Positions 1 through 64,000 of a DNA stretch of 64,000 nucleotides are shown here, in pieces. The DNA lies in the NCBI GenBank assembly GCA_016790705.1, contig JAEUOT010000067.1, forward strand, positions 79,758-143,757, in the 5' to 3' direction. Within the stretch, counting starts at the first letter, position 1; every line of letters starts with the position of its first letter. The DNA comes from Hydrogenophaga sp. (GTDB taxonomy: Bacteria > Pseudomonadota > Gammaproteobacteria > Burkholderiales > Burkholderiaceae_C). The translations under genes and the position numbers were made by a program. The notes beneath the pieces were generated by a model that saw only the letters and a list, made by a program, of their open reading frames with translations, was not told the origin of the DNA and searched no databases.

Positions 1-763
1 TGATCTCGCGAACCCGGTCCAGATCCAGCGGCCACTGGTAATGCAAGGTGAACAGGTAGTTGCTCAAGGATTCGGTGTGGCCGGGCTGGATCTCCAACGA
101 GCGCTCATAGTGGCGTAGCGCGGGACCGAAGGCGCCGAGCTTGCCGTGGACGCAGCCCAGCGCGAACTGCAGGGCCGCGTGGCGCTCGCCCTCGGCGGGC
201 CGCAGCACCTCCAGCGCCTTGACCGGGTCGCGCAGATTGTTCAGGTGTATCGAGGCGAGGTTCACGCGCGCCTGGGTGTTGGCGGGAAAACGCCGCACCA
301 GGTCCTCCAGCGCCATGTGCGCTTCGTGCAGGTTGTCCAGCTTGAACAGCGCGGTCGACAGGTTCAGCAGGATCTGCTCGTCGTCCGGCAGCGTCTGCAC
401 CAGCGAACGCAGGATGGACAGGGCTTCACGGTGCTTGGCCAGCGCGAGAAACACCGTGGCCAGGTAGCGCCGCACCGGCACCGACACCGGATCGGCCGCC
501 AACGCCTTGAGCAGCACCTGCTCGGCCTCGTGGTAGCGACCCAGTCCGCCCAGACGCCTTGCCTGCTGCAGCGCCTGCTCCTGCGGATCCGCCACCGGCG
601 GCAGACGCGGGGCGGGGGCTGGCGGCACGACGGCGTCCGGCGCCTTGGCCCGGGGCTGCGGGCGGGTGAGATGACCGGTGATCGTGGCGCGGGTCTGCGC
701 CTGGACGGTGACGGGCGCGGCAGCGGGCTGGCGCACAGCGGGAGCGGGACGGGGACGGGACAT
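1..763 (-). CDS. TPR protein, SPINDLY/OGT-like (partial, 3' end missing)
   Basis: The minus-strand frame opens at an ATG at 763 and is still open at the window edge, so only about 254 N-terminal residues are visible. After a Pro/Ala-rich N-terminus of about 70 residues come degenerate tetratricopeptide repeats (for example GGLGRYHEAEQVLLKALAAD and LGAFGPALRHYERSLEIQPG). The last visible stretch, SLSNYLFTLHYQ, resembles the join between TPRs and the catalytic domain of SPINDLY-family O-GlcNAc transferase-like proteins. That link is family knowledge applied to a short motif, and the glycosyltransferase part lies outside the window. It could also be a plain TPR scaffold. No signal peptide is seen. 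Confidence 0.6.
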   Translation of the reverse strand, partial: MSRPRPAPAVRQPAAAPVTVQAQTRATITGHLTRPQPRAKAPDAVVPPAPAPRLPPVADPQEQALQQARRLGGLGRYHEAEQVLLKALAADPVSVPVRRYLATVFLALAKHREALSILRSLVQTLPDDEQILLNLSTALFKLDNLHEAHMALEDLVRRFPANTQARVNLASIHLNNLRDPVKALEVLRPAEGERHAALQFALGCVHGKLGAFGPALRHYERSLEIQPGHTESLSNYLFTLHYQWPLDLDRVREI

Positions 764-797
764 GAAAACGGTGCGGGAATGGACGCGTGGTCCGGCC

Positions 798-1427
798 TCA
801 GCCGGTCGCCTGGGACTTGAGGTAGGCCTCGTTGAGGCTGTCGGCGCGCAGGGCCGCCGGACGCTCACGCAGGCGGGCGACGTAGTCCATGAACAGCGGG
901 CGCTTCTCGATGGTGCCGAACATGAGGCCCCAGCCCAGACTGGAGCCCACGTACACGTCGGCAGCGGTGAAGCGGTCGCCGCAGACGTAGGGCCCGGGCT
1001 GCAGCGCGGTTTCCAGCGCGTCCAGCGTGTCTCCGTAGCTCCCGAAACCCGCCATCACTTCGCGCCCCGGCGGAACCGTCCAGCCCATCGCCTTCGCGGT
1101 GACCGCCTGCTCCAGCGGGCCGGCCGCGAAAAACAGCCAGCGCAGGTAGGGCGCCCGTTGGGGCGAGGTGGGCGCGGGCGCCAGCCCGGCCTGCGGGAAA
1201 GCGTCGGCGAGGTAGGCGCAAATGGCCGCCGCTTCGGTCACGACCACCCCGGCGTGCTGCAGCGCCGGCACCTTGCCCATGGGATTGACGGCCTTGAAGT
1301 CCGGCCCCTTCATCTCCGTCCCGAAGGCCAGCCAGACCGTGCGGTAGGGCTGGCCCAGCTCTTCCATCATCCAGTGCACGATGCGGCCCCGGGACTGCGG
1401 GTTGGTGTAGAAGACCAGTTCGCTCAT
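798..1427 (-). CDS. Glutathione S-transferase family protein
   Basis: The 209-residue length is standard for the family. The N-terminal thioredoxin-like half begins MSELVFYTNPQSRGRIVHWM and contains NPMGKVPAL followed by VVTEAAAICAYLAD. These correspond to the cis-Pro and the glutathione gamma-glutamyl contact (the Ser/Glu-Ser region reads TEAA here). The C-terminal half is the alpha-helical domain. It is a cytosolic enzyme that would conjugate glutathione to electrophiles or act as a thiol reductase; the substrate cannot be told. A GGAG-like ribosome site lies just upstream of the ATG. It is transcribed divergently from thyA. Confidence 0.85.
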   Translation of the reverse strand: MSELVFYTNPQSRGRIVHWMMEELGQPYRTVWLAFGTEMKGPDFKAVNPMGKVPALQHAGVVVTEAAAICAYLADAFPQAGLAPAPTSPQRAPYLRWLFFAAGPLEQAVTAKAMGWTVPPGREVMAGFGSYGDTLDALETALQPGPYVCGDRFTAADVYVGSSLGWGLMFGTIEKRPLFMDYVARLRERPAALRADSLNEAYLKSQATG

Positions 1428-1496
1428 GGAGCACCTCCGGTGAGGGATTGCAAAAGGTCGATCCTAGCCGCTGGCTGATGCAGGCACAATTCCGCC

Positions 1497-2342
1497 ATGA
1501 CCGCCGCTTCGATCTCCCGCCCCGTTCGCTCCCAGTACGAAGATTTCATGCGCCACGTCTACACGCATGGCGTGCAGAAAGGGGACCGCACCGGCACCGG
1601 CACCCGCAGCGTGTTCGGCCACCAGATGCGCTTCGACCTGAACGAAGGTTTTCCGCTGGTCACGACCAAGAAGGTGTTCCTCAAGGCCATCATCGTCGAG
1701 CTGCTGTGGTTCCTGCGCGGCGATTCCAACGTCAAGTGGCTGCAGGAGCGCGGCTGCACGATCTGGGACGAATGGGCGCGCGAGGATGGCGAACTCGGTC
1801 CGGTGTATGGCGTGCAGTGGCGCAACTGGCCCAAGCCGGGCGGCGGGCACATCGACCAGATCAGCGAGGTCGTCAAGCAGCTCAGAACCAATCCCGACAG
1901 CCGCCGCATCATCGTCAGCGCCTGGAACGTCGCCGACCTGGACCAGATGGCGCTGATGCCCTGCCACGCGTTTTTCCAGTTCTATGTCGCGCCGGCCACC
2001 GAGCCGGGCGGCCGTGGCAAGCTGTCCTGCCAGCTCTACCAGCGCAGCGCCGATATTTTCCTGGGCGTGCCGTTCAACATCGCCAGCTACGCGCTGCTGA
2101 CCCACATGCTGGCGCAGCAATGCGACCTCGACGTGGGCGACTTCATCTGGACCGGCGGCGACTGCCACATCTACAGCAACCACCACGAGCAGGTGGAACT
2201 GCAGCTCAGCCGTCAGCCCTTCGCCTACCCGACGCTGAACATCAAGCGCAAACCGGCCTCGATCTTCGATTACGAATACGAAGATTTCGAGGTGGTGGGG
2301 TACGAATGCCACCCGGCCATCAAGGCGCCAGTCGCGGTCTGA
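1497..2342 (+). CDS. thyA: Thymidylate synthase
   Basis: ThyA methylates dUMP to dTMP with methylene-tetrahydrofolate, producing dihydrofolate. The product has 281 residues, slightly longer than the 264 of E. coli because of an N-terminal extension of about 16 residues and an insert after the active site (ATEPGGRGK). The catalytic Cys156 sits in [11 protein letters not shown]. The phosphate-binding [11 protein letters not shown] and folate/dUMP contacts such as [16 protein letters not shown] are present. folA lies two genes downstream on the same strand and would regenerate tetrahydrofolate from the dihydrofolate made here, a common ThyA-FolA pairing. Confidence 0.97.
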
Positions 2343-2352
2343 TCTCCTGCCC

Positions 2353-3267
2353 GTGATCACCCGCCGCCAGCTCTGGGCGCTGCTGGCCCTCACGCTCATG
2401 TGGGGCGTCAACTGGCCCATGATGAAACTCTCGCTGCAGCAGCTCTCGCCGCTGTATTTCCGCGCCAGCACCATGCTGCTGGGCGCGAGCTGGCTGTTCG
2501 TCTACGTCGCCGCCCGGGGCGAGCGCATGAAGCCCGTCGGTCGCGAGTGGCTCACCATCGCCGCGCTGGGCCTGCCCAATGTGCTGGGCTGGCACACGCT
2601 CTCGATCTTCGGCGTGCAGGAACTGGCCTCGGGCCGCGCCGCGATTCTGGGCTTCACCATGCCGATCTTCACCGTGCTGATCGGCGCCGCCTTCTTCGGC
2701 GAGCGCATCACGCCGCGCGTGCGGCTGGCGGTGGTGTGCGTGAGCCTGGCCATCGGTCTTTTGCTGTGGCACGAGCTGCAGCGCCTGTCTGGCCGCCCGG
2801 CCGGCGTGGCCTGGATGCTGGGCGCCGCAGCATGCTGGGCGCTGGGCACGCTGATGTTCCGCCGCGCCCACCTGACGCTGTCGCCGCTGGTGGTGACGGT
2901 CTGGATGCTGCTGCTGGGCAGCGTCGTCGTCTGGGCGCTGGCGCTCACCCTGGAGCCGCTGCCCAACCCCTCGACCTTCACGGCCCGCATGTGGGTCAGC
3001 CTGGTCTATGGCGTGCTGATCAACTACGGGTTTGCGCAACTGATCTGGTTCGGCCTGGCGCGCAACCTGCCGCCGGCCACCAGCGCCATGAGCGTGATGG
3101 CGATTCCGCTGGTCGGCACGCTCAGCGCCACGGTCATCACCGGCGAAATGCCGCACTGGCAGGACTGGCTGGCCATGGTCTTCGTGATGGTGGCGATCGC
3201 CAGCGTGCTGTTGCCCGCCGGCGCGCTGCGCCGCGGCGCGGGCGCGGCACAATCGCCCGATGCCTGA
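2353..3267 (+). CDS. DMT-superfamily (EamA) transporter
   Basis: This 304-residue protein is very hydrophobic and consistent with ten transmembrane helices in two EamA repeats. It opens with LLALTLMWGVNWPMMKLSL, the usual first helix of drug/metabolite exporters. A GTG start at 2353 lies 10 nt after the thyA stop. The last codons overlap the folA start by 8 nt, so the gene sits in a thyA-eamA-folA transcription unit. The substrate is unknown, and nothing in the sequence links it to folate or nucleoside transport beyond this position. Confidence 0.85.
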   Translation: MITRRQLWALLALTLMWGVNWPMMKLSLQQLSPLYFRASTMLLGASWLFVYVAARGERMKPVGREWLTIAALGLPNVLGWHTLSIFGVQELASGRAAILGFTMPIFTVLIGAAFFGERITPRVRLAVVCVSLAIGLLLWHELQRLSGRPAGVAWMLGAAACWALGTLMFRRAHLTLSPLVVTVWMLLLGSVVVWALALTLEPLPNPSTFTARMWVSLVYGVLINYGFAQLIWFGLARNLPPATSAMSVMAIPLVGTLSATVITGEMPHWQDWLAMVFVMVAIASVLLPAGALRRGAGAAQSPDA

Positions 3268-3769
3268 GAACCACGCCCCCGCTACCCTCAACCTGATCTA
3301 CGCCCGCGCCGCCAATGGCGTGATCGGCAAGGACAACCGGTTGCCCTGGCACCTGCCCGAGGACCTGGCGCACTTCAAGCGCACCACCCTCGGCTGCCCG
3401 GTGATCATGGGCCGCAAGACCTGGGACTCGCTGCCACCCAAATTCCGCCCCCTGCCGGGCCGCCTGAATCTGGTGCTCACCAACGACCGTGCGTGGCGCG
3501 CCGACGGCGCCGAAGTGGTGCACAGTCTGCCCGATGCACTCGCCCGGTGCCCCGCGGGTCAGGACGCCTGGGTCATCGGTGGTGCACAGGTCTATGCCCT
3601 GGCCCTGCCGCAGGCGCGGCGCATCGTGGTCACCGAGATCGCACAGGACTTCGACGGCGACGCCCACGCACCGACGCTCGGCCCCGAATGGGTCGAAACC
3701 GCGCGCGAGGCCCACGTGGCCGCCAGCGGCCTGCCCTTCGCCTTCGTCACCTACACCCGCTCCGCCTGA
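3260..3769 (+). CDS. folA: Dihydrofolate reductase
   Basis: FolA reduces dihydrofolate to tetrahydrofolate with NADPH in the cytosol. The 169-residue length is normal. It shows LIYARAANGVIGKDNRLPWH (substrate/Met20 loop), LPEDLAHFKRTT with the acidic catalytic residue in the helix, GCPVIMGRKTWDSLP (NADPH binding) and the GGAQVYALAL Gly-Gly turn. The start codon lies inside the end of the upstream transporter gene, implying translational coupling. It pairs functionally with thyA in the same unit. Confidence 0.97.
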   Translation: MPENHAPATLNLIYARAANGVIGKDNRLPWHLPEDLAHFKRTTLGCPVIMGRKTWDSLPPKFRPLPGRLNLVLTNDRAWRADGAEVVHSLPDALARCPAGQDAWVIGGAQVYALALPQARRIVVTEIAQDFDGDAHAPTLGPEWVETAREAHVAASGLPFAFVTYTRSA

Positions 3770-3778
3770 GACCCTCCC

Positions 3779-4543
3779 ATGCAACTTGCCACCTGGAACG
3801 TCAACTCCCTCAACGTGCGCCTGCCGCAGGTGCTGGCCTGGCTGGCCACCAACCCGGTGGATGTGCTGGCCCTGCAGGAGCTCAAACTCACCGACGACAA
3901 GTTCCCGGTGCAGGCCTTCACCGACGCCGGCTACCACGCCCAGTGGTTCGGCCAGAAGACCTACAACGGCGTGGCCCTGCTGAGCAAGGCGCCTGCGGCC
4001 GACGTGATCAAGAACATCCCGGGCTTTGACGACGAGCAGTCGCGCGTGCTCTGCGCCACCATCGACGGCGTGCGCGTGATCGGCGCCTACTTCCCCAACG
4101 GCCAGGAGCCGGGCAGCGACAAGTTCGCCTACAAGATGCGCTGGCTCGACGCGATGCGCGAGTGGGTCCGGGCCGAGATGGCGGCCCATCCGCAGCTCGT
4201 GCTGATGGGCGACTACAACATCACCTTCGATGACGCCGACGTCTGGGACCCGGTGGGCCTGCGGGAAACCATCCACTGCACGACCGAAGAACGCACGCAG
4301 TTGCAAGGGCTGATCGGCCTGGGCCTGCACGACGCGCACCGCCTGTTCGAGCACCCGCCCAAGACCTTCAGTTGGTGGGACTACCGCATGCTGGGTTTCC
4401 AGAAAAACCGCGGCCTGCGCATCGATCACATCCTGATCACCGATGCGCTCAAGGCCCGCGCGACCGCTTGCGAAGTCGACCGCGCGCCCCGCAAGAACCC
4501 GCAGCCCAGCGACCACGCCCCCGTGGTGCTGACGCTGGACTGA
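3779..4543 (+). CDS. xth: Exodeoxyribonuclease III / AP endonuclease
   Basis: This 254-residue protein belongs to the exonuclease III class of base-excision repair nucleases. Motifs are in order: MQLATWNVNSLNVRLP (Asn), LQELKL (metal-binding Glu), GDYNITFDDADVWDP (Asp/Asn pair), and a C-terminal SDHAPVVLTLD with the catalytic Asp-His. It would cleave 5' to abasic sites and remove 3' blocking groups. It starts 9 nt after folA and probably ends that transcription unit. It is convergent with ntrC, leaving only 6 nt between the stop codons and no obvious hairpin. Confidence 0.93.
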   Translation: MQLATWNVNSLNVRLPQVLAWLATNPVDVLALQELKLTDDKFPVQAFTDAGYHAQWFGQKTYNGVALLSKAPAADVIKNIPGFDDEQSRVLCATIDGVRVIGAYFPNGQEPGSDKFAYKMRWLDAMREWVRAEMAAHPQLVLMGDYNITFDDADVWDPVGLRETIHCTTEERTQLQGLIGLGLHDAHRLFEHPPKTFSWWDYRMLGFQKNRGLRIDHILITDALKARATACEVDRAPRKNPQPSDHAPVVLTLD

Positions 4544-4549
4544 GCCGGG

Positions 4550-6079
4550 TCACTCCAGGTTCAGTTCCTGGATCTTGCGGGTGATCGTGTTGCGGCCAAT
4601 GCCCAGCTTGTGGGCGGCTTCGATACGGCGTCCGCGCGTATTGGCCAGCGCCGTCAGGATCAGCCCGGTTTCGAAACGCCGCGTGAGCACGTCCCAGACG
4701 TCGGTGCGCCCGGCTTCCAGCAGTGCGCGCGCCTCCGCCTGGAGCCCGGTCTCCCAGGACACATCGGCCGCGGGCTGTGGCGAGGGTTCGACCGCCACGG
4801 CCGCCTGAACCGGCTCGACCACCGCCGGCGCCCATTCCTTGGTCACCGACGCCACCACTGGCGCCCTGGCGATCGCCGCCGGTTCCGCTGGCTGCTCCGG
4901 CACCGCTTCGCCCACCGCCGACAACACCTCGGGCGGCAGGTCCTTGATTTCGATCACCTGCGCGGGCGCCATCACGGTCAGCCAGTGGCAGACGTTCTCC
5001 AACTGCCGCACGTTGCCCGGGAAATCGAAAGCCGAGAGCAGACGCAACGCCGCATCCGAAATCCGCTTGGGCTCGACGCCAAGCTGCTTGGCGCTCTGCT
5101 GCAGGAAGTAGCGCGTGAGCATGGGCACGTCCTCATGCCGCTCGCGCAAGGCCGGCAGCCGCAACCGGATCACGTTCAGCCGATGGAAAAGATCCTCCCG
5201 GAAGGCGCCTTCCTTGACGCGCTGCTCGAGGTTCTGGTGGGTCGCTGCGATCACGCGCACATTGGCCTTGACCGCGCTGTGGCCGCCCACCCGATAGAAA
5301 TGACCGTCGGACAGCACGCGCAACAGCCGGGTCTGGAGGTCAAAGGGCATGTCGCCGATCTCGTCCAGGAACAGCGTGCCGCCCTCGGCCTGTTCGAAGC
5401 GCCCGCGGCGCATGGTCTGGGCGCCGGTGAACGCACCCCGCTCATGGCCGAACAGCTCGGACTCCAGCAGATCCTTGGGGATCGCGGCCGTGTTGATGGC
5501 GACGAAGGGCCCACCCGCGCGCGGCGAATGCTTGTGCAAAGCGCGCGCCACCAGCTCCTTGCCCGATCCGGACTCGCCGGTGATCAGCACCGTGACATGG
5601 CTTTGCGAGAGTCGGCCGATGGCGCGGAAGACATCCTGCATCGCAGGTGCCTGGCCCAGCATTTCAGGGGCGCCGGCCACGGACTCCTGGGCCACTTCCT
5701 CGCGCTGGCTTTCCTCCACCGCGCGATGAATCAGCTCCAGGGCCTTGGGAAGGTCAAAGGGCTTGGGAAGGTACTCGAACGCGCCACCCTGAAAGGCAGA
5801 CACCGCGCTGTCGAGATCCGAGAACGCCGTCATGATGATGACGGGCAGCCCGGGCAACTTCTCCTTGACCCGCTCCAGCAGATCCAGCCCCGATCCGCCG
5901 GGCATGCGGATGTCGCTGACCAGAACCTGCGGCCCTTCGCTCTCGGAACCGTCGTTCAGCGCCTTGAGCACCTCTTGCGGATTGGTGAAACTGCGCGTCG
6001 GCAGGTTCTCGCGCAACAGCGCCTTTTCCAGAACGAAGCGGATCGATTGGTCGTCATCCACTATCCAGATCGGCTTCAT
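4550..6079 (-). CDS. ntrC: Nitrogen regulation response regulator NtrC
   Basis: NtrC is the DNA-binding output of the nitrogen two-component system and activates sigma-54 promoters. The 509-residue protein has a receiver domain with phospho-acceptor Asp56 (VSDIRMPG), then an AAA+ domain with Walker A GESGSGKE, the sigma-54 contact loop GAFTGA and Walker B DEIGDMP. A C-terminal Fis-type helix-turn-helix (AAHKLGIGRNTITRKI) follows. An Ala/Pro/Val-rich linker of roughly 60 residues before the DNA-binding domain makes it longer than the 469-residue E. coli protein. It follows ntrB by 37 nt. Its probable target is the glnA promoter about 3.4 kb upstream. Confidence 0.95.
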   Translation of the reverse strand: MKPIWIVDDDQSIRFVLEKALLRENLPTRSFTNPQEVLKALNDGSESEGPQVLVSDIRMPGGSGLDLLERVKEKLPGLPVIIMTAFSDLDSAVSAFQGGAFEYLPKPFDLPKALELIHRAVEESQREEVAQESVAGAPEMLGQAPAMQDVFRAIGRLSQSHVTVLITGESGSGKELVARALHKHSPRAGGPFVAINTAAIPKDLLESELFGHERGAFTGAQTMRRGRFEQAEGGTLFLDEIGDMPFDLQTRLLRVLSDGHFYRVGGHSAVKANVRVIAATHQNLEQRVKEGAFREDLFHRLNVIRLRLPALRERHEDVPMLTRYFLQQSAKQLGVEPKRISDAALRLLSAFDFPGNVRQLENVCHWLTVMAPAQVIEIKDLPPEVLSAVGEAVPEQPAEPAAIARAPVVASVTKEWAPAVVEPVQAAVAVEPSPQPAADVSWETGLQAEARALLEAGRTDVWDVLTRRFETGLILTALANTRGRRIEAAHKLGIGRNTITRKIQELNLE

Positions 6080-6116
6080 GTGTGCGTCTTCCCTTCCTCG
6101 GCTGAGGGTTTCGGTT

Positions 6117-7271
6117 TCAAGGCAACGGAATCAGCAATTTGAAATCCGTGTGGCCTGGCGCGCTTTCACATTCGATCAGTCCGTGGTGCTGCTGCACAAA
6201 GGTCTGGGCAAGGGTCAACCCCAGCCCGGATCCACCCTCGCGCCCCGACACCAGCGGGAAAAAGATGCGGTCCTTGATCGACGCGGGCACGCCAGGCCCG
6301 TTGTCGATGACATGCAATTCCAGTGCCAGCCGGTAACGCTGTTTGCCGAAGGTCACCTGCCGGCTGACGCGGGTGCGCAAGGTGATCTGCGCATCGCCCG
6401 CCGCGATGCGCTCGGACAGCGCCTGTGCGGCGTTGTGGGCGATGTTCAGCACCGCCTGGATGAGTTGCTCCCGGTCGCCGCGAAACTCGGGAATCGAGGT
6501 GTCGTAGTCGCGCACGACCTTCAGGCCGCGAGGAAACTCGGCCACGATCAGCGCCCGGACCCGCTCACACACCTCGTGGATGTTCACATCCCCCACGACA
6601 TGGGGGCGACGGTGCGGTGCCAGCAGCCGGTCCACCAGCGACTGCAGGCGGTCGGCCTCGTGGATGATGACCTGGGTGTACTCGGTCAATTGCTTGTTGT
6701 CGAGTTCAAGCTCCAGCAACTGCGCCGCACCACGGATGCCCCCCAGCGGGTTCTTGATCTCGTGGGCCAGATTGCGGATCAGTTCCTTGTTGGCCTGCGC
6801 CTGGTCGATCAGACGTTCTTCCCGCTCCTGCCGCGTCTGTTGCTCAAGCGGCAACAGCTCAACGACCACTTCGCCTGCGGTCTCGGTCTGAGCGACCACC
6901 ACGTGGACCGGCAAGGGGTCGTGATTCAGGCGACGCAGCCAGGCGTCATAACGCAACGCCGCGAACTCGTTGACGCGTGCGCCGGTCAGGGCATTGACCA
7001 GCAACTGCGGCTCGGTGAAGCACTCCTGCAGCGGTGTTCCGCCGATGCTGCGGCGGGAAATGCCCAGCGCATCCTCCAGCGCCGCATTGGCAAACAGGAC
7101 CGTTCCGTCCGGCCCCACCACCGCCACCAGGGTGGCCAGCAGGTCCAGCGACTGAAACCGTGCGTGGGGCTCGGCCACCGTTGCCGGCACATCGGCAGCG
7201 GACCGTCTTTCGGTGCCGGGCGGCGCTGCGAAGGGTTGATCGCGTTTGGCCAAGCGCTTACTTCGCGACAC
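6117..7271 (-). CDS. ntrB: Nitrogen regulation sensor kinase NtrB
   Basis: NtrB is the cytosolic histidine kinase/phosphatase partner of NtrC, normally controlled by PII protein. From the chosen GTG start it has 384 residues: a PAS-type sensor region (about 40-140), the H-box NLAHEIKNPLGG with His170, N-box NIAHNAAQAL, then VIDNGPGVP and GGSGLGLTLAQ of the ATP-binding domain. No transmembrane segment is seen. The GTG at 7271 overlaps the end of the upstream gene by 14 nt with only a weak GGAAAG site. A TTG slightly downstream is an alternative, and the frame is open further upstream, so the start is uncertain. Confidence 0.92.
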   Translation of the reverse strand: MSRSKRLAKRDQPFAAPPGTERRSAADVPATVAEPHARFQSLDLLATLVAVVGPDGTVLFANAALEDALGISRRSIGGTPLQECFTEPQLLVNALTGARVNEFAALRYDAWLRRLNHDPLPVHVVVAQTETAGEVVVELLPLEQQTRQEREERLIDQAQANKELIRNLAHEIKNPLGGIRGAAQLLELELDNKQLTEYTQVIIHEADRLQSLVDRLLAPHRRPHVVGDVNIHEVCERVRALIVAEFPRGLKVVRDYDTSIPEFRGDREQLIQAVLNIAHNAAQALSERIAAGDAQITLRTRVSRQVTFGKQRYRLALELHVIDNGPGVPASIKDRIFFPLVSGREGGSGLGLTLAQTFVQQHHGLIECESAPGHTDFKLLIPLP

Positions 7272-7815
7272 TTTCCGACGGCGCCGGAGCGGCACCTGGC
7301 GCAGCCGGCGCGGGCGCCCCACCCATCCTGGACAACTCACGCCGCAGACCGTTGACATCGCTCTCGGCGCGCGTCAGCGCCGCCTTGAGTTCAGCCACAC
7401 GGTCCAGATACCGCTGGTGGTTGCGCGCCTCGATACCTTCCTTTTCCGGCGCCCCGTTGGCATAGGCTTTTTGTGCCTGGGACAGACGCTCTTCGGCCTT
7501 GCGCAACTCGGATTCGAGGATCTGGCGCGCGTCATTGTCACGGGCTCTTTGCTCGGGTGAATCTGCTTTGGGTCCACTGCGCGGCGCGGAGGCCCCCCCC
7601 GCCTTGGAAGACGTCGGCGCTGGCCCCTGGATGATGGTGATGTTGCCACCCTCCATCGGTTTGCAGCCCTTGGCCTTGGCCACCGTGGCGTTGTTGGTGT
7701 ATTCGTTGCCGCAACGGTAGATGCGCTCCTGCGCCTGCACGGATGTCAGGCAGGCACACGAAACCGCCAGCAGCAGCCAGCGGCAGGAAGAAGGAACAGC
7801 GAATTGGTGCAACAC
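7258..7815 (-). CDS. Secreted DUF4124-type protein with coiled-coil tail
   Basis: The protein begins with a signal peptide (WLLLAVSCACLTSVQAQ), followed by a short segment, RIYRCGNEYTNNATVAKAKG, typical of the DUF4124 domain (aromatic plus paired Cys). After a Ser/Lys-rich linker comes a predicted coiled coil (roughly residues 100-170). Function is unknown; the location would be the periplasm. A GGGAG site at 7825-7821 supports the GTG at 7815 or the TTG at 7812, giving about 185 residues; an ATG further upstream would bury the signal peptide. It lies between glnA and ntrB and overlaps the ntrB start, so it is probably co-transcribed with ntrBC. Confidence 0.75.
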   Translation of the reverse strand: MLHQFAVPSSCRWLLLAVSCACLTSVQAQERIYRCGNEYTNNATVAKAKGCKPMEGGNITIIQGPAPTSSKAGGASAPRSGPKADSPEQRARDNDARQILESELRKAEERLSQAQKAYANGAPEKEGIEARNHQRYLDRVAELKAALTRAESDVNGLRRELSRMGGAPAPAAPGAAPAPSESVAK

Positions 7816-7932
7816 GAACACTCCCGGCGCCTGCGGCGCGTTCAACGGCTTTTTCAGTATGACCCAAAAGCCAGGCGTGATGTTGCCAGAGCCCAAACAG
7901 GAAACCGCGATTTGCCCGTGTCGAAGGAAAAA

Positions 7933-7954
7933 AAAGACGGCCGAAGCCGTCTTT
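7933..7954 (-). terminator. Intrinsic terminator after glnA
   Basis: A perfect 9-bp stem (AAAGACGGC / GCCGTCTTT) with a 4-nt loop is followed on the minus strand by a run of T residues. It lies 37 nt past the glnA stop and would separate most glnA transcription from the downstream DUF4124-ntrB-ntrC genes. Confidence 0.85.
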
Positions 7955-7990
7955 CCTTGCTGTGCTCGGGCCCGCGAGACGGGCCTGGCA

Positions 7991-9406
7991 TCACAGGCTG
8001 TAGTACATGTCGAATTCGACCGGGTGCGGAGCCATGCGGAAGCGGGTCACTTCGCCCATCTTCAGCTCGATGTAGGCGTCCAGCATCGAGTCGGTGAACA
8101 CGCCACCCTTGGTCAGGAAGGCGCGATCCTTGTCCAGGTACTCCAGCGCCTGGTCGAGGCTGTGGCAGACGGTCGGGACCAGCTTGTCCTCTTCCGGCGG
8201 CAGGTGGTACAGGTCCTTCGTGGCGGCTTCGCCCGGATGGATCTTGTTTTCCACGCCGTCCAGACCAGCCATCATCAGGGCCGAGAAGGCCAGGTACGGG
8301 TTGGCGGAAGGATCGGGGAAGCGCGCTTCGATACGACGGCCCTTCGGGTTGGCCACGTACGGGATGCGGATCGAGGCCGAGCGGTTGCGGGCCGAGTAGG
8401 CCAGCTTCACCGGGGCTTCGAAGCCGGGCACCAGACGCTTGTACGAGTTCGTGCCGGGGTTGGTGATGGCGTTCAGGGCACGGGCGTGCTTGATGATGCC
8501 GCCGATGTAGTACAGGGCGAAATCGCTCAGACCCGCGTAGCCGTCACCGGCGAACAGGTTCTTGCCGTCCTTCCAGATCGACTGGTGCACGTGCATGCCG
8601 GAACCGTTGTCGCCTTGGTAAGGCTTGGGCATGAAGGTGGCCGTCTTGCCGTAGGCGTTGGCCACGTTCCACACCACGTACTTCAGGACCTGGGTCCAGT
8701 CGGCGCGCTCGACCAGGGTCGAGAACTTGGTGCCGATTTCGTTCTGGCCGGCGCCCGCCACTTCATGGTGGAACACTTCGACCGGAATGCCCAGCGATTC
8801 GAGGATCAGGACCATCTCGGCGCGCATGTCCTGCGTGCTGTCGACCGGGGGAACCGGGAAGTAGCCGCCCTTGACCGTCGGACGGTGACCGCGGTTGCCG
8901 CCTTCGAGCTTGGCGCCGCTGTTCCAGGGGGCTTCGTATTCTTCGATTTCGCTGAACACGCGGCCGGGCTCGTTGCTCCAGCGCACGCCGTCGAAGATGA
9001 AGAACTCGGGTTCCGGACCGAAGTAGGCGGTGTCACCCAGGCCGGAAGCCTTCAGATAGGCTTCTGCGCGCTTGGCGATCGAACGCGGGTCGCGGTCGTA
9101 GGCCTTGCCGTCGCCCGGCTCAATCACGTCGCACTGCAGGAACAGCGTGGTTTCTTCAAAGAAGGGGTCGATGTTGGCGGTGCTGGGATCGGGCATGAGC
9201 TGCATGTCCGATGCTTCAATGCCCTTCCAGCCGGCGACCGACGAGCCGTCGAAGGCGTGGCCCGAGCTGAACTTGTCTTCGTCGAAGTGCGAAATCGGCA
9301 CGGTCACGTGCTGTTCCTTGCCCCGGGTGTCGGTGAAGCGGAAGTCAACGAACTTGACTTCGTTGTCCTTCACCATTTGCATCACGTCCGCGACGGTCTT
9401 GGCCAT
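7991..9406 (-). CDS. glnA: Glutamine synthetase, type I
   Basis: GlnA makes glutamine from glutamate, ammonia and ATP in the cytosol as a dodecamer. The 471-residue length is typical of GSI-beta. [12 protein letters not shown], the metal-binding block [23 protein letters not shown] and [17 protein letters not shown] are all present. The Tyr in [10 protein letters not shown], near residue 400, is the site modified by GlnE adenylylation in this subfamily, so post-translational control is expected. The ATG at 9406 has an AGGAG site 6 nt upstream. Transcription should depend on the sigma-54 promoter at 9459-9475 and the NtrC-like sites at 9603-9651. Confidence 0.98.
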
Positions 9407-9458
9407 CAAATACTCCTGTTGATGTGTGGGTGGAAAATGAAATTAGACGATGACTCGG

Positions 9459-9475
9459 AAGCAGTTTCTATGCCA
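9459..9475 (-). promoter_or_regulatory. Sigma-54 (-24/-12) promoter of glnA
   Basis: The minus strand reads TGGCATAGAAACTGCTT, with the invariant GG and GC separated by exactly 10 nt and close agreement with the TGGCAC-N5-TTGC consensus. The expected transcription start is about 12 nt further, near 9449, giving a leader of about 43 nt before the glnA ATG. Paired NtrC-like sites upstream support the call. Confidence 0.8.
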
Positions 9476-9602
9476 TCGGAAGCGTGGGGGGAACGCAAGC
9501 TGCACCCTGGCAGCAACAAACCCGTCGCGCATTATCACGCAGGCGAAAGCCCCCTCCCGGGGTCGGTTCCGCCATTTCATCGAACGATCGAGGACAGCGA
9601 CG

Positions 9603-9651
9603 GATGCATTAATTTGGTGCGCATTACGCAGATGCACCAAATTAATGCATC
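9603..9651. promoter_or_regulatory. Two NtrC-like sites forming an 18-bp inverted repeat
   Basis: Arms 9603-9620 (GATGCATTAATTTGGTGC) and 9634-9651 (GCACCAAATTAATGCATC) are perfect inverted copies separated by 13 nt. Each arm is itself close to the NtrC dyad TGCACC-N5-GGTGCA. The pair lies about 130-180 bp upstream of the glnA sigma-54 promoter, the usual enhancer distance, and begins just after the stop of the upstream gene. The block is AT-rich compared with its surroundings. Confidence 0.75.
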
Positions 9652-9654
9652 ACA

Positions 9655-10482
9655 TCAACGCACCATGACAGGGCCCAACTCGGCACGCTCTTGTCGCAGC
9701 CCCTCCAGCAGGGTGTCAAACGCCACCGATACGTCAGAGGGCGCGCCCTTGACGCCAAGCTCAATGTGGCGTCCGTACTCCGGGTGGTCGACGCTGGGCA
9801 GGCTGAAGACCTTGACCGGATGGTCGCGTTCAATGGCCTCCATAAGGGGCGTCAGGCTCGCCTCCATCGCCCCTTTGACCACCACGGAGCGTTCCTGCCA
9901 GGCATCTTTCGTGTGGAGATGCGCATAGTGGCTGTCCAGCAGGGACTCGATCATTGGCCAGGCCATCACCGGAAACCCAGGCACGAAATGCACGGTGCCA
10001 CCGCCGGGACCGTCGCAACTGAACCCGGGAATCTTGTTGTAGGGGTTGGTGATGATGCGTGCACCAGCCGGGAACACGCCCATGTTGAAGCGGTGCACGT
10101 TGTCGGGGCGCTCGGGGTCGTACCGTTCCCCGCGCTCAGTCGCCAGGTCCTTCATGCGTTCTTCGATCAGCGCCCTGGCATCGGGATGCAAAGCCAGTTC
10201 GACACCCAGCGCGGCTGCCGCGCACTGACGCGTATGGTCATCGGGCGTGGCCCCGATGCCACCGCAGCTGAACACGATATCGGGGCCATGGAAGGCCTCT
10301 CGCAACGCGGATGTGATGCGCTGTCGGTCATCGCCCACGCAATGGGCCCAGGACAGCGACAGGCCACGCGCGCCCAGCAGCTCGATAACCTTGGGCAAAT
10401 GCTTGTCGGCGCGTTTGCCCGACAGGATTTCGTCTCCGATGATGATCAGGCCAAAGGCGGGGCGGCCGGCTGTATTCGTCAT
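9655..10482 (-). CDS. Molybdopterin-binding domain protein (CinA N-terminal type)
   Basis: This 275-residue protein has a MoaB/Mog-like fold: AFGLIIIGDEILSGKRAD at the N-terminus, VFSCGGIGATPDDHTR as the substrate-binding Gly-Gly loop, and later NPYNKIPGF and VHFVPGFPVMAWPM. This is the arrangement of the N-terminal domain of CinA-type proteins without the C-terminal nicotinamide-nucleotide amidase domain. The family is annotated as competence/damage-inducible or nucleotide pyrophosphatase-like; the actual activity is not known here. The ATG at 10482 is preferred over upstream in-frame codons because homology begins there. The EI24 gene ends 8 nt upstream, so the two are probably co-transcribed. 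Confidence 0.82.
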   Translation of the reverse strand: MTNTAGRPAFGLIIIGDEILSGKRADKHLPKVIELLGARGLSLSWAHCVGDDRQRITSALREAFHGPDIVFSCGGIGATPDDHTRQCAAAALGVELALHPDARALIEERMKDLATERGERYDPERPDNVHRFNMGVFPAGARIITNPYNKIPGFSCDGPGGGTVHFVPGFPVMAWPMIESLLDSHYAHLHTKDAWQERSVVVKGAMEASLTPLMEAIERDHPVKVFSLPSVDHPEYGRHIELGVKGAPSDVSVAFDTLLEGLRQERAELGPVMVR

Positions 10483-10490
10483 GGCATCCG

Positions 10491-11372
10491 TCACAGGGAG
10501 GTCGGAGGCGGCAGCCTCTCGGAAACAGTAGGCGCGTCCAACGTCGGCGCTGCCGGACCGGAGGGAGCCAAGGTCGATGCCTGCAAGCGCAACTGATTGA
10601 GCGCCGAGAGGCAGAAATGCGCGAACCACAGCGAGGAGAACGCAAACACCAGCGTGTAGATCCAGATGGCGACCGGCACCAGCAAGGGCGCCAGCGCCAC
10701 CAGCATGGCCCCGGACGCCCAGAGCAGGCTGGGCGCTGCACCGAGATAGCCACTGATCACGCCCATCAGGAGCAAGGCCCCCCGGTGCTGCTTCAGGATC
10801 TCCTTGCGCTCCGGACCGCTGGCATGCAGGGCCAGCGCATCAAAGGCGAACACGCGGTAGGTCAGCCACCCCCAGATCAGCGGAGGCAGGATGAGCACCA
10901 GCGGCGGGATCAGCCACAGCGGCATCGACAGCAGCAGCGCCACCAGGGCCACCACGGTCGCGCCGAGAGACCATCCCAGCGCCAGCAAAAAAGAACCGCC
11001 CCTCTTCTTTTCAAGCTGGGCAAAGCGGCGCTGCCCGACCAGATCGACCATGGCCGGCGTCATGGCAAACGCCACCAGCAACAGGCACAGCAGGACGATG
11101 ACGGGCGTGGCCAGCACCAGAACCACCAGCGGCGCAAAGACTGCCCGCAAAGAGGCCAAACCCATCCCGTCGAGCCACCCCAGAAAGCTCTGAACCAGCG
11201 CATAGGCCTGCAGCCAGTCGGACACCCCCTGCACCGCGCTGTCCCAGAAGAAATAGCCAAGCCCGAAGGACAGCGCCACCATCAGCACCAAGGGCAGGAA
11301 CGACAGTCCGATCACTCGCGGATGCATGCAGTAGGCGACCGCACGCCAGAACGAATCGAATAGAAGACTCAT
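10491..11372 (-). CDS. EI24 / CysZ-like membrane protein
   Basis: The 293-residue integral membrane protein starts MSLLFDSFWRAVAYCMHPRV and contains several long hydrophobic stretches (for example VIGLSFLPLVLMVALSFGLG and PLVVLVLATPVIVLLCLLLV). The pattern fits the EI24 domain family, which includes the sulfate transporter CysZ. No cysteine-biosynthesis neighbour supports a sulfate role here. The coding frame is open further upstream, but that part is only the shadow of the divergent hydrolase gene; the ATG at 11372 is the sensible start. Confidence 0.78.
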   Translation of the reverse strand: MSLLFDSFWRAVAYCMHPRVIGLSFLPLVLMVALSFGLGYFFWDSAVQGVSDWLQAYALVQSFLGWLDGMGLASLRAVFAPLVVLVLATPVIVLLCLLLVAFAMTPAMVDLVGQRRFAQLEKKRGGSFLLALGWSLGATVVALVALLLSMPLWLIPPLVLILPPLIWGWLTYRVFAFDALALHASGPERKEILKQHRGALLLMGVISGYLGAAPSLLWASGAMLVALAPLLVPVAIWIYTLVFAFSSLWFAHFCLSALNQLRLQASTLAPSGPAAPTLDAPTVSERLPPPTSL

Positions 11373-11429
11373 GCAACCAGAATACAGGTTTTTCTTCCCG
11401 CAACACATCAGATACCCAAGGAGACTCGA

Positions 11430-12260
11430 TTGGACCGCGCAGAGATTCACGGCACCCAGCTTGAGGTGAGGCACATTCCGGGCCCCTCGCGTCTCGCCCC
11501 ACTGGTCTTCCTCCACGAGGGACTGGGCAGTGTCTCCATGTGGTCCCAACGCGATCGCGACTGGCCTGAGGAACTGTGCAAGGCGACCGGGCGGGCGGGC
11601 TGGTTGTATTCGAGGCGCGGCTACGGGCAATCCGACCCGATACCCGACGTGCGGGGCACGCCCCGGATGAACGGGTTCTGGCACGAGGGCCGCCATGAGC
11701 CGGACTACATGCACCGGGAGGCCCTGGACGTGCTGCCCGAGTTGCTGCAAGCCATTGGCGTGGACACCCCCTCGATCCTCGTTGGTCACTCGGATGGCGC
11801 CACCATCGCCCTGCTGTACGCGAGCCGTCACCCCGTGACGGCCTGCATCGCCATCGCGCCGCATGTGTTTGTCGAAGACATCTCGGTCCGTTCGATCGAA
11901 TTGGCACGCGAGGCCTATCTCGCCGACCCGTCCGAGCGGGGGCTGCGCCATCGGCTGTCGCGCCACCACAGGGATGTTGACAACGCCTTCTGGCAATGGA
12001 ACGACATCTGGCTGAGTGCCGGCTTTCGCGGCTTCGACATACGGAAGGAATGTGCCGCCATCCGTTCTCCGCTGCTCGCCATACAGGGGCGGGACGATGA
12101 GTACGGCTCGCTCGAACAGATTCACCAGATCGGGCAAAACGCCTTAAATTCCCATATTGTGGAAATACCCGACTGTGGCCACAGCCCCCACCGGGATCAG
12201 CCAGCGCTACTGACACAGGCGGTGGCAGGTTTTCTCGAAAAGCTTGAGGCGCCGACCTGA
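11430..12260 (+). CDS. Alpha/beta hydrolase
   Basis: The 276-residue cytosolic hydrolase shows a nucleophile elbow VGHSDGATIALL (Ser121), an oxyanion stretch VFLHEGLGSVSMW near residue 30, an acid candidate in QGRDDEYGS and a His in DCGHSPHRDQP. It is close to single-domain esterase or epoxide/haloalkane-type hydrolases; the substrate is unknown. The start is a TTG at 11430 with an AGGAG site 6 nt upstream, and no better ATG is in frame before the fold begins. It is divergent from the EI24 gene across 57 nt. Confidence 0.85.
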   Translation: MDRAEIHGTQLEVRHIPGPSRLAPLVFLHEGLGSVSMWSQRDRDWPEELCKATGRAGWLYSRRGYGQSDPIPDVRGTPRMNGFWHEGRHEPDYMHREALDVLPELLQAIGVDTPSILVGHSDGATIALLYASRHPVTACIAIAPHVFVEDISVRSIELAREAYLADPSERGLRHRLSRHHRDVDNAFWQWNDIWLSAGFRGFDIRKECAAIRSPLLAIQGRDDEYGSLEQIHQIGQNALNSHIVEIPDCGHSPHRDQPALLTQAVAGFLEKLEAPT

Positions 12261-12467
12261 CATCACCCGTTCGCAGGATTGGCGCCCAGGCTGAGGCTGG
12301 ACACAATGCCGACTGCCCCGATTTTTCGATCCCGCAAAGGTTCAGACCAGCCCCCCCGGACGGCAAGACCGACCGTACCGCCAAGGAATTCACGCAATCG
12401 GTGTCTGCCCGTGGTCGTCACGCGCGGCAATTCACTACATTCGGTTACCCATGTCCTGAGCCTTCCC

Positions 12468-13199
12468 ATGTCTTTCTGGAGCGAACCTTGGCTGATCGCC
12501 TTGCTTGCGCCCGTCCTGCTGGTGACGGGTGCGCTGCTGCATCGCCACTGGGAAGCGCGCAAGGCCAAGGCACGCCGACAGATTCCCAAGCAATGGCCGC
12601 TGGACACCCGAGCCATTGCCAATACCGAAGAACTGACCGTCTGGCACTGGCTGTCGCGCGCCTTCTATGACCATCACGTGATGATCAAGCTGCCGGTCAC
12701 CCGCTTCACACTGCCGCGGGAAAAGCAGGAGGGCATGGACTGGTACCGGCTGCTGGGCAGTGTGTATTGCACGTTCACGATCTGCCGAACCGACGGCCGG
12801 GTCATCGGTTGCCTGGATGTTCCCAGCCGGGCCGGCATTCCGCGCAGCAGCCGGCAACTCAAGCATTCGTTGCTGACGCAATGCGGATTGCCTTACTGGG
12901 TCGTGCGATCGTCCAACCTGCCTACGGTGACCGAAATCAGGGCAGAGTTCCTCGGTGAAACACCCACTGCACAGATGCTCAAGGAACGGGAGCTGGAAGA
13001 ACGCGCGATCATCGCCGCCCAGAACAATCTGCGGAGCGCGCTCACCCGCCAGCGCAACAACCGCCAGAGTGACTTCAGCCCGCTGTCATCCTGGCCTGGC
13101 AGCACAACGGGCGACTCGCGCGTCAGCGACATGGGATCGGAATGGCAGGACAACTCTTTCCTGATCCCCTTGGACAGCCGCAAGGGCGAACTGCTTTGA
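12468..13199 (+). CDS. Membrane-anchored DUF2726-type protein
   Basis: The 243-residue product begins with one hydrophobic segment (WLIALLAPVLLVTGALL, about residues 7-23), so it is probably anchored with the rest in the cytosol. The body (about 45-160) follows the DUF2726 pattern: EELTVWHWL, a hydrophobic strand with CTFTICRTDGRVIGCLDV, then KHSLLTQCGLPYWVV. The C-terminal 80 residues are polar and low in similarity to anything recognised. DUF2726 is related to restriction-endonuclease-like folds, but catalytic residues were not assigned. The ATG at 12468 is chosen because the frame upstream of it shows no protein-like character. Confidence 0.65.
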   Translation: MSFWSEPWLIALLAPVLLVTGALLHRHWEARKAKARRQIPKQWPLDTRAIANTEELTVWHWLSRAFYDHHVMIKLPVTRFTLPREKQEGMDWYRLLGSVYCTFTICRTDGRVIGCLDVPSRAGIPRSSRQLKHSLLTQCGLPYWVVRSSNLPTVTEIRAEFLGETPTAQMLKERELEERAIIAAQNNLRSALTRQRNNRQSDFSPLSSWPGSTTGDSRVSDMGSEWQDNSFLIPLDSRKGELL

Positions 13200-13217
13200 G
13201 CATTCGCCGCTGACCGT

Positions 13218-13952
13218 TCAGCGTTTGCGCTCCAGGTCCGTCACCTCGTCGGAGCGAAGCCAGCGCCATTGCCCTGGCGCCAGTTCTTCGGGCAATTCGA
13301 TGCACCCTATGGCCGAGCGGTGCAGCGCCTCCACCCGATTGCCCACAGCCGCCACCATGCGCTTGACCTGATGGTATTTGCCCTCGGTCAGCGTCAGCTC
13401 CAGATGGTGCGGGTCCACGATCTGACAGGCCGCAGCTTTTACCGGCACAGGGTCGTCGTCGAGCACAACCCCCTCACACAAACGCCGCACCTGACGCTCG
13501 TCAAGCGGATGGCGCACCGTGACCTGATACACCTTGGGCACATGGTGCCTGGGGGAAGTCATCCGGTGAATGAACTTGCCATCGTCCGACAGCAGCAGCA
13601 AACCTGTCGTGTCATGGTCCAGGCGCCCGACCGCCTGAACACCCGCAGCGGCCCCGCCGCCCCGCTGGCGCAGCGGACCCGGCAGCAAGGTGTAGACACT
13701 TGGGTGAGCGCCGGGCTTCTGTGAGCACTCAAACCCTGCGGGCTTGTGCATCAACAGATAGGCGCGCTCGTGGTATTCCCAACGCGCGCCCTGCACCCAG
13801 AACACCAGCCCTGCTCCCTCGACCGGCGCATCCGGGTCGGTGCACGACTGGCGCGACTCACCGAGTTCGACCAGTCCCCGCTGGACCAATCCGCAGCAGA
13901 TGCGGCGCGTGCCGAACCCCTGTGTGAACAACATGTCCTGCAACGACAACAT
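13218..13952 (-). CDS. rsuA: Pseudouridine synthase, RsuA family
   Basis: The protein modifies uridine in rRNA; family similarity suggests 16S U516. It has 244 residues from the ATG at 13952: an S4-like N-terminal region (LQDMLFTQGFGTRRICCGLV), then the synthase domain with the catalytic Asp in GRLDHDTTGLLLLSDDG, a conserved KVYQVTV strand and TEGKYHQVKRMVAAVGN near the C-terminus. A TTG five codons upstream is the only alternative start. It lies just after the tmRNA terminator on the same strand, 20 nt from the hairpin. Confidence 0.88.
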   Translation of the reverse strand: MLSLQDMLFTQGFGTRRICCGLVQRGLVELGESRQSCTDPDAPVEGAGLVFWVQGARWEYHERAYLLMHKPAGFECSQKPGAHPSVYTLLPGPLRQRGGGAAAGVQAVGRLDHDTTGLLLLSDDGKFIHRMTSPRHHVPKVYQVTVRHPLDERQVRRLCEGVVLDDDPVPVKAAACQIVDPHHLELTLTEGKYHQVKRMVAAVGNRVEALHRSAIGCIELPEELAPGQWRWLRSDEVTDLERKR

Positions 13953-13972
13953 CTCGGGTAGACACAATGAAA

Positions 13973-13996
13973 AACCCCAGCCCGAGGGCTGGGGTT
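13973..13996 (-). terminator. Intrinsic terminator of ssrA
   Basis: An 11-bp perfect stem (AACCCCAGCCC / GGGCTGGGGTT) with a 2-nt centre lies 9 nt past the tmRNA 3' end and is followed on the minus strand by TTTT. It separates ssrA from rsuA. Confidence 0.8.
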
Positions 13997-14004
13997 GGTG
14001 GTAA

Positions 14005-14393
14005 TGGTGGAGCTGGGGGGATTTGAACCCCCGTCCGCAAGCCTTCTCCGCGCAGTTCTACATGTGTAGCCGTCTGTTTTGGGTCTCGCTTCCTGCAACG
14101 CGCAGCAGCACGCTTTGCAGGACGCCAGCAACCTTGGTTCTCATCGGCCGCCAAGTTGCCCGGCGACCGACCAGCCTATGAAATTAACTTTGCAGCCTGG
14201 ACCCTCACGGCTTGCGCCGATCAGACCCTTGCCCAGCCCATAGGCCTGCTGTTGCAAAGCTCACCGGCAATTAAGCGGCGAGTGCGAAACGTTCGTCGTT
14301 TGCAGTTACTTTTTTTCTGCGGTTTAACGAGGTGACAGAACCTCGACATGCCCTGCTGCGTGTCCGAACCCACGTCGAAACCAGTGCAGCCCC
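14005..14393 (-). ncRNA. ssrA: Transfer-messenger RNA (tmRNA), one-piece
   Basis: tmRNA rescues stalled ribosomes. The 5' end on the minus strand reads GGGGCTGCACTGG followed by TTCGACG, and the 3' end is a T-arm-like GGGTTCAAATCCCCCC followed by AGCTCCACCA, so the two ends form the tRNA-like acceptor stem with CCA encoded. The resume codon GCA at 14303 opens a tag frame ending in TAA at 14271-14273, giving ANDERFALAA. That tag with the ALAA end is characteristic of Burkholderiales. Total length is about 389 nt. It is a standard, not permuted, form. Short protein frames crossing this region are spurious. Confidence 0.96.
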
Positions 14394-14407
14394 AGGAACT
14401 CAGCAGT

Positions 14408-15079
14408 TTAAGGCAGTCCGAGGCATTTCAAGAGGTCCAGCGGCGAGGAAATCATCGCATCGGCCTCCCAAGCCGCCACGTCCGCGCCGTGTCCGAGGTA
14501 GCCATACAGCGCCGCCACGGTGCGCATGCCAGCCGCGCGACCGGCTTGCATGTCACGCTGGTCGTCGCCAACGTAAACGCAGGACGTCGAGGGAAGCCCG
14601 ATGCGTCTGGCAGCCTCCAGCAAGGGCGCCGGATGGGGCTTGGCGTGAGGCGTCGTATCGCCGCTGATCACGGTCGCCGCCCCCTCAAACAGGGGCATCG
14701 CCTGCATCAGTGGCGCCGTGAACCGTTCGCTTTTGTTTGTCACCACGCCCCAGGGAAGGCCTGCCTCGGCCAGCACATTCAACAACCGATCCACCGCCTC
14801 GAAGGCTTGGGTGGAGAGGGTCAGCCGTGTCTGGTACTCCGCAAAGAACTGCTGCTTGAGTTCTTCGAATGCTTCGTGACCCGGTTCGATGCCGAAGGCC
14901 ACACGCAACATGCCACGCGCACCCGAGCCGCAATGCGCCCGGTAACTGGTCAGCGGCAGCGGTGGAAGGCCTCGGGATTCCCGCAGGGCGTTTGCGGCAC
15001 CGGCAAGGTCGGGGGCGCTGTCGATCAGGGTGCCATCAAGGTCAAACAGTACGGCACGGACGCCAGCGAAAGTGCTCAC
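14408..15079 (-). CDS. gph: Phosphoglycolate phosphatase
   Basis: The 223-residue HAD-superfamily hydrolase removes phosphate from 2-phosphoglycolate. Motif [15 protein letters not shown] with the nucleophile Asp is near residue 12, motif II is VVTNKSERF, Lys lies in [10 protein letters not shown], and motif [20 protein letters not shown] carries the metal Asp residues. The C-terminus ends just before the tmRNA 5' end. The start overlaps the ubiG stop by 4 nt (ATGA), so the ubiG-gph pair is translated in a coupled way, an arrangement common in proteobacteria. Confidence 0.93.
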
Positions 15080-15780
15080 GGCCGCCGGGTTGCAAACAGG
15101 TAGTTCACGCTGGTGTCGGCGCTGAGCCAGTATCGCTGGGTCAACGGGTTGTATTCCATGCCACGCGTCTGCTCCAGCGACAACCCGGCTGCCCGGCAGT
15201 GCCCAGCCAGTTCGCTGGGCCGGATCATCTTTGCGTATTCGTGCGTGCCTTTGGGCAACAGGCGAAGCAGATACTCGGCTCCGACAATGGCGAACAGGAA
15301 GGCCTTCGGATTGCGGTTGATGGTCGAGAAGAACACCCAGCCGCCCGGTTTGACCAGCGAAGCACAGGCGCTCACCACCGAGGCGGGATCGGGCACATGC
15401 TCAAGCATCTCCATGCACGTCACCACATCGAAGCTGGCCGGTTGTTCCGCCGCCAACGCCTCGGCACTGATTTCCCGGTAGCTGACCCCCTGTGTCCCGG
15501 CCTCCAGCGCGTGCAACTGCGCGACTTTGAGCGCCTTGGTCGACAGGTCGATCCCGGTGACATCGGCGCCTTTGCGCGCCATCGAATCGGACAGGATTCC
15601 ACCGCCGCAGCCGACGTCGAGCACCCGCCGGCCCGCCAGCGGCACCAGGCCCTCTATCCAGCCCAGCCTCAGCGGATTGATCTGGTGCAGGGGGCGGAAT
15701 TCACTGTCGGGGTCCCACCAGCGATGGGCGAGGTCGGAGAACTTGGCCAGTTCGGCCGGATCGGCATTGACGGTGTTCAT
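15076..15780 (-). CDS. ubiG: Ubiquinone biosynthesis O-methyltransferase
   Basis: UbiG carries out both O-methylations in ubiquinone synthesis with S-adenosylmethionine. The 234-residue protein has the typical N-terminal [20 protein letters not shown], then [13 protein letters not shown], the SAM-binding [16 protein letters not shown] and [11 protein letters not shown]. The ATG at 15780 is preferred over an in-frame GTG five codons upstream because homology starts at [11 protein letters not shown]. It is the first gene of the ubiG-gph unit. Confidence 0.95.
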
Positions 15781-15801
15781 GGGCGGAATTGTCACACGGC
15801 C

Positions 15802-16986
15802 TCAGGGCGGCAATCCGCGCTCGGAAGCAAAACGCCTGCGCTCGGACTGCACATCGGCCCAGGTGATGCAGGTCCTGTCCTGCGCGAGGCCGGTGCGCTG
15901 CAACTGCTGCCGGTAGTCGGCATTCTGATAAGGATCGGCCACCACGTAGCCCGCTCGCTGGACACAGGCGTTGGGGGCTGCGCACTCCTTCCAGCTGGCG
16001 CCGAAGATGATGCGCCCGTCGCGGGTAAACCCGGGAAACGCACTCGCCAATACCTGGGTGCGCTCATCGTCGATGCGAAACACCTGATCCTGCAGTCGAT
16101 CACGACGGTCGACAAAGTACACGCTGGCATTGTCGGTGTACGCCAGCATCGCCGAAGCGCGCCCCGCAAAGGCAAAGACCGCCTTGCCCGGCGCCGCGAT
16201 CAGGTCCCGCCGCAGGTCACAAGGGTGCTGGGTCCCGGGAACGTCCGCCGCCAGGCCGTACACCCGCATGGACGGCCGTCCGGACGCCGGGTTGATGGGG
16301 ATCGCCGAAAACTCGCGACCGTCCACCGAGATCATGGGAAGGGTGTACACATCCCCGTCCCTCGCGCCACGGGAAGCGCAGATGAACTGGGCCCCGGTGT
16401 CCGACACGACCTCCGCCCCGCTCGCTGTGTCCCTGACACCAATGGTGCGCACCTGCAATGGTCCGGTCCCCTGCCCGGAGCGATCACCCTGCGGCCAGCT
16501 CATCGAACGGATCCACACCAGGTCCGGGTCGACCGCAGACCCAGGAGACAGCTCCGATGCCGCCGCATAGAAGCCACGCATGCCCCCTTGAAACAAGGGT
16601 TTGGCATCCGTCTGCAGGCGCACAACATCAGCCAGCCGGAAATGCCTGCCATCGACGTCGACCAGGTAGCGCCAGCTCCCCTGCACCGGAAATGCCTCGT
16701 TGCTCAGCGGCGTGCGATAGGCCCGCAACGGGGCATCCCCGTCGGCCGGCAGTTCGATCAGCGACACCTCACCCAGCCGGGCTCCCGAATAGGACCGCAG
16801 GACAAAGCGCCCATCCGGGCTGATGCGCTCGTAGGTGCCCAAAGCCGGCACCCCGTTGCTGTCCAGTCCCACCTCGGTCCCATCCAGTGCCAGATAGCGG
16901 ACCGCAGGAATGCACTGCGAAGGCCGACCATATGCAGCCAAAGCGACCCCACACGCACACGCCACCCCAAGACACAGTGCCTTCAC
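15802..16986 (-). CDS. Exported protein of unknown function, beta-propeller-like
   Basis: This gene is not recognised. The 394-residue product has a signal peptide (VKALCLGVACACGVALAAYG). The rest is a series of beta-rich segments with repeated short motifs such as ISPDGRFVLRSYSG, RYLVDVDGRHFRL, ISVDGREFSAIP and GFTRDGRIIFGAS, suggesting WD40/PD40-like propeller blades. At least six Cys residues (for example KECAAPNACVQRAG) hint at disulfides, consistent with a periplasmic location. The GTG start at 16986 overlaps the stop of the upstream gene (GTGA), with AGGGG 8 nt before it. The pair therefore forms a coupled two-gene operon. Confidence 0.65.
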   Translation of the reverse strand: MKALCLGVACACGVALAAYGRPSQCIPAVRYLALDGTEVGLDSNGVPALGTYERISPDGRFVLRSYSGARLGEVSLIELPADGDAPLRAYRTPLSNEAFPVQGSWRYLVDVDGRHFRLADVVRLQTDAKPLFQGGMRGFYAAASELSPGSAVDPDLVWIRSMSWPQGDRSGQGTGPLQVRTIGVRDTASGAEVVSDTGAQFICASRGARDGDVYTLPMISVDGREFSAIPINPASGRPSMRVYGLAADVPGTQHPCDLRRDLIAAPGKAVFAFAGRASAMLAYTDNASVYFVDRRDRLQDQVFRIDDERTQVLASAFPGFTRDGRIIFGASWKECAAPNACVQRAGYVVADPYQNADYRQQLQRTGLAQDRTCITWADVQSERRRFASERGLPP

Positions 16987-17534
16987 GGCCCGCACCCCTC
17001 TCGCTCGCCTGCCAATGCCCGGCGCCGACAATCCAGAGAAGCCCCCCAGGCCTCATCAGGCAACACACCCCAGATTGGCCAGGCATGCACCCGCCCGCCG
17101 GAGACGACCAGACTGAAAGGGAAATGATTTGGCCTGCCCACCCACTCTCGGCAGGTCACCGGCACGGCTTCAACCGCGTCCATCACCTCTCCCGACCAGC
17201 CCGCACGCCCGACCGCCGCACGCCACTCTTCCTCTGCCACCCAGGGAGAGCGCCACGCACGCACCGAAAAACCCATCTTCAAGGCGACCGCCCGCATCCG
17301 GGGCCACTCAGTCATCGCGTACACCATCTGCGGTGACAACACGGACAGCACATAAGCCCCTGTGCCGGACACTCGGGCGGCCTCGGCGCATTCCGGCGAC
17401 GGTTGCGACACCCCCGCATGAGCACCCGCGGTTCCCGCCACCAAGAGCCCAACAGACAGCGCTTTGAAGGCACCAAAGAAAAAACCCCGGGTACTTTCGT
17501 ACCCGGGGTTTTTCCAGCAAGAAGTGCGGAGCAA
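16983..17534 (-). CDS. Exported protein of unknown function
   Basis: This gene is not recognised. Up to 183 residues are encoded. A signal-peptide-like segment (FKALSVGLLVAGTAGAHAG) is followed by a mature part of about 140 residues with Trp-rich motifs (AWRSPWVAEEEWRAAV, ECAEAARVSGTGAY) and three to four Cys. The only in-frame start that keeps a full signal peptide is a TTG at 17534, 4 nt past the OmpA stop. The OmpA terminator hairpin then lies inside codons 8-18. Shorter CTG, TTG or GTG starts at 17459-17441 would destroy the signal. The start is therefore uncertain, but the 4-nt overlap with the next gene supports real coding. Confidence 0.5.
   Translation of the reverse strand: MLRTSCWKNPGYESTRGFFFGAFKALSVGLLVAGTAGAHAGVSQPSPECAEAARVSGTGAYVLSVLSPQMVYAMTEWPRMRAVALKMGFSVRAWRSPWVAEEEWRAAVGRAGWSGEVMDAVEAVPVTCREWVGRPNHFPFSLVVSGGRVHAWPIWGVLPDEAWGASLDCRRRALAGEREGCGP
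17481..17512 (-). terminator. Intrinsic terminator after the OmpA-family gene
   Basis: A perfect 14-bp stem (AAAACCCCGGGTAC / GTACCCGGGGTTTT) with a 4-nt loop is followed by T residues on the minus strand, 26 nt past the stop of the OmpA-family gene. It is one of the strongest hairpins in the window. Confidence 0.9.
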
Positions 17535-17537
17535 ATC

Positions 17538-18206
17538 TTACTTGTTGTTGCGGGTGCCAACCACTTCGACTTCCACGCGACGGTTCTTGGCACGACCTTC
17601 CTTGGTGGCGTTGTCGGCCACCGGCTGGCCTTCGCCCTTGCCTTCGGTGTAGACGCGGTTGCTTTCGATGCCCTTGCTCACCAGATAGGCCTTGACGGCT
17701 TCGGCACGCTTGACGGACAGCTTCTGGTTGTAGGCGTCGGTACCCTTGGAATCGGTGTGGCCGACGGCGATCACCACTTCCAGGTTGATACCCTTGACCT
17801 TGCCAGCCAGATCGTCCAGCTTGGCCTTGCCTTCGGGCTTGAGCACAGCCTTGTCGAAGTCGAAGAAGGCGTCAGCTGCATAGGTCACCTTGGTGGCAGC
17901 AGGAGCGGCGGCAGGAGCGGGGGCAGGGGCCGGAGCGGGGGCCGGAGCAGGAGCCGCCACAGGAGCGGGGGCCGGTGCGGGCGCGGGTGCGGGGATGATT
18001 TCACCGTCACAGCCCTTGGCGGCGGTAGCCGGCGTCCAGAAGTTGTCGCGCCAGCACAGCGTGCCGTCACCGTTCTTCCACTGAAGGTTGCCATGGCCGT
18101 TGCGCCAGTTGTCGTTGGTCGTCGTACCGCTCGAGGGAGCAGCAAAAGCGGCCGATGCCATGGCGGCGGTTGCGAACAGCATTGCCACTGAAGTCAGTTT
18201 TTTCAT
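17538..18206 (-). CDS. OmpA-family peptidoglycan-binding outer-membrane protein
   Basis: The 222-residue protein has a signal peptide MKKLTSVAMLFATAAMASAAFA, a short domain with paired Cys (GDGTLCWRDNFWTPATAAKGC), then an Ala-Pro linker of about 35 residues. The C-terminal OmpA domain (about 110-215) includes FFDFDKAVLKPEGKAKLDDL, VVIAVGHTDSKGTDAYNQKL, VKRAEAVKAYLVSKGI and the arginine-containing KEGRAKNRRVEVEV that binds diaminopimelate. It lacks the eight-stranded barrel of E. coli OmpA; this short layout is common in Burkholderiales (often named OmpA/MotB). It is monocistronic, ending at a strong terminator. Confidence 0.92.
   Translation of the reverse strand: MKKLTSVAMLFATAAMASAAFAAPSSGTTTNDNWRNGHGNLQWKNGDGTLCWRDNFWTPATAAKGCDGEIIPAPAPAPAPAPVAAPAPAPAPAPAPAPAAAPAATKVTYAADAFFDFDKAVLKPEGKAKLDDLAGKVKGINLEVVIAVGHTDSKGTDAYNQKLSVKRAEAVKAYLVSKGIESNRVYTEGKGEGQPVADNATKEGRAKNRRVEVEVVGTRNNK
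17893..17995 (-). repeat. Ala-Pro-coding tandem repeat in the OmpA-family gene
   Basis: Imperfect repeats of GC(N)CC(N) codons encode runs of Ala-Pro with a few Val and Ala-Ala interruptions. The segment is the periplasmic spacer between the N-terminal domain and the OmpA domain. Such repeats are prone to length change by slippage. Confidence 0.85.
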
Positions 18207-18457
18207 GGTTTTCCTCTTGGAGTGAGCCGCTGACGGCTGTTTTCAAATGAGCGCGCTCAAAGTGACCACCACCTGAAACGCTCAATTCATTGTGCCACAA
18301 GCATCCAAAACCCTGAGGTCTGCGGCTGGACAGGAATCCACACCCGGACGCCCCATCAGTTGCCGCCACACAACACAACGTCCCGCCTGGAGGCGCTTGA
18401 CCCGTCCACTAAAATTGTCCGGTTTTCCCTCGCCGACAACGGACCCCTTCAAAGCTC

Positions 18458-21091
18458 ATGACCCAGTTCGCAAAAGAAACCCTGCCGATCAGCCTTGAAG
18501 AGGAAATGCGCCGCAGCTACCTCGATTACGCCATGAGCGTGATCGTCGGTCGCGCACTGCCGGACGCCCGGGACGGCCTCAAGCCTGTCCATCGCCGGGT
18601 TCTCTATGCGATGCACGAGCTCAACAACGACTGGAACCGGCCCTACAAGAAGTCGGCCCGTATCGTCGGCGATGTGATCGGTAAGTACCACCCGCACGGT
18701 GACAGCGCGGTGTACGACACCATCGTGCGCATGGCGCAGGACTTCTCGCTGCGCCACATGCTGGTGGATGGCCAGGGCAACTTCGGCTCGGTCGACGGCG
18801 ACAACGCAGCCGCCATGCGGTACACCGAAATCCGCATGTCCAAGATCGCGCACGAGATGCTCGCGGACATCGACAAGGAGACGGTGGACTTCGGCCCCAA
18901 CTACGACGGTTCCGAGAAAGAACCGCTGGTGCTGCCGACCCGCCTGCCCAACCTGCTGGTCAACGGCTCGGGTGGTATCGCGGTCGGCATGGCCACCAAC
19001 ATTCCGCCGCACAACCTCAATGAGGTCGTGGACGCCTGCCTGCATTCGCTCAAGAACCCGGACTGCTCCATCGACGAACTGATGGAGATCATTCCGGCGC
19101 CGGACTTCCCCACGGGCGGCATCATCTACGGCATCAATGGCGTCAAGGACGGGTACCGCACCGGCCGCGGCCGCGTGGTGATGCGCGCCAAGGTGCACTT
19201 CGAGGACATCGACAAGGGCCAGCGCCAGGCAATCATCGTTGACGAGATCCCCTACCAGGTCAACAAGAAGACGCTGCAGGAACGCATCGCCGAACTGGTC
19301 CACGAGAAGAAACTCGAGGGCATCAGCCACATCCAGGATGAGTCGGACAAGTCCGGCATGCGCCTGGTGATCGAGCTCAAGCGCGGCGAAGTGCCCGAGG
19401 TGGTGCTCAACAACCTGTACAAGCAGACGCAGCTGCAGGACACCTTCGGCATCAACATGGTGGCGTTGATCGACGGTCAGCCCAAGCTCTGCAACCTCAA
19501 GGACCTGATCACCGTCTTCCTGGAACATCGCCGCGAGGTCGTCACCCGCCGCACGGTGTTCAACCTGCGCAAGGCGCGCGACCGCGGCCACGTGCTCGAA
19601 GGCCTGGCCGTGGCGCTGGCCAATATCGATGAGTTCATCAAGATCATCCGCGAGAGCCCCACCCCGCCGGTGGCCAAGGCCGAGCTGATGACGCGTTCGT
19701 GGGACAGCCAGCTGGTGCGCGAAATGCTCACCCGCGCGAAGGCCGACGGTGGCACGGTGAACGCCGACGACTACCGGCCCGAAGGCCTGGAGCGCGAGTT
19801 CGGCATGCAGGGCGACGGCCTGTATCGTCTGAGTGAGACGCAGGCCCAGGAAATCCTGCAGATGCGTCTGCAGCGCCTGACCGGCCTGGAGCAGGACAAG
19901 ATCGTCGCCGAGTACAAGGACGTGATGGCCGAGATCGACGATCTGCTGGACATCCTGGCCAGGCCCGAGCGCGTCTCGACCATCATCAGTGAGGAACTGG
20001 TGGCGGTGAAGAACGAGTTCGGCCAGACCAAGCTGGGCGCCCGCCGCAGCGAGATCGAGCACAGCGCCCAGGACCTCTCGACCGAGGACCTGATCACGCC
20101 CACCGACATGGTGGTGACGCTGAGCCACAGCGGCTACATTAAGAGCCAGCCCCTGTCCGAGTACCGCGCCCAGAAGCGTGGCGGGCGCGGCAAGCAGGCC
20201 ACGGCGACCAAGGAAGACGACTGGATCGACCAGCTCTTCATCGCCAACACGCACGACTACATCCTGTGCTTCTCCAACCGCGGCCGCCTCTACTGGCTGA
20301 AGGTCTGGGAAGTGCCCGCCGGTTCGCGCGGATCGCGCGGCCGCCCGATCGTCAACATGTTCCCGCTGCAGGACGGCGAGAAGATCAACGTCGTGCTGCC
20401 GCTGACCGGCGAGGCGCGCAGCTTCCCGGACAACCGCTACGTGTTCATGGCGACCAGCATGGGCACGGTCAAGAAGACCTCGCTGGATGAATTCAGCAAC
20501 CCGCGCAAGGCCGGCATCATCGCTGTCGACCTGGACGACGGCGACTACCTGATCGGCGCCGCGCTGACCGACGGCCAGCACGACGTGATGCTGTTCAGCG
20601 ACGGCGGCAAGGCCGTGCGTTTCGATGAAAACGACGTGCGTCCGATGGGCCGCAACGCGCGCGGCGTGCGCGGCATGATGATCGAAGACGGCCAGAGCGT
20701 GATTGCCATGCTGGTGGCCGAGGACGAGCAGCAAAGCGTGCTGACCGCGACCATCAACGGCTACGGCAAGCGCACACCGATCGGCGAATACACCCGCCAC
20801 GGCCGCGGCACCAAGGGCATGATCGCGATCCAGCAGAGCGAGCGCAACGGCAAGGTCGTGGCCGCCACGCTGGTGCACACGGACGACGAGATCATGCTGA
20901 TCACCGACACCGGTGTGCTGGTGCGCACCCGCGTGAGCGAGATTCGCGAGATGGGTCGCGCCACCCAGGGCGTGACCCTGATTGCGCTGGACGATGGGGC
21001 CGAACTGTCAGGCCTGCAGCGCATCGTCGAGAACGACGCCAACGCACCGGAAGCAACCGAGGGCGACGACGCGGCGGGTGAAGCCGAATGA
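18458..21091 (+). CDS. gyrA: DNA gyrase subunit A
   Basis: GyrA is the DNA breakage-reunion subunit of gyrase. The 877-residue protein has the catalytic Tyr122 ([12 protein letters not shown]). In the quinolone-resistance region [11 protein letters not shown], residues 83 and 87 are Ser and Asp in E. coli numbering, i.e. the susceptible form. The C-terminal beta-pinwheel contains a GyrA-box variant, QKRGGRG, and ends in an acidic tail. It begins a compact plus-strand run: its stop overlaps the serC start by 4 nt. Confidence 0.98.
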
Positions 21092-22197
21092 CGCAACGCC
21101 CGTACAACTTCTCGGCCGGCCCGGCCGCGATGCCCGAAGAGGTGCTTCAACAAGCCGCCACCGAGATGCTCGACTGGCACGGCAGCGGCATGGGCGTGAT
21201 GGAGATGAGCCACCGCGGCAAGGAGTTCATGTCCATCGCTGCGCAAGCCGAAGCCGACGTGCGGGAGCTGCTGGCGGTGCCGCCCCACTTCCGCATCCTG
21301 TTCATGCAGGGGGGTGGTCTGGCCGAAAACGCCATCGTGCCGCTGAACCTCTCGCGCGGAGGAACGGTCGACTTCGTGGTCACCGGCGGCTGGAGCCAGA
21401 AATCGGCCAAGGAAGCGCGCAAGTACGCCTCACCGGTGGTCATTGCCAGCAACGAAGCCGACGCCCATACCTCCCTGCCCGCCCCGGCCAGCTGGAAGCT
21501 CAGCAAGGATGCGCAGTACGTGCACATCTGCAGCAACGAGACCATCCACGGGGTGGAGTTTCACGAGTTGCCCGACCTCAAGGCTCTGGGCAGCCAGGCG
21601 CCCCTGGTGATCGACTTTTCCTCGCACGTTGCCTCGCGGCCGGTGGACTGGTCGCGCGTCGGCCTGGCGTTCGGGGGCGCACAGAAGAACCTCGGACCGG
21701 CCGGCGTGACGCTGGTGGTGGTGCGCGAAGACCTGCTGGGCCAGGCGCTGTCGATCTGCCCCAGTGCGTTCGACTACAAGACCGTCGCCGACAACGCCTC
21801 GATGTACAACACGCCGCCGACCTACAGCATCTACATGGCCGGTCTGGTGTTCCAGTGGCTCAAGCGCCAGATGGAAGGCGCGTTCACCGGCATCGCCGCA
21901 ATGGAAGAGCGCAACATCGCCAAGGCCACGCTGCTCTACAACTTCATCGACCGCTCCGAGTTCTACGTGAACAAAGTCGCCAAGGATTGCCGTTCGCGAA
22001 TGAACGTGCCGTTCTTCCTGCGCGACGAATCGCGCAATGACGCGTTCCTCGCCGGCGCCAAGGAACGTGGCCTGCTGCAACTCAAGGGACACAAGTCGGT
22101 CGGCGGCATGCGCGCAAGCATCTACAACGCCATGCCGCTGGCGGGTGTGAAGGCGCTGGTCGAGTACATGCGCGATTTCGAGAAGAGTCAGGCATGA
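21088..22197 (+). CDS. serC: Phosphoserine aminotransferase
   Basis: SerC transfers an amino group from glutamate to 3-phosphohydroxypyruvate in serine synthesis and also acts in pyridoxine synthesis. The 369 residues begin [17 protein letters not shown], with the PLP Lys in [16 protein letters not shown] and the conserved NTPPTYSIY and [12 protein letters not shown] near the C-terminus. It has 4-nt overlaps at both ends (gyrA and pheA), so translation is coupled. Confidence 0.97.
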
Positions 22198-23300
22198 GCG
22201 AGAGCAAACAACCCGTCCAGTCCGATGCCCTGGGCGCCCTGCGTGTTCAGATCGACAGCATTGACCAGCAACTGCTTTCGCTGCTCAACCAGCGTGCCCA
22301 CGTTGCCGAACAGGTGGGAGAAATCAAGCGCGCCGAGGGTTCGCCTTTCTTCCGTCCCGACCGCGTGGCGCAGGTGATCGACAAGATCCAGAACGCCAAC
22401 CAGGGTCCGTTGCTCAACCAGCACGTCGCGTCCATCTGGCGCGAAATCATGTCGGCTTGCCTCGCACTGGAGGCGCCGCAGCGCGTGGCCGTGCTAGGGC
22501 CGGAAGGCACCTTCACCGAACAGGCCGCCATCGAATACTTCGGCAGCGCCGCCAATCTGATCTATTGCAGCAGCTTCGACGAGGTGTTTCACGCCACCGC
22601 CGCCGGCACCGCGCAATACGGCGTGGTCGGCATCGAGAACTCCACCGAAGGCGCGGTGGCGCGCTCGCTGGACCTGTTCCTGCGCTCGCCCGTGCACGTC
22701 GTGGGCGAGGTCAGCCTCCTGGTGCGCCACAACCTGCTGCGCCAGGTCAACGACCTCAACCAGGTCGAAGTGGTGATGGCGCACCCGCAGGCGCTGGCCC
22801 AATGCCAGGGCTGGCTGAGCCAGCACCTGCCGCACGCAGAACGTCGTGCCGTCTCCAGCAATGCGGAAGGTGCCCGTCTGGCGGCGACCAATCCCGCCTG
22901 GGCGGGCATCGCCAGCGAGCGCGCCGCGGCACAGTTCGGCCTGCACATCGTCTCGCACGCGATTCAGGACGAGGCCTACAACCGCACGCGTTTCCTGGTC
23001 ATCTGTCTGCCACAGACCCTGGCCATGCCACCGGCCTCCGGTCGGGACTGCACCAGCCTCGTGGTCTCGGTTCCCAATCGCCCGGGCGCCGTGCATGACC
23101 TGCTGGTGCCGCTGAAGAACAACGGCGTGTCCATGACACGCTTCGAGTCGCGTCCGGCCAAGTCCGGCCAGTGGGAGTATTACTTCTACATCGACCTCGC
23201 AGGTCACCCGTCCCAACCCAACGTCGCTGCAGCGCTCAAGGAGCTTCAGGGTCTGTGCGCGTTCTACAAGGTGCTGGGTGCCTACCCGGTGAGCGAATGA
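22194..23300 (+). CDS. pheA: Bifunctional chorismate mutase / prephenate dehydratase
   Basis: This P-protein converts chorismate to prephenate and then phenylpyruvate for phenylalanine synthesis. The 368 residues comprise an AroQ-type mutase helix domain (about 10-95, [20 protein letters not shown]), the dehydratase domain (about 100-280, with [19 protein letters not shown] and [13 protein letters not shown]), and a C-terminal ACT domain ([20 protein letters not shown]) expected to bind phenylalanine for feedback inhibition. It lies between serC and tyrA. Confidence 0.97.
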
Positions 23301-23301
23301 C

Positions 23302-24198
23302 ATGAACGCCCCGACACTGAAATTCGAACAACTGGGTCTGATCGGCTGCGGCCTGATGGGGGGGTCGTTTGCTCTGGCCTTGAAGAAGGCGGGGCTCGTC
23401 AAACGCGTGGTCGGCTACAGCAAGTCGCCGTCCACCACGGAACGGGCTCGGCAGATGGGTGTGATCGACATCGAGGCCCCGTCCGCGCTGCTGGCGGTGT
23501 CCGGAGCCGATCTGGTGCTGCTGGCCGTTCCGGTGTCGGCCACGGAAGCGACCTTCAAGGCCATCCGTCACCTGCTGTCCAAGGACACCCTGGTGATGGA
23601 CGTGGGCTCGACCAAGCGCGACGTGATCGACGCTGCCCGGCGCGTGCTCAAGGACCAGGTTGGCGTGTTCGTCCCGGCCCACCCCATCGCAGGCAAGGAG
23701 CTCGCGGGCGTGGAGAACGCGGACCCCGAGCTGTATTACGGCCGCCAGGTCATCCTGACCCCGATCGAACGCACCGAACCGGTACAGCTGGCCAAGGCGA
23801 CGCGACTCTGGACCGCCCTGGGCTGCCAGGTGCAGACCATGGCCCCGGAGGCACACGATGCCGCCTATGCAGCAGTGAGCCACCTGCCGCACATGATCGC
23901 GTTTGCGCTGATGAACGCGATCGCCGACCAGGAGCACGGGAAGGAATTCCTGTCGCTGGCGGGTCCGGGCTTCCGTGACTTCACCCGCATCGCGGCCAGC
24001 GATCCCAGCGTCTGGCGTGACATCCTGGTCTCCAACCGGGAGGAGCTCATCGCCCAGTCCCGCCTCTTCCAGCGCGCCCTGCGCGCCTTCGAGGCCGCGA
24101 TCGCCGATGGCAATCCCGATGCGGTCGAAGCCCTGGTCGACAAAGCCAGCCAAGCACGCTCCCGTTGGCGCATGAATGCAAACAAGCCGCACGGCTGA
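23302..24198 (+). CDS. tyrA: Prephenate dehydrogenase
   Basis: TyrA oxidatively decarboxylates prephenate to 4-hydroxyphenylpyruvate for tyrosine synthesis, or arogenate in variants; cofactor and substrate choice cannot be read with certainty. The 298 residues have an N-terminal Rossmann motif (LGLIGCGLMGGSFALALKKA), DVGSTKRDVID, FVPAHPIAGKE and the conserved helical domain with SHLPHMIAFAL. There is no fused chorismate mutase, consistent with pheA carrying it. The ATG follows the pheA stop by 1 nt. Confidence 0.95.
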   Translation: MNAPTLKFEQLGLIGCGLMGGSFALALKKAGLVKRVVGYSKSPSTTERARQMGVIDIEAPSALLAVSGADLVLLAVPVSATEATFKAIRHLLSKDTLVMDVGSTKRDVIDAARRVLKDQVGVFVPAHPIAGKELAGVENADPELYYGRQVILTPIERTEPVQLAKATRLWTALGCQVQTMAPEAHDAAYAAVSHLPHMIAFALMNAIADQEHGKEFLSLAGPGFRDFTRIAASDPSVWRDILVSNREELIAQSRLFQRALRAFEAAIADGNPDAVEALVDKASQARSRWRMNANKPHG

Positions 24199-24210
24199 TT
24201 TCCCCCCCGC

Positions 24211-26253
24211 ATGTACGACATCGCCTTCCTCGATATCCCGCCCCTTCGCAGCGCGGGCGGCACGGTCCGCCTGCCCGGCTCCAAGAGCATTTCCAACCGG
24301 GTTCTGCTGCTGGCGGCCCTGAGCGTCGGGCACACCGACATCGCCGACCTGCTCGACTCGGATGACACCCGTGTGATGCTGGCAGCTCTGGACGCGCTGG
24401 GCTGCCACGTCGAACACCGCCCCGGCGGCGTGATTCGCGTGCAGGGACTGGGTGGCCAGCTTGCCGTGTCGTCGGTGCAGCTGTTCCTCGGCAACGCGGG
24501 CACGGCCATGCGCCCCCTGACCGCGGCCCTGGCGCTGCTGGCTGCCGAGCGGGGCGGCTGCTTTGAACTCAGCGGCATCGCGCGCATGCACGAACGCCCC
24601 ATCGGTGACCTGGTCGATGCGTTGCGCCAGCTCGGTTGCCCGGTCGAGTGTCTCGGACAGGAAGGCTACCCGCCGCTGCGCCTGGGCAATGGTTCGGCGG
24701 TCGACCTCAAACTCGATCAGCCGATCCGCGTGCGGGGCGACGTCTCCAGCCAGTTCCTGACCGCATTGCTTCTGGCCCTTCCGCTGGTGGCGCGCGAGCG
24801 GGCGGTGGACATCGAGGTGGTCGGCGAGCTGATCTCCAAGCCCTATATCGAGATCACGCTCAACCTGCTGGCCCGTTTCGGGGTGCAGGTGCAGCGTGAC
24901 AACTGGTCGCGATTCACCATCGCGGCTGGCAGCCGTTACGTCTCGCCGGGTCTGGTGCATGTCGAAGGGGACGCCTCGTCGGCCAGCTACTTCATCGCAC
25001 TGGGTGCCATCGCTCCGGCCAGCGAGGGCACGACCGGCGTGACCATCGAGGGCGTGGGGCTGGCGTCCATACAGGGCGACATCCGCTTCGTCGAGGCGGC
25101 CCGCGCCATGGGCGCCGACATCAGCGGCGAGGCCAACCGGCTGCACATCCGCCGCGGTCAGTGGCCGCTGCGAGCCATCGATCTCGATTGCAACCACATC
25201 CCGGACGCCGCCATGACCCTGGCCGTGATGGCGCTGTATGCCGATGGCACGACCACCCTGCGCAACATCGCAAGCTGGCGCGTCAAGGAAACGGACCGCA
25301 TCGCCGCGATGGCCAACGAGTGCCGCAAGCTCGGCGCCACGGTCGAGGAAGGCGCCGACTTCATCCGGATCACGCCACCCGCCCGATGGGCACAGGCCAG
25401 CATTCACACCTACGACGATCACCGTGTCGCGATGTGCTTCTCGCTGGCCGCGTTCAATCCGGACAACGTGCGCGTGCGGATCGAAGATCCGAAATGCGTC
25501 GCCAAGACCTTTCCCGATTATTTCGAGGCCCTCTTTGAGCGGTGCGAGACACCCGTGGACCGGATTCCGGTGATCTGCATCGACGGACCCACCGCGTCCG
25601 GCAAGGGCACGCTGGCGTCCGAGGTTGCGCGCCGGCTGGGCTTCCACCTGCTCGATTCGGGCGCGCTGTACCGCCTGGTCGGGCTGGCGGCGAGCCAGCA
25701 GGGCATGGCAACAGACGAGGAAACCCTGCGTCAACCATCACAGGCACAGCGTCTCGGCGCCCTGGCCGCCTCCCTGCAAGTGCGTTTCGACGGCGAAAAG
25801 ATCTGGCTGGACGGACTGGACGTCACCGACGCCCTGCGCACCGAGTCGGCCGGCATGGCGGCGTCCCGCGTCTCGGCGGTGCCCGAGGTGCGGCAGGCGT
25901 TGACCGAGCTGCAGTTGGGGTTCCGTCGCCTGCCGGGACTGGTGGCCGACGGCCGCGACATGGGAACCGTGATCTTCCCCCGGGCTTCCCTCAAGGTGTT
26001 CCTGACCGCCAGCGCCGAGCAACGGGCCGAAAGGCGTCATAAACAATTGATTTCCAAAGGAATTTCTGCTAATATCGCGGACCTTTTGGCGGACCTCAAG
26101 GCCCGTGATCACCGGGACATGTCCCGGGCACACGCCCCCTTGAAGCCTGCCGATGACGCCAAGCAACTGGACAACTCGGAGCTGAGCATCGAAGCCTCGG
26201 TGCAACAGGTTCTGGACTGGTGGCAAGGCAAAGCGGCGGACGCAGGCAACTGA
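24211..26253 (+). CDS. aroA-cmk: Fused EPSP synthase / cytidylate kinase
   Basis: A single 680-codon frame joins two enzymes. Residues about 1-447 are 5-enolpyruvylshikimate-3-phosphate synthase: [35 protein letters not shown] and [17 protein letters not shown]. Residues about 452-675 are cytidylate kinase: P-loop [39 protein letters not shown] and [18 protein letters not shown]. The junction is short ([13 protein letters not shown]). No stop or frameshift separates them. The fusion is known in Comamonadaceae-type genomes. It links aromatic synthesis to CMP phosphorylation; whether the two activities influence each other is unknown. Confidence 0.95.
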
Positions 26254-26434
26254 TCCGCCAACACGATGGCCCAGACGGCCCCGCCGGGTAGTCAAAACCC
26301 GCAGGCCCGATGGTTCTTTCACTCAACCCGCGGTGTCACGCACCGCAATGTCAACGCCGCCCATCCGTCGATCCTTGCGCAAGCCGTGCATGCGGTGCTG
26401 CGCCCCCGACGTTGAGCTGGCTTTAGGAAATTCA

Positions 26435-28111
26435 ATGTCTGAATCTTTTGCCGCCCTGTTTGAAGAGTCCCTCAAGCGCGCCGAAATGCGCTCGGGCGAA
26501 GTCATCACCGCCGAAGTCGTGCGCGTCGAGCACAACCACGTGGTGGTCAACGCCGGTCTCAAGTCCGAGGCGTACATCCCCCTGAACGAATTCAAGAACG
26601 ACCAGGGCGAACTCGAAGTCCAGGTGGGTGATTTCGTGTCCGTGGCCATCGACTCCGTCGAAAACGGCTTCGGCGACACCCTGCTGTCGCGCGACAAGGC
26701 CAAGCGCCTCGCATCGTGGATGGCCCTGGAAAAGGCCCTGGAGTCCGGCGAATTCGTCACCGGCACGACCTCCAGCAAGGTCAAGGGCGGCCTGAAGGTC
26801 ATGGTCAACGGCATCAGCGCCTTCCTGCCGGGCTCGCTGGTCGACAGCCGTCCGACCAAGGACCTGACCCCGTACGAGAACAAGACCCTGGAATTCAAGG
26901 TCATCAAGCTCGACCGCAAGCGCAACAACGTGGTGCTGAGCCGCCGCGCCGTGGTGGAAGCCTCCATGGGCGAAGAGCGCGCCAAGCTGATGGAAAACCT
27001 CAAGGAAGGCGCCATCGTCAACGGCGTGGTCAAGAACATCACCGAATACGGTGCGTTCGTGGACCTGGGCGGTATCGACGGCCTGCTGCACATCACCGAC
27101 ATGGCATGGCGCCGCGTCCGTCACCCGAGCGAAGTGGTGACGGCTGGCCAGGAAATCACCGCCAAGATCCTGAAGTTCGACACCGAGAAGCACCGCGTCT
27201 CGCTGGGTCTGAAGCAGATGGGCGACGACCCGTGGCTGGGCGTGTCCCGCCGCTACCCGCAGGGCACCCGCATGTTCGGCAAGATCACCAACATCGCCGA
27301 TTACGGCGCGTTCGTGGAACTCGAGCCGGGCATCGAAGGCCTGGTGCACGTTTCCGAAATGGACTGGACCAACAAGAACGTCGCTCCGTCCAAGCTGGTG
27401 TCGCTGGGTGACGAAGTCGAAGTCATGGTGCTGGACATCGACGAAGACAAGCGTCGCATCTCCCTGGGCATGAAGCAGTGCCGTGCCAACCCCTGGCACG
27501 AGTTCGCCGAGCAGACCAAGCGCGGTGACCGCGTCAAGGGCCCGATCAAGTCGATCACCGACTTCGGCGTGTTCGTGGGTCTGGCCGCCGGCATCGACGG
27601 TCTGGTGCACCTGTCCGACCTGTCCTGGAACGAGCCGGGCGAAGCCGCCGTGCGCAACTTCAAGAAGGGCCAGGAAGTCGAAGCCATCGTGCTGGCCATC
27701 GACGTCGAGCGCGAGCGCATCTCCCTGGGCATCAAGCAGCTCGACGGCGACCCGTTCAGCACCTTCGTGTCGGTCAACGACAAGGGTTCCGTGGTGACCG
27801 GCAAGGTCAAGACCGTGGACGCCAAGGGCGCTGAGATCGACCTGGGCGAAGACGTCATCGGCTACCTGCGCGCTTCGGAAATCTCCCGCGACCGCGTGGA
27901 AGACGCCCGCAACGTGCTCAAGGAAGGTGACGAGGTCACGACCGTGGTGGTGAACGTGGATCGCAAGACCCGCAACATCCAGCTGTCGATCAAGGCCAAG
28001 GACATGGCCGACCAGAACGAAGCCATGGCCAACCTGAACCAGAACACGGGCAACGCCGGCACGACCAACCTGGGCGCCCTGCTCAAGGCCAAGCTGGACA
28101 GCAACAACTGA
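26435..28111 (+). CDS. rpsA: 30S ribosomal protein S1
   Basis: S1 delivers mRNA to the 30S subunit. The 558 residues, close to the 557 of E. coli, contain six S1 repeats, with signatures such as [40 protein letters not shown] and [20 protein letters not shown]. The ATG at 26435 is preceded by AGGAAA. The frame is open upstream, but homology starts at [15 protein letters not shown]. The 181-nt gap after the aroA-cmk fusion probably holds the rpsA leader, where S1 represses its own synthesis in other proteobacteria. The cmk-rpsA-ihfB order is conserved. Confidence 0.98.
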
Positions 28112-28195
28112 GAAACCGCCTGAGGCCTCTGCCAGCGCCCTGTGCGCCGGCAGGGCCCGGCACCGCCCCGGTCCCTTCCACGCCTGAATTCAGAC

Positions 28196-28516
28196 ATGAC
28201 CCGCAGCGACCTTGTCGAAGCACTGGCGAGCCGGTTCAGCCAGCTCACGCACCGTGATGCCGAGTTTGCCGTCAAGGCGATCCTGGACGCCATGGGCGAT
28301 GCGCTGGTCAAGGGCCATCGGATCGAGATCCGGGGGTTTGGCAGCTTCTCCGTCAATCGTCGCTCTCCCCGCATCGGGCGCAACCCGCGCTCGGGCGAGA
28401 GCGTGATGATTCCGGAGAAACGCGTACCGCACTTCAAGCCGGGCAAAGCCCTGCGCGAACAGGTGGACGCCAAGACCGCCGAGATCCTGGGCCGCGAGCC
28501 GAAGAAACCGGACTGA
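28196..28516 (+). CDS. ihfB: Integration host factor, beta subunit
   Basis: IHF beta pairs with IHF alpha to bend DNA, and it commonly assists sigma-54 promoters by looping activators onto RNA polymerase. The 106-residue protein begins [20 protein letters not shown] and has the DNA-binding arm [15 protein letters not shown], with the intercalating Pro in RNPRSG, and [16 protein letters not shown]. The ATG at 28196 fits the family length; the open frame upstream is intergenic. Confidence 0.96.
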
Positions 28517-28549
28517 TCGCTACAATCGTCCCACCACAGAGGGGATGAT

Positions 28550-28858
28550 TTGAAGTACCTGATGTGGCTGCTCAATGCAGCCATTTTTTTTGTGCTGTTC
28601 GCCTTCGCGCTGAACAACCAAGACGCGGTGACCCTGCACCTGTTCTTCGGCGCCCGCTGGCAGGCACCGCTGGTGCTGATCCTGCTGTGTGCGCTGCTGA
28701 TCGGTGTGGTGTTGGGTGTGATCGTGATGCTGCCGCTCTGGCTGCGGGCGCGACGTCGACGTCACGAAACCCCCGTGCCCGTGCAAACCGCGTCGCCTTT
28801 GCCGCCCGTTCCCGACGCCGTCGCGAACCCGACCCTGCCCCCTTCGCATGGATCTTGA
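28550..28858 (+). CDS. lapA: LapA-family inner-membrane protein
   Basis: The 102-residue protein has two transmembrane helices (LLNAAIFFVLFAFALNN and LVLILLCALLIGVVLGVIVM) separated by the family-typical DAVTLHLFFGARWQAPLV, then a polar cytoplasmic tail. LapA accompanies LapB in lipopolysaccharide assembly control. The start is TTG at 28550 with AGGGG upstream. A nearby ATG at 28545 is followed at once by a stop. Its end overlaps the lapB start by 11 nt. Confidence 0.9.
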   Translation: MKYLMWLLNAAIFFVLFAFALNNQDAVTLHLFFGARWQAPLVLILLCALLIGVVLGVIVMLPLWLRARRRRHETPVPVQTASPLPPVPDAVANPTLPPSHGS

Positions 28859-29993
28859 CCTGACCTGGCTCCTCTGGGGCCTCCCGCTGGCATTCGCCCT
28901 TGGCTGGGTGGCTTCGCGTCTGGATCTGCGCCAGTGGCGCATGGAGAGCCGTCAGACCCCCAAGGCCTACTTCCGCGGCCTCAACCACCTGCTCAACGAA
29001 CAGCAGGACCAGGCCATCGACGCGTTCATCGAGGCGGTCCAGGGTGACCCGGACACCGCCGAACTGCACTTCGCGCTGGGCAACCTGTTCCGCCGGCGGG
29101 GCGACTACGACCGCGCGGTGCGTGTGCACGAACACCTGCTGGCGCGGGCCGACCTGGGCCGCAAGGACCGGGACCGGGCGCAGCATGCGCTGGCGATGGA
29201 CTTTCTCAAGGCGGGTCTGCTCGATCGGGCGGAATCGGCGCTGCACAAGCTGGAGGGCTCGGCCTACGAGGGCGAGGCCCTGCTGGCGCTGCTGGCAATT
29301 GCCGAACGCTCTCGCGACTGGCGCCAGGCCCAGGGATTCGCACAGCGCCTTGAAGACACCCACCAAGGCAGCTTCAGCCCGAGACTGGCGCACTACCTGT
29401 GCGAAGAGGCAGAGCTGGCACAAAGCCTCGGAGACGCCGCCGAGGCGCAGCGCCTGCTGAGCCAGGCGGTGGACCGCGCCCCGCAACTGGCGCGCGGCTG
29501 GATGGCACTGTCCGCACTGAAATCCCAGCAGGGCGATGCCCGCGGCGCGTTCGAGACGCTGCTGCAGATGGCCCGCCAGGCGCCGCAAGGCATTCCGCTG
29601 GCGGCGCGTCCGCTGGCCGAACTGGCGGTGTCCACCGGGCGCCAGCGCGAAGCGATCGCCTTGCTTGAGGACGCACAGAGCCATGCCCCTTCGCTGGACA
29701 TCACCGACGCGCTGGCCACACTGAGCACGGAGCCGGCCGCAGCGCGTGCGCGCTACCTCAGCCACCTGGAACGCGAACCGTCCCTGGTGGTGGCCACGCA
29801 ATGGCTGGCGGGTGAAACCCTCTCCGACGCCGCCGCACAGAAACGGGTCCAGACCGCGCTGGAACACGCCAGCGGTCCGCTGAAGCGCTACCGCTGCGCG
29901 GCCTGCGGTTTCGAGGCCCGGCAGCACTTCTGGCACTGCCCAGGCTGCCAGAGCTGGGACAGCTATCCGGCGCGGCGGGTCGAAGAGCTCTGA
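28848..29993 (+). CDS. lapB: Lipopolysaccharide assembly protein LapB
   Basis: LapB (YciM) is an inner-membrane TPR protein that regulates LpxC turnover by FtsH and so balances LPS and phospholipid synthesis. The 381 residues consist of an N-terminal membrane anchor (LTWLLWGLPLAFALGWVASR), about eight TPR-like helices, and a C-terminal rubredoxin-like metal site with two Cys pairs (CAACGF and CPGCQSW). It is adjacent to lapA as in other proteobacteria. Its last 31 nt overlap the convergent racemase-family gene. Confidence 0.95.
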   Translation: MDLDLTWLLWGLPLAFALGWVASRLDLRQWRMESRQTPKAYFRGLNHLLNEQQDQAIDAFIEAVQGDPDTAELHFALGNLFRRRGDYDRAVRVHEHLLARADLGRKDRDRAQHALAMDFLKAGLLDRAESALHKLEGSAYEGEALLALLAIAERSRDWRQAQGFAQRLEDTHQGSFSPRLAHYLCEEAELAQSLGDAAEAQRLLSQAVDRAPQLARGWMALSALKSQQGDARGAFETLLQMARQAPQGIPLAARPLAELAVSTGRQREAIALLEDAQSHAPSLDITDALATLSTEPAAARARYLSHLEREPSLVVATQWLAGETLSDAAAQKRVQTALEHASGPLKRYRCAACGFEARQHFWHCPGCQSWDSYPARRVEEL

Positions 29994-30667
29994 GCGCAGC
30001 GCCAGGCGTCCAGCAGCAAAGTTTCCAGGTCGTGGACCGGCCGCCCGGTCGCCTGCTCCACAGCAGCCCGATAGGGCGGCATGTTGGTGCACTCCAGCAC
30101 CACCGTCTGAACCAGTGGGTGCCGGGACACCAGCCGGACAGCGGCGGCCACCACATCCTTCCGGGCCTGCGCGAGATCGAGCACGGTGTCGTCGCTCAGG
30201 ATGCGGGACTGCAATTCGCAACCTTGCGCCAGCCCTTCCACGGGCGTGCCGTCCGGCACCCCCACGCGACGCAGCAGTGTGGTGCCCAGGGCGTTCGCAT
30301 CGAAGGTGACGATGCCCGGCCCGGGCAGATCGGCTGTCTGCAACAGGCTGGAGGTGACCACCGGAACAGGAACCGCGGCCTGCAACTCCGCCTGCCACAT
30401 CGCCAGAAAGCCGCAACTGGTGCTGATCAGGCTCGCGCCCTCGGTCACCAATCCGCGTGCGGCGTCGATGAACGGGCCGAGCAGCGCCGGGTCCTGCTCC
30501 TGCACGACCCGTCTGGCCGAAGCGCCTCGCACCGTTTGAAAGCGGACGGGAACGCCGGCACGCGCCCAGGTCTGCGGGCAGCCGATATCGCCCGGCGGTC
30601 GCGGGAAACGCGTGTCCAGCATGATCACACCGAGAAAGCCGTCGGCGCCGGCCTGCGAACCGTTCAT
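29963..30667 (-). CDS. Aspartate/glutamate racemase-family protein
   Basis: This 234-residue protein has the two Cys-centred motifs of cofactor-independent amino-acid racemases: LISTSCGFLAMW and VVLECTNMPPYRAAVEQATG. Both catalytic thiols are present, so it could be active on aspartate, glutamate, hydantoin or a related acid. The ATG at 30667 is chosen over an in-frame TTG at 30700; both lack a good ribosome site. It is divergent from the FAD oxidoreductase gene, and the two could form a racemisation-oxidation pair for an amino acid. The C-terminus overlaps lapB. Confidence 0.8.
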   Translation of the reverse strand: MNGSQAGADGFLGVIMLDTRFPRPPGDIGCPQTWARAGVPVRFQTVRGASARRVVQEQDPALLGPFIDAARGLVTEGASLISTSCGFLAMWQAELQAAVPVPVVTSSLLQTADLPGPGIVTFDANALGTTLLRRVGVPDGTPVEGLAQGCELQSRILSDDTVLDLAQARKDVVAAAVRLVSRHPLVQTVVLECTNMPPYRAAVEQATGRPVHDLETLLLDAWRCAQSSSTRRAG

Positions 30668-30714
30668 GGCGATAAGCTGTGCATTCACGTCAAGGATCAA
30701 AGGATGATTGAAGC

Positions 30715-31983
30715 ATGGGTGTGACCAGAGCGGTGCAGCGGGTGGTGGTGCTGGGCGCGGGCATGGTCGGGGTTGCCTGCGCGCTGTCGTTGCGCCAGCG
30801 CGGCCTGTCGGTCACAGTGCTCGACCCCCTGGGTCCGGGTGCCGCCACCTCGCACGGCAACGCTGGCGTGCTCGCCCGCAGTTCACTGATGCCGTTCAAC
30901 CACCCCGGGCTGTGGGCACAGTTGCCGGCGCTGCTGCGGGGCAAGAACCCAGGGTTTCGCTACCACCTGCCGTGGGTGCTGGGCCAGTGGCGATGGGGGC
31001 TGTCGTTTCTGAGCCATGCGCGAACCGCCGCCTTTCTCGAAACCACCACCGCGCTGGACGCGCTGATCCGCGAATCGGGCTCGGTGCATCGGCGCTGGAT
31101 GGTCGAAGCCGGCATTGCGCAGCGTCGCCGCGACGACGGCTGGCTGTTCCTCTATCGCAGCCAGGCCGGGTTCGACGGCGGTGCCTTCGGGCGCGAGACA
31201 CTGGCCCGTTTCGGCGTCGCCACGCAAGTGCTCGACGCGCGTGCGCTGCGCGAACTGGAACCCGACCTGAAACCGGTGTTCCCGCGCGCGCTGTGGGTGC
31301 AGGACGCCAGCTCGGTCGACAGCCCCACCGAAGTGGTGCGCGGCTACGCGGCATGGCTGCAGACGCTGGGCGGGTCGGTGCTCGCGGACGAGGCCACCGG
31401 GCTGCACCGCCACAGCGGCGGCTGGACAGTGCACACCCGCGCGGGTTCCTCGCTCGACGCCGAGCATGTGGTGGTGGCGCTCGGCCCGTGGTCGCGCGAC
31501 TTCCTGCGCGGGCAGTTCGGCTTGAAGCTGCCGATGGCCTTCGAGCGCGGCCAGCACCGCCACCTCCGGCCCGCCAAGGACACGGTGCTGAACCGGCCGG
31601 TGTACGACACCGCCGGCGGCTATGTGCTGGCGCCGATGGCACAAGGGCTGCGGCTGACCACGGGCGTCGAGCTGAATGCGCAGCACGCCCCGCCTCACAA
31701 GGGCCAACTCGAAGCGGCCGAACGTGCTGCGCGTGAGGCGATGCCGCTGGGCGAACGCACGACCGACCCCGACTGGCTGGGCAGCCGCCCCACCCTGCCG
31801 GACTGCCGCCCGATGATCGGCGAGTGTCCCGGGCACGATGCGCTGTGGCTGGCGCTGGGCCACCAGCACATTGGCTTCTCCACCGGGCCGGGCACAGGGG
31901 AACTGCTGGCGCAGTTGATGCTGGGCGAAGCCACCACCATCGACCCGCACCCGTTCAGGCCGCAGCGTTTCCTGCGGGCCTGA
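30715..31983 (+). CDS. DadA-like FAD-dependent amino-acid dehydrogenase
   Basis: The 422-residue oxidoreductase has the dinucleotide fold VVVLGAGMVGVACALSLRQR followed by VTVLDPLGPGAATSHGNAG, and a C-terminal FAD contact GHQHIGFSTGPGTGELLAQL. This matches the DadA family (D-amino acid dehydrogenase, quinone-linked) and related glycine/proline oxidases. The exact substrate is unknown. Position next to a racemase-family gene and an organic-anion transporter suggests a D-amino acid or imino acid. It ends 13 nt before the convergent dctM stop. Confidence 0.85.
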   Translation: MGVTRAVQRVVVLGAGMVGVACALSLRQRGLSVTVLDPLGPGAATSHGNAGVLARSSLMPFNHPGLWAQLPALLRGKNPGFRYHLPWVLGQWRWGLSFLSHARTAAFLETTTALDALIRESGSVHRRWMVEAGIAQRRRDDGWLFLYRSQAGFDGGAFGRETLARFGVATQVLDARALRELEPDLKPVFPRALWVQDASSVDSPTEVVRGYAAWLQTLGGSVLADEATGLHRHSGGWTVHTRAGSSLDAEHVVVALGPWSRDFLRGQFGLKLPMAFERGQHRHLRPAKDTVLNRPVYDTAGGYVLAPMAQGLRLTTGVELNAQHAPPHKGQLEAAERAAREAMPLGERTTDPDWLGSRPTLPDCRPMIGECPGHDALWLALGHQHIGFSTGPGTGELLAQLMLGEATTIDPHPFRPQRFLRA

Positions 31984-31996
31984 ACGAATCAACCGC

Positions 31997-33292
31997 TCAC
32001 ATGTTTCCCGGCAGCCACAGAACGATTTGCGGGAACCAGTACAACATGGTGACAGCCAGCACCATCAGCAAAAAGTACGGCATGCAGACACGCGCGATCC
32101 AGTTGATCTCGCGCCGCGTCATGCCCTGCAGCACGAACAGGTTGAAGCCCACCGGCGGCGTGATCTGGGCCATCTCGACCACGATCACGACGAAGATGCC
32201 GAACCAGACCAGGTCGATGCCCGCGGCCTGCACCGTGGGGATGATCACGCCCATGGTCAGCACGATCATCGAGATGCCGTCCAGGAAGCAGCCGAGCACG
32301 ATGTAGAACAGCGCCAGCGCGACCAGCAGCAGGCCCGGAGACAGGCCCAGCGACCCCACCCATTCGGCCAGGTGGCGCGGCAGGCCGATGTAGCCCATCG
32401 ACAGCGTGAGGAAGGCCGCGCCCGCGAGGATCAGGGCCATCATGCAGTACAGCCGCGTGGCACCGAGCAGCGCGTCCTTGAAGTTCTGCCAGGACAGCGA
32501 CTTCTGGTAGGCCGACAGCAACAGCGCCCCCACCACGCCGATGGCCGCGGCCTCGGTGGCGGTCGCGACACCGGCGTAGATCGAACCGATCACGCCACCG
32601 ATCAGCAGGATCACCGGAATCAGCTCACTGGACGCGCGCAGCTTCTCGGTGAAGCTCATGCCAGCATCGGCTTTCGGGATCTTGTCCGGGTTCATCAGCG
32701 ACCAGACCATCAGGTAACCGCTGAACAGGCCGGCGAGCATCAGCCCGGGGATCACGCCCGCCACGAACAGCTTGGCGATCGACACCTCGGCCGCGACACC
32801 GTAGACGATCATCACGATCGAGGGCGGAATCAGCAGACCCAGCGTGCTCGCACCGCCGAGCGAACCGATCACGCGTTCTGGCGGGTAGCCCCGTTCGGTG
32901 AGCTCGGGAATCGTCATCTTGCCGATGGTGGCGCAGGTGGCGGCCGACGAACCCGACACCGCCGCAAAGATGGTGCTGCCCAGGATGTTGGTGTGCAGCA
33001 GCCGCCCCGGCAGTGCGTTGACCCAGGGCGCCAGACCCTTGAACATGTTCTCGGACAGCTTGGTGCGGAACAGGATCTCGCCCATCCAGACAAACAGCGG
33101 CAGCGCCGTCAGTGTCCAGCTGCTGGCCGATCCCCAGATGGTGACCGCCATCGCGTCCCCCGCGCTGCGCGAGGAGAACAGCTCCATGCCGATCCAGGCC
33201 ACGCCAGCAAGGGTGAGACCGATCCACACCCCGCTGCCCAGCAGCGCAAACAAGGTGACGATCAGCAGTCCGGTGACCAGCATGTCATTCAT
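31997..33292 (-). CDS. dctM: TRAP transporter large permease (DctM)
   Basis: The 431-residue protein has about twelve hydrophobic helices and the DctM hallmarks FAAVSGSSAATCATIGKMTI and GVIIPTVQAAGIDLVWFG. It is the sodium- or proton-driven translocation subunit. The ATG at 33292 overlaps the DctQ stop by 8 nt. Together with DctQ and DctP it forms one operon reading leftward. The substrate is probably a carboxylate or amino-acid derivative; the divergent pxpBCA genes make 5-oxoproline a candidate. Confidence 0.93.
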   Translation of the reverse strand: MNDMLVTGLLIVTLFALLGSGVWIGLTLAGVAWIGMELFSSRSAGDAMAVTIWGSASSWTLTALPLFVWMGEILFRTKLSENMFKGLAPWVNALPGRLLHTNILGSTIFAAVSGSSAATCATIGKMTIPELTERGYPPERVIGSLGGASTLGLLIPPSIVMIVYGVAAEVSIAKLFVAGVIPGLMLAGLFSGYLMVWSLMNPDKIPKADAGMSFTEKLRASSELIPVILLIGGVIGSIYAGVATATEAAAIGVVGALLLSAYQKSLSWQNFKDALLGATRLYCMMALILAGAAFLTLSMGYIGLPRHLAEWVGSLGLSPGLLLVALALFYIVLGCFLDGISMIVLTMGVIIPTVQAAGIDLVWFGIFVVIVVEMAQITPPVGFNLFVLQGMTRREINWIARVCMPYFLLMVLAVTMLYWFPQIVLWLPGNM

Positions 33293-33809
33293 GGCGCGTC
33301 TCCGATCCACCGATGTGCTGGCGCTGACCGCGCAGCTCCAGCACCCACTCGTCCACGAATGCAATGAACAGGACCAGGGTGCCCAGCGCCATCGCCAGCT
33401 GCGGGATCCACAGTGGCGTGGCGTCGTTGCCGGTCGAGATGTCGTTGAACTCCAGCGACTGCATCACCAGCCGCAACGAAAACCAGGCGAACAGCCCGGA
33501 CAGCAGCACCGCCGCGCTCAGCGACCACAGCTCCAGCCCCCGACGCGCACCCCCCGCGAGCTTGCCGAGCACCAGCGTGACGCGGATGTGCTCGTTGCGC
33601 TTGAGGGTGTGCGCCAGCGCCAGGAAGCCCGCCGCCGCCATGCTGTAGCCCGCGTAGGCGTCGGTTCCCGGCACATGGAAATGGAACTGGCGCCCCAGCA
33701 CCGACAGCAGCACCATGACCAGCACGCCGATCATGAACACCGCCGCGAGCCAGGCGCAGCCGTCGTACAAGACGTTGAGCGCGCGCCGCATGCTGCTGCC
33801 GCCGCTCAC
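33285..33809 (-). CDS. dctQ: TRAP transporter small permease (DctQ)
   Basis: The 174-residue protein has four predicted helices and the usual DctQ pattern: WLAAVFMIGVLVMVLLSVLG, AGYSMAAAGFLALAHTLKRN with HIRVTLV after it, then AAVLLSGLFAWFSLRLVMQS. The GTG at 33809 overlaps the DctP stop (GTGA), giving coupled translation; an ATG six codons later is the alternative. It bridges the binding protein and the large permease. Confidence 0.9.
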   Translation of the reverse strand: MSGGSSMRRALNVLYDGCAWLAAVFMIGVLVMVLLSVLGRQFHFHVPGTDAYAGYSMAAAGFLALAHTLKRNEHIRVTLVLGKLAGGARRGLELWSLSAAVLLSGLFAWFSLRLVMQSLEFNDISTGNDATPLWIPQLAMALGTLVLFIAFVDEWVLELRGQRQHIGGSETRHE

Positions 33810-34780
33810 TTGCGGAAGGCGTCGACCAGGGCCTGGCCTTCAGGTCCGGCCTTCTCCAGCCATTCCTTGAGCATGGTGTCACCGACCTTCTTCATGTCGG
33901 CCTTGAGCGCCGCCGGTGCGGGCAGGATCTGCATGCCGCCGGCCTTGAGTTTGTCCAGACTTTCACCGTTGGCCTTCTTGCTCTCGGCCCAGCCACGGGT
34001 CTCGGCGTCGGCAGCGGCCTTGAGCACGGCGTCCTGCGTCGGCTTGTCCAGGGCTTCAAAGGCCTTCTTGTTGACCAGCAGCGCGTTCTTGGGCAGCCAG
34101 GCCTGGGTGTCGTACCAGTACTTCACGTGTTCATACAGCTTGGCGTCGGCGCCGGTGGAGCCGCTGGACATCATGCTTTCGGTGACGCCGGTGGCGAACG
34201 CCTGGCTGACTTCGGCGGCCTGCACCGTCACCGGTTGCGCGCCCACCAGTTCGGCGATGCGCGCGGTGGCCGGGCTGTAGGCGCGCCACTTGATGCCCTT
34301 GAGGTCGGCCGCGCTATTGAGCGGCTTCTTGCTGTAGACACCCTGCGGCGGCCACGGCACGGCGTACAGCACCATCATGCCCTGCTCACCCAGCTTCTTC
34401 TCCAGCATCGGGCGCTGCACCTTCCACAGTTTGGCCGCCTCGTCATAGCTGTCGGCCACGAAGGGCAGACCGTCCGCACCGAAGATCTGCCACTCGTTCT
34501 GGTAGTTCACCAGCAGGATCTCGCCGGCCTGCGCCTGGCCGCCCTGCACCGCACGCTTGATCTCGGGTGCCTTGAACAGCGAGGCATTCGGGTGCACCGT
34601 GATCTTGAGCTTGCCGCCGCTGGCCTTGTCCACGTCGGCCGCGAACTGGCTGATGTTGACCGTATGGAAATTGGTCGCCGGGTAGGCGGTGGCCAGATCC
34701 CATTTGGCCTGGGCGAAGGCCGAGGTCGAGAAGCCAACGGCGGCAATGGCCATCGAGAGTTGGAAGGCACGACGTTTCAT
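33806..34780 (-). CDS. dctP: TRAP transporter substrate-binding protein (DctP)
   Basis: The 324-residue periplasmic protein has a signal peptide (MKRRAFQLSMAIAAVGFSTSAFAQ) and the DctP fold. A conserved arginine-containing segment, DLKGIKWRAYSPATARIAEL, normally clamps the carboxylate of the ligand, and VTESMMSSGSTGADAKLYEH follows. A carboxylate ligand is therefore expected. The ATG at 34780 starts the signal peptide; upstream in-frame codons are not protein-like. It is divergent from a winged-helix regulator. Confidence 0.93.
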   Translation of the reverse strand: MKRRAFQLSMAIAAVGFSTSAFAQAKWDLATAYPATNFHTVNISQFAADVDKASGGKLKITVHPNASLFKAPEIKRAVQGGQAQAGEILLVNYQNEWQIFGADGLPFVADSYDEAAKLWKVQRPMLEKKLGEQGMMVLYAVPWPPQGVYSKKPLNSAADLKGIKWRAYSPATARIAELVGAQPVTVQAAEVSQAFATGVTESMMSSGSTGADAKLYEHVKYWYDTQAWLPKNALLVNKKAFEALDKPTQDAVLKAAADAETRGWAESKKANGESLDKLKAGGMQILPAPAALKADMKKVGDTMLKEWLEKAGPEGQALVDAFRK

Positions 34781-34887
34781 GGAAGCTCCAGTTGCAGGTT
34801 GAACAACACGCTGAGGTGACGACCGCAGCAGACGGTGCACGCACTGTAGGGGTCAGGGCAACAGATTGTGACCAGTGTTTTCCATTA

Positions 34888-34919
34888 TCGTCAACAAATC
34901 GTTGGCAAATTGTCGTCAA
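34888..34919. promoter_or_regulatory. Candidate operator between dctP and the winged-helix regulator
   Basis: The 172-nt divergent gap contains an unusually AT-rich block with direct repeats TCGTCAA at 34888-34894 and 34913-34919, and a small dyad CAAC-AAATC-GTTG at 34892-34904. It is the obvious place for the adjacent winged-helix protein to bind, but no consensus is known for that family, so this is a proposal only. Confidence 0.35.
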
Positions 34920-34952
34920 ATACAAGCACCGCCCACCACGGAAAACCGCCCC

Positions 34953-35501
34953 ATGGCCAAGTCACCCAAAGCAAGCAGCACGCCAGTCAACGGCGCACCA
35001 CGATCGCCCATCGTGTCCTCTGCGCACCTGGTCTCGCCTCAGAGCGCGGAGATGAGCGAGTTCGAGTTCGGCCTGATCGTCGCCAGCAACGCCTTCCACC
35101 GCTGGGTGGTGCACTGCATGTCGGCCGCGGGACTGAAAGACCTGATGCCGCTGGACGTGCTGGTGCTGCACCACGTGACCCACCGGGCACGCGACAAGCG
35201 CTTGTCCGACATCTGCTTCATCATGAACATCGAAGACACGCACCTGGTGAACTACTCGCTCAAGAAGCTGGTGAGCCTGGGCATGGTGGCGTCGAGCAAG
35301 TCGGGCAAGGAAGTGACCTACGCCGCCACCGAGGCTGGCAGTGCCATGGTGCAGCGCTACCGCGAGATCCGTGAGCAGTGCCTGATCCAGGCGCTGCACG
35401 CCGACGATGCCCTGAACAAGGACATCGGCGAACTTGCGCGGCTGCTGCGTGTGCTCTCGGGCATGTACGACCAGGCCGCCCGGTCGGCGGCGTCGCTGTG
35501 A
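34953..35501 (+). CDS. MarR-like winged-helix DNA-binding protein
   Basis: The 182-residue protein has a MarR-like winged helix: LMPLDVLVLHHVTHRARDK, then RLSDICFIMNIEDTHLVNYS (recognition helix area), LKKLVSLGMVASSKSGKEVT (wing), and a C-terminal helix for dimerisation. It resembles the conserved family annotated as predicted transcription regulator containing a winged helix. It overlaps pxpB by 4 nt (GTGA) and is divergent from dctPQM, so it probably controls both oxoproline degradation and the TRAP transporter. The ATG at 34953 is chosen; an earlier ATG is possible. Confidence 0.8.
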   Translation: MAKSPKASSTPVNGAPRSPIVSSAHLVSPQSAEMSEFEFGLIVASNAFHRWVVHCMSAAGLKDLMPLDVLVLHHVTHRARDKRLSDICFIMNIEDTHLVNYSLKKLVSLGMVASSKSGKEVTYAATEAGSAMVQRYREIREQCLIQALHADDALNKDIGELARLLRVLSGMYDQAARSAASL

Positions 35502-36250
35502 CGGCGATGGCGCCGCGCCTGCTGGCGGTCGGCGACAGCGCGTGGACGGTGGAGTTCGGTCATACCGTCGACGCCGCGACCAACGCGCGCGTGATGGGTC
35601 TGGCTGAGCGGGTCGCGGTCGCGCGCGGCGACGATCCGCTGCTGACCCCGGTGACCGATGTGGTGCCGACCTTCCGCTCGCTCACGGTGCATTTCGACCC
35701 GTGGACGGGCGACGCGGGCGCACTGGGTCGGCGGCTGCTGGCCATGGCGCAGGAGGGCCAGCAGACATCGGTGCAGGGACGCCAGTGGCGGCTGCCCGTG
35801 TGCTTCGATGAAGCGTTCGCGCCCGATCTGGCACGCGTGTGCGAGCTCAAGCGGCTGACACGCGACGAGGTGCTCCGGCAGTTGCTGGACGCGACGTTCC
35901 GCGTCTACATGCTGGGCTTTCAGCCCGGCTTTCCCTACATGGGCGGGCTGCCACCCGCGCTGGTCACGCCCCGCCTGCCCTCGCCGCGACAGAAGGTGCC
36001 CGCGCACTCTGTGGCCATCGCGCTGGACATGTGTTCGGTCTATCCGTGGGAAAGCCCGGGCGGCTGGAACCTGCTGGGCCGTACGCCGGTGGTGCTGTTC
36101 GACCCGGCGCAGGCCGGGCAGCCTGCGATGCTCGCCGCGGGCGACGAGGTGCGCTGGACCGCCGTCGACCGCGCCACCCACGACCGGCTGGCGACCGAGA
36201 TCGCCCGGGGCCTGCCGCGATCGACCTTTCTGAATGCGGCTGCGTCATGA
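35498..36250 (+). CDS. pxpB: 5-oxoprolinase subunit PxpB
   Basis: PxpB (KipI family) forms, with PxpC and PxpA, the ATP-dependent 5-oxoprolinase that opens pyroglutamate to glutamate. The 250 residues contain the family signature YMLGFQPGFPYMGGLP, followed by PRLPSPRQKVPAHSVAIA and YPWESPGGWNLLGRTPVVLF. A GTG at 35498 overlaps the regulator stop; an ATG at 35507 is the alternative. It is coupled to pxpC by a 4-nt overlap. Confidence 0.93.
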   Translation: MTAMAPRLLAVGDSAWTVEFGHTVDAATNARVMGLAERVAVARGDDPLLTPVTDVVPTFRSLTVHFDPWTGDAGALGRRLLAMAQEGQQTSVQGRQWRLPVCFDEAFAPDLARVCELKRLTRDEVLRQLLDATFRVYMLGFQPGFPYMGGLPPALVTPRLPSPRQKVPAHSVAIALDMCSVYPWESPGGWNLLGRTPVVLFDPAQAGQPAMLAAGDEVRWTAVDRATHDRLATEIARGLPRSTFLNAAAS

Positions 36251-37296
36251 GTGGCGTGCTTGAAATCCTCCAACCCGGCATCGGCACCACGGTCCAGGAC
36301 CGCGGCCGCGCCGGGCACCGGCACCACGGCCTGCCGCTCTCGGGCTGGCTCGACGCGCCGCTGGCCCAGGCCGCCAACGCGCTGCTGGGCAACGCGCTGA
36401 ATGCCGCGGTGCTGGAGATGCGCGGCGTCGGCACGGTGCTGCGTGTGACGCGCGGACCGGTTCGCGTCGTGCTGGCGGGCCGCATCGGCGCGCAGCGCGT
36501 GCGCGAGGACGGCACACGCACGCCGCTGCCCGCTTGGCAGACCGCGACGCTGCATGAGGGCGAGACCCTGCAGCCGGGCAGCGCCGAGAGCGGCTGCGCC
36601 TACCTGGCGGTGGCGGGCGGCATCGATCTGCCGCCGGCGTTCGGCAGCCGCGCCAGCTACTGGCGTGCCGGCCTGTCCGGCGTGCTGGGCCGCGCCTTCC
36701 AGCCGGGCGACACGCTGCCCTGCGGCGAGACCGGCAGCGGCGACGCGCGCGAATGGCGCTGCCCGTCCTGGGAGCCCGAGGCCGGCCCGGTGCGTGTGAT
36801 GCCCGGCCCGCAGGACGACCATTTCACGCCCGCCTCGCTGGCGAGCTTCTTCGCGCAGGAATGGCAGGCCACGCCCGCACAGGACCGCATGGGCATGCGC
36901 CTGCAAGGCGAGGCGCTCGCACACACCCGCGCCGCCGCCGCCGACATCGTGTCCGACGGCGTGACGCCGGGCGTGATCCAGGTGCCGGCCAATGGCCAGC
37001 CCATCGTGCTGCTGGCCGATGGTCAGACCGTGGGCGGCTACCCCAAGATCGCCACCGTGATCACCGCCGACCTGCCTCGCCTGGCGCACCTGCGGCCGGG
37101 CACGCGGGTGCGCTTCGCACCCGTGAACGCCGAACAGGCCCGTCAAGCCCTGCAGGACCAGCACACACGCTGGCAGCAATGGCTGGCGGGCCGCGAGGCC
37201 TTCCTGCCGCCGGGCCACATCGACGAAGCCGCGCTCTACGGCGACAACCTGATTTCCGGCATGCTCGCCACCCACCCCGGAGAGGACAACCCATGA
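36247..37296 (+). CDS. pxpC: 5-oxoprolinase subunit PxpC
   Basis: The 349-residue KipA/biotin-dependent-carboxyltransferase-like subunit begins LEILQPGIGTTVQDRGRAGH and shows PLSGWLDAPLAQAANALLGN, CAYLAVAGGIDLPPAFGSRA and GQPIVLLADGQTVGGYPKIA, all typical of PxpC. It works only in complex with PxpA and PxpB. It has 4-nt overlaps with pxpB before and pxpA after. Confidence 0.94.
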   Translation: MSGVLEILQPGIGTTVQDRGRAGHRHHGLPLSGWLDAPLAQAANALLGNALNAAVLEMRGVGTVLRVTRGPVRVVLAGRIGAQRVREDGTRTPLPAWQTATLHEGETLQPGSAESGCAYLAVAGGIDLPPAFGSRASYWRAGLSGVLGRAFQPGDTLPCGETGSGDAREWRCPSWEPEAGPVRVMPGPQDDHFTPASLASFFAQEWQATPAQDRMGMRLQGEALAHTRAAAADIVSDGVTPGVIQVPANGQPIVLLADGQTVGGYPKIATVITADLPRLAHLRPGTRVRFAPVNAEQARQALQDQHTRWQQWLAGREAFLPPGHIDEAALYGDNLISGMLATHPGEDNP

Positions 37297-38060
37297 CCCC
37301 CATCAACCTCAATGCCGACCTCGGCGAAAGCTTCGGTGCCTGGACCATGGGCAGCGACGCCGAACTGCTGCAGGTGATCGGCAGCGCCAACATCGCCTGC
37401 GGCTTCCACGCCGGCGATCCGGTGGTGATGCGCGAGACCGTGCGACTGGCGGTCGCCAACGGCGTGAGCCTGGGCGCACACCCGGCCTTCCCCGACCTGC
37501 AGGGTTTCGGGCGGCGGGTGATGCAGCTTTCGCCGAAAGAACTGGAAGCGACCATCCTCTACCAGGTCGGCGCGCTGCAGGCGATGGCCGCCGCCGAGGG
37601 CGGCCGCGTGACCCACGTCAAGCCGCACGGCGCGCTCAACAACATGGCCTGCGCGGACGAGACCATTGCCGCCACCGTAGCGCGCGCCGTGAAGGCGCTG
37701 GACCGCGAGCTGATCCTGCTGGCGCCTGCGCTCTCGGCGCTGGAGCGCGCGGGCGAGGCAGCGGGCCTGCGCGTGGCGCGCGAGGTGTTCGCCGACCGGA
37801 CCTACCAGTCCGACGGCCAGCTCACCCCGCGCTCGCAACCCGGCTCGGTGCTGCACGCCGCCACCGACTGTGTGCAGCATGTGCGGCGCATGCTCGATGC
37901 GGGCGGCCTCGTCACCGCCGACGGCCAGCGCCTGCCCACGCCCATCCACAGCATCTGCGTGCACGGCGACGGCCCGGGCGCCGTGGCGGCCGCGCGGGCG
38001 ATCCGCAGCGCCCTGGAAGCGGCCGGCCACCGGCTGGCGGGGCTACCCGAACTGGTCTGA
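37293..38060 (+). CDS. pxpA: 5-oxoprolinase subunit PxpA (LamB/YcsF family)
   Basis: The 255-residue protein opens with INLNADLGESFGAWTMG, then IGSANIACGFHAGDPVVM, THVKPHGALNNMA and the C-terminal ICVHGDGPGAVAAARAIRSA, the full set of LamB/YcsF motifs. It completes the pxpBCA operon, whose product would be glutamate from 5-oxoproline, an unavoidable by-product of glutamine and N-terminal Glu cyclisation. Confidence 0.95.
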   Translation: MTPINLNADLGESFGAWTMGSDAELLQVIGSANIACGFHAGDPVVMRETVRLAVANGVSLGAHPAFPDLQGFGRRVMQLSPKELEATILYQVGALQAMAAAEGGRVTHVKPHGALNNMACADETIAATVARAVKALDRELILLAPALSALERAGEAAGLRVAREVFADRTYQSDGQLTPRSQPGSVLHAATDCVQHVRRMLDAGGLVTADGQRLPTPIHSICVHGDGPGAVAAARAIRSALEAAGHRLAGLPELV

Positions 38061-38145
38061 ATCCGTCCCGGACGGCGACAGCCGGCTCGGTATCATCCCA
38101 GCCGAGGTTCGCCACCTGGGCGGACCCGCCGTTCGAAGGAATTCC

Positions 38146-39138
38146 GTGTTCAAGAATGTGACGATCTACCGCATCGCGCCCGGCTGGGACGCGACGCTGG
38201 AGTCGATGGAGGCCGCGCTGGACGCGGCGCGTTTCGTGCCGTGCAGCGCCTCGCAGGACAAATCGGTCGGCTGGGCCGAACCGCGCGGTGAAGAGCATGG
38301 TCCGCTGGTCGAATCCGTGAATGGCCAGCGCATCCTCAAACTGGTGATTGAGACCAAGGCTGTGCCCGGCGCAGTGGTCAAGGAAAAGGCACAGGAAGCG
38401 GCCGATCACATCGAGGCCACCACCGGACGCAAGCCCGGCAAGAAGGAAACCAGGGAGCTGCGCGAGGACGCGCTCCAAGCCCTGCTGCCCCAGGCCTTTC
38501 CGCGCCGTGGCAGCGTCTGGGTCTGGTTCGACCTGCAGAACGGACTGCTGGTCACCGACGCCGGCAGCCAGGGCAAGAACGACGAGGTCGTGACCGCGCT
38601 GGTGCGCGCCTTCGACAGCCTGGCCCTCACTTTGCTGCAGACCGCGATGACGCCGCAGACGGCGATGACGCAATGGCTGGCGACCACCGAGCCCGAGGCC
38701 GACTGGCCCGAGGGCTTCAACGTCGAGCGCGAGTGCGAACTCAAATCGGCCGACGAGGAAAAGTCGGCGGTGAAGTTCACGCGCCATTACCTGCTCACCG
38801 ACGAGGTGCGCAAGCACCTGGCCGAAGGCAAGCTGCCGACGCGGCTGGCCATGAGCTGGGAAGGCCGCATCGGCTTCACGCTCACCGAATCCATGCAGCT
38901 CAAGAAGCTGGCCTTCCTGGAGGGCGTGTTCGACGACCGGCCCAACGACGACGAGAGCGGTTTCGACACCGATGTGGCCCTGGCCACGGGCGAACTGAGC
39001 CAACTGATCCCGGCGCTGGTCGGGGCGCTGGGCGGCGAGATCGAACCCGGCGCGGCGCTGCCGGGCGCAGAACCGGCACCCGCCAAACCCAAGCAGGAAG
39101 CCGTCACTGCCGTGGGTGACGACGATCCGCCCTTCTGA
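38146..39138 (+). CDS. rdgC: Recombination-associated protein RdgC
   Basis: RdgC is a ring-shaped DNA-binding protein that limits RecA activity. The 330-residue product begins FKNVTIYRIAPGWDATLESM and contains FVPCSASQDKSVGWAEPRGE, GRKPGKKETRELREDALQAL and RLAMSWEGRIGFTLTESMQL, all typical. A Pro/Ala-rich C-terminal tail of about 30 residues extends beyond the 303-residue E. coli form. The start is GTG at 38146 with GAAGGA 5 nt upstream. Confidence 0.94.
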   Translation: MFKNVTIYRIAPGWDATLESMEAALDAARFVPCSASQDKSVGWAEPRGEEHGPLVESVNGQRILKLVIETKAVPGAVVKEKAQEAADHIEATTGRKPGKKETRELREDALQALLPQAFPRRGSVWVWFDLQNGLLVTDAGSQGKNDEVVTALVRAFDSLALTLLQTAMTPQTAMTQWLATTEPEADWPEGFNVERECELKSADEEKSAVKFTRHYLLTDEVRKHLAEGKLPTRLAMSWEGRIGFTLTESMQLKKLAFLEGVFDDRPNDDESGFDTDVALATGELSQLIPALVGALGGEIEPGAALPGAEPAPAKPKQEAVTAVGDDDPPF

Positions 39139-39151
39139 GCCTCGCTGAACC

Positions 39152-39532
39152 ATGCTGCAAGTCGTTGCGATCTGCCTGGGTGCCAGCGTCGGCGCCCTCT
39201 CCCGCTGGCAATTGAGCCTCTGGCTCAACCAGGGCCATGCCCTGTTGCCCTGGGGCACGCTGATCGCAAACCTCGTGGGCGGCTGGCTGATCGGTGTCGC
39301 GGTGGTGTTCTTCCAGAGCCAGACCCAGCTCGACCCGGCGTGGCGGCTGGCCCTGGTCACTGGCTTCCTGGGCGCACTCACCACCTTCTCGACCTTCTCG
39401 GCCGAGGTGGTGTCGATGCTGCAGCACGCGCGCTACGCGCTGGCGCTGGGCACCACCAGCCTGCATGTGCTGGGCTCGCTGTCCCTGACCTTGCTCGGCA
39501 TGAAGATGGCCGGCACCTGGTTCGTGAAGTGA
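39152..39532 (+). CDS. crcB: Fluoride ion channel CrcB
   Basis: The 126-residue membrane protein has four helices with the Fluc signatures [32 protein letters not shown] and [20 protein letters not shown]. As a dual-topology dimer it would export fluoride. Only 13 nt separate it from rdgC, so there is no room for a fluoride riboswitch directly upstream. It is convergent with the OsmC-family gene, with adjoining stop codons. Confidence 0.94.
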
Positions 39533-39979
39533 TCAGCCCTTGATCACGGCGCCCGTGGTGTCGGACACCCGAACGTCGATGGCGATGCCCTGACGCACGC
39601 TCATCGACACCGTACAGAACTCTTCGAACTGGGCCAGCACCCTGTCCAGGTGTTCCAGTTCACCGGCCGGTCGCCCGAGCGCGAGCTGAACGTCGATGCG
39701 GGTGATGCGCAGCCGGTTGTTCTCATTGCGACCGGTGTTGGCCGTCGCGGTGACGGTCAATGGCCCCGGGTCCTGCTTGAACTTCTGCAGCGCAAACACA
39801 AGGCTCGCGCTGAGGCAGTTGGCGACGGCCGCCAGCAGCAGGTGATTGGGCGCGGGGCCCGCCGCAGCGCCCAGCGGGGGCGGTTCGTCGGCCACGAGCT
39901 GGGCAATGGCCGGACCGAAATCGACCAGAAACTGGTACCCCGACTGACGGGTCAGGGTCACGGTGGCTTGATCACTCAT
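39533..39979 (-). CDS. OsmC-family peroxide-reducing protein
   Basis: The 148-residue protein has the OsmC fold with both redox Cys positions: LLAAVANCLSASLVFALQKF and FEEFCTVSMSVRQGI. OsmC/Ohr-type proteins reduce organic hydroperoxides using these thiols. PAPNHLLLAAVANC matches the general OsmC family rather than Ohr proper, and the electron donor is unknown. The ATG has GGAG about 7 nt upstream. Confidence 0.87.
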   Translation of the reverse strand: MSDQATVTLTRQSGYQFLVDFGPAIAQLVADEPPPLGAAAGPAPNHLLLAAVANCLSASLVFALQKFKQDPGPLTVTATANTGRNENNRLRITRIDVQLALGRPAGELEHLDRVLAQFEEFCTVSMSVRQGIAIDVRVSDTTGAVIKG

Positions 39980-40098
39980 GCAGGCATCTCCTTGAGGACG
40001 AACGGAAGGGCCCGAACCGACCGGGCGCGATGCCCCGGCCCCGGCTCAGGCCATCTACCCCCAAGGGTATCAAGAATCACCGTGGACGGTGAGCGACC

Positions 40099-40557
40099 TC
40101 AGTAGCGGACGTTGCGGCGATCCACGCTCAGGCCGGCGATCTCGCAGGAGAAGGTTTCCAGGCCGTTGACCCGCATGAAGTGGCCCGAGGCCAGCTTTTC
40201 GTAGGCCTTGAGCTTCTCCGGCGACACATAGGCCTTGACCAGACCCGTCTTCTCTTCGGCCGTCAGTTCACGGTCCAGCAGGCGCACCGCGCGGCTGTCG
40301 AAGCAGGACTCGGCGCTGAGGTACTTGAACGCCAGTTCGCGCTCGTACTTGCCCGACTGCAGGCTCTGCTCCACCGTCTGCTTGTAGTGGGAGACGTAGG
40401 CGCTGGCGGCCTCGTTGACCTGCGGATTGGGGAACTGCGTGACCTTGGTCTGGAACACGGCGGGGGCGGATGCGACGGGAGCAGGAGGCGTTGCCGTCGC
40501 ACAGGCGGTCAGCGCGAGAACGGCGCAAACGGACATGAGCGTGGTGACGAATTTCAT
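40099..40557 (-). CDS. Small lipoprotein of unknown function
   Basis: This gene is not recognised. The 152-residue product has a lipoprotein signal (MKFVTTLMSVCAVLALTACA, Cys19 at the cleavage site), an Ala/Pro/Thr linker, then a helical, mostly charged domain (AASAYVSHYKQTVEQSLQSG and LLDRELTAEEKTGLVKAYVS) with two Cys (ESCFDS and FSCEIAG). The frame is open for another 100 codons upstream, but the lipobox fixes the ATG at 40557. It is divergent from the coxS operon across a 329-nt gap. Confidence 0.75.
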   Translation of the reverse strand: MKFVTTLMSVCAVLALTACATATPPAPVASAPAVFQTKVTQFPNPQVNEAASAYVSHYKQTVEQSLQSGKYERELAFKYLSAESCFDSRAVRLLDRELTAEEKTGLVKAYVSPEKLKAYEKLASGHFMRVNGLETFSCEIAGLSVDRRNVRY

Positions 40558-40886
40558 TTTGAAACCTTCCTTTGATGCGTGTGTCTGTCGGTACCCGTGA
40601 TCCGGACAGCGCCGGACCTGATATGTGTTTCGGCAGATCGCCAGAAAAATTGACTGCGAAAACAATGACTTACAAGCAGGACCAAGGTATTCATCCGCCC
40701 TCTCCGGAGGCAATCCAAAGTTCCGCGCCGGTGCCCGGCGGACACGCCCGGCGCAGCCGATCGGATGCGGGTGTCTCAAATTGAGAAAGTGTGGACACCC
40801 TCGGCCGATCTGAGGGTTAACACTCAGCGCCGGCTTTTCGGGCCCATGTTTCACTGATTGCGGCCCACACATAACAGGAGACAACG
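40558..40886. promoter_or_regulatory. Divergent control region before coxS with nested dyads
   Basis: This 329-nt region has no gene. It holds the palindrome TCTCAAATTGAGA at 40774-40786 inside a wider inverted repeat, GGGTGTC at 40769-40775 and GACACCC at 40794-40800. A poor sigma-54-like element (GG at 40815-40816, GC at 40827-40828, 10 nt apart) lies about 60 nt before the coxS ATG, and AGGAG occurs at 40876-40880. The dyads are seen directly. That they bind an activator for the cox cluster is inference. Confidence 0.45.
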
Positions 40887-41357
40887 ATGCAGGTTCAGCT
40901 CAAGGTCAACGGGCAATCCAGGACCGTTGACGTCCCACCCAACACCCTTCTCGTCCAGTTGCTGCGAGAGCACCTCGGACTCACCGGAACCCACGTCGGC
41001 TGCGACACCTCGCAATGCGGCGCCTGTACGGTGATCAAGGACGGGCGGGCGATCAAGTCGTGCAATGTGCTGGCCGGCCAGGTCAGCGGCGCCGACATCA
41101 CCACCATCGAAGGCCTCTCGGCGCCCGACGGCGCGATGCACCCCATGCAGGCCGCATTCAAGGAATGCCACGGCCTGCAGTGCGGCTTCTGCACCCCGGG
41201 CATGGTGATGAGCGCGGTTGACCTGTGCAAGCACCACCCCAAGGCCGGCGAGGCCGAGGTGCGGGAACTGCTCGAAGGCAACCTGTGCCGCTGCACCGGT
41301 TACCAGAACATCGTCAAGGCCGTGCTCAAGGGCAAGGCCGACATGGCTTCGGCCTGA
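40887..41357 (+). CDS. coxS: Molybdenum hydroxylase iron-sulfur subunit (CoxS-like)
   Basis: The 156-residue subunit carries two [2Fe-2S] clusters: a plant-ferredoxin type ([12 protein letters not shown] plus Cys in KSCNVLAG) and the alpha-helical type ([10 protein letters not shown] and [11 protein letters not shown]). It relays electrons from the molybdenum subunit to the FAD subunit. It opens [20 protein letters not shown] with AGGAG upstream. Order S-L-M is a rearrangement of the classic coxMSL. Confidence 0.94.
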
Positions 41358-41368
41358 GGAGACACGAC

Positions 41369-43741
<2,373 letters not shown>

Positions 43742-43757
43742 ACGCAGGAGGAACACC

Positions 43758-44546
43758 ATGTACGAACTCAGTCTTGAAAAGCCCTCGACCCTGGCCGACG
43801 CGGTGAAGTCCGCCGCCGGTGGTGCCAAGCCGCTGGCCGGAGGCCAGACCCTGATCGCCTCGATGAAGCTTCGGCTGTCCCAACCCGGCACCCTGGTCGA
43901 CCTCGGTGGCGTGAAGGAACTCGCCGGCATCCGCAAGGAAGGCAACGCCTTGGTGATCGGCGCGATGACGCGCCACATCGATGTGGCCAACAGCGCCGAG
44001 GTCGCCGCCACCATCCCCGCCCTCACCCACCTGGCCGGCCACATCGGCGACAAGCAGGTCCGCGCGATGGGCACGATGGGCGGATCGGTCGCCAACAACG
44101 ACCCCTCCGCCTGCTACCCCAGTGCCGTGCTCGGCCTGGGCGCCACGGTGCACACCACGAAGCGCAAGATCGCCGCCGACGACTTCTTCCAGGGCATGTT
44201 CACCACCGCCCTCGAAGACGGCGAGCTGATCACCGCGATCAGCTTCCCGATCCCGAAGAAGGCGGCCTACGTCAAGTTCAACCAGCCGGCCTCGCGCTTC
44301 GCGCTGATCGGCGTGTTCGTCGCCCAGACCGACAGCGGCGTGCGCGTGGCCGTGACCGGCGCGGGCAACGGCGTGTTCCGTCATGCCGGGCTGGAAGCCG
44401 CGCTCAACGCCAGCTTCACGCCGCAGGCGGCGGCCGGCGTCAAGGTCAGCGCCGACGACTGCAGCGCCGACCTGCATGCCAGCGCGGCCTACCGGGCCAA
44501 CCTGATCGGCGTGCTGACGCAGCGCGCCGTCGCCCAGATGGCCTGA
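43758..44546 (+). CDS. coxM: Molybdenum hydroxylase FAD subunit (CoxM-like)
   Basis: The 262-residue FAD-binding subunit has PLAGGQTLIASMKLRL and TMGGSVANNDPSACYP, the two dinucleotide-binding turns of the CoxM family, followed by the C-terminal CO_deh_flav_C domain. It passes electrons from the iron-sulfur subunit to an external acceptor, usually quinone. The ATG at 43758 has AGGAGGAAC upstream; in-frame codons before it lie inside coxL. A terminator-like hairpin follows. Confidence 0.93.
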   Translation: MYELSLEKPSTLADAVKSAAGGAKPLAGGQTLIASMKLRLSQPGTLVDLGGVKELAGIRKEGNALVIGAMTRHIDVANSAEVAATIPALTHLAGHIGDKQVRAMGTMGGSVANNDPSACYPSAVLGLGATVHTTKRKIAADDFFQGMFTTALEDGELITAISFPIPKKAAYVKFNQPASRFALIGVFVAQTDSGVRVAVTGAGNGVFRHAGLEAALNASFTPQAAAGVKVSADDCSADLHASAAYRANLIGVLTQRAVAQMA

Positions 44547-44564
44547 GGCCTGCCGTCGCCACGC

Positions 44565-44598
44565 AGGGCCCCGGGCCAACCGCCCAGGGGCCCTTTTT
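44565..44598 (+). terminator. Hairpin with T-run between coxM and coxD
   Basis: GGGCCCC-GGGC pairs with GCCC-A-GGGGCCC and is followed by six T residues. It looks like an intrinsic terminator or attenuator that would make the structural genes coxSLM more abundant than the maturation genes coxDEGF. Confidence 0.8.
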
Positions 44599-44619
44599 TC
44601 TGCAACGCACTGACCGACC

Positions 44620-45552
44620 ATGAGCGCCTTCCCGACCATCGACGCCCTGACCCAGGCCCTTCAGGCGGCCGGCTACTACGCCGACCGCCGGCTGGCCACG
44701 GCGGTCTTCCTCGCGCTCAAGCTGCAGCGCCCGCTGCTGCTGGAGGGAGAACCCGGCGTGGGCAAGACGGAGCTGGCCAAGGCCTTGTCCGTGGCGCTCA
44801 ACCGCGCGCTGCTGCGCCTGCAGTGCTACGACGGGCTGGAGCAGCGCGAGGCCCTGTACGAATGGAACTACACGGCGCAGTTGCTGCACATGCGAGCGGC
44901 GCAGACCCGGCTGGAGCTTGCGCCCGGCAGCGAGAGCGCCGACGAGGTCACCCGCATCGAGCGGGAGGTGTATCAGGCGCGCTACCTGATCAAACGCCCG
45001 TTGCTGGCCGCGCTGCAGGCGCCTGAGCCGGGTGCGCTGCTGCTGATCGACGAGGTCGACCGCGCCGACGAGCCCTTCGAGGCCTTCCTGCTCGAATATC
45101 TCGGCGAGTACCAGGTCAGCATTCCCGAGCTGGGCACGGTGCGCGCCGCGTTTTCTCCGGTGACGATCCTCACCAGCAACCGCACCCGCGAACTCAACGA
45201 CGCGGTCAAGCGCCGTTGCCTCTACCACTGGCTCGACTACCCGGAGCGCGCGCGCGAACTGGACATCGTTCGGGCCCAGGTGCCGCAGGCCTCCGCCGCG
45301 CTGGCCGCCCAGGTGGCCGAGGTGGTCGGGCGCTTGCGCAGCCAGCCGTTTGCCAACGCCTTCCAGCGCTCCCCCGGCATCGCCGAGAGCGTCGAATGGG
45401 CCAAGGCACTGGTGGCGCTGGACACGCTGGAAATCGATCCCGAGGTCCTGACCGACACCGCCGGCATCCTGTTCAAGCAGCGCGAGGACGTGGCCGCGCT
45501 GACCCGCGACATGGCGGCCGAACTGCTCAGGCCCGCCGACGCGCCCGCCTGA
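44620..45552 (+). CDS. coxD: MoxR-family AAA+ ATPase (CoxD-like)
   Basis: The 310-residue ATPase shows Walker A LEGEPGVGKTELAKAL, Walker B ALLLIDEVDRAD and sensor-1 VTILTSNRTREL. In the CO dehydrogenase system CoxD helps assemble the metal centre. Here it would serve the form-II enzyme in cofactor insertion or activation. It pairs with the VWA protein downstream, the usual MoxR-VWA partnership. Confidence 0.93.
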   Translation: MSAFPTIDALTQALQAAGYYADRRLATAVFLALKLQRPLLLEGEPGVGKTELAKALSVALNRALLRLQCYDGLEQREALYEWNYTAQLLHMRAAQTRLELAPGSESADEVTRIEREVYQARYLIKRPLLAALQAPEPGALLLIDEVDRADEPFEAFLLEYLGEYQVSIPELGTVRAAFSPVTILTSNRTRELNDAVKRRCLYHWLDYPERARELDIVRAQVPQASAALAAQVAEVVGRLRSQPFANAFQRSPGIAESVEWAKALVALDTLEIDPEVLTDTAGILFKQREDVAALTRDMAAELLRPADAPA

Positions 45553-45562
45553 GGAAGACCCC

Positions 45563-46747
45563 GTGCAGCTCGGAGACGCCCGCACCGGCAAGCTCGCCGA
45601 CAACATCGCCGGCTTCGGTCGCGCGCTGCGCCGGGCCGGCGTGCGCATGGACAGCGCCCGCATCGCGCTCGCCACCGAGGCCGCACTGGCGGTGGGCCTG
45701 GAACGCAAGGACGATGTGAGCGCCGCGATGGAAGCCGTGATGGTGTCGCGGGAGCAGGACCGCCTGGTGTTCCGCGAACTGTTCGACACCTATTTCCGCA
45801 ACCCCGAGATCGCGCAGAAGCTGCTCTCCCAGTTGCTGCCCTCGGCCGAGGGCAAAGCCGAACCGAGCAAACGCCGGCCCCGCGTGCGCGAGGCGCTCTC
45901 GCCCCAGAAGACCTACGGCCACCAGGCCCAGCCGAAGCAGGAAGACCAGAAGGTCGAGTTCGATGCGGCCATGACGGCCAGCGACATCCAGCGGCTGCGC
46001 CGCGCCGACTTCAACGCCCTCTCGGGCACCGAGTACCGCCTGGTCGAGCGACTGGCCCGTGACGTCCGCTTGCCGCTGCCGACCTATGCCTCGCGCCGGA
46101 CCCAGCCGGGACAACGCGGTGAAAAGCCGCACTGGCCGCGCGCCATGCGCCGCGCGGTGCGCCACGGCGGCGAACTGATCGAGCTGCCTCGCCGCGCCCG
46201 CCGCGAGCAGGCGCTGCCGCTGATGGTGCTGGTCGATGTGTCCGGTTCGATGGAGCGCTACACCCGCCTGCTGCTGGCTTTCCTGCACGCAGCCACCCGA
46301 CACCACCGGCGCCGGGATGTCTTCGCCTTCGGCACCCGCCTGACCGACCTCACGCCGGCGTTCCGGCTGGCCGACACCGACGCGATGCTCGAACACGCCA
46401 ACGACGCCATCGCCGACTTCGCTGGCGGCACCCAGCTCGGCGAGTCGCTGCAGGCCCTGCGACAGCATCACGCGCGGCGCCTGGTCGGTCGCCGCACCCT
46501 GGTGCTGATCGTCAGCGACGGACTGGACACCGGCGAGCCGCAGGCGCTGACGGAGGAACTGCTCTGGCTGCGGCGCCGCTGCGGCCGGCTGCTCTGGCTC
46601 AACCCCTTGCTGCGCTTCGATGGCTATGCCCCGATCGCGCGCGGCGCGGCGGCCTTGCACGCCCATGCACACGGCATGCTCGCCGTCCACAACCTCAGCA
46701 AGCTCGAAGACCTGGCCGCGAGCATCGCGACCGTCCTGCGGCGCTGA
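45563..46747 (+). CDS. coxE: VWA-domain protein (CoxE-like)
   Basis: The 394-residue protein has a C-terminal von Willebrand A domain with MIDAS motif LVDVSGSMERYTR, and an N-terminal helical region (KLADNIAGFGRALRRAGVRM). It is the expected partner of the MoxR ATPase in metal-centre maturation. The start is GTG at 45563, ten nt after coxD, with GAGGAAG upstream. Confidence 0.93.
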   Translation: MQLGDARTGKLADNIAGFGRALRRAGVRMDSARIALATEAALAVGLERKDDVSAAMEAVMVSREQDRLVFRELFDTYFRNPEIAQKLLSQLLPSAEGKAEPSKRRPRVREALSPQKTYGHQAQPKQEDQKVEFDAAMTASDIQRLRRADFNALSGTEYRLVERLARDVRLPLPTYASRRTQPGQRGEKPHWPRAMRRAVRHGGELIELPRRARREQALPLMVLVDVSGSMERYTRLLLAFLHAATRHHRRRDVFAFGTRLTDLTPAFRLADTDAMLEHANDAIADFAGGTQLGESLQALRQHHARRLVGRRTLVLIVSDGLDTGEPQALTEELLWLRRRCGRLLWLNPLLRFDGYAPIARGAAALHAHAHGMLAVHNLSKLEDLAASIATVLRR

Positions 46748-46784
46748 TTCACACCCCACACAGACACCCGGAAGGACCCCCAAA

Positions 46785-47405
46785 ATGGACATGCAAGGCA
46801 ACCGTTCCCTGGCCATCACCCGGCAACAGGCCTGGGACGCACTGAACGACCCCGCCGTGCTCAAGGCCTGCATCCCCGGCTGCGACAAGGTCGAGCCCGC
46901 AGGCGACAACCAGTACGCCGTCGGCATGGCCGTCAAGATCGGCCCGGTCGCGGCCAAGTTCGCCGGCAAGATCCTGCTCAGCGACATCGTTCCGCCCGAG
47001 TCCTACAAGATCAACTTCGAGGGTCAGGGCGGCGTGGCCGGTTTCGGCAAGGGCACGGCCGAGGTCCGGCTGTCCGACGCGGAACATGGCTGCGCGCTGG
47101 ACTACACCGTGCACGCCACCGTCGGAGGCAAGGTGGCCCAGCTCGGTCAGCGCCTGATCGACGGCACCGCCAAGAGCATGGCCGAGGACTTCTTCAAACG
47201 CTTTGACGAGGCCATGCAGCAAGCCCACCCCGAGGCCTATGCCGCCCGCGAGGCGGCGCGCGCCGAGGCGGCTGCGGCGCCTGGCGCCCCGGCCGCTGAC
47301 GCAACGGCGGCGAACGCCCCGGCCCAGGCAGGTGGCGGCATCCCGGTCTGGGTCTGGGCCGCGGGCGCCGCCGTGGTGCTGGCGCTGTGGTGGTTCAGTC
47401 GCTGA
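46785..47405 (+). CDS. coxG: SRPBCC protein CoxG-like, membrane anchored
   Basis: The 206-residue protein has an N-terminal START/SRPBCC domain (about 1-145): AWDALNDPAVLKACIPGCDK, VKIGPVAAKFAGKILLSDIV and LIDGTAKSMAEDFFKRF. An Ala-rich linker follows, and a C-terminal transmembrane helix (PVWVWAAGAAVVLALWWFS) ends the protein. CoxG is thought to tether the enzyme to the cytoplasmic face of the membrane, which would bring it close to the quinone pool. The ATG at 46785 is in a longer frame whose beginning lies in coxE. Confidence 0.9.
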   Translation: MDMQGNRSLAITRQQAWDALNDPAVLKACIPGCDKVEPAGDNQYAVGMAVKIGPVAAKFAGKILLSDIVPPESYKINFEGQGGVAGFGKGTAEVRLSDAEHGCALDYTVHATVGGKVAQLGQRLIDGTAKSMAEDFFKRFDEAMQQAHPEAYAAREAARAEAAAAPGAPAADATAANAPAQAGGGIPVWVWAAGAAVVLALWWFSR

Positions 47406-47433
47406 GCGCCACCCCCGACGCAGGAGACATCGC

Positions 47434-48513
47434 ATGGAAAACCTCGACATCACCGTCCTGCGCCAATTGCTGCAATGGCGGCAGGCCGGACGCCGCGCGC
47501 TGCTGGCCACCGTCATCCGCACCTGGGGCTCCTCTCCGCGCCCCGTCGGATCGATCATGGCGCTGTGCGAGACCGGCGCGGTGATCGGCTCGGTCTCGGG
47601 TGGCTGCATCGAGGACGACCTGATCTATCGCTACCGCCGCCCGGCCGAGGCCGGGACCGCCGCGCAGTCGACGCACGACATCCCGGACGGGCCGCCCGAA
47701 CGCGTCAAGTACGGCGTCAGCGCGGACGAGGCGCACCGCTTCGGCCTGCCCTGCGGCGGCACCCTGGAGCTGCTGCTGGAATTCAACCCGGACGCGGCCG
47801 TGCTCGACGCGCTGGTGCGCTCGCTCGGCGAAGGCAAGCTCATGCTGCGGACCACCGACCTGGCCAGCGGCGAGGTCACCGTCGCTCCCTGCGAACGGCC
47901 CGAGGGCCTGCGAGACGACGGCAAGCTGCTGCGCAACACCTTCGGTCCCGAATACCGGATGCTGCTGATCGGCGCGGGCCAGCTCGCCGAATACCTCTCG
48001 ACCATGGCGATCTTCTGCGGATTCAGCGTCACGGTCTGCGACCCGCGCGAAGAGCACCGCGGCAGCTGGAACGTGCCCGCTGCGCGGCTGGACACGGGCA
48101 TGCCCGACGACGTCGTGCGCGACTTCGGCGTCGACCGCCGCACCTGCGTGATCGCGCTGACCCACGACCCCAAGCTGGACGACCTGGCCCTGCTGGAGGC
48201 GCTGGGCACCGAGGCCTTCTATGTCGGCGCGATCGGGTCGCGACGCAACAACGAGGCGCGCCGCGCCCGCATGATCGAGCACTTCGAGCAGACCGAGGAC
48301 AGCCTGGCATCGATGCGCGGGCCGATCGGTCTTTACATCGGCAGCAAGATGCCCTCGGAAATCGCGGTCTCGATCATGGCCGAGGTGCTGGCGGTGAAGA
48401 ACGGTGTGGCGCTGCCCCGCGATGCGCAGGTCGGCCCGGCCAAGGACCGGATCGAGCCGCGCGAGAGCAGCGAAGCCGGCCCGGTCTGCTTCAGCGGCGC
48501 ACGCGCTGCCTGA
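47434..48513 (+). CDS. coxF: XdhC/CoxF-family molybdenum cofactor maturation protein
   Basis: The 359-residue protein has the N-terminal XdhC_CoxI domain (ALLATVIRTWGSSPRPVGSI and GSVSGGCIEDDLI) and a C-terminal Rossmann domain (RMLLIGAGQLAEYLSTMAIF and FYVGAIGSRRNNEARRARM). XdhC-type proteins bind the molybdenum cofactor, sulfurate it and insert it into xanthine-oxidase-family enzymes. It is the last structural or maturation gene of the cox cluster. Confidence 0.92.
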   Translation: MENLDITVLRQLLQWRQAGRRALLATVIRTWGSSPRPVGSIMALCETGAVIGSVSGGCIEDDLIYRYRRPAEAGTAAQSTHDIPDGPPERVKYGVSADEAHRFGLPCGGTLELLLEFNPDAAVLDALVRSLGEGKLMLRTTDLASGEVTVAPCERPEGLRDDGKLLRNTFGPEYRMLLIGAGQLAEYLSTMAIFCGFSVTVCDPREEHRGSWNVPAARLDTGMPDDVVRDFGVDRRTCVIALTHDPKLDDLALLEALGTEAFYVGAIGSRRNNEARRARMIEHFEQTEDSLASMRGPIGLYIGSKMPSEIAVSIMAEVLAVKNGVALPRDAQVGPAKDRIEPRESSEAGPVCFSGARAA

Positions 48514-48641
48514 ACCGGCCGCCGCGGCTGCGGCATGGCACGTGACTTGCGGATGAGAGGCTTTGCAGGCACATAGGGTCGAACCGGTGTTCGACCCTGC
48601 GGCAATCTGCAACACTACCGCTCCCGATCGCAGAGGACGAC

Positions 48642-49751
48642 GTGATCACACCCGCATCGAACCCCACGCCCGGCGACCAGCGCCTGACCCTGATCGAGCG
48701 TGCCCGGCACGCCGTGCTGGAGGCCGGGGAGACCGCGCCGACGCCCTGGCTCGCACCGGCCATCGAACGGTCCTGGCGGCGTTGTCTCGCGATGGGACAG
48801 CGCCCCCAGCAGCGGGTCGAATTCGAGCCGGTCTCGCCCGGCGACATCCGCATCGCGCAGGACGCCAGCCGCCCCTTGCTCCAGGCGGCCTCGCCGGTGA
48901 TCCGGACACTCTCCCGCGCGATGGTGCACAGCCGCTACTTCGCGATCCTCACCGATGCACGCGGGACGGTGATCGAGGTCGATGGTCCGGTGGATCGCAG
49001 CAACCCCAAGGCAGCGGCAATTGCGCGGGTCGGCGTCGACCTCTCGGAGGCGGCCGTGGGGACCACCGCCATCGGCACCACGCTGACCGATCTCGAACCG
49101 GTCTGGCTGCACCGGGGGGAACATTTCTTCCGCGACACCGGGATGTTCAGTTGTGCCGGCGCGCCGATCTGGGGGCCGGACGGCCACTGCGTCGGTATGC
49201 TGGACCTGACCGGCATCGACGTGACCGAGCAGCCCGCGCTCAAGCACCTCGTGACCCAGTCGGCGCGCAGCATCGAGAACGCGCTCACGACATCGCGCCC
49301 GCACCGCCTGCTGCTGCGGCTGAACTGGCCGGGGCGGGTGCTCGGAGACGACAACGACGGACTGGTCTGCGTCGATGGTGACGGCGGCATCACCGGCGCC
49401 AACCGTGCGGCGGCCGACATGCTGGGACTGGTCCCGCGCCAGGGCACCATGCATTGCGCCGACCTGTTCGCGATACCGACCGACAGCCTGTTCGACGCCG
49501 CCCGCCAGCACCGGCCCGCGTTCGAGGTGCCGCTGTGGTCGGGCCTGCGGCTGCAGTTGCTGGCCCAGGGCCCCGGGCGCGTCTGCGGCGCGGCGCGACC
49601 GTCCAGCCACAGCATGCCGCTCAAGGACGTCGAGGCCGCGCTGATCCGCCGTGCGGTCGAGGACGCCCGCGGCAATGTGATGGAAGCCGCCCGCGCGCTG
49701 GGCATCAGCCGCGCCACCGTCTACCGCAAGCTGACCAGAAAAAAGGCCTGA
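48642..49751 (+). CDS. AcoR-like GAF/Fis regulator lacking the AAA+ domain
   Basis: The 369-residue protein looks like the sensory and DNA-binding parts of an AcoR-type activator joined directly. An N-terminal region APAIERSWRRCLAMG leads to a GAF domain with AAVGTTAIGTTLTDLEPVWL and GMFSCAGAPIWGPDGHCVGM, then a PAS-like segment (GLVCVDGDGGITGANRAAAD) and a C-terminal Fis helix-turn-helix (VMEAARALGISRATVYRKLT). No Walker A, GAFTGA or Walker B motif exists between them, so it cannot itself drive sigma-54 polymerase. It could be a repressor, co-activator or a class acting on sigma-70. The start is a GTG at 48642 with AGAGGACG upstream. Confidence 0.85.
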   Translation: MITPASNPTPGDQRLTLIERARHAVLEAGETAPTPWLAPAIERSWRRCLAMGQRPQQRVEFEPVSPGDIRIAQDASRPLLQAASPVIRTLSRAMVHSRYFAILTDARGTVIEVDGPVDRSNPKAAAIARVGVDLSEAAVGTTAIGTTLTDLEPVWLHRGEHFFRDTGMFSCAGAPIWGPDGHCVGMLDLTGIDVTEQPALKHLVTQSARSIENALTTSRPHRLLLRLNWPGRVLGDDNDGLVCVDGDGGITGANRAAADMLGLVPRQGTMHCADLFAIPTDSLFDAARQHRPAFEVPLWSGLRLQLLAQGPGRVCGAARPSSHSMPLKDVEAALIRRAVEDARGNVMEAARALGISRATVYRKLTRKKA

Positions 49752-49770
49752 TCGAATCGATCAGGCCTTT
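49742..49770. terminator. Bidirectional terminator between convergent genes
   Basis: AAAGGCCTGATCGA and its exact complement flank a single central base. The stem has A residues before and T residues after it, so it can stop transcription from both the GAF regulator (plus) and the binding-protein gene (minus). Confidence 0.85.
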
Positions 49771-49794
49771 CGCTCCAGGTTGCAGGGCAGCCGA

Positions 49795-50685
49795 TTACGG
49801 CGCGGTCAGCGTCAAGCCGTGCTGCTTGAAGATCGCGAGCATCTCGCCGCTCTCGCGGACCGACTTCATCGCCCCCTCTAGCGCCGCCCCCAGGTTCTTG
49901 TTGGACGACTTGACCGCCAGCGCCACCGGCCAGCCGTTGTCGACGATGCCGTTGTTGAAGGTGATCTTGGAGATGCGCGCCCGTGCGGCGGCACCCGACT
50001 GGCGCGCCAGCGCGGCTTCCGCCTGCGCCCGCGTGACAAAGGCAGCGACCGCCCGGCCGTCCAGCACCGCCGACGCGGCCTCGACACCCGAGTCGAAGAT
50101 GGCCACCTGGTTGCGCAGCAGGCCACCGCCATAACCCATCAGCACACTGGCCGCGCCGGAACCCTTCTCGGCCGCCAGCGGCAGGCCCTTGAGGTCCTCG
50201 GGCGCGGCGGCATCGGCCAGACGCCGCGTGTCGTGCAGCAGCACATTGGACTGGCGCATGTAGGGCGCCAGGATGGTGACCTGCGGATTGGCGTTGGCGA
50301 GATAACGGTCGGCGGGCACCTGCAGCATCACGTCGGCTGGGCCGTACCCCAGGTAGTGGCCGCGCCAGACCATGTTGCGCAGGTCATCGTTCATGTTCTC
50401 GCCCGCATCGAAGGGCAGCAGCGAGAGCTTGAGATTCATCTGGCGCGCCAGCGCCTCGGCCAGCGACACGTCAAGGCCCTTCATGTCGGCGACCGGGCCG
50501 CTGGAGAAGGGCGCGTTGTCCTTGTACACCGCGACCTTGAGCGTGCCGCTGGCGCGAACCCGTTCCAGGTCACTCAGATCGGTCTGCGCAATCGCGGACC
50601 AGGGCATGGCCAGGGTGATCGGCAGCAGCGCCATCGCCTGCCGCCGGCGCAGTCCGCGCCGGTCGTTGGGGCTCGTCTCGTGCAT
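49795..50685 (-). CDS. Quinoprotein-associated substrate-binding protein (MoxJ-like)
   Basis: The 296-residue periplasmic protein has a twin-arginine-like signal (RRGLRRRQAMALLPITLAMP), then a family-3 solute-binding fold: GTLKVAVYKDNAPFSS, DMKGLDVSLAEALARQM and YGPADVMLQVPADRYLANA. It belongs to the class of binding-protein-like components found beside PQQ alcohol dehydrogenases (MoxJ and relatives), which assist the dehydrogenase rather than an ABC transporter. No permease or ATPase gene is adjacent, in agreement with this. The ATG at 50685 has GGAG upstream. It follows pedF by 31 nt. Confidence 0.82.
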   Translation of the reverse strand: MHETSPNDRRGLRRRQAMALLPITLAMPWSAIAQTDLSDLERVRASGTLKVAVYKDNAPFSSGPVADMKGLDVSLAEALARQMNLKLSLLPFDAGENMNDDLRNMVWRGHYLGYGPADVMLQVPADRYLANANPQVTILAPYMRQSNVLLHDTRRLADAAAPEDLKGLPLAAEKGSGAASVLMGYGGGLLRNQVAIFDSGVEAASAVLDGRAVAAFVTRAQAEAALARQSGAAARARISKITFNNGIVDNGWPVALAVKSSNKNLGAALEGAMKSVRESGEMLAIFKQHGLTLTAP

Positions 50686-50716
50686 GGGCTTGTCTCCGTG
50701 TGTTCTTGTGAGGCGT

Positions 50717-51214
50717 TCAGGGTTCGCGACGGGTCTCGATGTAGGTCCGGATGGTCCAGATCGCTTCCTGGGACAGGGTGGCCTCGAAGGGGGGCATGTA
50801 GACGCGTCCGTCGCGCGTACGGCCCCGTCGCACGGTCGAGATGAAGTAGTCGTCCATCTCGCGCAGGCAGGCCGCCTTCTTGGCCGCATCGGCGAGTCCG
50901 AGGCAGTCGCTGTCGATTTTGCGCAGATCCGGCGCGATGCCGCCGGAAATCGCCTCAAGACCATGACAGCGCGCGCAGTTCTGGTTGAAGGCCGAGGTCC
51001 CGATGCGCAGCGCTTCGGCGCGCGCCGGGCTCTGTTCGTTGTAGGGGTTGGCCTCCAGCCATTTGGCGCCCAGTTGGGGCAGTGTGTGGGTGTCGACCGC
51101 CTGCGGCGTCACGTCGCCATGGGCCATGACGGCACCCGAGGCCAGCAGGCCAAGGGCCAGGGCGCAGGCCCGCGCGGCACGCTGACGGAAAGAGGAGGAG
51201 GGAATGAACTGCAT
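50717..51214 (-). CDS. pedF: Cytochrome c-550 PedF
   Basis: The 165-residue c-type cytochrome has a signal peptide (ARACALALGLLASGAVMAHG), DVTPQAVDTHTLPQLGAKWL, the haem site NQNCARCHGLEAISGGIAPD, and a likely axial Met in RVYMPPFEATLSQEAIW. These match the PedF-type cytochrome that accepts electrons from PQQ ethanol dehydrogenase. The ATG at 51214 has an AGACAACCC leader. A good sigma-54 promoter lies 41-57 nt upstream. It is divergent from the AcoR-like activator. Confidence 0.9.
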   Translation of the reverse strand: MQFIPSSSFRQRAARACALALGLLASGAVMAHGDVTPQAVDTHTLPQLGAKWLEANPYNEQSPARAEALRIGTSAFNQNCARCHGLEAISGGIAPDLRKIDSDCLGLADAAKKAACLREMDDYFISTVRRGRTRDGRVYMPPFEATLSQEAIWTIRTYIETRREP

Positions 51215-51634
51215 GGGTTGTCTCCGGATTCGGGAAAGGTGAGCACAGCCCAAAAAGCAATAAGCAGGCCACTCGCCGGACCGTCCCGCAGCCGGCCCGT
51301 TTTCCAAAGACACGCCGGGTGTGACACCGCGCCGACTGTTCCAAATTGACGCAATGCCGTGCGACAGGCTGCCTCCGAAGGGACAGCCGCAGGGGGCAAC
51401 GGCGGGACAAGGCGATCCGGCGCCTCATGGCCGAAGAATTGCTATGTGTCGAAAGGAGGCAACTGCCACGCAATGTTTCATCGGGGGATTTCCTCTGTTG
51501 ATTCGTGGCACAGATGTGAAGACAATCCCATGACCCGAGACGATCAAAACCAGCCCGCTGTTCAGTCTGGCCAGCAAGAGCCGATATGGACGATGGATTA
51601 CTGGGGTGGACTTCCCCCGGACCCAGGAGACAAC
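51215..51634. promoter_or_regulatory. Divergent control region of pedF and the AcoR-like activator
   Basis: This 420-nt gap holds the pedF sigma-54 promoter, the perfect dyad GGTGTGACACC at 51318-51328 about 50 nt upstream of it, and an AGGAG site at 51625-51629 for the activator start. Two ATG/GTG-type starts in frame with the activator lie inside the gap (for example 51530), so part may be translated. No other gene is seen. Confidence 0.55.
51255..51271 (-). promoter_or_regulatory. Sigma-54 promoter of pedF
   Basis: The minus strand reads TGGCCTGCTTATTGCTT: GG and GC are exactly 10 nt apart and the TTGCTT end is perfect. The transcription start would be about 51245, leaving a leader of about 31 nt. 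The gene for a sigma-54 activator is divergent, so it is the obvious regulator. Confidence 0.72.
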
Positions 51635-53704
51635 ATGAGTGCCGCCACGTACACGCCCTCCGGCGGGGAGCGTGCCGACATCCCTTCCACCGTCGGCAGT
51701 CCAGACGGCCGTGATGCCATCAACCAGTCGCATCAGCGCTCGCGCGCCTACGGCATCACCGAACAGTCGGAGCCGGACTTCTCCAGCCCGCTGCGTGGCG
51801 ACCTGACCAGCGCGCTCGACGAGAACCGCTTCCTGTTCCAGCACGCGGCGCCGGTCATGGAGACGCTCTACGACCAGATCGCCAACACCCACAGCATGGT
51901 GCTGCTGACCTCGTCCAAGGGCATGGTGCTGCACTCGCTGGGCGATTCCGATTTCCTGGAAAAGGCCTCGCGCGTGGCGCTGATGCCCGGCATGGACTGG
52001 TCCGAGAAGACCAAGGGCACCAACGCTATCGGCACCGCACTGACCGAAGAGGAGGCGCTGACCGTCCACGGCAACCAGCACTTCATGAACGCGAACAAGT
52101 TCCTGACCTGTTCGTGCTCGCCCATCTTCGATCCCTACGGACAGGTGATCGGCGCGCTGGACGTGACCGGCGACCAGCGCAGCTTCCACCAGCACACGCT
52201 GGCACTGGTGCGCATGTCGGCACAGATGATCGAGAACCACATGTTCGCCGACATCTTCCCCAAGGCGATCCGGGTCCACTTCCACACCCGCTCCGAGTTC
52301 CTCGGCACCCTGGTCGAAGGCATCGCTGTGTTCTCGCCCGAGGGCCGCTTCATCTCGGCCAATCGCAGCGCGCAGTTCCAGATCGGCCTGCCGTTCGCCG
52401 CGCTCAAGGCCCACACGTTCTCCTCGCTGTTCGGCATTCCGATCTCCTCGCTGATCGACCTGTTCAGCGGCACCCTGCCGACTCCCAAGCAACTGGTGCT
52501 GCACAACGGCGTCGCGGTCTGGTGCCGGGTCAAGGTCAAGTCCGCCAACCCCTGGTCGGCAGGACACGGGTCCGCGCCGGTCAGCCCGCTGCAGGCCGAG
52601 GAAAGGGCCTCGACCGCGCCCGCGCCGGCCGCAGCGCCGCTGGCGACACGCCCCCCTGTGCGGCGGCCGCACCTCTCGACCCTGCAGTACCTGGACACCG
52701 GCGACCCGCAGGTCTCGGCAGTGATCCACAAGCTGCGCATGGTCTCGGGCAAGGACATCCCGGTGATGATCCTGGGCGAAACCGGCACCGGCAAGGACCT
52801 GCTGGCGCAGGCCATCCACGGCGACTCCAACCGCTCGGGCCAGCCCTTCGTCTCCGTCAACTGCGCCTCGATCCCTGACACGCTGATCGAGTCGGAGCTG
52901 TTCGGCTACGAGGAAGGCGCCTTCACCGGCGCGCGCAAGAAGGGCTCGATCGGCAAGATCCTGCAGGCCAACGGCGGCACGCTGTTCCTCGACGAAATCG
53001 GCGACATGCCCAAGCACCTGCAGGCGCGGCTGCTGCGCGTGCTGCAGGAGCGGCGCGTCAGCCCGCTGGGCGCGGGCAAGGAAGTCGATGTCGACGTCGC
53101 CATCGTCAGCGCCACCCACAAGAACCTCAAGGACATGATCGCGCGCGGCGACTTCCGCGAAGACCTCTACTACCGCCTCAACGGCCTGGTGGTGCGGCTG
53201 CCGGCGCTGCGCGAGCGCACCGACTTCGACCTGGTGGTGCAGAAGATCGTCAAGTCCCTGTGCGAGAACGGCCAGCACATCGGAATCTCGCCGCGCGTGA
53301 TGGACATCTTCAAGCGCTACCACTGGCCAGGCAACTTCCGCCAGTTGCACAACCTGCTGCGCACCGCGGTGGTCATGGTCGGCTGCGCCGGCGTGATCGA
53401 CATGGAACACCTGCCGGACGATTTCCTGGAAGAGCTGGAGCACGGCCTGCCGCACCCGATGGCGTTGCGACTGGGACAGCCGCTGCAGACGGTCGAGGAA
53501 ACCCTGCCTGAAATGCCCAGCGCCCCGCCGATGCCCGAACCGCCGGTCGACGGCCAGAAGCTGCAGGACGTCGCGCTCAGCGCGATGGCACAGATGCTCC
53601 GGCTGCACAAGGGCAACGTGTCGGCGGCGGCGAAGGCGCTGGGCGTCTCTCGAAACACCATCTACCGCAAGAAGAACCTGCTGCCGCCCGACGCGCTGGG
53701 CTGA
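51635..53704 (+). CDS. AcoR-like sigma-54-dependent activator
   Basis: The 689-residue protein (from the ATG at 51635, with AGGAG 5 nt before it; an ATG at 51530 is possible) has a GAF domain (TKGTNAIGTALTEEEALTVH and CSCSPIFDPYGQVIGALDVT), a PAS-like region (about 230-310), then an AAA+ domain with Walker A LGETGTGKDLLAQAI, the sigma-54 loop EEGAFTGARKKG, Walker B FLDEIGDMPKH, and a Fis helix-turn-helix (AAKALGVSRNTIYRKKN). It lies between pedF and the other PQQ genes, so it probably activates alcohol-oxidation genes in response to an alcohol or aldehyde sensed by the GAF domain. Confidence 0.92.
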   Translation: MSAATYTPSGGERADIPSTVGSPDGRDAINQSHQRSRAYGITEQSEPDFSSPLRGDLTSALDENRFLFQHAAPVMETLYDQIANTHSMVLLTSSKGMVLHSLGDSDFLEKASRVALMPGMDWSEKTKGTNAIGTALTEEEALTVHGNQHFMNANKFLTCSCSPIFDPYGQVIGALDVTGDQRSFHQHTLALVRMSAQMIENHMFADIFPKAIRVHFHTRSEFLGTLVEGIAVFSPEGRFISANRSAQFQIGLPFAALKAHTFSSLFGIPISSLIDLFSGTLPTPKQLVLHNGVAVWCRVKVKSANPWSAGHGSAPVSPLQAEERASTAPAPAAAPLATRPPVRRPHLSTLQYLDTGDPQVSAVIHKLRMVSGKDIPVMILGETGTGKDLLAQAIHGDSNRSGQPFVSVNCASIPDTLIESELFGYEEGAFTGARKKGSIGKILQANGGTLFLDEIGDMPKHLQARLLRVLQERRVSPLGAGKEVDVDVAIVSATHKNLKDMIARGDFREDLYYRLNGLVVRLPALRERTDFDLVVQKIVKSLCENGQHIGISPRVMDIFKRYHWPGNFRQLHNLLRTAVVMVGCAGVIDMEHLPDDFLEELEHGLPHPMALRLGQPLQTVEETLPEMPSAPPMPEPPVDGQKLQDVALSAMAQMLRLHKGNVSAAAKALGVSRNTIYRKKNLLPPDALG

Positions 53705-53710
53705 CGCGGC

Positions 53711-54718
53711 TCATCGGGGCGCAGCGCCCTGGTCCATCCAGACCGGCTCCAGCTCGCGCCAGGCACGCTGCACATTGAAGCCGTGGCGCGTGCCGTAACC
53801 GGCCCAGGACGCGAACGCCGGCAGATCCACCTGACCGGCCTCATGCGCCTGGACGCCACGGTCCATCGCCGCCAGCACCCCGGCGCTCAGCCCCTTGAGG
53901 TAATCGCGCGTGGCGCCCAGCGCGGGCGGTGGCGCCGCGCCGGACGACGACGACCAGGTGGCGGCGATCAGGTGGCGCGGGCGCAGCCGCTCCAGCCGAT
54001 CCAGCGCCTCCAGCCAGCCCTGCACCTGTCCCTGCGCCAGCTCGGGCACCCGGTCCTGGTACGCCAGTCCACCGGCCCACAGCACACGCCGCCGCGCGTC
54101 CCACAGCACCAGGTCGCCGTCGGTGTGCCCGTGTTCCAGCGGCATCACGCGCAGCGCGATCCGCCCCACCCGCAACACATCGCCCTCGGCCAGGGTGTGC
54201 GTGGGCAACACGATCTCGGTGCCGGCCATGGCCGGCTGGCCCACCCGCCGCACCAGGCTCGCCAGGCAGTCCGGGCAACGCTGCGCCATGCCTTCGCGCG
54301 TCGGCGCACTGGCCAGCAGCGCGATCCGGCCCGCCGCGATGTCGTCGGCAAACGCCGCGTTGGCCAGCACGTTCTCGGCATGGGCGTGGGTGTTGACGAT
54401 CCAGCGCACGCGCGCCCCGAAGCGGCACGCCAGCGACCGGCGCAGCCGCAGGCCGTGCCGGTAACTCGGTCCCGGGTCGATCACACCGGCCTCGCGACCC
54501 GCGATCACCACGCTCACCGGCATCACGTGCCCGCCATTGGACGGCGCCACCTCGCCCCCGTCCGGCGGCAGCCAGACCCACACCCCCGGCACCACCGCGC
54601 GCCAGGGGATGGCGTCCGCCGCAGCACAGCGCGGTGCCGCCGCCACCGGGGCCGCCCACCACAGCCCGGCCAGCAGGCTCACCGCGATCCACCAGACCCT
54701 GCGCAGCCCGCCGCTCAT
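53711..54718 (-). CDS. Metallo-beta-lactamase-fold quinoprotein relay protein
   Basis: The 335-residue exported protein has a signal peptide (WWIAVSLLAGLWWAAPVAA) and an MBL fold: VVIAGREAGVIDPGPSYRHG, RWIVNTHAHAENVLANAAF and LEHGHTDGDLVLWD. The metal motif is HAHAEN rather than HxHxDH, and the usual late GHG motif is replaced by IAATWSSSSG, so some metal ligands are missing. Proteins of this kind occur beside PQQ alcohol dehydrogenases and are called quinoprotein relay zinc metallohydrolases. The function is unproven. It is coupled to the next gene by a 4-nt overlap and runs convergent to the activator gene. Confidence 0.8.
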   Translation of the reverse strand: MSGGLRRVWWIAVSLLAGLWWAAPVAAAPRCAAADAIPWRAVVPGVWVWLPPDGGEVAPSNGGHVMPVSVVIAGREAGVIDPGPSYRHGLRLRRSLACRFGARVRWIVNTHAHAENVLANAAFADDIAAGRIALLASAPTREGMAQRCPDCLASLVRRVGQPAMAGTEIVLPTHTLAEGDVLRVGRIALRVMPLEHGHTDGDLVLWDARRRVLWAGGLAYQDRVPELAQGQVQGWLEALDRLERLRPRHLIAATWSSSSGAAPPPALGATRDYLKGLSAGVLAAMDRGVQAHEAGQVDLPAFASWAGYGTRHGFNVQRAWRELEPVWMDQGAAPR

Positions 54719-55770
54719 GCGCCCGCCCTCACACGATCCCGCAGCGCCGCCAGCGTGGCCGGCTCATGCCCGAGATGCCCCGCGCCGGTCAAGCTCAGCG
54801 AGACCCGGTCGGGCGCGATGCGCGCGCCCATTGCCGCCCAGCGCCGGCTGTTGCGCGGCGGGCAGACCGCATCGTGCCGCCCGTGCACCCAGTCGACGCG
54901 AATGCCCTGGTGCGCCAGCGACATCACCGCGCGGTCCAGCGCGCCCGGTCGCAGGAAACCGCGATGCGCGAGGTAATGCCGCTGGATGCGCAGCCGGTCC
55001 AGCAGCCTGCGGTCGGCCACGCCGGGGCGCCTGGTTGCCTCGGCGGCAAGCCGCCGTTCGCGGCGCCGCTGCAGACCCCAGGCCTGGCGAAGCGGCGGCG
55101 CTGGCCGCGACGCATGCAGCCAGGCTTTCCACATGCCGTGTGCCGCCGCGCGCGATTCGCACAGCGCCCAGCGACGCGCCGCGCGCAGACCTGCAACAGA
55201 CGGTGTTCCGCCTTGGAACAATTGGCGCAGACGTGCCAGCAACGCCGGCATCGGCACCCCGCCCGACTGCGGCCACAACAGGCCCGCAACACTCAGGGTT
55301 TGCCCGTAGCCCTGGCCCCGCAACAGCCCCGCGATCTCGCGCTGCGTCAGCGCAAAAGCGCCGCGCAACACCAGCCGATCCACCCGCGTCGGGTGGGCCC
55401 GGGCATAGGCCAGCGCCAGCACGCTGCCCCAGGACCCCGCCAGCACCGACCAGCGCGCCAGCCCCAGCCGCTCCCGCAGTTGCTCCAGATCCCTCACCAG
55501 TGCCGCCGTGTGATTGCGCTGTGTCGCACCGCGCGGCCGGCTCTCGCCACAGCCGCGCTGGTCCGGCGCGATCGCACGGTGTCGCGCAAGGTCCAGCGGC
55601 GCCATCAGCCCCGGGTTCGCCCCGCTGCCCGGCCCCCCGTGCAACAGCAGCCAGGGCTCGCCCTGCGGGTTTCCCCCCAGATGCCAGGCCATGGCATGCG
55701 GCGCGCCCACACCGATGCGCCGCTGGGTCCGCCAGCGGGTCTGGTTCGTGGCATCGATATTGCTTTTCAT
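54715..55770 (-). CDS. Alpha/beta hydrolase, prolyl aminopeptidase-like
   Basis: The 351-residue hydrolase has the proline iminopeptidase pattern: WLLLHGGPGSGANPGLMAPL (oxyanion HGGPG), RAIAPDQRGCGESRPRGAT, nucleophile elbow LAGSWGSVLALAYARAHP, and a His near the C-terminus in LTGAGHLGHEPA. An arginine-rich cap domain lies in the middle. No signal peptide is seen, so it is probably cytosolic. It lies divergent to pqqA. One attractive idea is that it trims peptides from the PqqA precursor, a step done by PqqF/PqqG proteases elsewhere; neither is seen in this window. That is inference only. Confidence 0.82.
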   Translation of the reverse strand: MKSNIDATNQTRWRTQRRIGVGAPHAMAWHLGGNPQGEPWLLLHGGPGSGANPGLMAPLDLARHRAIAPDQRGCGESRPRGATQRNHTAALVRDLEQLRERLGLARWSVLAGSWGSVLALAYARAHPTRVDRLVLRGAFALTQREIAGLLRGQGYGQTLSVAGLLWPQSGGVPMPALLARLRQLFQGGTPSVAGLRAARRWALCESRAAAHGMWKAWLHASRPAPPLRQAWGLQRRRERRLAAEATRRPGVADRRLLDRLRIQRHYLAHRGFLRPGALDRAVMSLAHQGIRVDWVHGRHDAVCPPRNSRRWAAMGARIAPDRVSLSLTGAGHLGHEPATLAALRDRVRAGA

Positions 55771-55849
55771 GGTGGCGATCCGGACTGCGGTGGCGCAGAC
55801 GGATCGGCAGCAGTCACGATTCATGCCAACCTTATCTGGAGACAAGACC

Positions 55850-55924
55850 ATGCAGTGGACCACCCCCGCCTTCACCGACCTGCGCTTCGGTTTCGAAATC
55901 ACGATGTACATCGCCAACCGCTGA
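55850..55924 (+). CDS. pqqA: PQQ precursor peptide PqqA
   Basis: PqqA is the 24-residue substrate peptide from which PQQ is built. Glu16 and Tyr20 lie in GFEITMYIANR with the required three-residue spacing; PqqE crosslinks them. The ATG at 55850 has GGAGAC 8 nt upstream. The whole divergent gap to the hydrolase gene is only 79 nt, so the promoter must lie within it. A hairpin with T-run follows at 55945. Confidence 0.97.
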   Translation: MQWTTPAFTDLRFGFEITMYIANR

Positions 55925-55944
55925 TCACCAGCGCCAGCGAACTC

Positions 55945-55980
55945 GGGCGCACGGGTGTCTCACACGTGCGCCCTCTTTTT
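55945..55980 (+). terminator. Attenuator-like hairpin between pqqA and pqqB
   Basis: GGGCGCACG (55945-55953) pairs with CGTGCGCCC (55965-55973) and is followed by a T-rich tract TCTTTTTT. It lies in the 64-nt gap between pqqA and pqqB. Partial termination here would give more pqqA than pqqB-E mRNA, as seen in other PQQ producers. Confidence 0.8.
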
Positions 55981-55988
55981 TCCAGTCT

Positions 55989-56906
55989 ATGCGCATCCGT
56001 GTTCTCGGCTCCTCTGCCGGTGGCGGCTTCCCTCAGTGGAACTGCAACTGCCCCAACTGTGACGGTCTGCGCCGCGGGACACTGACCGCGCGGGCCCGCA
56101 CCCAGTCATCGATTGCGATCAGCGACAACGGCCAGGACTGGCTGCTGGTCAACGCCTCGCCCGACATCCTCACCCAGATCCGCGACAACCCGGAGCTGCA
56201 ACCGGCCCGCGCCATCCGCGACAGCGGCATCGCCGCCGTGCTGCTGATGGACGCGCAGATCGACCACGTCACAGGCCTGCTGATGCTGCGCGAGCGCAAG
56301 ACGCCGCTGCCGCTGCTGGCCACGCCCGAGGTCTTCTCCGACATCGGCTCCGGCTTCCCGATCACCGGCATCCTCTCGCACTACTGCGGCACCGCGCAGC
56401 AGGCGCTGCCCATCGACGGCAGCGCGGTGCACATCGCCGCCCTGCCCGGCCTGCAACTGCAGACGGTCTCGCTGTCGTCCAAGCCGCCGCCGTATTCGCC
56501 GTTCCGCGGCAACCCGCGGCCGGGCGACAACATCGGCCTGCTGATCACCAACCCGGCCACCGGCGCGCAGGCCTTCTATGCGCCCGGCCTGGCCGAAGTC
56601 AGCGCCGAGCTGATCGACCTCATGCGCGGCTGTGCCGTGGTGCTGGTCGACGGCACCTTCTGGACCCACGACGAGATGCAGCGCCTGGGCCTCTCGCCCA
56701 AGGCCGCGCTCGACATGGGCCACCTGCCGCAAAGCGGCCCCGGCGGCATGATCGAGCAGCTCGACCGCCTCCCCGGCGGCGTGCGCAAGGTCCTCATCCA
56801 CATCAACAACACCAACCCCATGCTGGTGGAGGACTCGCCCGAGCGCGCGCTGCTGACGCAGCACGGCATCGAGGTCGCCTTCGACGGCATGGACATTTCT
56901 TTCTGA
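55989..56906 (+). CDS. pqqB: PQQ biosynthesis protein PqqB
   Basis: The 305-residue protein has the metallo-beta-lactamase fold of Pqq[21 protein letters not shown] with CPNC as the structural zinc Cys cluster, [17 protein letters not shown] with the metal His/Asp, and FDGMDISF at the end. PqqB acts as an iron-dependent hydroxylase on the tyrosine of the crosslinked dipeptide. It starts 64 nt after pqqA, past the hairpin. Confidence 0.96.
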
Positions 56907-56913
56907 GTGCGCC

Positions 56914-57645
56914 ATGGAGATCGCCCGCCACCCCCGCCCCCACGAAGGACTGCCCGCCTGGAGCGCCGAGGAGTTCGAGGCCCAGTTGCGCGACAAGGGC
57001 CGCAGTTACCACATCCACCACCCGTTCAATGTGCGCATGAACTCAGGTGGCTGCACGCCCGACGAAATCCGCTGCTGGGTCGCCAACCGCTTCTACTACC
57101 AGATCTGCATCCCGCGCAAAGACGCCGCGATCCTGGCCAACATGCCCGACCGCGAACACCGCCGCCTGTGGGTCGAGCGCATCCTCGACCACGACGGCCA
57201 CGGCGACCACCAGGGCTCGGCCGCCGGCGGCATCGAGGCCTGGACGCGGCTGGGCGAGGCGGTGGGCATCTCGCGCGAAGCGCTGTGGTCGCTGGAGCAC
57301 GTGGTGCCTGCGGTGCGATTCGCCTGCGACGCCTATGTGCACTTCGCGGCCACCGCGCCCTGGCAGGAAGCGGTGTGCTCGTCGCTCACCGAGATGTTCG
57401 CGCCGCAGATCCACAAGGACCGTCTCGCGACCTGGCCGACGCACTACCCGTGGATCGAGGCCGGCGGCCTGACCTATTTCCGCAGCCGCATCCCGCTCGC
57501 CAGCCGCGACGTCGAACACGGCCTGCGCGTGACCCAGGACCACTTCCGGTCCCGCGAGCAGCAGCACCGCGCACTGGACATCCTGCAGTTCAAGCTGGAC
57601 ATCCTCTGGACCATGCTGGATGCCATTGAAAAAGCCTGCCAATGA
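56914..57645 (+). CDS. pqqC: Pyrroloquinoline-quinone synthase PqqC
   Basis: PqqC carries out the last step, an eight-electron oxidation and ring closure that needs no metal. The 243-residue helical protein has [40 protein letters not shown] and [20 protein letters not shown], the conserved active-site stretches. It overlaps pqqD by 4 nt. Confidence 0.97.
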
Positions 57646-57905
57646 GCGCCCTGCCGAACCAACCCAAGCTCTCGCGCAAGTTCCGCCTGCAGTTCGAGCC
57701 GGCGCAGGACCGCTGGGTCCTGCTGTACCCCGAGGGCATGGTGCAGCTCAACCCGAGCGCCGCCGAGATTCTCAAGCGCTGCGACGGCGAGCGCACGGTC
57801 GACGCCATCGTCGCCGAGCTGGAAGCCGCGTTCAACGCCCAGGGCATCGCGCCCGAAGTCCGCAACCTGCTGGAAGAGGGCCAACGCCGTGGCTGGATCG
57901 ACTGA
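57642..57905 (+). CDS. pqqD: PQQ biosynthesis chaperone PqqD
   Basis: PqqD binds PqqA and presents it to PqqE. The 87-residue protein begins with [20 protein letters not shown] and has [35 protein letters not shown] and a C-terminal RRGWID. It is a separate polypeptide here, but its last 17 nt overlap pqqE, the closest coupling in the operon. Confidence 0.96.
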
Positions 57906-59040
57906 TCTCCTGAGCGCGACACCCATCCCCGCCGGGCCGCCGCTGTGGCTGCTGGCGGAGCTGACCTACCAGTGTCCTCTGCACTGCGTCTTTTGCTACA
58001 ACCCGACGCAGCACGCCAAGGTCACCGATGAACTGAGCACGGCGCAGTGGGTCGACGTGATGACGCAGGCGCGCAAGCTCGGCGCCGCACAGCTCGGCTT
58101 CTCCGGCGGTGAGCCGCTGCTGCGCGACGACCTGGAAGAGCTGGTGCAGGAAGCCCACCGTCTGGGCTACTACACCAACCTGATCACCTCGGGCGTGGGC
58201 CTGACACCGGCGCGGGCGCAACGCCTGAAGGACGCGGGGCTGGACCACGTGCAGCTCTCGTTCCAGGACTCAACCCGCGAACTCAACGACTTCCTCAGCC
58301 ACACCAAGACCTTCGACCTCAAGCAGCGCGTCGCCAGACTGATCAAGCAGCACGACTGGCCGATGGTGATGAACTGCGTGCTGCACCGGCACAACCTGCC
58401 GCACGTGCGCAAGATCATCGACATGGCGGTGGCGCTGGAGGCCGAGTACCTCGAACTGGCCAACACGCAGTACTACGGCTGGGCCTGGGTCAACCGCGAC
58501 CACCTGATGCCCACGCGCGAAGAACTGGCCGTGGCCGAGGCCGAGGTCAACGCCTTTCGCGCGGAGCAGGCGGCGAAGACCGACGGCCACACCTGCCGCG
58601 TGCTGTTCGTCGTGCCCGACTACTTCGAGGAACGCCCCAAGGCCTGCATGAACGGCTGGGGCGCCGTCTTCCTGTCGATCGCGCCGGACGGTCTGGCCAT
58701 GCCCTGCCACAACGCCCGCGACCTGCCCGGTCTGGCGCTGCCCAACGTGAAGGACATGCCGATTGCCGACATCTGGCAGCGTAGCAACGCCTTCAACACC
58801 TACCGCGGCGACGCGTGGATGAAACCGACCTGCCGCAGTTGCGACGACCGGCACAAGGACTTCGGCGGCTGCCGCTGCCAGGCCTTTCTGCTCACCGGCG
58901 ACGCGGCCGAGACCGACCCCGTGTGCAGCAAGTCGGCCCACCACGAGAAGGTGGTCGCGGTGGTGCGTGATGCGCCCAAACGCCGGAACATCCCGATCGT
59001 GTTCCGCAGCGACGCTGAATCGCGGATATTGCATCCATGA
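57889..59040 (+). CDS. pqqE: PqqA peptide cyclase PqqE
   Basis: PqqE is the radical SAM enzyme that forms the Glu-Tyr carbon-carbon bond in PqqA. The 383 residues have the cluster motif ELTYQCPLHCVFCYNPTQHA (C-x3-C-x2-C), FSGGEPLLRDDLEELVQEAH, and a C-terminal SPASM region rich in Cys (PTCRSCDDRHKDFGGCRCQA). The GTG at 57889 lies within pqqD. Its stop overlaps the next gene (ATGA), so the operon continues beyond the known PQQ genes. Confidence 0.96.
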   Translation: MAGSTDLLSATPIPAGPPLWLLAELTYQCPLHCVFCYNPTQHAKVTDELSTAQWVDVMTQARKLGAAQLGFSGGEPLLRDDLEELVQEAHRLGYYTNLITSGVGLTPARAQRLKDAGLDHVQLSFQDSTRELNDFLSHTKTFDLKQRVARLIKQHDWPMVMNCVLHRHNLPHVRKIIDMAVALEAEYLELANTQYYGWAWVNRDHLMPTREELAVAEAEVNAFRAEQAAKTDGHTCRVLFVVPDYFEERPKACMNGWGAVFLSIAPDGLAMPCHNARDLPGLALPNVKDMPIADIWQRSNAFNTYRGDAWMKPTCRSCDDRHKDFGGCRCQAFLLTGDAAETDPVCSKSAHHEKVVAVVRDAPKRRNIPIVFRSDAESRILHP

Positions 59041-59777
59041 GCACCAGCAGCGCCCCCAACCACCGCATGTTCGGTGCCCTGCTGGCGCGCCGGGTGCCGG
59101 GTGCGAACCGTCCGTCCATGAATCTGGAGCGCGCCGAGCACGGACTGTTCCTGCTCTGGCTGGCCTTCATGGGTCTGCTGCTGTTTGCCTCCTGGCTGCT
59201 GTGGAAGGCGGGCGCCTGGCACCGGCTGATCGACGCTGACCCGACCCACCTCACTGTCGCCATCGTGCTGCTGTTCATCGGTTGCTCGCTCTGGACCGGC
59301 CAGCGCGCCTGGGTGCTCGGCCTGGAGCGCCAGCGGCTGGACAGTGGCCACATCGGCGACGGCAGCTGGTGCGGTCAATTTTTGCAAGGCACGCGGCAGC
59401 CCGGCGCCGACCGCGGCTCCTGGCTGCAGGTGCTGGGCGAGCAGGCACACGGCCCGCACGAGATGGCCTGGTGGCTCAACGGCATCCAACTCAAACTCGG
59501 CCTGCTGGGCAAGGTCATCGGCTTCTCCATCCTGGCCCTCCAGCTGGGCCAGATGGACAGCTTCGACCCGAGCCAGAGCGCGCAGCTGCTCAAGAGCCTG
59601 ACCGGTGGCCTGGGCATCGCGCTGCTGACCACCGTCACCGGGCTGACCGGCAACATCCTGCTGGGCCTGCAGCTGATGCGGCTGGACCGGTTTGCCGATG
59701 CGCTGGTGGCCGACGCACTGGCGCTCTCGCTCAAGCACACGGAGCCTGGACATGGCGATCGGCCGACCGGTCCGTGA
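59037..59777 (+). CDS. MotA/TolQ/ExbB-like membrane protein, pqq-linked
   Basis: The 246-residue protein has about four hydrophobic helices (LFLLWLAFMGLLLFASWLLW, LTVAIVLLFIGCSLW, LLGKVIGFSILALQL and a pair-like stretch, LTGGLGIALLTTVTGLTGNI). The last region, with MRLDRFADALVADAL after it, resembles the channel helices of MotA/TolQ/ExbB proton-channel proteins. It overlaps pqqE by 4 nt and the next gene by 26 nt, which is strong evidence of one operon. A proton-driven motor complex with the downstream single-span protein is a plausible reading, but the channel assignment rests on the last helices only. Confidence 0.6.
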   Translation: MSTSSAPNHRMFGALLARRVPGANRPSMNLERAEHGLFLLWLAFMGLLLFASWLLWKAGAWHRLIDADPTHLTVAIVLLFIGCSLWTGQRAWVLGLERQRLDSGHIGDGSWCGQFLQGTRQPGADRGSWLQVLGEQAHGPHEMAWWLNGIQLKLGLLGKVIGFSILALQLGQMDSFDPSQSAQLLKSLTGGLGIALLTTVTGLTGNILLGLQLMRLDRFADALVADALALSLKHTEPGHGDRPTGP

Positions 59778-60363
59778 CACGGAGGCCGACCCGTTCTACG
59801 ACATGTTGTTCAACATGTTGATCGCGTTCGTCTTCTGTTTCGTCATCGCCATCCTCGCCTTCAACCCGCGTGCCCGCAAAGCGGGTGACGTGCCGGCCAA
59901 GGCCGAGTTCATGGTCACCGTCTCCTGGCCCGACAACAACCCCAACGACATCGACACCTGGGTGCTCGAACCGGGCGGCAAGACGCTCTGGTTCCGCCAG
60001 CGCGACGCCGGCCTGCTGCACCTGGACCGCGACGACCGCGGCGCCAAGAACAACAGCGTGATCGTCAACGGCCGAGAGCTCTCCAGCCCGATCCGCCAGG
60101 AGATCGTGACCCTGCGCGGCATCGTGCCCGGCGAGTACGTGGTGAACGCGCACTACTACGACAGCCGCGACCAGCAGCCGGTCGATGTGTCGGTGGCGGT
60201 GGTCAAGGTCAACCCGCAGGCCGAGATCATCTACACCGGCACCCAGCAGATCCCGCGCAAGGGCGATGAGCGCACCCTGGTGCGCTTCACCATCGACGAA
60301 AGCGGCCGGGTGCTGGACCTGAGCACGAATCCGAAGACCATCGTCCAGCGCACGGGACTGTGA
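59752..60363 (+). CDS. Membrane-anchored DUF2135-like protein, ExbD-like layout
   Basis: The 203-residue protein has one N-terminal helix (DMLFNMLIAFVFCFVIAILA) preceded by a short charged cytoplasmic segment with an Asp (DPFYDMLFN), the layout of ExbD/TolR/MotB subunits. The periplasmic part (about 45-200) has WPDNNPNDIDTWVLEPGGKT, WFRQRDAGLLHLDRDDRGAK and IVPGEYVVNAHYYDSRDQQP, resembling the DUF2135/YfaP beta-sandwich. It overlaps the upstream MotA/TolQ-like gene by 26 nt. Function is unknown. Confidence 0.6.
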   Translation: MAIGRPVRDTEADPFYDMLFNMLIAFVFCFVIAILAFNPRARKAGDVPAKAEFMVTVSWPDNNPNDIDTWVLEPGGKTLWFRQRDAGLLHLDRDDRGAKNNSVIVNGRELSSPIRQEIVTLRGIVPGEYVVNAHYYDSRDQQPVDVSVAVVKVNPQAEIIYTGTQQIPRKGDERTLVRFTIDESGRVLDLSTNPKTIVQRTGL

Positions 60364-60394
60364 AACACCCACTGCGCCACTTCACACCGACCCC

Positions 60395-60919
60395 ATGATC
60401 CCTGCCGTCTCCTCCCAACTGCTGCTGCTCGCGATCGTCTACGCGCTGCTGGCCTTCCTGCTGCTGGTGCTCTGTCTGGGCACCCGCTGGCGCTGGAGCC
60501 TGAAGGTCGTGCTGGTGTTGCTGGTCAGCGGCTTCTACCTGTTCTCCTACGAATCGCTGCGCGGCATGTCCGGCTGGCCCGCCGACGACGAACTGCCGCG
60601 CAAGTTCATCCTGCTCTCGGCGGTGTTCGACGAACCCAGCCCCGGGCGCGGACACCCCGGCGCGATCTACCTCTGGGTGCATCCGATGAAGGACAACCAG
60701 CCGCTGGAGATGCCGCGCCAGTTCAAGCTGCCTTACGAGAAGGACCTGCACCGCATCCTCGGCGACGGCATCAAGAAGGCGCGCGACGGCAACACCCAGC
60801 TCGGCGAGACCGAGCCCCGGCGCGGCCAGGGCGGGCTGGCCTGGCTGAGGCCGGCGGCCAACGACAAGGTCGAGATCAAGCTGCGCGACCTGCCGCGCGC
60901 ACAACTTCCGGAGAAATGA
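60395..60919 (+). CDS. Small membrane protein of unknown function, pqq-linked
   Basis: This gene is not recognised. The 174-residue protein has two N-terminal helices (SQLLLLAIVYALLAFLLLVL and LKVVLVLLVSGFYLF) and a soluble domain of about 120 residues that begins GMSGWPADDELPRKFILLSA and includes GAIYLWVHPMKDNQPLEMPR. The domain ends with charged, Arg/Glu-rich sequence. It starts 31 nt after the DUF2135-like gene and overlaps the lipoprotein gene by 4 nt. Confidence 0.6.
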   Translation: MIPAVSSQLLLLAIVYALLAFLLLVLCLGTRWRWSLKVVLVLLVSGFYLFSYESLRGMSGWPADDELPRKFILLSAVFDEPSPGRGHPGAIYLWVHPMKDNQPLEMPRQFKLPYEKDLHRILGDGIKKARDGNTQLGETEPRRGQGGLAWLRPAANDKVEIKLRDLPRAQLPEK

Positions 60920-61611
60920 TGCGCCGCCATCTGCCCTCCCTGCTTGCGATCCTGATGCTCAGCGGCTGTGGCGGTCGCGACCTGGGCAACGAATGGTTCC
61001 CGCTGCGCGAAGGCACGTCGCAGACACTGGACGTGCGCTACGCGATGGACGAGCCGCGCGAGCCCGAACAATGGACGATGGAGGTCATGGCGCCCGCCAC
61101 GATCAAGGACCAGACCCTGGCGGTGCGCCACCACTCCGCCGGCGTCAGCTACTACCTGCTGGCCGACGACAAGGGCGTGCGCCGCGTGGCCACGCGCACC
61201 GACATCGACCGAGACCCGACCCCCGACGCCGAACCGCTGTGGGTGCTCAAGGCGCCCTACCAGGTCGGCACCGAATGGGTCACGCCGACCGTGCCCTACC
61301 TGCTGCAGCGCAAGAACGAATACCCGCGCGACCTGAAGTACTCGCACAAGGTGCTGATGACCTGGCGCATCGAGGCCGTCGACGACAGCGTCAAACTGGC
61401 CGACGGCAACGAGCACAAGCCCTGCCTGCGCGTGCTCGGTCTGGCCAAGCTCAACCTCTACACCGATCCGGTCAACGGCTTCAATGAGGTGCCCCTGACC
61501 AGCCGCGAGTGGTATTGCAAGGGCGAGGGACTGGTGAAGCTCGAACGCGAGGAGAAGGTCCCGGCCGGCTTCATCACCGGCGGCAGGATGACCGCCGAGT
61601 GGCAACCCTGA
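60916..61611 (+). CDS. Lipoprotein of unknown function, pqq-linked
   Basis: This gene is not recognised. The 231-residue product has a lipobox (LLAILMLSGCGG, Cys18 or 19) and a beta-rich mature domain with GNEWFPLREGTSQTLDVRYA, APYQVGTEWVTPTVPYLL and LTSREWYCKGEGLVKLEREE. It contains conserved-looking Trp/Tyr residues but no enzyme motif. It starts with ATG-ATG overlapping the upstream stop; GGAG precedes it. It is the last gene of the pqq-linked four-gene block. Confidence 0.65.
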   Translation: MMRRHLPSLLAILMLSGCGGRDLGNEWFPLREGTSQTLDVRYAMDEPREPEQWTMEVMAPATIKDQTLAVRHHSAGVSYYLLADDKGVRRVATRTDIDRDPTPDAEPLWVLKAPYQVGTEWVTPTVPYLLQRKNEYPRDLKYSHKVLMTWRIEAVDDSVKLADGNEHKPCLRVLGLAKLNLYTDPVNGFNEVPLTSREWYCKGEGLVKLEREEKVPAGFITGGRMTAEWQP

Positions 61612-61738
61612 CCGGGGATGTGGCCCACCGGCTCGGAGGCAACAAAACGTAAGTCGTGCAAAGCTGTTTCAGCCTTAATCTGGCTGTAAGCCAGGGACCT
61701 GAACCTCGCGGTCGTTCAACAATAACCAAGGATTCCGC

Positions 61739-62386
61739 ATGACGCCCTCCCTCACGTTGCAGCCCTCGTTCCGCATCCGGTGGTTGGTCGCTTCGGTCGT
61801 ATTGGGCGCGCTGACCGCCTGCGGCGGCGGCAGCGACGGCAGCACCACCGCCACCGACAAGTCGTTCAAGGGCACGGTCACCAGCGTGAACAGCCCGACC
61901 AGTTTCAGTGTGGACGGCATCCCGGTCGACGCCAGCAGCTCCAGCGCCACAGCGCAGGGCGTCACCACCGGCAGCCGGGTGGAAATCCAGGGCGAGATGG
62001 TGAACGGCACGATCCAGGCCCGCCGTGTCGAATTCGACGACGACAGCGCCACGGACGACGGCAGGTCCGATCCCAGCGAACTGGACGGGCGCGTGACCAG
62101 CTACACCAGCCCGACCAGCTTCAGTGTCGACGGCATTCCGGTCAATGCGAGTGCCGCACCGATGACCCTGACCGTGGGCACCCATGTCGAGGTCCACGGC
62201 ACCGTGACCAACGGCGTGATGGTCGCCAGCAGCGTCAAACTGGAAGGCCACTCGGACAGCACATCCGGCTCCGGGTCGGACGACAGCAACTGCACATCCA
62301 CCACGGCGAAGTCCAGCTGTGACGACGGCAAGGATGACAGCAAGGACGACGGAGAAGACGACGACAAGACCGGCAGCAAACGCTGA
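61739..62386 (+). CDS. DUF5666-type lipoprotein with acidic tail
   Basis: The 215-residue product has a lipobox (SVVLGALTACGGG) and two DUF5666 beta-barrel-like repeats. Each contains a near-identical block: VTSVNSPTSFSVDGIPVDAS and VTSYTSPTSFSVDGIPVNAS. A very acidic Asp/Ser-rich C-terminal tail (DDGKDDSKDDGEDDDKTGSK) could bind calcium. The role is unknown. It lies 127 nt after the pqq-linked block, so it may have its own promoter, and is followed by a terminator. Confidence 0.78.
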   Translation: MTPSLTLQPSFRIRWLVASVVLGALTACGGGSDGSTTATDKSFKGTVTSVNSPTSFSVDGIPVDASSSSATAQGVTTGSRVEIQGEMVNGTIQARRVEFDDDSATDDGRSDPSELDGRVTSYTSPTSFSVDGIPVNASAAPMTLTVGTHVEVHGTVTNGVMVASSVKLEGHSDSTSGSGSDDSNCTSTTAKSSCDDGKDDSKDDGEDDDKTGSKR

Positions 62387-62406
62387 GTGTCCGGTGATGG
62401 ATGAGG

Positions 62407-62431
62407 AAACGGGGCTTCAGGCCCCGTTTTT
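62407..62431 (+). terminator. Intrinsic terminator after the DUF5666 gene
   Basis: AAACGGGGC (62407-62415) pairs with GCCCCGTTT (62421-62429), followed by T residues. It ends the plus-strand block and abuts the stop of the convergent gene. Confidence 0.85.
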
Positions 62432-62997
62432 CATTCGATCCGCAACTCCCGGATCCAGCGCGCGCCGGGGGCGAAGTCGTCGCGCTCCATCGGCCCGTAG
62501 GGCGGCTGGCTCAGGTCGTCCGGCGGCGAGCCGATGCGGTTGAGGTCGATGGCCTGGGGTGTGCCGACCAGCGCGCCGCCGGTCTGTGCGAACTTGAAGA
62601 TGATGCCGTTCCAGAGCTTGGCGCCGAAGTCGGCCGGCAGCTTGTAGAAGAACATCAGGTTGTGCTCCAGCCAGGCCCAGTCACCGGCCGAGACGGTGGC
62701 CGGGTTGGCGTAGGGATAGGGGACGAAACAACTGACCTCCTGGGCGGCGGGCAGGCACTTGAACTCCCGCATCGACAGGAAGTGGTCCTTCATGACCGCG
62801 TGGTCCATCTGCACGCGGAAGGTGGCCTTGCCGCCCGCGGCCGGACGGAAGGTGACCGCACCGATGCGCGTGCGCTGCCCGTCGCGCGTGACGGCGACGA
62901 GCGATTTCTCGCCGTCGGGCAGCGCCGGCTGGGCGGCGGCTGCGCCAACGAGCGCCCAGACGAACAGCCCTGTCAGGGCTTGATGGACAGCACCCAT
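62431..62997 (-). CDS. Exported protein of unknown function in the PQQ dehydrogenase cluster
   Basis: This gene is not recognised. The 188-residue product has a signal peptide (LTGLFVWALVGAAAAQ), then a beta-rich domain with AVTRDGQRTRIGAVTFRPAA, a His/Met segment MDHAVMKDHFLSMREFKCLP, a second Cys in VSCFVPYPYA, and DWAWLEHNLMFFYKLPADFG. The His/Met-rich stretch could bind a metal or haem, but this is a guess. The ATG at 62997 lies 25 nt inside the end of the upstream cytochrome gene, so the two are translated together. Confidence 0.6.
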   Translation of the reverse strand: MGAVHQALTGLFVWALVGAAAAQPALPDGEKSLVAVTRDGQRTRIGAVTFRPAAGGKATFRVQMDHAVMKDHFLSMREFKCLPAAQEVSCFVPYPYANPATVSAGDWAWLEHNLMFFYKLPADFGAKLWNGIIFKFAQTGGALVGTPQAIDLNRIGSPPDDLSQPPYGPMERDDFAPGARWIRELRIE

Positions 62998-63296
62998 TGG
63001 GCCAGCGTCTTGATGTCGGCGGCGCTCATGCTCGGATGCGGCGGCATCGGAATGCGGCCCCACTTGCCCTTGCTGCCGTACTGGATCGACTGCACAAGAC
63101 CGGCCACGGCGTCCTTGTCGTCCTTGTACTTCTCGGCCACCGAGGCGTAGGCGGGTCCGACGACCTTTTCCTTGGGCGAATGGCAGGACAGGCAACCGTT
63201 GTTCTTGGCCAGTTCCAGGGCGGCGGCTTCGTCAACAGCGTGGGCAGAACCCGCCGCAAGCAGCAGGCCGGAAGTGAGGATCAGGAAAGTACGCAT
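62973..63296 (-). CDS. Class I cytochrome c
   Basis: The 107-residue exported protein has a signal peptide (MRTFLILTSGLLLAAGSAHA), one haem site (NNGCLSCHSPKEKVVGPAYA) and axial Met candidates in RIPMPPHPSMSAADIKTLAQ. This is the c-551/c-552 type. It would accept electrons from the PQQ dehydrogenase encoded upstream. A terminator hairpin and a palindromic repeat separate it from that gene. Confidence 0.92.
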   Translation of the reverse strand: MRTFLILTSGLLLAAGSAHAVDEAAALELAKNNGCLSCHSPKEKVVGPAYASVAEKYKDDKDAVAGLVQSIQYGSKGKWGRIPMPPHPSMSAADIKTLAQWVLSIKP

Positions 63297-63323
63297 GGTC
63301 AGGCTCGGGGAAAACAACAGACG

Positions 63324-63378
63324 AAAAAAATGGACGGGGCCCTTCGCTTCGGCAATGTCGGAAGAAGGGGCCCCGTCC
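63324..63378 (-). terminator. Terminator-like hairpin after the ExaA-type gene
   Basis: Perfect 11-nt arms GGACGGGGCCC (63332-63342) and GGGCCCCGTCC (63368-63378) flank a 25-nt loop. On the minus strand a seven-T run follows at 63330-63324. It lies between the dehydrogenase gene and the cytochrome gene. Confidence 0.75.
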
Positions 63379-63418
63379 AGCACACACCGAGGAACCGGCT
63401 TGGCCGGGCCTCTGGTGT

Positions 63419-63460
63419 GGTCCCCCTCAGGGGGGAGCCGCTGCGCGGCGCAGGGGGGAG
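63419..63460. repeat. REP-like GC-rich palindromic element
   Basis: The block contains two small hairpins in a row, CCCCCTCAGGGGGG and GCCGCTGCGCGGC, followed by GCAGGGGGG. Dispersed intergenic palindromes of this G-run type are common in Comamonadaceae. It touches the stop codon of the dehydrogenase gene. Confidence 0.55.
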
Positions 63461-64000
63461 TTACTTGGCCAGCTTGAAGGTCCAGACGGAACCGCCCTGT
63501 TCGAGGAAGTTCACGCGCTTGGCCACTTCGCCGCCCCACAGCGGAACCGCACCACCCCAGCCGGAGACGACGGAGATGTACTGCTCGCCATCCTGCTTCC
63601 AGGTGATCGGAGGCGCGACGATGCCGGAGCCGGTCTGGAACTTCCAGACGATCTTGCCGGTCTTGGCGTCTGCGGCCTGCAGGTAGCCCTCAGGCGTGCC
63701 CCAGAACACCAGGTCGCCGGCCGTCAGCACACCACCCCACAGCGGCGCGTTGTTCTTGACTTCCCAGACGATCTTGCCGGTCTTCGGATCGACCGCGCGC
63801 ATCGCGCCGATGTAGTCCTCGTTCAGCGGCTTGATGGTGAAGCCAGCGCCCAGGTAGGCAGCGCCCTTCTTGTAGGTGATGGGCTCGTTCCAGATCTCCA
63901 TGCCCCACTCGTTGGAGGGCACGTAGAACAGGCCGGTCTTCGGGCTGTAGGCCATCGGCATCTGGTTCTTGCCGCCCAGGAAGCCCGGCGCGGAGAACAC
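63461..64000 (-). CDS. exaA: PQQ-dependent ethanol dehydrogenase, ExaA type (partial, C-terminus)
   Basis: Only the C-terminal 179 residues are inside the window; the gene continues past 64000. The stretch contains the beta-propeller tryptophan-docking features of quinoprotein alcohol dehydrogenases: [80 protein letters not shown] and [19 protein letters not shown]. The sequence follows ExaA-type ethanol dehydrogenase more closely than MxaF. The active-site and metal residues that separate calcium from lanthanide enzymes are not visible. It has no extra cytochrome domain at its C-terminus, consistent with separate c cytochromes nearby. Confidence 0.9.

Follow-up and report, generated by a model that had tools for sequence, protein, structure and literature searches.

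A block of four genes directly downstream of pqqE in a 64,000-nucleotide stretch of Hydrogenophaga sp. DNA (the window) accompanies quinoprotein gene clusters and is not part of the pqq operon as such. It probably codes for a small motor in the membrane that is driven by ions and belongs to the ExbBD/TolQR/MotAB (5:2) kind. The four genes overlap or are closely spaced; they and their neighbors are organized as follows.

51359..53704, + strand: sigma-54-type regulator, AcoR-like by eye, with relatives at 65 of the 80 block loci
53711..54718, − strand: zinc metallohydrolase, TIGR04558/TIGR04559-like (quinoprotein relay system), below both cut-offs
55850..55924, + strand: pqqA-like 24-aa peptide, recognized by eye in the open reading frame list
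55989..56906, + strand: pqqB, named from sequence and position
56914..57645, + strand: pqqC (TIGR02111)
57642..57905, + strand: pqqD (TIGR03859)
57889..59040, + strand: pqqE (TIGR02109, 507.9 bits), overlapping gene 1 by 4 nt
59037..59777, + strand: gene 1, MotA/TolQ/ExbB-like predicted ring subunit, 246 aa, with four predicted membrane helices
59752..60363, + strand: gene 2, one-helix MotB/ExbD-like putative partner, 203 aa, with Asp17 and a predicted DUF2135-type periplasmic beta domain
60395..60919, + strand: gene 3, two-helix protein of unknown family, 174 aa, with a conserved LPEK C terminus
60916..61611, + strand: gene 4, lipoprotein with a confident all-beta model, 231 aa
62973..63296, − strand: small cytochrome c with a CxxCH motif, by eye
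63461..64000, − strand: PQQ-dependent alcohol dehydrogenase, C-terminal 179 aa, by eye; its metal motif is outside the view because the contig ends at 64000

The ATG of gene 1 lies inside the stop codon of pqqE, genes 1 and 2 overlap by 26 nt, a 31-nt gap separates genes 2 and 3, and genes 3 and 4 overlap by 4 nt. Hydropathy gives four, one, two, and no strong membrane segments for genes 1 to 4, respectively. The open reading frames, overlaps, and order thus bear out the original prediction of a four-gene block coupled to the end of pqqE. Of 406 loci, the 80 with the highest similarity were compared, and 79 of these keep the order, which makes the arrangement more than chance; the sole exception is L028, where gene 4 was not found. 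These 80 loci are mostly from Burkholderiales and are related, so that counts over them are not independent cases, and 49 of them span more than 20 kb, the remainder being shorter. Spacing from gene 1 to gene 2 ranges from −26 to +15 nt in all 82 loci measured, an 83rd, which lies on the other strand, being left out. A scan for promoters and terminators gave no excess over shuffled sequences.

Gene 1 is well supported by sequence comparison as a distant homologue of MotA/TolQ/ExbB, as originally predicted. Profile-profile alignment (hhalign) of the gene 1 family with 26 ExbB/TolQ proteins gives a probability of 92.7% (E = 4e-7, score 53.2, 178 columns), whereas four control profiles (genes 2, 3, and 4, and ExbD) score 17.7 or less; for this comparison and that of gene 2 with ExbD, usable open reading frames came from 26 of the 30 ExbB loci and 26 of the 30 ExbD loci, and all alignments are of non-redundant subsets (39 or 38, 45, 36, and 52 rows). 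PF01618 matches all 45 aligned gene 1 rows at E values up to 1 (best, 1.8e-8). The window protein itself scores 15.0 bits, below the curated Pfam cut-off of 22.9, which is passed by relatives in the G003 block (35.4 bits) and in L119 of family f88 (32.9 bits), as well as by phage proteins L186 (35.3 bits) and L218 (34.1 bits); phage protein L267, at 20.1 bits, falls below it. A phmmer search of gene 1 against solved structures returned no matches; its profile finds ExbB at E = 0.24 and two designed membrane proteins, 6m6z (E = 4e-6) and 6u1s (E = 0.085), both of which we attribute to composition. When the ring motif is read against what we take to be the ExbB channel residues, all 83 ring proteins read from the 84 Burkholderiales-type loci have Lys at a place where other groups mostly have Thr; 61 viral proteins and one Rhizobium-phage protein with an unreadable motif are left out of this reading.

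The original prediction of gene 2 as a single-span protein with a DUF2135-like periplasmic domain is supported; its helix has an Asp at the channel-type place, and the predicted periplasmic domain is of DUF2135 rather than ExbD/TolR type. Asp17 is present in all 84 sequences compared (the window, the 80 loci, and L013 to L015) and aligns with the ExbD Asp, the overall match to ExbD being weak by itself (hhalign probability 7%, score 24.9; controls, 12.6 to 16.9). The eight axle proteins of family f88, presumably Bradyrhizobium-like, all have Val at this position, which means that Asp17 cannot serve in this branch at least. The periplasmic domain aligns with DUF2135 (PF09906) over a DxD...RD core with a probability of 97.4% (E = 1e-11, score 75.7; controls, 12.6 or less) in a comparison using the five of seven loci with a usable open reading frame, and sequence comparison supports a DUF2135-type rather than an ExbD/TolR assignment. 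An invariant cluster of Asp residues in this head would hint at binding of a metal such as La or Ca. Searched with Pfam, PF09906 is matched by 15 of 39 gene 2 rows at E values up to 1 (best, 0.012) and not by the window protein, which matches no Pfam family, and hence no ExbD/TolR-type or OmpA-type periplasmic domain was found in it. Against solved structures, phmmer yields E values of 0.81 or worse for gene 2, and the profiles of genes 2, 3, and 4 give nothing convincing (best E values of 0.46, 2.8, and 1, respectively). A fold search of the PDB with the gene 2 model (mean pLDDT 83.3) gave no match at an E value of 0.001 or better; nine BFVD viral models match it at E ≤0.001 (best, 1.2e-5; TM to query, 0.33 to 0.52), those with names being uncharacterized phage proteins or a BACON-domain protein.

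In gene 4, Cys18 of the lipobox is invariant across 52 aligned rows, and the lipobox pattern is found in 72 of 82 gene 4 sequences. Lipoproteins are sorted by the +2 rule, and the gene 4 product is probably in the outer membrane. Its all-beta model (mean pLDDT 95.3) matches two Bacteroidales proteins, the putative lipoprotein 4fvs and the exported protein 3fzx, at E values of 1e-4 to 4e-4, although the structures superpose poorly (TM 0.36), and its match to LprG is weak (E = 0.01); we read these matches as no more than hinting that the fold is that of a ligand-binding lipoprotein.

The block is typically found among genes for PQQ-dependent enzymes. One or more of 12 quinoprotein markers lie within 10 kb in 78 of the best 80 of 406 loci, and two or more in 72; with the nine best-named markers only (omitting MxaJ, PqqU-like, and PqqB-like), the counts are 78 and 68. 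No such marker is present at 20 control loci, each with another gene of the MotA_ExbB family, taken from four genomes. Neighborhood queries were taken from the window, L012, L014, L059, L062, and L083, and the labels AcoR, MxaJ, HK, LuxR, and second TonB receptor are our own assignments; that of MxaJ is not backed by NCBIfam, in which the query matches amino-acid-binding families weakly, and not MoxJ. The WD[YF]DG motif of lanthanide-type dehydrogenases, in which the Asp of WDYDG marks lanthanide use, is read in 47 of 49 loci. The immediate upstream neighbor in the same orientation, at most 400 nt away, is pqqE in 26 of the 80 loci, pedC, which belongs to an ABC importer of lanthanide type, in 17, pqqB or a pqqB-like gene in 14, a regulator in three, and a propeller gene in one; the other 19 have a divergent zinc hydrolase upstream (14), a distant nearest marker (four), or a cut-off end (one). 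As in the window, pqqE overlaps gene 1 by 4 nt in 16 of the 26 loci and is 1 to 8 nt away in the other 10, and pedC overlaps gene 1 or lies within 11 nt of it in 16 of 17, judged by whichever start is closest to the homologous start. TonB-receptor genes are also nearby, PqqU-like in 17 of 80 loci and of a second type in 22.

At the level of genomes, PedC is above its cut-off in 13 of the 14 (among 398) with a strong block match, defined as E <1e-60 with three weaker genomes left out, and in 55 of the 398 overall. The 42 of 384 genomes with PedC and no strong block match indicate that the block is accessory. Among order-level genomes with a strong match, pqqC is present in five of six.

Taken together, we suggest that gene 1 forms a ring and gene 2 an axle whose helix would carry the ion on Asp17, so that ion flow at a 5:2 stoichiometry would turn or pull the DUF2135-type head in the periplasm. 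Gene 3 would be a membrane partner, and the gene 4 lipoprotein may take up the movement. In this lineage, the putative motor appears to be wired to a (mostly lanthanide-type) PQQ alcohol dehydrogenase gene cluster, and its most likely task would be a trans-envelope step, moving lanthanide, PQQ, or their chelates so that they reach the periplasm, PedABC for import, and the enzyme; we infer this substrate and direction. That the block encodes a 5:2-type motor we consider probable; that such a motor would serve cofactor supply could go either way, lanthanide and PQQ being equally good candidates for what is supplied to the quinoprotein. The complete reading, in which a dedicated motor powers a trans-envelope step that supplies the cofactor, is offered tentatively, at somewhat short of an even chance, and the block may load or supply a cofactor to the quinoprotein. 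Counting against this reading are the lack of any TonB domain, at E values up to 10, in the four proteins from the window, the presence in the genome of its own Ton/Tol-family genes (four ExbD-family and six other MotA_ExbB-family genes), the weak match of gene 2 to ExbD, the Lys in place of the usual Thr in the ring, and the f88 axle with Val17.

The known systems each share part of this design. ExbB-ExbD(-TonB) and TolQ-TolR(-TolA) have a ring homologous by profile and a one-helix partner with Asp at the same place, but differ from the block in its predicted DUF2135-type periplasmic domain and ring Lys. The MotAB/PomAB stators likewise have four predicted helices in the ring protein and a single-helix axle, whereas the OmpA-type peptidoglycan domain was not found in gene 2. 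The PedA1A2BC/Lut lanthanide uptake clusters share as neighbors PedC, an ATPase, a binding protein, a beta-propeller protein, PedF, and a WD[YF]DG dehydrogenase, and the portions consulted of three accounts (PMC6839425, PMC12997753, and PMC7391723) make no mention of the four-gene block.

The original prediction tied the block to pqqABCDE, for instance in the export or loading of PQQ, and such a role is favored by the translational coupling between pqqE and the block, both in the window and in relatives. However, pqqC/D/E are near the block in just 27 of the best 80 of 406 loci, against 78 with quinoprotein-cluster genes, and are absent from the available stretch in the other 53, some of which are cut by contig ends. 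In the complete Limnohabitans genome G234 (listed at 100%), the block is present together with a gene for a PqqU-like receptor that scores below the model cut-off, whereas pqqC has no match. Exporting PQQ is thus too narrow a main role for the block, and a role tied to PQQ synthesis is quite improbable; the block is indeed often away from pqq synthesis genes, and in these 80 loci it is not away from the genes for PQQ enzymes. A motor acting in maturation rather than transport, on the periplasmic dehydrogenase or its cytochrome, for example in PQQ or metal insertion together with MoxJ-like and SoxH/SoxYZ-like accessory proteins, would fit the zinc hydrolase in 50 of 80 loci, the MxaJ-like binding protein in 51, and locus L114, where the three-gene core is ∼3 to 5 kb from SoxYZ-like, SoxH-like, and MoxJ-like genes above their cut-offs. 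It is nonetheless unlikely: no domain found in the four proteins points to the enzyme, and the 2026 ped review, in the portion consulted, treats maturation genes without such a block (PMC12997753).

The lipoprotein partner, the TolQ-like ring, and the occurrence of the core in phages could instead reflect a Tol-like motor for envelope maintenance, retained since alcohol and aldehyde oxidation stresses the envelope; we give this a similarly low probability, as the gene neighborhood tracks quinoprotein clusters and the genome has other Ton/Tol-family genes. The core of genes 1 to 3 is common as a cassette in T4-like contigs and Rhizobium phages, P10VF among the latter (17 of 82 viral loci are given), with no quinoprotein marker at 80 phage core loci, so its basic function need not concern cofactors. 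In PHROGs, nothing was better than E = 0.003. In f88, seven of eight scanned loci have no PQQ-cluster gene up to ∼9 kb on each side (∼1 kb on one side in L120); HK and LuxR genes beside the core in f88 and Limnohabitans were dropped as orthologues, being of general UhpB/NarL type by NCBIfam. A phage-derived or antiphage module, Zorya-like or for superinfection exclusion, could have been captured by a quinoprotein cluster, and ZorAB resembles the block in its MotA-like and MotB-like pair and in weak PADLOC matches of gene 1 to ZorA (E = 0.017 and 0.071). Among the four block genes scanned, however, genes 2 to 4 match no PADLOC model at E values up to 10, and we rejected Zorya membership of the gene 1-gene 2 pair. 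A branch with support of 97/94 also separates the cellular proteins from the viral ones, and 78 of 80 loci are in metabolic clusters, which leaves capture of such a module as improbable as a role tied to PQQ synthesis.

The core of the block occurs as a phage cassette, and, if the dedicated motor is correct, the ExbBD/TolQR/MotAB kind gains a motor with a new periplasmic head; neither is reported among the open-access literature matches listed. A broader and rather unlikely extension is that MotA-MotB(DUF2135)-gene 3 units make up a family of their own among ion-driven motors of the envelope, common to lanthanide-type quinoprotein clusters and T4-like phages, which in bacteria would act as a TonB-independent energizer pulling lanthanide or PQQ through the envelope and in phages would power another envelope step. 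In Pseudomonas putida, PedA1A2BC is required for growth at nanomolar La3+ (PMC6839425), and a 2026 review of the ped cluster regards the route by which lanthanides pass the P. putida KT2440 outer membrane as unsettled (PMC12997753). Beside a Ped-type importer and dehydrogenase, the putative motor block would provide a deletable and testable gene set for lanthanide entry in other bacteria.

Genes 1 to 4 (the block) follow pqqB, C, D, and E in the window, which lies at the end of contig C43. The genome is 85% complete and, judged from its top-scoring relatives, near Hydrogenophaga. The ORF coordinates bear out the positions and overlaps of the four ORFs in the original prediction.

59037-59777: gene 1, four strong membrane segments by hydropathy
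59752-60363: gene 2, one strong membrane segment by hydropathy
60395-60919: gene 3, two strong membrane segments by hydropathy
60916-61611: gene 4, no strong membrane segment by hydropathy

A hydrolase (54715-55917, reverse strand) judged by eye to be proline-iminopeptidase-like adjoins pqqA and might have the PqqA peptide as a substrate for processing.

Across 84,980 species genomes, a pattern scan recovered 406 stretches encoding gene 2 relatives, and in 79 of the best 80, which were kept, genes 1 to 4 are all present in order. Scored for twelve quinoprotein-cluster markers, 78 of these 80 loci have one or more and 72 have two or more (78 and 68, respectively, for the nine best-named markers); the marker-free loci, L061 and L066, are ∼13-kb Polynucleobacter fragments. 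At 20 loci of other MotA_ExbB-family genes in four genomes, the same search found no marker. Neighboring genes, named with NCBIfam in example loci only, code for PedC of the lanthanide-type ABC importer (TIGR03861) and an ATPase (TIGR03864), both over cut-off, a binding protein (TIGR03863) and a PqqU-like receptor, both below cut-off, a propeller protein (TIGR03866), cytochrome PedF (TIGR04494), and a dehydrogenase (TIGR03075). The dehydrogenase metal motif is WD[YF]DG in 47 of 49 readable loci and the Ser form in two (L063 and L082); the Asp form is a mark of lanthanide use.

In the best 80 of 406 loci, gene 1 is immediately preceded on its own strand by pqqE (26 loci), pedC (17), pqqB or pqqB-like (14), a regulator (3), or a propeller gene (1); at the others a zinc hydrolase is divergently upstream (14), the nearest marker is far (4), or the locus is cut off (1). 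The pqqE-gene 1 junction is a 4-nt overlap in 16 of 26 loci, and pedC and gene 1 overlap or are separated by no more than 11 nt in 16 of 17. PQQ synthesis does not unite the block loci: pqqC, D, or E is near the block in 27 of the 80. Genome G234 (listed completeness, 100%) carries the block and has no pqqC match. Among six order-level genomes that match the block strongly, five have pqqC, and therefore the block and PQQ synthesis often go together. A diverged PqqB-like protein (L062:5420-6316 and similar; TIGR02108, 143.7 versus 245 bits) is encoded upstream of the block at loci lacking pqqC, D, and E. Of 398 genomes of the phylum, 55 have PedC over cut-off. Among the 14 that match the block strongly the figure is 13, and these are not 14 independent cases because all are from two families; the exception is the window's own genome, in which the contig end adjoins the cluster. 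PedC is far from the block in genome G264 and in most of family f88, of another class.

Gene 1 of the window scores 15.0 bits against Pfam MotA_ExbB, under the 22.9-bit cut-off, which is passed by relatives in genome G003, family f88, and two phage contigs; all 45 aligned gene 1 rows match the family at E values up to 1 (best, 1.8e-8). The predicted MotA/TolQ-like character was upheld by profile-profile comparison with 26 ExbB/TolQ proteins (score 53.2, E 4e-7, 178 columns; four controls, ≤17.7), with the GLLGKVIGF and GIALLTT stretches aligned to ExbB channel helices. The Thr usual in the ring motif is replaced by Lys in Burkholderiales-type gene 1 (83/83 readable loci).

The single helix of gene 2 carries Asp17 in all 84 sequences (the window, 80 loci, and L013 to L015). 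In comparison with ExbD/TolR, its best stretch is aligned to the ExbD Asp at a low score of 24.9 (probability 7%; controls, 12.6 to 16.9). The periplasmic part is DUF2135-like, as predicted (97.4%, E 1e-11, score 75.7; controls, ≤12.6). In the AlphaFold model of gene 2 (mean pLDDT 83.3), residues 14-37 form a helix and there is a beta-rich domain; a fold search gave no good PDB match. Profile searches gave no convincing family match for gene 3, whose last four residues are LPEK (80/84) or LPGK (4/84). The gene 4 lipobox Cys is invariant in 52 aligned rows, and its confident, all-beta model (mean pLDDT 95.3) remotely resembles YmcC-like and LprG-type lipoproteins.

Gene 2 relatives occur in ten f88 genomes, and the core (genes 1 to 3) is present in all eight f88 loci scanned (L114 to L120 and L123), in which Val replaces Asp17 in 8/8 gene 2 proteins that are otherwise conserved. 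In locus L114, genes for PedC, PedA, and SoxYZ-like, SoxH-like, and MoxJ-like proteins lie no more than 10 kb from the core; the other seven have a histidine kinase/LuxR pair nearby instead. In L118 and L119 this pair faces the core, behind which come metallophosphoesterase and Ser/Thr kinase genes. Remoter gene 2 relatives are found on Azospirillum plasmids, in genomes G010 and G399, and in a prophage-like region of G487, with a MotA-like neighbor in Azospirillum and G010. The Azospirillum plasmids (L009 and L010; 7 records) have two such sites per record, and the G487 region contains the core at L122:8111-10102, with gene 1, gene 3, and an endolysin and a trypsin-like protease of the region recognized by eye.

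The phage side of the distribution is unexpected. In IMG/VR, 136 stretches encode gene 2 relatives, up to 45% identical, and 80 of these, two from a prophage-type query, and six named phage stretches form a set of 88. Gene 1 relatives lie directly upstream in 84/88, gene 3 relatives directly downstream in 74/88, and both in 73/88 (profile, E <1e-3); among the six named phages, four have the gene 1 match and two the gene 3 match at the same threshold. Matches among named phages (27 of 50,697 records, some duplicates), including 16-3 gene p040 and P10VF gene 192, are all in Rhizobium or Sinorhizobium phages, and 9 of 17 contigs tested have a T4-type Gp23 capsid gene. No quinoprotein markers were found in 80 viral loci. 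T4-like and Rhizobium phages thus carry a three-gene cassette (MotA-like, MotB-DUF2135, and gene 3-like), with ClpS and SbmA/BacA genes after it in some; ClpS-like and SbmA/BacA-like genes are each close by in 9/88 viral loci. In a 99-row gene 2 tree, a branch with support 97/94 sets the cellular rows (Burkholderiales, G003, and f88) apart on one side, and most viral rows form a neighboring group with weak support (90/35).

Several features speak against a proposed 5:2-type (ExbBD/TolQR/MotAB) motor for trans-envelope cofactor supply. No TonB partner was found in the block, other Ton/Tol-family genes are present in the window's genome, the ring motif has Lys, f88 lacks the helix Asp, and phages carry the cassette. 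Among the open-access PMC matches listed, none describes a block of this kind in quinoprotein clusters or phages, nor do the lanthanide-paper passages searched for ExbB, MotA, and TolQ. The MotAB homologues surveyed in a 2025 paper are described as generic ion transporters carrying extra domains of unknown function, and the word DUF2135 is absent from it (PMC12505986). In Methylomicrobium alcaliphilum, two MotA/TolQ/ExbB genes, which may belong to the gene 1 family, are reported among those lowered along with the Ca-type dehydrogenase in a Ca-La comparison (PMC6277846). P. putida was shown to require PedA1A2BC for growth at nanomolar La3+ (PMC6839425), and M. extorquens lacking mxaF to need the TonB receptor LutH for La3+-dependent growth (PMC7391723); a 2026 ped review considers the P. 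putida outer membrane lanthanide step unresolved (PMC12997753). An ion-driven motor would consist of the ring protein, a one-helix axle with Asp, a periplasmic head, and the lipoprotein, with the periplasm or outer membrane as its target. The predicted anatomy of the block fits such a motor acting there, and the genomic context fits a lanthanide or PQQ supply step to the dehydrogenase.
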